A stretch of DNA of 20,096 bases from a virus, in IMG/VR virus record IMGVR_UViG_3300046777_000223, positions 1-20,096 of that record, one strand, 5' to 3'. The translations under genes and the position numbers were made by a program. The notes beneath the pieces were generated by a model that did no database searches, was not told the DNA's origin, and saw only the letters and a program-made list of their open reading frames with translations. Positions 1 through 20,096 of this stretch are shown here, piece after piece (the first letter of the stretch is position 1; each line of letters begins with the position of its first letter).

Positions 1-40
1 ATTCCTAGCCACAGGCATTTACAAACGGATTTCGTTTCTC

Positions 41-652
41 TTGAAAATTGAAACAATCGACATCGAGCGCGTGATCCCGTACGCAAGGAACCCGCGCAAA
101 AATGCGGGAGCGGTCGATAAAGTTGCAGCAAGTTTGCGTGAATTTGGATTTCGTCAGCCGATTGTTGTAGACGAAAACTACACCGTCATCGTCGGTCATA
201 CGCGATTGCTCGCTGCGAAGAAACTCGGCATGACCGAAGTTCCGGTGCACGTTGCTGAAGGATTGACTGACGCACAGATCAAGGCATATCGAATCGCTGA
301 CAATCGAGTTGGTGAAGAAGCCGAGTGGGATGACGCGCTACTTGCAGTCGAGTTAGGCGATCTGCAAGACAACGGATTCAATTTAGCGCTTACCGGATTG
401 TCTGAAGAAGATTTGAAAAAGTTAATGCCGGATGTTGAGCCTCTTTCCGAAATGCCTGATCTGGCAAGCGGAGACCGAGAGCCGTTTCAGCAAATGACTT
501 TCGTCATGCACGATGATCAAGTCGAACAGGTAAAGGCTGCTATTGAGACGGCACACAAACTTGGCGATTACGACTCGCCAAATGAGAATCGAAACGGCAA
601 TGCGATTGCCAGAATTTGTGAGACATTCTTGACATCTCATGGCATCCGCTAA
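41..652 (+). CDS. ParB/Srx-type N-terminal domain protein
   Basis: A 203-residue protein with a ParB/sulfiredoxin-like fold. Residues 5-63 match the ParB N-terminal core: a V-I-P-Y-A-R-N-P-R-K segment (11-20), then the signature G-H-T-R-L-L-A-A around residues 52-59, which in the family forms the nucleotide-binding/catalytic pocket. The following A-D-N-R and E-W-D-D segments are typical of phage ParB-like proteins that sit beside DNA-modification genes. No methyltransferase domain follows; residues 135-203 are a separate C-terminal part of unknown role. The start is a TTG with a weak GGA upstream. It gives the usual M-K-I-E opening, but the frame is open to the left edge, so an earlier start is possible. 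The stop overlaps the Mom-like gene by 14 bases. Such proteins may be nucleases or DNA-binding factors; the family is sure, the role is not. Confidence 0.85.
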   Translation: MKIETIDIERVIPYARNPRKNAGAVDKVAASLREFGFRQPIVVDENYTVIVGHTRLLAAKKLGMTEVPVHVAEGLTDAQIKAYRIADNRVGEEAEWDDALLAVELGDLQDNGFNLALTGLSEEDLKKLMPDVEPLSEMPDLASGDREPFQQMTFVMHDDQVEQVKAAIETAHKLGDYDSPNENRNGNAIARICETFLTSHGIR

Positions 653-1397
653 AGAAATCAGAATCGCTCCTATATCTGGCAGAGATGCTAACGCTCTCGT
701 TGAGCGGATACATTACAGCGGTAAAGTTGCGCCAAATTCGCAGTTGCATCTCGGCGTCTTTCTGAATGATCGGCTTGAAGGTGCGATGCAATTCGGACCA
801 TCTTTGGATAAGCGCAAGACGCAAGCGTTGGTTTCTGGAACTTCTTGGAATGGCTTTCTAGAATTAAATCGCATGGCTTTTTCAGAAGCCTTGCCTCGCA
901 ATTCTGAAAGCCGAGCAATGGCGATTGCGTTTCGATTGATAAAAAAACACTATCCGCATATTGAATGGATTTTGTCTTTCTCTGATGCAACGCAATGCGG
1001 AGATGGGACAATTTATAGAGCGAGCGGATTTCATCTTTGCGGAATCAGAGAAAACAAAACGATCTGGAAGTTTCCAGACGGCGAAACAATCGCAGATATA
1101 GGAATCAAGACCGCTTTCGACTGGCAGATTAAAAGATTCGGGAAAAGACTTCTTGGAACGGAAGCATTGAAAGAGGCGAAGCGATTAGGTGCAAAGCCTA
1201 TTGAAGGATTCCAGTTGCGATATATCTACTTTTTGAATTCAGAGGCGAAAGCAAGACTCACTGTTCCGATTTTGCCGTTCGATAAGATTGAGGCAGTCGG
1301 AGCGAAGATGTATAAAGGAAAGCGCGTGACGAAGGCTAATTCAGAGTTCCCCTCTGAAAGCGGCGGGGCAGTACCGACCCACGCGCTCCAACAATGA
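639..1397 (+). CDS. Mom-family DNA adenine modification protein
   Basis: A 252-residue protein of the phage Mom family. In phage Mu, Mom uses a GNAT-like fold to convert adenines to N6-carbamoylmethyl-adenine, which protects phage DNA from host restriction. Family landmarks are the opening I-H-Y-S-G-K-V-A-P-N-S segment near residue 25, L-E-L-N-R-M-A-F near 75, P-R-N-S-E-S-R-A near 86, and D-A-T-Q-C-G-D-G-T-I-Y-R-A-S-G-F around 116-131, which resembles the acyl-CoA-side loop of GNAT proteins. The C-terminal part (from about 190) with F-Q-L-R-Y-I-Y-F-L is also typical. The ATG start lies inside the end of the ParB-like gene, so the two are probably translated together. The stop overlaps the terminase small subunit as ATGA. 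No Com-like zinc-finger activator of mom is seen nearby. Assignment rests on motif recognition; the actual modified base is inferred. Confidence 0.85.
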   Translation: MASAKEIRIAPISGRDANALVERIHYSGKVAPNSQLHLGVFLNDRLEGAMQFGPSLDKRKTQALVSGTSWNGFLELNRMAFSEALPRNSESRAMAIAFRLIKKHYPHIEWILSFSDATQCGDGTIYRASGFHLCGIRENKTIWKFPDGETIADIGIKTAFDWQIKRFGKRLLGTEALKEAKRLGAKPIEGFQLRYIYFLNSEAKARLTVPILPFDKIEAVGAKMYKGKRVTKANSEFPSESGGAVPTHALQQ

Positions 1398-1957
1398 GCG
1401 TCGATGTTCAAGCCGTTGCGAAAGCGTTAAATCTCACGCCGCGACGGGTTCAGCAATTAAAAGCCGAAGGGATGCCAAGCATCGGGCGAGGTCAGTACGA
1501 ACTCGGACCGTGCATGGCGTGGTATATCCGATACCTTCAGAGCAAGTTAGACAAACTCGGGCCGAATACGAACCCTGATACGCCTGACCTACTTGCAGAA
1601 AAGACGCGCCTTGCTAGGGAGCAGGGCGACAAGTTAGCCATTGAGAACTCGATAAAGCGCGGAGAACTGGTATATGTCTCCGAGGTCGTTTCTACATGGT
1701 CGAATCACATTGCTAGTTGTAGAGCCAAACTGCTTGGCTTGCCGACTAAAGTCGCGCCGCAGTTAGTCAATCAAACCAATGCAAACGCAATCGCTGGAAA
1801 GTTACGCGACGAAATCGACGCCGCCCTCTACGAACTCTCCGAAGGTACAGACGACTACCAACATCTCGGAAGTTTTGAAGATAGCGAGCAAGACTTGGAA
1901 GCCGCCGCCGAAACTGACGATTTCGGAATGGGCAGATCGTTATCGGAGACTTTCTAG
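1394..1957 (+). CDS. Terminase small subunit, Nu1-like
   Basis: A 187-residue protein that recognises phage DNA for packaging and brings it to the large subunit. Residues 4-37 form a winged-helix/MerR-like helix-turn-helix (V-A-K-A-L-N-L-T-P-R-R-V-Q-Q-L) followed by the G-R-G-Q-Y-E-L wing, as in lambda Nu1. A charged helical region with A-E-K-T-R-L-A-R-E-Q (about 68-78) follows, as in the Nu1/GpA-type small subunits, and the C-terminus is acidic. It starts at an ATGA overlap with the Mom-like gene and sits directly before the large subunit, the normal order. Its last codons overlap the large subunit by 83 bases if the TTG at 1875 is that gene's start. Length is close to lambda Nu1 (181 residues). 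Confidence 0.88.
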   Translation: MSVDVQAVAKALNLTPRRVQQLKAEGMPSIGRGQYELGPCMAWYIRYLQSKLDKLGPNTNPDTPDLLAEKTRLAREQGDKLAIENSIKRGELVYVSEVVSTWSNHIASCRAKLLGLPTKVAPQLVNQTNANAIAGKLRDEIDAALYELSEGTDDYQHLGSFEDSEQDLEAAAETDDFGMGRSLSETF

Positions 1958-3689
1958 CGAATCCTCGGCAGAGCCTGGGGTTTGGCGAACAGCGCGAGCC
2001 GAATATCAGCGCGGGATCATGGACGCTATCACCGATGAATCGGTGAAAGAAGTCTGGATTCAGAAAGCCGCGCAGATCGGGTGGACGGAAATCCTTAACA
2101 ACGTGATCGGTTATCACGTTCACCAAGACCCTGCGCCGATGCTGCTAGTACAGCCGACGCTAGAGATGGCCGAGTCGTGGAGTAAGGACAGATTCTCGCC
2201 AATGGTGCGAGATACTCCCGCTCTCGCTGAACGGATTGCAGACCCGAAGTCAAGAGACAGCGGCAATACGCTGCTGCACAAAAAGTTTACGGGCGGTCAC
2301 TTAACGGTGGCAGGTGCAAATAGTCCCTCGGGACTTGCATCAAGACCGATCCGAATCGTGCTGTTCGATGAGGTGGATCGTTACCCGGCGAGTGCAGGTA
2401 CAGAGGGCGATCCAATCTCACTCGGTCGCAAACGTACTGCGACATTTTGGAGCCGTAAGGTATTGGCCGGATCAACGCCGACGATTAAAGGATCAAGCCG
2501 TATCGAGGCAGGATTCGAGTCGGGCGATCAACGGTTCTACTTTGTACCTTGCCCACATTGCGGAGAGTTTCAACGCTTAACGTGGGCGCAGGTTAAGTGG
2601 CCGGAAGGACAGCCAGAACTAGCCGAATATATCTGCGTGCATTGTGCGGCGATCCTAACCGAAGCCGACAAGCCGCAGATCCTACAGGCAGGAGAGTGGC
2701 GAGGGACGAAACCGTTTAACGGAATCGCCTCGTTTCATATCTCGGAACTTTATTCGCCGTGGTCTACTTGGGCAGAGATGGCAATTGCTTTCGTGCAAGC
2801 GAAGCGATTTCCCGAGACGCTGCAAACGTGGATCAATACCGCCCTCGGTGAGACATACGAGGAGCGAGGAGAACAGGTCGAGACGGTTGGCCTCGCAAGT
2901 CGCCGAGAGCCTTACACAGCGCAAAGCATCCCACAGGGTGCATTGATGCTAACGGCAGGGGTAGACGTACAGGACGACCGCCTTGAAATAACGGTAGTCG
3001 CTTGGGGACGAGACGAGGAAACGTGGGTTGTCGAGCACGCGATTCTGCGTGGCGATCCCGGCAGCGATTCCTTGTGGAACGATCTAGACGGATTCTTGTC
3101 TCGCAAGCGAGAGACGGAGGACGGGCGACCGCTACTAATCGAAGCGGCTGCGGTGGACTCCGGCGGTCACTTCACACAACAGGTCTATGCCTACTGCGCC
3201 AAACGAAAGTCACGGCGCATCTGGGCAATCAAGGGAGCGGGTGGCTTCGGTCGGTTGATCTGGCCGAAGTCAGCAGGACGGGCGGGTAAAACCTCGGCGC
3301 AGGTTTTTATAGTCGGTGTAGATACTGCGAAGGACGTTCTTTTCGGACGCCTTAAGCGAGTGCACCAACCGGGAGCAGGATATATACACTTTCCTGTTTC
3401 GGTCGATGAGGTCTACTTTGACCAGTTGACCGCCGAGACGTTGATCTACCGGATGGTGCAGGGGCGGCGCGTAAGGTCGTATAAGCCTCGCTCATCCGGC
3501 AGTAGGACGGAAGCCCTCGACTGTCTTGTATACGCCTACGCTGCCTTTATAGGGCGGCATGGCCCGATGATATTGCCGAGCCGAAAGATTGAACCTGTAG
3601 AAGTTTCAGAGACCAAAGTAGTTCAACCACAGAAACCGCAACGCCGACCCGCACCGATTCGCGGCGGTTGGATGAACGGATGGAGATAA
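1875..3689 (+). CDS. Terminase large subunit, GpA family
   Basis: The packaging motor ATPase and DNA-cutting subunit, a lambda gpA-type protein. The frame is open from ATG 1779, but the first 32 residues are low-complexity and overlap the small subunit. TTG 1875, with GGAAG 6 bases upstream, gives the family-typical start before W-K-P-P-P-K-L-T. Numbering from ATG 1779: a Walker A-like K-A-A-Q-I-G-W-T-E at 96-104; Walker B L-F-D-E-V-D at 195-200; a zinc-binding pair C258-P-H-C261 and C286-V-H-C289; a nuclease domain with acidic residues D396 (G-V-D-V-Q-D-D), D460 (V-D-S-G-G) and D581 (E-A-L-D-C-L-V-Y-A-Y). All expected elements are present, so the gene looks intact. Length, 604-636 residues, is normal. 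It ends 3 bases before the homing endonuclease start. Confidence 0.95.
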   Translation: MKIASKTWKPPPKLTISEWADRYRRLSSESSAEPGVWRTARAEYQRGIMDAITDESVKEVWIQKAAQIGWTEILNNVIGYHVHQDPAPMLLVQPTLEMAESWSKDRFSPMVRDTPALAERIADPKSRDSGNTLLHKKFTGGHLTVAGANSPSGLASRPIRIVLFDEVDRYPASAGTEGDPISLGRKRTATFWSRKVLAGSTPTIKGSSRIEAGFESGDQRFYFVPCPHCGEFQRLTWAQVKWPEGQPELAEYICVHCAAILTEADKPQILQAGEWRGTKPFNGIASFHISELYSPWSTWAEMAIAFVQAKRFPETLQTWINTALGETYEERGEQVETVGLASRREPYTAQSIPQGALMLTAGVDVQDDRLEITVVAWGRDEETWVVEHAILRGDPGSDSLWNDLDGFLSRKRETEDGRPLLIEAAAVDSGGHFTQQVYAYCAKRKSRRIWAIKGAGGFGRLIWPKSAGRAGKTSAQVFIVGVDTAKDVLFGRLKRVHQPGAGYIHFPVSVDEVYFDQLTAETLIYRMVQGRRVRSYKPRSSGSRTEALDCLVYAYAAFIGRHGPMILPSRKIEPVEVSETKVVQPQKPQRRPAPIRGGWMNGWR

Positions 3690-3692
3690 CGC

Positions 3693-4097
3693 ATGGCCGA
3701 TAGGCTTTCAGATGTAATTTATTGCGCCGGATTTTTTGATGGAGAGGGAAGTGTGGGCGCATATTGCAGGCGTTATTTGGTAACTGCATCTAATACAGAT
3801 GTCAGACCTTTAAAAAAGTTTATTGAACTGTGGGGCGGAAAAATACACGTTCAGAAAAAAAACAAATTGAAAGGCGCAAATATGGATGTTTTTCATTGGC
3901 GCTTATACGGACATAACTCAAGAACTTTTTTGAACGAAATTTATCCATATACAATTGTAAAAAAAGATCAAATTAAATTATTTTTAGAAATACTTGATGT
4001 TTTGCCAGTAGGTCGTGGCACGCGTAGAACTTCTAACGCAAGTAATTTAATTGAATTGCATTCAGAACGTATTCGTCGACTCAAGAGAATGGGGTAA
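3693..4097 (+). CDS. LAGLIDADG-type homing endonuclease, free-standing
   Basis: A 134-residue protein with one LAGLIDADG-type motif, A-G-F-F-D-G-E-G-S-V at residues 12-21, where the acidic residues bind the catalytic metal. One motif implies a homodimer acting on a near-palindromic site. Such enzymes cut alleles that lack the gene and so spread it by repair. It is shorter than I-CreI (163 residues) but keeps the F-I-E-L-W-G-G-K-I and L-F-L-E-I-L-D segments typical of the fold. It is not inside an intron or intein: it lies exactly between the terminase stop and the fibre start, with a GGAG ribosome site at 3682-3685. Base composition is unlike its neighbours; 3961-4020 has only 17 G/C in 60. 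This suggests recent arrival. Its target site is unknown. Confidence 0.85.
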   Translation: MADRLSDVIYCAGFFDGEGSVGAYCRRYLVTASNTDVRPLKKFIELWGGKIHVQKKNKLKGANMDVFHWRLYGHNSRTFLNEIYPYTIVKKDQIKLFLEILDVLPVGRGTRRTSNASNLIELHSERIRRLKRMG

Positions 4098-4100
4098 TCC

Positions 4101-6128
4101 ATGTCAGACAAAAAAATTAGCGCACTTACCTCGCTTGCTCAAGGAGACGTAGCCGTTTCAACGGACGTTCTCCCGATTGTTGACACGAGCGCAACCGAGA
4201 CAAAGAAAGTCACTGCTGCCGCCCTCGTTGGCGCGGGACTGACTGCGGGTGTCACGAACGTTGATATCAACTCGGGTTCGATTGACGGAACGACCATCGG
4301 CGCGAACTCTGCTGCTGCCGGTACGTTTACGAACCTGACCGCCTCTGGCACGGTTTCTTTCAGCGGCGCGACTGTCTCTAACGGCGGCTCCGTAACGACT
4401 GTAGATATTAACGGCGGCACCATCGACGGAGCCTCGATCGGCGCATCGAGCGCATCGACGGGTTCGTTTACTACGCTGACCACTTCCTCGACCGTTACGC
4501 TCAACGGCGGCACCGCCAACGGCGTGCTGTATCTGAACGGCAGCAAGGTGGCGACGAGTGGTAGTGCGCTGACGTTTGATGGGACGAATTTCGGAACCAC
4601 AGGAAACGCAAATCTTGGCAGCGTAAGCAAGTCAACCGATACGCAATTAAATTTTGCGTCAGACCTTGGAACCCAACGAATTTATCTTGATCGCGGGACG
4701 CGTAGTCTTGTTTTTTACGACGCCACAACTGCGATTGAAAACTACCGCATTGCTGGTATCACAGGTATTCAGACTTGGGGTGTTGGCGGCTCCGAACAAA
4801 TGCGCCTCACCTCCACGGGGTTGGGCATCGGGACTAGTTCGTTTACTTGGCTGGCGTCCGGTTCTGAAACAGGCGTTAACATTAAATCTAGCGGAACCAA
4901 CGCGGCGGGTATCAGTGTTAGCAGTTCCAATGCGAACAATACGCGCATGGAAATGTTTGCCAGTTACACGCTAAATCAAGGCGGATTTTACTTAAAAGGT
5001 GATAGTGCATATCCGCCGATGATATTTGGGCAGGTCAATGGATCAACTTACCGCGATTCCATGCTGCTTGATGCCTCCGGCAACCTCGGTCTGGGCGTCA
5101 CGCCGAGTGCGTGGGAAACGGCAAACTCGGTGCGGGCGTTGCAGTTGAATGGCGGCAATGTCAGTTCGTTCAGCAACGCATATATCTGGGTCGGGCAAAA
5201 CTGGTACAGAGATTCTGCAAGCGCGGAACGGTATGTCAACACCGCCGCCGCTACAAAGTATCAGCAAGCGTTTGGCGCACATTCGTGGTACACAGCAGCC
5301 TCCGGCACAGCAGGCAACGCCATCTCGTTCACGCAGGCGATGACGCTTGATGCGTCGGGTCAACTTGCTCTAGGCACATCTACTGCCTCATCTACGCTCG
5401 GTCGCAATCTAACCATCAACGGCGCGAACGCTGGCACTAACTCCGGCATCGTTCTGCAAAGCGCTACAACGGAACGCGGGTACGTTTACGCTTCCGATAC
5501 GCAAATGGTCTTGGGATCGTCTACTAGTATTCCGGTGTTGATGGTTACAGGCGGCTCCGAACGCGCCAGAATCACGACGGGTGGGGAATTTTTGGTTGGT
5601 ACGACAAATACATCTGCTTCCGCAGGCAATGGCGTAAAAATTGTTTCTCAAAATGGCGGTCAAGCGGCAGGTGGCGTATTTGCAGTCGGAAACTACGGCG
5701 GTTCGGATATTTATCCGTTCATGGCTTACTCATCGTCTGCAAGCGCGTTTAGATTCTATGTTGATTACGCAGGGAATATATACGCAACAAATACGTCAAT
5801 CATTAGCCTGTCAGACCAGCGCCTAAAAGAAAACATCCGTGATTTGGATGTTGGCCTAGATGCTGTGATGGCGCTGAAGCCGCGCAAGTTTGATTGGAAG
5901 GCTGGCAAGGGCAAGGACAAGAAAGACGACCGTGGGTTTATCGCCCAAGAGTTTGAGCAGGTATTCCCAGACCTTATCAATGAATGGAAAGACCCTGCCC
6001 CAGAGGGCGAGCAGCCTTACAAAACTGTTCGTCAAGACCTTATCCCTGTGCTTGTGAAGGCCATGCAGGAGCAGCAAGCAATGATTAACGAACTGAAGGC
6101 GGAAGTAGCCGCACTTAAAGGAGCCTGA
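4101..6128 (+). CDS. Tail fibre/tailspike-type protein with S74 chaperone domain
   Basis: A 675-residue fibre-like protein ending in an intramolecular chaperone (peptidase S74) domain. The N-terminal 110 residues hold a short anchor-like segment (S-A-L-T-S-L-A-Q-G-D) and two copies of a 47-residue beta repeat (see the repeat entry). The middle is rich in Gly, Ser, Thr and Asn, as expected for a trimeric beta-structured shaft, with repeated L-D-A-S-G-(N/Q)-L strands. At 571-578 lies S-D-Q-R-L-K-E-N: S571 and K576 match the catalytic Ser/Lys pair that cuts the chaperone off after trimer folding, releasing about 105 residues. The last 30 residues form a coiled coil (M-Q-E-Q-Q-A-M-I-N-E-L). It probably binds host surface sugars or proteins. 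Its place between terminase and portal is unusual for a fibre. Confidence 0.88.
   Translation: MSDKKISALTSLAQGDVAVSTDVLPIVDTSATETKKVTAAALVGAGLTAGVTNVDINSGSIDGTTIGANSAAAGTFTNLTASGTVSFSGATVSNGGSVTTVDINGGTIDGASIGASSASTGSFTTLTTSSTVTLNGGTANGVLYLNGSKVATSGSALTFDGTNFGTTGNANLGSVSKSTDTQLNFASDLGTQRIYLDRGTRSLVFYDATTAIENYRIAGITGIQTWGVGGSEQMRLTSTGLGIGTSSFTWLASGSETGVNIKSSGTNAAGISVSSSNANNTRMEMFASYTLNQGGFYLKGDSAYPPMIFGQVNGSTYRDSMLLDASGNLGLGVTPSAWETANSVRALQLNGGNVSSFSNAYIWVGQNWYRDSASAERYVNTAAATKYQQAFGAHSWYTAASGTAGNAISFTQAMTLDASGQLALGTSTASSTLGRNLTINGANAGTNSGIVLQSATTERGYVYASDTQMVLGSSTSIPVLMVTGGSERARITTGGEFLVGTTNTSASAGNGVKIVSQNGGQAAGGVFAVGNYGGSDIYPFMAYSSSASAFRFYVDYAGNIYATNTSIISLSDQRLKENIRDLDVGLDAVMALKPRKFDWKAGKGKDKKDDRGFIAQEFEQVFPDLINEWKDPAPEGEQPYKTVRQDLIPVLVKAMQEQQAMINELKAEVAALKGA
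4260..4541 (+). repeat. Two-copy 47-residue beta repeat inside the S74 fibre gene
   Basis: The segment from 4260 is repeated from 4401, a spacing of 141 bases or 47 residues. Both copies read V-D-I-N-x-G-(S/T)-I-D-G-x-x-I-G-A-x-S-A, then G-(T/S)-F-T-x-L-T. The protein repeat is clear while codons differ, so this is an old duplication held by selection on the protein. Such G-T-I-D-G type repeats are common in the shaft of phage fibres. Confidence 0.75.
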
Positions 6129-6131
6129 TAA

Positions 6132-6680
6132 ATGCCGGTCAATGAAAGTAAGCGGCTTGCCAAGGAGCAAGGGCTTAACAAGTTTGACGGCAAACCATGC
6201 TCGGTATGCGGCGGGACTCTACGCTACACGGTGAATAGTTCTTGTGTGCCATGCTCGGCAGTCCAAAACAAAAAGTGGATGACAGATAACTTTAAGGCTC
6301 GCAAGGAATACGAGCGAAACTACAAAATTAGTAACAGGGAAAAGATTGAGGCTTGGCTGAAGTCTGAAAGTGGCATAGCCACCATAAGACGAACTACTCG
6401 CAAAACCATTGCCAAGGGTAAATCATCATGGGTAACTATGATGGGGCGGATGCGAAAGTGGGGTCGCATCGTTAAGTGGGATGAAGAATTAAACGACTTT
6501 GCTTGCCGCGAGGCTCACGAATTGGCAAGGATGAGAGACAGGGCTACAGGGATTAAATGGAGCGTTGACCATATCGTGCCGCTAAAGGGCAAAAAGGTTA
6601 CAGGGCTGCATACATGGAACAACTTACAGGTTATTCCGTTGCAGAATAATAGGATTAAACACGCGCAGTTTGAGGTTTAA
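6132..6680 (+). CDS. HNH endonuclease with N-terminal zinc finger
   Basis: A 182-residue HNH nuclease. An N-terminal Cys4 zinc site is visible (C23-x2-C26 and C38-x2-C41), followed by a basic helical region. The HNH core is at the C-terminus: D146-H147-I-V-P-L, then G-L-H160 and N163-N-L-Q-V, ending N-N-R-I-K-H. These are the metal-binding and catalytic positions of the family, and all are present. A strong AAAGGAG ribosome site lies about 10 bases before the ATG. Enzymes of this design are usually free-standing homing endonucleases in phages; some HNH proteins instead help terminase cut DNA, and its distance from terL makes that less direct. It follows the S74 fibre, so that fibre lies between two homing-type nucleases. 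Confidence 0.87.
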   Translation: MPVNESKRLAKEQGLNKFDGKPCSVCGGTLRYTVNSSCVPCSAVQNKKWMTDNFKARKEYERNYKISNREKIEAWLKSESGIATIRRTTRKTIAKGKSSWVTMMGRMRKWGRIVKWDEELNDFACREAHELARMRDRATGIKWSVDHIVPLKGKKVTGLHTWNNLQVIPLQNNRIKHAQFEV

Positions 6681-6681
6681 A

Positions 6682-7005
6682 ATGGCTATTAATTACGTTT
6701 GGTCTGTTAGCAAAATGGACTGCCTGCCTAATGTGGACGGTCATCAAGATTACGTTATCGTCTGCCACTGGTCTTGCTCCGGCGCAGACGGCGAGTATTC
6801 CGGCAACGTGTACAGCACTTGTTCGCTGCCTGTAGTGGAGGGTGCGTCGTTCGTTCCTTACGCCGACCTGACGCTTGATACCGTCCTAGGATGGATTTGG
6901 GCAAACGGCGTGGACAAGGACGCGACAGAGGCGGCGGTAGCGCAGCAGATTGCGAACGCCAAGAATCCTCCGATCGTTTCTCCGGCGTTGCCGTGGGTGG
7001 CGTAA
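6682..7005 (+). CDS. Conserved phage protein, DUF7936-like
   Basis: A 107-residue protein of unknown function. It opens M-A-I-N-Y-V-W-S-V, then a beta-rich middle with a Y-S-G-N-V-Y-S-T-C strand, a V-P-Y-A-D-L-T-L-D-T-V-L-G-W-I motif near residue 68, a short helix with Q-Q-I, and P-A-L-P-W-V-A at the end. This plan (W-x-V start, F/Y-x-x-L-T-x-x-x-V-L-G-W, L-P-W end) is common in small phage proteins found next to tail fibres, and I believe it corresponds to the family called DUF7936; the match is from memory. The start chosen is ATG 6682, with GAGG at 6672-6675, rather than TTG 6670. It ends in a TAATG junction with the next gene. It may be an accessory of the S74 fibre. Confidence 0.6.
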   Translation: MAINYVWSVSKMDCLPNVDGHQDYVIVCHWSCSGADGEYSGNVYSTCSLPVVEGASFVPYADLTLDTVLGWIWANGVDKDATEAAVAQQIANAKNPPIVSPALPWVA

Positions 7006-7154
7006 TGGAAATTAAGTTAGATTTGACCGTTGAAGAAGTTAACGCAATTTTGCAGACGCTTGGAAACCTTCCGACATCATCGGGTGCATACCCTCTGATG
7101 TTGAAAATCAAAGAGCAAGCCGAAGCGCAGTTGCCGAAAGAACCAGTACAGTAA
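7005..7154 (+). CDS. Small conserved phage protein, 49 residues
   Basis: A 49-residue protein starting at ATG 7005, which overlaps the stop of the previous gene by one base (TAATG), so translation is probably coupled. The sequence has a beta start (M-E-I-K-L-D-L-T), then V-E-E-V-N-A-I-L-Q-T-L-G-N-L-P and a helix with P-L-M-L-K-I-K-E-Q. Very similar short proteins with V-N-x-I-L-x-x-L-G-x-L-P are widespread in phages, often beside tail or fibre genes. The function is unknown. A longer frame from 6891 exists, but its upstream part overlaps the preceding gene and looks like a shadow. Confidence 0.65.
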   Translation: MEIKLDLTVEEVNAILQTLGNLPTSSGAYPLMLKIKEQAEAQLPKEPVQ

Positions 7155-7171
7155 AATAACAGGGGTAGTCT

Positions 7172-7759
7172 ATGGCTAACCTTTTCGATTCTGCTAACTA
7201 TCCGAAGCGCGAGCCAACCTCGTTGCAAGCGGGTGATTTGTGGGCATGGACGCGCACTGATCTCATTACAGACTACCCCTCCGACGCTTACAGCCTTTCG
7301 TATATCGCTCGACGGGAAATCACCGGAGAGAAGATCGCTATCTCTGCGACGGGCACATCGACGGGTTACACGGTCTCTGTGGCGTCTAACACCACAGCCG
7401 ACTATGAAGCCGGACGCTATCACTGGGTGGCCTACATTACGAGAACGTCCGACTCGGCTCGAGTCGAGGTCGATCAAGGCGTTTTCGAGGTAGAACCGAA
7501 CCGAGCCACATCATCGGCAGACCCGAGATCGTTCGCCCAGATCGCCCTTGATAACATCGAGGCGTACCTTAAAGACCCAACCAATATCGCCGCTGCCTCT
7601 TACTCCATCGCAGGTCGTTCGCTTTCCCGTTGGAATCGTAATGACTTGTTTGCGGAGCGTGAGCGGTTAAAGGGCGAAGTCGTACGCGAGCGCAGAGCAG
7701 AGGCTATCGCGAAGGGTCTCGGCACTAATGCGACCATTCGAGTGAGGTTTACGGCATGA
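7172..7759 (+). CDS. gpW-like head-tail joining protein with N-terminal beta domain
   Basis: A 195-residue protein placed directly before the portal, the position of gene W in lambda. The C-terminal part (about 115-195) has the gpW-like plan: an A-L-D-N-I-E-A-Y-L helix, S-Y-S-I-A-G-R-S-L-S-R-W, then a charged helix E-R-E-R-L-K-G-E-V. gpW is a small connector protein that stabilises the filled head and forms the platform for tail attachment. Residues 15-108 are an added beta-sandwich-like domain (L-Q-A-G-D-L-W-A-W, Y-E-A-G-R-Y-H-W-V-A-Y) seen on some environmental phage relatives. The ribosome site is AGGGG at 7161-7165. The stop overlaps the portal as ATGA. The gpW assignment comes from motif and position; the function of the beta domain is unknown. 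Confidence 0.72.
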   Translation: MANLFDSANYPKREPTSLQAGDLWAWTRTDLITDYPSDAYSLSYIARREITGEKIAISATGTSTGYTVSVASNTTADYEAGRYHWVAYITRTSDSARVEVDQGVFEVEPNRATSSADPRSFAQIALDNIEAYLKDPTNIAAASYSIAGRSLSRWNRNDLFAERERLKGEVVRERRAEAIAKGLGTNATIRVRFTA

Positions 7760-9204
7760 GTCTATTTGACATCTTCAAACGACAGCAGCCGAAACCCTCT
7801 CGCAAGCGATCATTCGAGGCAGCGAATACGGGTCGGCTTTTCTCCGATTGGCTGACGCAAACAAAGTCTGCTGACAGCGATATTCGCTATGCGCTTAAAG
7901 CGATGCGAGCGCGTTCGCGTGACCTTTGCCAAAACAACGATTACACCCGTCGTTATCTCAACTTGGTTTCGACGAACGTAATTGGCCCGAAAGGAATCAC
8001 GCTGCAAGTTCGTGCGCGTGAGACGAACGGAGCACTAGATCAGGTCGCTAACCAACAGTTAGAGGCTGCATTTGCAGCATGGGGTCAGCCTGGCGTTTGT
8101 ACGGTAGACGGCAAACTCTCATGGGTTGACGCTCAACGGGTATTTATCGAAAGCGTGGCGCGTGACGGCGAGGCTTTTGTCCTCTTTGTCGAGGACAACG
8201 CAAACCCGTTTCGGTTCCGGCTCCAGTTCATCGACCCTGACTTTATCGACCAAGACAAGAACGAGATGCTCGCCAACGGCAACCAAATCCGCATGGGCAT
8301 CGAGGTTGATTCGACGGGTCGCGCTATTGCCTACCATGTGCGAGTAAAAGACCCGAACGATTATCAGGTCGGCGCGTCGGATATGAAAACGGTTCGCATC
8401 CCTGCCGACCGTATGATTCACGCCTTCCGAGTGGATCGCATCGGGCAGACTCGCGGAACGCCTTGGACGGCTACGGCTATGACCCGCCTAAAGATGCTCG
8501 GCGGGTACGAAGAAGCCGAACTAGTCGCCGCTCGCGTTTCTGCCTCCAAGATGGGTTTCTTCGTCTCCGAATCTGGCGACGAGTATCAGGGCGACGGTAA
8601 CAACGTCGATGGCTCGTTGAGCATGGACGTTCAGCCGGGACAATTTGCCCAACTCCCTGCCGGGGTGGATTTCAAGGCATACGATCCACAGCACCCCTCT
8701 ACGGCTTTTAGGGACTTCGAGAAGGCGATGCTGCGTGGTATAGCCTCTGGCCTTGGCGTGTCTTATACGTCATTAGCGAACGATTTAGAGGCTGTCTCGT
8801 ATTCGTCCATCCGTCAGGGCTTGCTTGAAGAACGCGACCATTGGCGTTTGGTTCAGGGATGGGTTGTCGAGCATTTCTGTCAGCCCGTCTATCTGCGATG
8901 GCTGCGTCAAACGCTTGACGCCGGGGTGGTCAATCTTCCGGCAAACAAATACTTTAAGTTTTCCGCTACCCAATGGGTTCCCCGAGGATGGCAATGGGTC
9001 GATCCTCGTAACGAAGCCGAAGCGCAGATTGTTGCGATCAACAACGGCTTGATGACTCGCACGCAAGCCCTCGCTGAACGAGGACTCGACATCGAAGATG
9101 TGATGCGCGAGCGACAAGCCGAAGAAGAAATCATCGCGCAGTTTGGCGTAACCCTGCCGGGTGGCACTTCCCCAATCGCACCGGAGGTCGAGAATGGCGG
9201 CTAA
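7756..9204 (+). CDS. Portal protein, lambda gpB family
   Basis: A 482-residue portal protein. Twelve copies form the ring at one head vertex through which DNA enters and leaves, docking TerL during packaging and the connector afterwards. Family landmarks are the R-A-R-S-R-D-L-x-x-N-(N/D)-x-x-x-R segment around 50-65, N-V-I-G-P-K-G-I-T-L-Q near 75, R-D-G-E-A-F-V-L near 135, Q-F-I-D-P-D near 155, the R-V-D-R-I-G-Q-T-R-G-T-P-W segment near 225, and Y-S-S-I-R-Q-G-L-L-E near 350. Length is close to lambda gpB (533), slightly shorter at the C-terminus. It starts at an ATGA overlap with the gpW-like gene. The last 11 bases overlap the next gene. It looks intact. Confidence 0.94.
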   Translation: MSLFDIFKRQQPKPSRKRSFEAANTGRLFSDWLTQTKSADSDIRYALKAMRARSRDLCQNNDYTRRYLNLVSTNVIGPKGITLQVRARETNGALDQVANQQLEAAFAAWGQPGVCTVDGKLSWVDAQRVFIESVARDGEAFVLFVEDNANPFRFRLQFIDPDFIDQDKNEMLANGNQIRMGIEVDSTGRAIAYHVRVKDPNDYQVGASDMKTVRIPADRMIHAFRVDRIGQTRGTPWTATAMTRLKMLGGYEEAELVAARVSASKMGFFVSESGDEYQGDGNNVDGSLSMDVQPGQFAQLPAGVDFKAYDPQHPSTAFRDFEKAMLRGIASGLGVSYTSLANDLEAVSYSSIRQGLLEERDHWRLVQGWVVEHFCQPVYLRWLRQTLDAGVVNLPANKYFKFSATQWVPRGWQWVDPRNEAEAQIVAINNGLMTRTQALAERGLDIEDVMRERQAEEEIIAQFGVTLPGGTSPIAPEVENGG

Positions 9205-9541
9205 ATACGACATCGTTTGCGATCAGGGCGCGACCTTTAGCCGAGAATTAAAGTGGCTCGACGATAGCGCAAATCCGGTAAACCTGACTGGCTACACGGC
9301 TCGGATGCAGGTGCGAGACGAGGCTGATTCTTCAACGGCTGCTCTCTCGCTCACGACCGAGAATAGCCGCATCACCCTTGGCGGTACTGCGGGAACGATC
9401 ACGCTGCTCGTCTCGGCTACCGACACGGCTGCGGTCGTCGCAGGTGAGTACGTCTATGACCTAGAGATCGTCTCGAGTACAGGTACGGTAACGCGCCTGA
9501 TTCAAGGCTGCTTCACGGTTGATGCGGAGGTCACGCGATGA
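9194..9541 (+). CDS. Small beta-sandwich phage protein, possible baseplate/fibre adaptor
   Basis: A 115-residue protein. The start is ATG 9194, because GGAGG at 9183-9187 lies 6 bases before it; the frame extends further upstream only inside the portal gene. It has a strongly alternating beta pattern: D-I-V-C-D-Q-G-A-T-F, L-T-G-Y-T-A-R-M-Q-V-R, then I-T-L-L-V-S-A-T-D-T-A-A and a final G-E-Y-V-Y-D-L-E-I-V. This plan resembles the N-terminal domain of BppU-like baseplate proteins and other Ig-like phage modules, where it serves as an attachment domain. It is translated just ahead of the repeat-rich fibre-like gene (ATGA overlap), so it may connect that protein to the virion. Exact function is unknown. 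Confidence 0.68.
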   Translation: MAAKYDIVCDQGATFSRELKWLDDSANPVNLTGYTARMQVRDEADSSTAALSLTTENSRITLGGTAGTITLLVSATDTAAVVAGEYVYDLEIVSSTGTVTRLIQGCFTVDAEVTR

Positions 9542-11580
9542 GCGAGCGCGTAGTGATCGACGAGACGCTGCAATCGGTTGTCGTTGAAGAAACTAACACC
9601 GAAGTTGTTGTTCGTACCGGATGGCCTGACGGCGCAAAGAAAGGTGCAAATAACGACATTACCTCGCTCTCCGGTTTAACTGGCGGCATCTCGACCCCGA
9701 CGTACATTGATTTAGCCGCTGCGGGTGCTACCGATGCAGTTCGTCGCCTAGCGTGGAATCCTGATACCGGAACCGCGCAGATCGGCATGATCGGCAACGT
9801 GCAAGCCGACATCGGTCAGCAGATGTACGCTTATGTGCATAACGCCGAATCTTTTCAGATTAATAAAGGACAGGTCGTTTACCTTTATCAAGCAACAGGC
9901 AACAAAGCGTCCGTTAAATTAGCGTTTAACACCTCTGATGATACCTCTGCCAAAACCCTTGGCCTTGCAGCAGAAAACATCGCGCAAGGTGCAAATGGTC
10001 TGGTTATTTGTCAGGGCGTTTTGAGCGGCATTAACACAGGTTCGTATAACGAAGGCGATACCCTCTATGTTGGCGCAACTGCCGGAACGCTAACGGCAAC
10101 AAAACCCAAAGCACCGAATCACATGGTTTATGTTGGTGTCGTTGAGCGAGCCAACAACGGTAATGGTCAGATTTATGTCCGAATACAAAACGGATACGAA
10201 CTAGACGAAATCCACGATGTGCAAATCAATTCACCTGCAAACGGTCAGTTGATTATCTATGACGCATCGACTGGACTTTGGAAAAACGCCAACCTTACCG
10301 CCGGAACCGGAATCTCGATTTCTAATGGCGCAGGTTCAATCACTATCTCTGCTCCCGAGAACGGAACAGTCACTAGCGTTGCGACGGGAACTGGCCTGAC
10401 GGGTGGCCCGATTACCTCGACGGGAACGATTAGCCTTGCGAATACCGCCGTCAGCGCAGGGTCGTATGGCTCTGCTTCACAGGTTCCGACGTATACCGTA
10501 GATGCACAAGGTCGCCTGACGGCGGCAAGCAATACGGCAATTAGCATCGCCAATACCGCAGTCTCGGGACTCGGTACGATGTCTACCCAGAACGCAAATT
10601 CGGTGAGCATTACCGGAGGCTCTGTCTCTGGTATCACCGACCTTGCTGTGGCTGACGGCGGCACAGGCGCGAGCGATGCAGCAGGAGCGCGTACCAATCT
10701 CGGCGCGGTTGGTACTGGCCTCACTATCTCGGCAGGTACAGGCTTAACGGGCGGCGGCGATCTGTCAGCAAATCGCACGATCTCGCTTGCTAATACGGCT
10801 GTAACGGCAGCCTCTTATGGTTCTGCCTCGCAGGTTCCGACTTTCACGGTAGACGCGCAGGGACGTTTAACCGCTGCGAGCAATACCAATATCGCTATTG
10901 CCAATACTGCCGTGAGCGGTCTTGGCACAATGTCTACCCAGAACGCGAACAACGTCTCGATCTCGGGCGGCAGCATCACAGGCATCACCGATCTCGCCGT
11001 TGCCGATGGCGGTACGGGAGCGAGCAGCGCGTCAGGCGCTAGAACCAACCTGCTCCCGTCGTACACAAGCAACGCAGGAAAGGTTCTGGCCGTCAATGTT
11101 GGCGGCACGGACGTTGAGTGGATCGCCGCAGGTGGCGTCGGCACGGTTACTAGCATCACAGCCGGAACGGGTCTGACGGGCGGGACGATCACTTCGACTG
11201 GAACGATTGACCTTGCTAATACGGCTGTCTCGGCGGGTTCGTATGGCTCGGCAAGCGCTGTGGCAACCTTTACGGTAGACGCACAGGGTCGTCTAACTGC
11301 CGCCTCGAATACGAATATCGCAATCGCTAACACGGCTGTTTCTGGCTTGGGCACGATGTCCACCCAGAACGCCAACTCGGTTGCGATTACTGGCGGCAGT
11401 ATCGGCGCGGTCAGTTACCAACCCGCCACGACAGCCACGCCGACTAACAATGGCGATATGGTTTTTGAGTTGACCGACAACAGCACGTTAACGATCAAGG
11501 TCAAAGGCAGCGATGGCACGGTTCGGGTAGTTGCATTGACCTTGACAACGAGCGCAGAATCCTTCTTGAGGCTTGAATAA
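9538..11580 (+). CDS. Repeat-rich fibre-like structural protein
   Basis: A 680-residue protein with the look of a trimeric phage fibre or head/tail decoration. Residues 1-30 are a short acidic/beta anchor; 60-225 form a domain with Q-M-Y-A-Y-V-H-N and E-G-D-T-L-Y-V-G-A segments; 278-630 hold three long repeats (see the repeat entry); the end has a short domain (P-A-T-T-A-T-P-T-N-N-G-D and F-E-L-T-D-N-S-T-L-T-I-K-V-K-G). The composition is very rich in Gly, Ser, Thr, Ala and Asn, with almost no Cys. The V-D-A-Q-G-R-L-T-A-A repeat is common in phage fibres. It starts as ATGA and ends as TAATG against the protease-capsid gene, so it is embedded in the head module, where lambda has no fibre. The target is unknown. 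Confidence 0.75.
   Translation: MSERVVIDETLQSVVVEETNTEVVVRTGWPDGAKKGANNDITSLSGLTGGISTPTYIDLAAAGATDAVRRLAWNPDTGTAQIGMIGNVQADIGQQMYAYVHNAESFQINKGQVVYLYQATGNKASVKLAFNTSDDTSAKTLGLAAENIAQGANGLVICQGVLSGINTGSYNEGDTLYVGATAGTLTATKPKAPNHMVYVGVVERANNGNGQIYVRIQNGYELDEIHDVQINSPANGQLIIYDASTGLWKNANLTAGTGISISNGAGSITISAPENGTVTSVATGTGLTGGPITSTGTISLANTAVSAGSYGSASQVPTYTVDAQGRLTAASNTAISIANTAVSGLGTMSTQNANSVSITGGSVSGITDLAVADGGTGASDAAGARTNLGAVGTGLTISAGTGLTGGGDLSANRTISLANTAVTAASYGSASQVPTFTVDAQGRLTAASNTNIAIANTAVSGLGTMSTQNANNVSISGGSITGITDLAVADGGTGASSASGARTNLLPSYTSNAGKVLAVNVGGTDVEWIAAGGVGTVTSITAGTGLTGGTITSTGTIDLANTAVSAGSYGSASAVATFTVDAQGRLTAASNTNIAIANTAVSGLGTMSTQNANSVAITGGSIGAVSYQPATTATPTNNGDMVFELTDNSTLTIKVKGSDGTVRVVALTLTTSAESFLRLE
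10369..11436 (+). repeat. Three imperfect long repeats in the fibre-like gene
   Basis: A unit containing G-L-T-G-G, S-L-A-N-T-A-V, Y-G-S-A-S-x-V-P-T, V-D-A-Q-G-R-L-T-A-A-S-N-T and G-L-G-T-M-S-T-Q-N-A-N occurs three times. The L-A-N-T-A-V landmark starts at 10435, 10786 and 11212, so spacing is 351 and then 426 bases; the second unit has an additional linker. Protein identity between copies is very high while third codon positions differ widely, so the copies are not recent duplicates. They probably form repeated beta-helical or triple-stranded shaft segments. Confidence 0.85.
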
Positions 11581-13973
11581 TGGCAGTCGATCTACAGCCG
11601 ACGGAAGCGATGGCAGAGGAAGCCGAGCGCGGACTCGCTTGGCGTGAGGAGTTCGGGCGCGGCGGCACAGCCGTTGGCGTTGCTCGGGCTCGCGACATCA
11701 AGAATCGGGTGAATCTTTCGCCCGAAACAGTCCGAAGGATGGTTAGTTACTTTGCAAGACACGAAGTTGACAAACAAGCCCAAGGTTTCTCGCCCGGCGA
11801 AGAAGGCTATCCGAGTGCGGGACGCATCGCGTGGGCGCTCTGGGGTGGTGATCCCGGCCAAAGTTGGGCTAATCGAAAGAGCGAAGAATTGGATCGCGAA
11901 AGTGAGGGACGAACTATGGACAAGGTAGAAGAACGACATATCGTTGCCGTCGTTGAGGACGAGGCCACCGTCACGGTGACTTTTGCCAAGTCCGAGTTCG
12001 ACATGGACGAATCGGAAGAAGCCGATGAGGTCATCGAGGAATTCGAAGAACTCGCGGAAGAAAACGACGACGAAGGCGAGGAAGTTTTTGCAGAAGGCGA
12101 ACGCCCTCTAGACCCGAGCGGCAAAGAGCCGTGGGAAGAAGGCTACAGCCTTGCTCGCAAAGGGCCGACCGAGCGCGTATTCCGTTCGGCTATCTTCGAG
12201 CGTCAGACGATTATGGAAGATCAGCGTCGTGCGACGTTGGCCTTCTCTAGCGAAATGGAAGTTGACCGTGGATGGGGTATCGAGGTTCTCGATCACTCGC
12301 CCGGATCAATCGACATGGAATTTATCGGCAGCGGTCGTGCGCCGTTGTTGGTAGATCACGAAATGGCCGATCAGGTCGGAGTAGTGGAACAAATCAGCCT
12401 CGGATCGGATCGCGTAGCACGCGCCGTCGTTCGCTTTGGGAAAAGTGCGCGAGCCGAGGAGATTTGGCAAGATGTAAAGGATGGCATACGCTCAAACGTA
12501 TCTGTCGGTTACATCATTAACGAGATGGTTTCAGGCGGTAAGAAGGGAGACCGGGAGGTTTTCCGTGCTACTCGTTGGATGCCCCTCGAAATTAGCATTG
12601 TATCAATCCCGGCAGATACGAGCGTCGGCGTAGGTAGGGCAATGACCCCCGCTCCGGCTCCCGTTGCCGATCCCATCATTATTGTTAAGGAGACACCAAA
12701 AATGTCAGACGATGTAAGTGTGAAGGCGGAGCGCGAGCGCGTCTCTGCGATTCTTGAATTGGCCTCGCGTCACAATCAGCGCGAGTTCGGCGAGTCGGCT
12801 ATCCGTGACGGTGCGAGCATTGAGCAGTTCCGTGGCGCGTTGCTCGATAAGGTTTCTTCCAAGCCGCTGAACGTCGATCACGAGATCGGCCTGACGGACA
12901 AGGAAATCCGCTCGTTCTCGTTCGTGAAGGCGATGCGTGCTCTTGCGAACCCGCAGGATCGTCGCGCACAGGATGAGGCTGCTTTCGAGTTCGCCGCTTC
13001 CGAAGCCGCCGCGAAGAAAGAGGGTCGCACCTCGCGTGGCTTGATGGTTCCGGTCGATGTGCTCTACAAGCGCGACATCACGACCTCGACCGCCTCGGGT
13101 ACTGCCAAGGGTGGCAACCTCGTTGCGACCGATCTGTTGGCTTCGTCGTTCATCGACGTTCTGCGTAACAAGATGGTGTTGAACACGCTCGGCGCGCAGT
13201 TCCTCACTGGCTTGCAGGGCAACGTGGCGATCCCGCGTAAGACCGCTGCTTCGTCGGCCTACTGGGTTGCCGAGAACGTGGCTCCGACGGAATCGACCAA
13301 CGCTCCGGCCTTCGATCAGGTCACGATGACCCCGAAGACCCTTGGCGCGTATGTCGATATCAGCCGTCGCTTGATGCTCCAGTCCTCGCTCGACATCGAG
13401 AACCTCGTCCGCAATGACTTGGCTGCCTCGATTGCCGTTGCTATGGACGGTGCTGCTATCGCTGGCTCGGGCTCCAACAAGCCGACTGGCGTGCTGAACA
13501 CCTCGGGCATTGGCTCGGTGACGCTCGGCACGAACGGCGGTGCGCCGACTTGGGCGATGGTGACGAACCTCGTTCGCGAAGTGGACATCGACAACGCCCT
13601 GAACGGCGCTGCTGCGTTCCTCACGAACGGTCAGGTCAAGGCGAAGTTGTCCAACACCTCGAAGCAGACTTCGGGCGTGGAAGGCAACTTCATCCTCGGC
13701 CCCGATGTCAATATGCTCTACGGCTACCCGTTGGTCGTGTCGCAGCAGGTTCCGGCTAACCTCTCGAAGGGTACGGGCAGCAACCTGTCGGCGATGATCT
13801 TCGGCGTGTGGAGCGAGTTGCTGATCGGTCAATGGTCGGGCATCGACCTGATGGCTGATCCGTACACGGGCTCGAACGCTGGCACGGTTCGCATCGTGGC
13901 CTTCCACGACTGCGACTTTGCGGTTCGTCACCCCGAGTCGTTCGCCGAGTGTAACGAGATCATCACGGCCTAA
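11580..13973 (+). CDS. Prohead protease - major capsid protein fusion
   Basis: A 797-residue frame joining three parts. Residues 1-105 are an N-terminal module (G-L-A-W-R-E-E-F-G-R-G-G, Y-P-S-A-G-R-I-A-W-A-L-W-G-G-D) seen in some phage head proteins, role unknown. A very acidic linker spans about 140-176. Residues 200-350 are an HK97-type (S78) prohead protease, with a likely catalytic H260 (L-V-D-H-E-M), S308 (V-S-V-G-Y) and E337 (P-L-E-I-S-I-V-S-I). Residues 375-797 are the HK97-fold capsid protein, starting with a scaffold-like delta region. In the assembled shell the protease trims the delta regions before expansion. In most phages these are separate genes. Internal starts at 11916 and 12702 have good ribosome sites, so shorter products are likely. 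It starts at a TAATG junction. Confidence 0.9.
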   Translation: MAVDLQPTEAMAEEAERGLAWREEFGRGGTAVGVARARDIKNRVNLSPETVRRMVSYFARHEVDKQAQGFSPGEEGYPSAGRIAWALWGGDPGQSWANRKSEELDRESEGRTMDKVEERHIVAVVEDEATVTVTFAKSEFDMDESEEADEVIEEFEELAEENDDEGEEVFAEGERPLDPSGKEPWEEGYSLARKGPTERVFRSAIFERQTIMEDQRRATLAFSSEMEVDRGWGIEVLDHSPGSIDMEFIGSGRAPLLVDHEMADQVGVVEQISLGSDRVARAVVRFGKSARAEEIWQDVKDGIRSNVSVGYIINEMVSGGKKGDREVFRATRWMPLEISIVSIPADTSVGVGRAMTPAPAPVADPIIIVKETPKMSDDVSVKAERERVSAILELASRHNQREFGESAIRDGASIEQFRGALLDKVSSKPLNVDHEIGLTDKEIRSFSFVKAMRALANPQDRRAQDEAAFEFAASEAAAKKEGRTSRGLMVPVDVLYKRDITTSTASGTAKGGNLVATDLLASSFIDVLRNKMVLNTLGAQFLTGLQGNVAIPRKTAASSAYWVAENVAPTESTNAPAFDQVTMTPKTLGAYVDISRRLMLQSSLDIENLVRNDLAASIAVAMDGAAIAGSGSNKPTGVLNTSGIGSVTLGTNGGAPTWAMVTNLVREVDIDNALNGAAAFLTNGQVKAKLSNTSKQTSGVEGNFILGPDVNMLYGYPLVVSQQVPANLSKGTGSNLSAMIFGVWSELLIGQWSGIDLMADPYTGSNAGTVRIVAFHDCDFAVRHPESFAECNEIITA
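12686..12704 (+). promoter_or_regulatory. Internal ribosome binding site for the capsid protein
   Basis: TAAGGAGA at 12686-12693, then an A-rich spacer, then an in-frame ATG. It lies exactly at the border between protease and capsid domains, where a separate gene start would be in other phages. It is one of the two best ribosome sites in the window, together with that of the tail tube gene (AAGGAGG at 16396-16402). Confidence 0.75.
12702..13973 (+). CDS. Major capsid protein from an internal start
   Basis: An in-frame ATG at codon 375 of the fusion gives a 423-residue HK97-type major capsid protein. The ribosome site TAAGGAGA (12686-12693) lies 8 bases before it, stronger than the site of the full frame. 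The first 60 residues are a charged helical delta region (V-K-A-E-R-E-R-V-S-A-I-L) that acts as built-in scaffold and is normally removed by the protease. After it come the N-arm, the S-S-A-Y-W-V-A-E-N segment, the P-K-T-L-G-A-Y-V-D-I-S-R-R-L segment of the spine and P-domain, and the A-I-A-G-S-G-S-N-K-P-T-G-V-L loop, all family hallmarks. Codon choice here is more uniform than in neighbours, as expected for the most abundant virion protein. Independent synthesis of this product would give the large excess of capsid over protease that a shell needs. Confidence 0.8.
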   Translation: MSDDVSVKAERERVSAILELASRHNQREFGESAIRDGASIEQFRGALLDKVSSKPLNVDHEIGLTDKEIRSFSFVKAMRALANPQDRRAQDEAAFEFAASEAAAKKEGRTSRGLMVPVDVLYKRDITTSTASGTAKGGNLVATDLLASSFIDVLRNKMVLNTLGAQFLTGLQGNVAIPRKTAASSAYWVAENVAPTESTNAPAFDQVTMTPKTLGAYVDISRRLMLQSSLDIENLVRNDLAASIAVAMDGAAIAGSGSNKPTGVLNTSGIGSVTLGTNGGAPTWAMVTNLVREVDIDNALNGAAAFLTNGQVKAKLSNTSKQTSGVEGNFILGPDVNMLYGYPLVVSQQVPANLSKGTGSNLSAMIFGVWSELLIGQWSGIDLMADPYTGSNAGTVRIVAFHDCDFAVRHPESFAECNEIITA

Positions 13974-13974
13974 T

Positions 13975-14493
13975 GTGATTGATCTAGCCGCATTGAGTGG
14001 CCGTCACCGGGGGCAGCGCTGTGCTGTCCTCGGTGGCGCACCTTCCTTGGTGGATGACATCAAGGCTGTGCGGCCTATGCTGTTGCGGGAGGGCGTGTTC
14101 ATTGGAGTCAATCAACACGCTCTCCTGCTCTCTCTTGACTACATCGTTTATCAAGACAAAGAACTGTGGCCGATCCTGAAGGGTCACGCTCCGGTCATTT
14201 CGCATCACAAGAACGAGTGCGATATTTGGTCAGGCATCTGCCCTGACTTTGGATTCTCTGGCGGCACAGCAGTATGGATCGCCGAGTATCTAGGCTTCGA
14301 AGAAATCTATCTGTGCGGCTGCGATAACTACATGAGCAATCGCCGCTATTGGCACAGCAAATTAGGCGACCTTCGCGTTGAGGATGGAATCTCAAACATC
14401 CAAGCGTGGGTCAAAGTTCGGGATTACATGAAAGAACCCGAGCGCGTTAAAGTTGCATCTGGTTGTCTAACACAGGTATTCAAAGGACTATGA
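13975..14493 (+). CDS. MptE/DUF115-like protein
   Basis: A 172-residue protein starting at GTG 13975, just after the capsid stop. An ATG at 13973 is followed at once by a stop, and the longer frame upstream only overlaps the capsid gene. The N-terminal segment C-A-V-L-G-G-A-P-S-L matches the G-x-G-P-S-L loop of the DUF115/MptE-like family (6-hydroxymethylpterin diphosphokinase-like, Rossmann-type fold). It is followed by I-G-V-N-Q-H-A and Y-I-V-Y-Q-D-K, as in that family, and later G-G-T-A-V-W-I-A-E-Y-L-G-F and I-Y-L-C-G-C-D. In bacteria related domains work with sugar or flagellin modification, in archaea with pterins. In the phage the substrate is unknown. It shares an ATGA overlap with the next gene. 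The family call is fairly good; the function is open. Confidence 0.7.
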   Translation: MIDLAALSGRHRGQRCAVLGGAPSLVDDIKAVRPMLLREGVFIGVNQHALLLSLDYIVYQDKELWPILKGHAPVISHHKNECDIWSGICPDFGFSGGTAVWIAEYLGFEEIYLCGCDNYMSNRRYWHSKLGDLRVEDGISNIQAWVKVRDYMKEPERVKVASGCLTQVFKGL

Positions 14494-14678
14494 AAGTCGA
14501 GATGATTCGCTCCCGTCTTTACAACGGGCAGACCCTCGAAGCGGGTCGGGTGGTCGAGGTCGATCCGACCTTTGGCCGATGGCTTATCGGTCGCGGCATG
14601 GCTACCGAGTACCATCGCCCTGCTTTCTTCAGTCAACCAGAGACGCCGAAACGTGGACGACCGCGCAAAGGAGATTGA
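14490..14678 (+). CDS. Small basic-tailed phage protein
   Basis: A 62-residue protein starting at ATG 14490, chosen for the ATGA overlap with the upstream stop and the AAAGGA at 14482-14487. Residues 1-40 (L-Y-N-G-Q-T-L-E-A-G-R-V-V-E-V-D and W-L-I-G-R-G-M-A) resemble small proteins encoded just after the capsid gene in many siphophages, whose role may be head completion. The C-terminus ends in P-K-R-G-R-P-R-K-G-D, which is an AT-hook-like DNA minor-groove binding motif. This could be a DNA contact inside the head, or only a charged tail. It overlaps the methyltransferase start by 26 bases. Confidence 0.65.
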   Translation: MKVEMIRSRLYNGQTLEAGRVVEVDPTFGRWLIGRGMATEYHRPAFFSQPETPKRGRPRKGD

Positions 14679-15198
14679 GAAGTACCGCTCCGTCTATTCT
14701 CGTTATTCCCATTACGGGATGAGCGATGATAGGCGCGACCCCGTATTAAACGCATTGAGAGGGCTTTCTGGGTCATTTCTCGATGTGTCGTGCGGCAGGG
14801 GTGAGTTGATGCAAGCCGCCGCCAATATGGGCTTCAAGCCCGTCACAGGCACGGAGGCTGTGCCGGAACTCTGCGGCTTTGGCGTAGAGCAAGCCGTCAT
14901 CACAGATTTACCTTTTGAAAACAAGTCTTTCGATGTGGTTACCTGCATCGACGTTATCGAGCACGTTCTGGAGCCGGACATCGTGCCGGGACTCTTGGAA
15001 CTAGAGCGCGTCTGTAAAGGGACGCTGATTATCGCGGCTGCTGACTACCCGACCTATTGGGACGGGGTAAACCTACACCCGTCTGCTAGACCGTATTCGG
15101 CATGGCACGAACTTTTTTGCAGAACATTCAGCGGCAAGGTTAAGCGTCTCGGCGCGACCTCAACTAGCGAAATGTGGGGGGTGACTTATGGCGTTTGA
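14653..15198 (+). CDS. Class I SAM-dependent methyltransferase
   Basis: A 181-residue methyltransferase. GTG 14653 is taken as the start, since the upstream part of the frame overlaps the small gene in a way that looks non-coding. No strong ribosome site is visible, so translation may be coupled. Motif I is clear at 44-51 (D-V-S-C-G-R-G-E), which binds S-adenosylmethionine. A T-D-L-P-F segment (84-88) and F-D-V-V-T-C-I-D-V-I-E-H (93-104) follow, as in the Methyltransf_11/UbiG-like group. No N-P-P-Y-type motif of DNA adenine methylases is present, so DNA is not the likely substrate. It is preceded by the MptE-like gene, and a shared role in modifying a sugar or virion protein is possible but unproven. 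It overlaps the FII-like gene by 11 bases. Confidence 0.85.
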   Translation: MDDRAKEIEKYRSVYSRYSHYGMSDDRRDPVLNALRGLSGSFLDVSCGRGELMQAAANMGFKPVTGTEAVPELCGFGVEQAVITDLPFENKSFDVVTCIDVIEHVLEPDIVPGLLELERVCKGTLIIAAADYPTYWDGVNLHPSARPYSAWHELFCRTFSGKVKRLGATSTSEMWGVTYGV

Positions 15199-15553
15199 AA
15201 CGGCATTTGACCGCCTCTCGATGGTCTCGCAAACAACGGTCGGCTCTGGTTGGGACTTGGCAACCCTGTTTAGCGATGCCGCGCAGGTGTTTGTCTACGT
15301 TCGCGGCAAGACTAGATTTAACCTCAAAGGCATTTTCGACGACGCTTATCAGGGCGTAGAGGTTGCCGAGGCAGAGTTCGCAAGCAGTCAGCCGATGATT
15401 ACCCTCCCCACCTCTGCGTTACCGATACAGCCGCAGGTAGGCGACAAGGCTATCGTCGATTGCGTGATCTACGTCATCACCAATTTTAAGGCAGACGGTA
15501 CGGGCGTTACCGTCTTGATGCTTGAGGCGACAACTGATCTGGACTCACCCTAA
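15188..15553 (+). CDS. Head-tail joining protein, gpFII-like (copy 1)
   Basis: A 121-residue protein with the plan of the lambda FII/phage-attachment family: a helical start, then a beta barrel with L-K-G-I-F-D-D-A-Y, A-S-S-Q-P-M-I-T-L-P-T, V-G-D-K-A-I-V-D and F-K-A-D-G-T-G-V-T-V-L. FII-type proteins bind the connector after packaging and make the surface to which the finished tail attaches. Position, after the head genes and before the tail terminator, agrees. The start overlaps the methyltransferase end and the stop shares one base with the next gene (TAATG). The following gene is a clear paralogue of this one. Confidence 0.75.
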   Translation: MAFETAFDRLSMVSQTTVGSGWDLATLFSDAAQVFVYVRGKTRFNLKGIFDDAYQGVEVAEAEFASSQPMITLPTSALPIQPQVGDKAIVDCVIYVITNFKADGTGVTVLMLEATTDLDSP

Positions 15554-15954
15554 TGGATAACGCCCTAAAGAACATTCTTGCTCTTGGATCGACGCAGTTC
15601 GGAAGAACGGTCAGATACAAGAACAAGGGAAAGCAGTTTCAAGTAACGGGCATATTCGACGAACCGTATCAAGGCGTAAACATTGCCGAGGTCGAGTTCG
15701 CAAGTGCGGCTCCGATCTTTACGTTGCCGACCGCCTCTCTGCCCTGCAAGCCTGTCATCGGAGACGTTCTGTTTTTTGATGACGAGACTTACACGGTGCG
15801 GAACTTCCGATCTGACGGAACAGGCATGACGGTTCTGCAATTAGAGATCGCAACGAACCTAGAGATCGCTACGGTCAACAACCTGCTATTGCAGGACGGC
15901 TCTAATATGCTGCTCGAAACTGGCGGCTTTATTCTGCTCGAGGTTAATAACTAA
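15553..15954 (+). CDS. Head-tail joining protein, gpFII-like (copy 2) with C-terminal extension
   Basis: A 133-residue paralogue of the preceding gene. Over a 71-residue stretch from G-I-F-D to the T-x-L near the end I count 39 identical residues with no gap. The shared core keeps the barrel strands of FII-like proteins. The last 23 residues are extra: a glycine-linked L-L-L-Q-D-G-S-N-M-L-L-E-T-G-G-F-I-L-L-E hairpin-like module that resembles a short repeat often found in phage structural proteins. It starts at a TAATG junction and ends in one with the terminator gene. Either both proteins form a mixed ring, or one has taken another connector role; a gpZ-like gene is missing here. Confidence 0.72.
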   Translation: MDNALKNILALGSTQFGRTVRYKNKGKQFQVTGIFDEPYQGVNIAEVEFASAAPIFTLPTASLPCKPVIGDVLFFDDETYTVRNFRSDGTGMTVLQLEIATNLEIATVNNLLLQDGSNMLLETGGFILLEVNN

Positions 15955-16397
15955 TGGCTCACGCTCGTAAGCAAGTACGCGATGCGGTTGTCACGGTACT
16001 AACCAATGCAGCCGTTGCCGACTCTGTTTCAAAGTCTCGCGTCTATCCGATCCCTGCCGGAACTGTCTCGATGGCGTTGGTCTATACCAATACCGAGACG
16101 ATTCCGCAAACGACCCTGACCTATCCTCGCAAGTTTGAACGCGAATTAAATCTAGTCGTGGAATGTGTAGCGCGAGACGCTGACTATTTAGATGACCGAC
16201 TCGACAGGCTGTGCGAATCGGTCGAGAACGCTATCGGAGCGGATAACACCCTCGGTGGCGTGGTGAAGGATTGCGTGTTAACAGACACGCAGATAACGCT
16301 TGACTCGACTGGAGATGCTCCAATCGGGTCGGCACGTTTGCAGTTCCGAGTGTCATATCGGACTGCCGAGACTGACGCAGGAACGATCATTTCTTAA
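15954..16397 (+). CDS. Tail terminator, gpU-like
   Basis: A 147-residue protein with the gpU plan: an N-terminal helix (R-K-Q-V-R-D-A-V-V-T-V-L), a strand with S-R-V-Y-P-I-P, a hydrophobic strand L-V-Y-T-N-T-E, a long strand L-N-L-V-V-E-C-V-A, a second helix L-D-D-R-L-D-R-L-C-E-S-V-E-N-A-I, and a final strand F-R-V-S-Y-R. gpU-type proteins form a ring that caps the growing tail tube and then joins it to the head. The position between FII-like genes and the tail tube gene is the lambda one. It is 16 residues longer than lambda gpU (131). Confidence 0.75.
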   Translation: MAHARKQVRDAVVTVLTNAAVADSVSKSRVYPIPAGTVSMALVYTNTETIPQTTLTYPRKFERELNLVVECVARDADYLDDRLDRLCESVENAIGADNTLGGVVKDCVLTDTQITLDSTGDAPIGSARLQFRVSYRTAETDAGTIIS

Positions 16398-16409
16398 GGA
16401 GGCTAAACA

Positions 16410-16802
16410 ATGGCAAATCATCACGGTTCAGAGGGCGTCGTCCGGGTTGGCGCGAATACCGTCGCGGAAGTGACGAGTTTCTCGTTCACCGAAACGGCAG
16501 AATACGCCGAGGACACCACCCTTGCAGATACCACCAAGACGTACAACGTCACGGCGATTAAGTCGTGGAACGGTAGCGTCACCTGCTTTTGGGACGAGAC
16601 CGACACGACCGGACAGGTTGCGTTGGCTCCGGGCGCGAACGTTGCTCTGGTTCTCGCTCCCGAGGGCGTAGACTCTGGCGATACCCGCTACAGCGGAAAC
16701 GCTTTGATCACCGAGATCACGCGCAACGTACAGCGCGGAGCGATCACGGAAGTCACCTTTAACTTCATCGGCAACGGTACGCTGACTGCCGCCACTTCTT
16801 GA
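16410..16802 (+). CDS. Major tail tube protein
   Basis: A 130-residue tail tube protein, the main subunit of the non-contractile tail. It has a beta-barrel pattern: G-V-V-R-V-G-A-N-T-V-A-E-V at the start, then S-W-N-G-S-V-T-C-F-W-D, a Y-S-G-N-A-L-I-T-E-I strand and V-T-F-N-F-I-G-N-G at the end. The last is typical of short tail tube proteins, in which the F-x-F/W-x-G-x-G strand closes the barrel. It has the strongest ribosome site of the tail block, AAGGAGG at 16396-16402 with a 7-base spacer, as expected for an abundant protein. It lacks the C-terminal Ig-like domain of lambda gpV. The genes for chaperone and tape measure follow as expected. Confidence 0.85.
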   Translation: MANHHGSEGVVRVGANTVAEVTSFSFTETAEYAEDTTLADTTKTYNVTAIKSWNGSVTCFWDETDTTGQVALAPGANVALVLAPEGVDSGDTRYSGNALITEITRNVQRGAITEVTFNFIGNGTLTAATS

Positions 16803-16816
16803 TATAGCGAGGACTT

Positions 16817-17173
16817 ATGAACTGGAAAGAACAGGCAAAATCGCAATTCGCTGAACGGCGCAAGCCGGATACGCTCGTTGCGATACCTGTCCCGGCTTGG
16901 AATACCACCGTGTATTTCTGGCCGGACATGACGCTCGCAGAGCGTCGTGAAATCTTCATGCTGGCAAAGCAGAAAGGCGAGGAAACCGTCCTTGACCTTG
17001 AAGCGATGGCCGTTACTCTCATCGTGAGAGCGAGAGATAAAGACGGCAAGCGGTTGTTTAACAAAGCCGAACGCATGGAATTAATGAACGACTACGATCC
17101 CGAGGTCATTACCGAGATCGTAGCGGCCATGAATTCTCCAGTTCCGACATTGGAGCAAGCCGAGGGAAACTGA
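16817..17173 (+). CDS. Tail assembly chaperone, gpG-like
   Basis: A 118-residue protein in the position of lambda gene G. G-type chaperones coat the tape measure and recruit tube subunits; they are not part of the finished virion. It has a beta part (T-L-V-A-I-P-V-P-A-W-N-T-T-V-Y-F-W) and a helical part (E-R-R-E-I-F-M-L-A-K, then E-R-M-E-L-M-N-D-Y-D). The zero-frame stop at 17171 is preceded directly by a GGGAAAC slippery heptamer, so a share of ribosomes make the longer GT product. GAGGA at 16809-16813 is the ribosome site. The assignment rests on position, size and the frameshift site. Confidence 0.85.
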   Translation: MNWKEQAKSQFAERRKPDTLVAIPVPAWNTTVYFWPDMTLAERREIFMLAKQKGEETVLDLEAMAVTLIVRARDKDGKRLFNKAERMELMNDYDPEVITEIVAAMNSPVPTLEQAEGN

Positions 17174-17334
17174 TCGAGGACGGACATCTGCGAGCGATAT
17201 ATGCTCTCGCGCTCCGGTTGTCCGTCCTACCTGATCAGATTTTCGAGATGACAGAGAGCGACTTCTACCACCTCCTAGCCGCTTGTAAATTAGAGGCAGA
17301 GGATCAGGAGCGAGCATGGCGCAAGCACAAGTAA
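16817..17334 (+). CDS. GT fusion made by -1 ribosomal frameshift
   Basis: After AAC at 17168-17170 a -1 shift continues at CTG 17170 and adds 54 residues, giving about 172 in total. The added part reads L-I-E-D-G-H-L-R-A-I-Y-A-L, then L-S-V-L-P-D-Q-I-F-E-M-T-E-S-D-F-Y, and ends E-R-A-W-R-K-H-K with a stop at 17332-17334. This T domain is typical of GT proteins (an L-P-D-x-(I/V)-x-x-M-T-E-x-(D/E)-(F/Y) core), where it binds tube subunits while G binds the tape measure. No own start codon with a good ribosome site opens the T part, so it depends on the shift. The end overlaps the tape measure start by 19 bases. Confidence 0.88.
17164..17228 (+). promoter_or_regulatory. Programmed -1 frameshift signal: GGGAAAC plus hairpin
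   Basis: GGGAAAC (17164-17170) reads G GGA AAC in the zero frame, the X-XXY-YYZ form, and the UGA stop follows directly. Lambda uses GGGAAAG at the same place. Six bases after the heptamer, 17177-17186 (AGGACGGACA) pairs perfectly over 10 bp with 17219-17228 (TGTCCGTCCT); inside the loop GCGAG (17190-17194) can pair with CTCGC (17206-17210). The spacing fits a stimulatory hairpin. Confidence 0.88.
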
Positions 17335-18572
17335 CCATCACAGCAGTTGATAAGACCCAAGCGGCTATCAACTCTGCTGTGAAGGGAATGAAAAGCCTAG
17401 AAAGAACTGCAAAGGTTACAGCAAAGGCGGTCAATCTTGCTTTCGGTTTGTTAAGCGGCACGATCTTGGTTTCTGCTTTTGGAAAGATAACCGAGGCGGC
17501 AAAAAAGACAGAAGAAGGGCGACGATCCCTTGATCGCTTTAATCAGGCTCTAAAAGACCCAGCGCTAGTCTCCGCTGCAAATGCTTTTACAACCACCCTG
17601 ATTAACGGGTTCACTAGAGTTGTTGAATTTGCCGCCGATGCAACTAGAGCCGTTACGCAGGTTGGCAGAGATTTGGGACTTTTTGCTCAACCTGTAGACC
17701 GCTCACAACTTGGCAAGGGAGAAGGCGGTCGTCGCGGTCGTCGGATGCAAGTTGATCCGATAAACCAAATGGAGAACGATTGGAAATTCCGTCAGAAAAT
17801 GATGGAAATAGAAAAGCAGCGAGCAAAAGAAGCGGCTGCTGCGGCAGAAAAATTTGCCTCTGAAATCAAACGCGCTAATGAAGCAACGCGCACAGAGATG
17901 GAAAAAACCGTCGCTTCGTTTGATTCGTTTAAAAAAGATATAGATTTTTTGTTGAGAAATGGCGTTATTTCTCCAGAAGTAGCCTCTGAAAGAATTAGAA
18001 GCGAATTAGATCAAATCCTTCCAGAGATAGAGGTTACAGGGAAACGAGAAATTATCCCCGGCTTTAAAAAAGCAACCGATCAAATGCAGGAGTTTGCAAA
18101 GCAAGCCGCTGCAAACATTCAGTCTGCGTTTGCGGATTTCTTGTTCGACCCTTTTGAGAATGGCTTGCGCGGTATGCTATCTGGATTCTTGAACGTCATT
18201 CGACGCATGGTTGCCGAGATCGCCGCACAGGAAATCTTAAAAGCCATATTTCTGCCTTTCGCTAGCGGCTCCGGGTTCTTTTCAAACTTCGCAAAGTCGT
18301 TGACGGGCAAGGCGATGGGTGGCCCTGTATCTGCTAACACTCCGTACATTGTTGGCGAGCGTGGCCCGGAACTCTTTGTTCCGGGTACGTCCGGCGGCAT
18401 CGTTCCAAACAACAAGTTAGGCATGGGCGGCGGCGTAACCGTTGCCCCTGTTTACAATATCGACGCTCGCGGCGCGACGGCTGATCTGCAACGCTCCCTG
18501 CCGGGAATCTTGCAGGAGAACAACCGACGCATCTTCGATGAACTCGACCGACGCTATGGGATAGGACGATGA
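17316..18572 (+). CDS. Tape measure protein (short)
   Basis: A 418-residue tape measure protein, which sets tail length and passes into the host membrane on infection. The N-terminal half is helical with one hydrophobic stretch (residues 40-58, V-N-L-A-F-G-L-L-S-G-T-I-L-V-S-A-F-G), then long charged helices (E-K-Q-R-A-K-E-A-A-A-A-A-E-K). The C-terminal end has the family signature G-G-P-V-x-x-x-x-P-Y-I-V-G-E-R-G-P-E-L-F-V-P near 337-358. It directly follows the G/GT genes with a 19-base overlap. The length is about half that of lambda gpH (853), so the tail should be short. The mid region (17400-18100) is more A/T-rich than its neighbours. Confidence 0.87.
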   Translation: MAQAQVTITAVDKTQAAINSAVKGMKSLERTAKVTAKAVNLAFGLLSGTILVSAFGKITEAAKKTEEGRRSLDRFNQALKDPALVSAANAFTTTLINGFTRVVEFAADATRAVTQVGRDLGLFAQPVDRSQLGKGEGGRRGRRMQVDPINQMENDWKFRQKMMEIEKQRAKEAAAAAEKFASEIKRANEATRTEMEKTVASFDSFKKDIDFLLRNGVISPEVASERIRSELDQILPEIEVTGKREIIPGFKKATDQMQEFAKQAAANIQSAFADFLFDPFENGLRGMLSGFLNVIRRMVAEIAAQEILKAIFLPFASGSGFFSNFAKSLTGKAMGGPVSANTPYIVGERGPELFVPGTSGGIVPNNKLGMGGGVTVAPVYNIDARGATADLQRSLPGILQENNRRIFDELDRRYGIGR

Positions 18573-19576
18573 CAGACTACGTTTTGCCTCCCGACCTTGT
18601 AGCCTCCGAGATCGAGTGGACGCTATTCGATAACTCGGCTGTCTTTGCTTCGCCGCTCTCTGGCGCGATTCGCACGGTATCCAGACCGGGCACTCGATGG
18701 GGTGCGCGGCTACGGTTCCGCGCTGTCTCCGATCAGGATCGGCGGCGGCTTATGTCTCTCATCGCTGCGCTGCGAGGGAGGGCTAATAGGCTGCGCCTGA
18801 CCGACCCCGCCTATACCCTAGCGGGTTCGTTCTCATGCCCTGAATTGCTCTCTAATAACGCCGCAGTCGTCAACACTACCGGGTGGTCATCGTCCAATGC
18901 TGAACTCGTCCTTTCGGCTGATTCTCATCTTGGGCTTCGTCTCACTCGCAGCGGCGTTACTGCTGATCGCTATGCTTATCAGTCTGCCATTACGACCGTT
19001 GCGTCGGCTCCTTATGCGGTACGAATGTTATTGGGCGAGGGAAAGGGCAATGTCCGCGCCTCGATAGAGGTCGGCACATCACAGGGTGCTACCGATCTTG
19101 TCAATGGTGCAACTCGCTCGTCAGCCGGATATTACAGCGACTCGTTTACTGCCTCGGGAACATCAAGTCATGTTTCGTTTTACGACTACATCTCTACTCG
19201 CGCGGCGGGTGACTTTCAATTCTTATCGTGGGTTTCTGCGGCTCGCTGTGCGCTTGTCAATGGTAGTTCGCAGACAGGCGGTAGCCTTGTTATCGACGGT
19301 CTGCCTACTTCCACCAATGGCCTTGCTCGCGCAGGTGATTGGTTCGAGGTTAATGGCGAACTAAAGCGCCTTACCGCAGACCTTAACTCGGACTCATCCG
19401 GCAACGGCTATCTGATCTTCGAGCCGACGCTGCGAACCTCTCCCGCCAACAACGCCCCGGTTATTTTCCGCAACCCGATGGGACGATTCCTGCTTGCAGA
19501 GGAATCAACGTCTTGGGCTACCCGTCCCGGCATCCTTTCTGATATTGAACTTTCGCTCGTCGAGGACATCACATGA
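18569..19576 (+). CDS. Distal tail protein-like, with central insertion
   Basis: A 335-residue protein after the tape measure, where distal tail or minor tail proteins lie. Residues 10-82 have the typical start (E-I-E-W-T-L-F-D-N-S, F-A-S-P-L-S-G-A-I-R-T, P-G-T-R-W-G-A-R-L, L-R-G-R-A-N-R-L-R-L-T-D-P). Residues 230-335 have the typical end (G-D-W-F-E-V-N-G-E-L-K-R-L-T-A-D, F-E-P-T-L-R-T-S-P, G-R-F-L-L-A-E). Residues about 88-228 form an insertion rich in aromatic residues, Ser and Thr with a strand pattern, which could be a carbohydrate-binding-like beta sandwich (N-T-T-G-W-S-S-S-N-A-E-L and L-G-L-R-L-T-R-S-G). It starts as ATGA with the tape measure and ends as ATGA with the next gene. The family call is moderate; sugar binding is inference. 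Confidence 0.68.
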   Translation: MTDYVLPPDLVASEIEWTLFDNSAVFASPLSGAIRTVSRPGTRWGARLRFRAVSDQDRRRLMSLIAALRGRANRLRLTDPAYTLAGSFSCPELLSNNAAVVNTTGWSSSNAELVLSADSHLGLRLTRSGVTADRYAYQSAITTVASAPYAVRMLLGEGKGNVRASIEVGTSQGATDLVNGATRSSAGYYSDSFTASGTSSHVSFYDYISTRAAGDFQFLSWVSAARCALVNGSSQTGGSLVIDGLPTSTNGLARAGDWFEVNGELKRLTADLNSDSSGNGYLIFEPTLRTSPANNAPVIFRNPMGRFLLAEESTSWATRPGILSDIELSLVEDIT

Positions 19577-20096
19577 GTCGAATAGTCTCGGCCACTAACG
19601 CAACCGAGGCTGACAAGCCGTCGATCATTGCGGTCGTTATGGCTGATCTCGACTTTGTTTCTGGAATGGTTCGAGTACACGATGGTTCTGGCAGTTTGTC
19701 GTTCGGCGGCAACACTTATCTAGGCGCAGGACAGTTTGCCGGATTAGATGTTATCGACGAGAACGTTGATATTGTCGCTCGCGGAATCAAACTCACCCTC
19801 TCTGGCGTTGACTCTACTTTCGTCGTTCCAACTATGACGGAGGTATATCAGAATCGAGACGTTACCCTTTATCTTGGATTTGTTAGCCCATCGACAGGTG
19901 CTCTTATAGCAACCCCAGAAACAATCTGGGAAGGTCGAATGAATCAAATGTCGTTCAAGATAGATAAGGGAACGGCACTAATAGAACTCACCTGCGAACA
20001 TCGCTTGCGTCGAGAGCCTCGCGTTGCTCGATACACTGACGAAGATCAGCGTGTTATTTTTTCTGGTGATCGATTTTTCGATTTGATGTACGCCAT
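19573..20096 (+). CDS. Tail hub/baseplate-type protein, partial (3' end beyond window)
   Basis: The first 174 codons of a tail protein cut by the window edge. It reads A-V-V-M-A-D-L-D-F-V-S-G-M-V-R-V-H, then F-G-G-N-T-Y-L-G-A-G-Q-F-A-G-L, V-A-R-G-I-K-L-T-L-S-G-V-D, R-D-V-T-L-Y-L-G-F, W-E-G-R-M-N-Q-M-S-F and Y-T-D-E-D-Q-R with G-D-R-F-F-D. This series matches a common phage tail protein type that follows the distal tail protein and resembles the DUF2163/baseplate-hub group, in which the Y-T-D-E-D-Q segment is conserved. It starts at an ATGA overlap. The likely role is forming the tail tip hub. I cannot see the C-terminal part, so any enzymatic domain there is unknown. Confidence 0.75.
   Translation, partial: MSRIVSATNATEADKPSIIAVVMADLDFVSGMVRVHDGSGSLSFGGNTYLGAGQFAGLDVIDENVDIVARGIKLTLSGVDSTFVVPTMTEVYQNRDVTLYLGFVSPSTGALIATPETIWEGRMNQMSFKIDKGTALIELTCEHRLRREPRVARYTDEDQRVIFSGDRFFDLMYA

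Follow-up and report, generated by a model that had tools for sequence, protein, structure and literature searches.

The major capsid protein gene of this phage very probably makes both a protease-capsid fusion and free capsid subunits, and comparison of related genes suggests that the same is true in all of the 100-odd lineages examined. The gene lies within the window, by which is meant the whole 20,096-nucleotide stretch analysed (positions 1 to 20,096 of IMG/VR virus record IMGVR_UViG_3300046777_000223). We consider it highly likely that its products are nested, C-coterminal head proteins, and that co-assembling fusions bring a limited amount of protease into the prohead, with cleavage to follow. 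What the DNA itself shows is the domain order, the start signals with their conservation, and the selection that acts on them at the nucleotide level. Synthesis of both products, their co-assembly, dosage and processing are what we infer.

Domains and setting of the fused gene

The claim of an earlier, sequence-only reading that protease and capsid protein are fused in one 797-codon frame is borne out. Positions 11580-13973 form a single open reading frame from ATG to TAA without an internal stop, encoding 797 amino acids (86.3 kDa), and PHROG 617 ('major head protein') spans both parts in one stretch (residues 205-792; profile positions 15-622 of 626; E 3.7e-151). Pfam profiles locate Peptidase_S78 (PF04586) at residues 253-347, with 22.6 bits against a cut-off of 21, and Phage_capsid (PF05065) at residues 511-789 (E 1.9e-46); no ClpP was found in this Pfam search. 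The NCBIfam protease/MCP fusion model NF045541 matches mostly the protease part (residues 213-478), and membership of this family is ruled out by a score of 152.7 bits, far under its curated cut-off of 525. The features of the gene are collected in Table 1.

Table 1. Features of the fused gene and its start signals, in window coordinates.
Feature	Position	Strand	Basis
TAATG, overlap of the stop of the fibre-like upstream gene with the first ATG of the fused gene	11578..11582	+	sequence
Fused gene: N-terminal domain, RHI module, S78-type prohead protease, delta domain, HK97 major capsid protein	11580..13973	+	ORF, profiles and model
N-terminal helical domain, residues 1-110, phrog_2859-like	11580..11909	+	profile match and model
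Putative upstream internal start: SD AAGTGAGG (11900-11907) and ATG 11916-11918 (M113)	11900..11918	+	SD -6.9, conservation
Prohead protease domain, S78 family, residues 200-341	12177..12602	+	profile, alignments and model
Disordered Ala/Pro-rich linker, residues 344-378, containing the internal start	12609..12713	+	AlphaFold2 pLDDT < 50
Internal Shine-Dalgarno site TAAGGAGA, 8 nt before the ATG	12686..12693	+	anti-SD pairing -9.0 kcal/mol
Internal ATG (M375), putative start of the capsid product	12702..12704	+	conservation and SD
Helical delta-type (scaffold-like) domain, residues 378-497	12711..13070	+	AlphaFold2 model
Mature capsid domain, HK97 fold, residues 511-797	13110..13970	+	profile and structure search

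An AlphaFold2 model of the fused protein, built on 60 relatives (mean pLDDT 75), places a helical N-terminal domain at residues 1-110, a small, poorly predicted module at about 120-164 and the protease at 200-341, followed by a disordered linker (344-378), a helical delta-type region (378-497) and then the capsid domain. The N-terminal domain is folded separately and is missing from many relatives. Within the protease, H260 and S308 are invariant in two family alignments (17 and 60 sequences) and are the putative catalytic residues. The delta-type domain is expected to be removed at maturation, a role assigned by analogy with HK97. For the capsid part, the solved shell of roseophage R4C is nearest in both sequence and fold: residues 511-797 share 35% identity with its shell protein, and 8gta (the R4C capsid) is the best Foldseek match (E 6.7e-19), with HK97 proheads also matched.

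The neighbourhood consists of ordinary head and tail genes, including terminase (1779-3689), portal (7756-9204) and head-closure genes (at 15188 and 15553), with tail genes downstream. Fibre-like genes are also present, and two of them (4101-6128 and 9538-11580), one of which carries an S74 endosialidase chaperone, sit among the genes for terminase, portal and capsid, where fibres are not usually found. A Mom-like DNA modification gene (639-1397) adjoins a ParB-like gene (41-652) and lies shortly before the terminase small subunit. In the open reading frame at 9161-9541, the ATG at 9194 has a very strong SD (-10.2) and is probably the true start instead of the GTG at 9161. The first ATG of the fused gene is preceded by GAGG (SD energy -5.6), and its overlap with the upstream stop recurs in many close relatives.

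A candidate capsid start at the domain border

A strong SD and ATG had been reported exactly at the domain border (12686-12704), and this description holds for both the strength of the site and its location. Pairing with the anti-SD reaches -9.0 kcal/mol, and the site falls inside the linker of the AlphaFold2 model, between the end of the protease at residue 341 and the helix that begins at residue 378. By anti-SD energy, the ATG at 12702 ranks fifth among the 286 sense-strand ATGs of the window, level with the true gene starts at 16410, 9194, 9538 and 15188, and only 2 of 218 ATGs in an antisense control of the window reach -9. A chance origin is ruled out by this rank together with the family-wide conservation described below. 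The mRNA around 12702 is also less structured than elsewhere (z +2.7 in this window). Initiation at M375 would give a product of 423 amino acids (44.8 kDa). Another ATG inside the fused frame, at 12472, has a strong SD (-8.9), yet it is out of frame and is immediately followed by TAA, and it was rejected as a start.

Conservation of the candidate internal start

The 80 closest IMG/VR loci keep an SD and ATG at the border despite indels and replaced linkers (IVKET-KM, ITQES-TM, ISEVQKM and HSPKVQIM among the latter). The border reads AAGGAG-ACA-CCA-AAA-ATG in the window, and ACAGGAG-TCT-ACT-ATG, TCTGAGGTACAAAAAATG or CCGAAGGTACAAATTATG elsewhere among these relatives. An ATG is likewise found at the aligned border in isolates with 36-50% identity, namely CRP-811, CRP-406, VP882, R4C, RcCronus, Persinger, ep3, PPpW-3 and phiHAP-1. 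Border sequences from isolates include those of CRP-811 (TAAGGAGA), CRP-406 (GGAGGATG), CRP-821 (AAAGGAGT), R4C (TCGGAGGA), VP882 (AGAGGTGC), PPpW-3 (GAGGGTAT) and RcCronus (AGAGGAAA).

Two family-wide scans yielded 242 fused open reading frames with a recognisable protease end, which represent 108 lineages at less than 70% identity. An in-frame start codon is present in the linker in 108 of 108 lineages; it is an ATG within 60 codons after the protease in 107, the exception (L243) having GTG behind AAGGAG. When an ATG was counted as SD-bearing at an SD energy of -4.2 or below, such sites occurred in frame in 94 of the 108 linkers, compared with 17 in frame +1 and 2 in frame +2. Control windows of equal size from the same genes carry an ATG with SD in 20.7% of 936 cases (Fisher p = 4e-43, a value that ignores residual relatedness). 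Twelve additional fused genes missed by the anchor pattern all carry a border ATG with SD (12/12). These findings strongly support the proposal that two products share one gene, since the comparative evidence consists of a start in every one of the 108 linkers, nearly always with an SD.

The signal is weak or incomplete in some phages. The border SD is weak in Murka and MQ-4, and cyanophages S-CBS1, S-CBS3 and S-LBS1 (L083, L090 and L091) keep the border ATG with no SD there. General SD-less initiation is only partly tenable as an explanation for the cyanophage border, given that most other annotated starts of S-CBS1 do have SDs.

Selection on the border and alternative explanations

Methionine is constant at the border, and the residues ahead of it vary (KE, EE, RG, QRS, EGI, PKG and SED). 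The SD core is found in all three codon phases, with counts of 72, 17 and 10. Where a KE or EE pair precedes the border ATG, G is the third base of its first codon in 52 of 59 cases, versus 195 of 551 elsewhere in the genes (p = 2e-15). The border mRNA is less structured than elsewhere (median z +2.2, positive in 96% of lineages), its GC content is lower (0.43 versus 0.57), and the second residue is of a type common at starts (S, T, E or P) in 76 of 107. Varying flanks, three SD phases, G-ending codons and open mRNA are hallmarks of selection for initiation, and they strongly support a constraint on the internal start that acts at the nucleotide level and not at the protein level.

None of the other accounts that we considered predicts all of these border features together, and a fusion relic, a protein motif and a pause site each fail for this reason. 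If only the 797-amino-acid protein were made, proteolysis would have to yield all subunits, and the SD and ATG would be relics of an ancestral fusion. Such genes have been described in the field as one propeptide, as for Murka, in which a single 684-amino-acid propeptide of protease, scaffold and capsid is described with no internal start proposed (PMC10892653), and for the protease-capsid fusion of MD8, which has a ClpP-type protease (PMC8508860). Under either reading, the mature shell protein is a C-terminal fragment left by processing, as in R4C. A relic would decay, however, and the start is instead kept in all 108 lineages. It has been re-created in other linkers and other codon phases, with G-ending codons and open mRNA. 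Full-length subunits would also crowd the prohead: we estimate that about 415 of them (T=7) would add about 20,800 nm3 inside a prohead of about 33,500 nm3, if an inner radius of 20 nm is assumed. We therefore regard a single polyprotein as improbable.

Conservation of the linker as protein, for example as a KE-containing self-cleavage site whose likeness to an SD and ATG is a by-product, would be consistent with the common occurrence of Lys or Glu at -4 and Glu at -3. Other lineages have RG, QRS, EGI, PKG or SED instead, with Met alone constant, and the G skew of synonymous third bases is confined to the border. Variable flanking residues and skewed synonymous sites thus rule out conservation of a protein motif, to which we assign only a very slight chance. 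The internal SD might otherwise act as a translational pause that aids co-translational folding, with no initiation at all. Its location at a domain border in the AlphaFold2 model is what such a pause would call for, and it has been suggested, although this is contested, that ribosomes slow at SD-like sequences within coding regions. A pause needs no ATG, fixed SD-ATG spacing, start-type second residue or reduced structure, all of which are seen; moreover, one lineage swaps in GTG and the cyanophages retain the ATG without an SD. Pausing alone is ruled out by the conserved ATG (or GTG), the spacing and the start context, and its probability is in our judgement minimal.

A probable second nested start and possible stacked modules

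The ATG at 11916 lies in a disordered linker that joins the N-terminal domain to the RHI/protease part. Where the RHI module is internal to the open reading frame, an ATG stands just before the module in 99 of 102 cases and an SD in 98 of 102, most of these being close relatives; counted by lineage, the RHI-border ATG is present in 12 of 15. In CRP-823 (L089, near 3700), one extra T in a T-run, as compared with CRP-821, separates the N-terminal domain from the frame that encodes protease and capsid and leaves intact both the RHI-border start (L089:3956) and the capsid-border start (L089:4595). The extra T is either a natural frameshift or a sequencing error. If it is not an error, CRP-823 would be a natural experiment indicating that the first start is dispensable for the downstream products. 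A further N-terminal module, beginning PYPNEHAAR, is found in L088:3613, L132 and L157 with a Met and SD before it (-7.4, -8.3 and -6.1), which gives the impression of a stack of accessory modules with a start for each.

A wider proposal is that initiation doses three nested C-coterminal products, from 11580, 11916 and 12702, and that the same design arose independently in ClpP-type (Gifsy-2/Fels-1) genes; we judge the arguments for and against it to be about evenly balanced. Were it correct, the accessory domain, protease and capsid subunit would be dosed by initiation levels, not by separate genes.

A proposed route from nested starts to the mature shell

We propose that ribosomes starting at 11580, and probably also at 11916, would produce protease-delta-capsid fusions, and that those starting at the SD-ATG at 12702 would produce a free 45 kDa delta-capsid protein equivalent to HK97 gp5. 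The fusions would join the prohead through their own capsid domain, which would place the protease on the inner, N-terminal side at a limited dose. After assembly, the protease would trim the delta domain from all subunits, together with itself, to leave a mature shell protein of about 30 kDa.

In R4C, the one solved relative, the shell chain (8GTA) comprises the last 268 residues of an open reading frame of 629 residues, whose border ATG is residue 189. Maturation thus strips everything to well past the internal start. Because the mature shell begins downstream of every start, the N-termini of virion capsid proteins cannot separate the hypotheses.

The sequence-only reading had also envisaged few fusions and many free subunits. 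This ratio is plausible, but it is not uniformly encoded: the internal SD exceeds the first SD in strength in only 10 of 19 genes (the window and isolates), and SD strength therefore does not account for the proposed dosage. Coupling, or else the occupancy of the site by elongating ribosomes, must then play a part.

If the two-product reading is correct, the annotated 'major capsid protein' of 600-800 amino acids is not the main shell precursor, and this role would fall to an unannotated product with a mid-gene start. The protease dose per prohead would then be limited simply, by tethering to a minority of shell subunits through nested initiation. The nested start would correct gene-start annotation across the fused family and change the reading of a widespread group of phage head genes. 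For capsid nanocages, cloning of the whole frame or of the nested frame alone would be predicted to give different particles.

Comparison with known systems

The sequence-only reading treated the joining of two normally separate genes as unusual. The fusion stands, but its rarity does not, because the family is known and widespread: PHROG 617, VP882, phiHAP-1, ep3 and Murka already provide examples. A tblastn search against isolates returned 146 phage records, all below 60% identity to the fused gene, which include VP882, phiHAP-1, ep3, FoX/Murka, S-CBS1, RcCronus, R4C and the CRP roseophages. Like the window gene, members of the PHROG 617 family have an S78-type protease, a delta-type region and an HK97 capsid in one frame between portal and head-tail genes. 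Most of the isolate records examined list the gene as one 'major capsid protein', some adding 'and protease', and none annotates the internal start; database annotations of the fused family miss it. No description of an internal capsid start in such genes was found in the open-licence literature.

A separate route to a fused gene is represented by Gifsy-2, Fels-1 and MD8, where the protease is of the ClpP type and unrelated to S78, indicating an independent fusion. Effantin and colleagues reportedly described in 2010 a 'tripartite capsid gene' of Gifsy-2 that unites a protease, a scaffold-like part and the capsid protein. In the Fels-1-type genes examined (L260:20750-22870 and L261-L340), all 11 sequences below 85% identity retain a well-spaced GAGGA ahead of Met220, which follows the protease. 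The E-E/D-F..MP peptide at this border is conserved too, and selection at the nucleotide level is therefore not separable there. Met220 is likely to be a Nu3-like internal start, and its context is suggestive of convergence of the ClpP-type fused genes on a nested start.

The likeness to lambda C/Nu3 that had been drawn for the window applies to the conserved in-frame start at a domain border. It does not extend to the protease, which is ClpP-type in lambda, or to the capsid gene, which is separate there. Lambda C/Nu3, said to have been described by Shaw and Murialdo in 1980, has an in-frame internal start that gives a C-terminal product nested in the protease gene, and phage Mu I/Z has the same arrangement. 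The logic in both resembles that proposed here, with the protease carried into the prohead. In those phages it is the scaffold that is nested, and the capsid protein has its own gene, whereas the nested product here would be the capsid subunit together with its delta domain. HK97 encodes protease and capsid in two separate genes (PMC8508860), gp4 and gp5, and the phage of the window has one frame. Use of the internal start would nonetheless recreate gp5 (delta and capsid), with the upstream part corresponding to the protease gp4.
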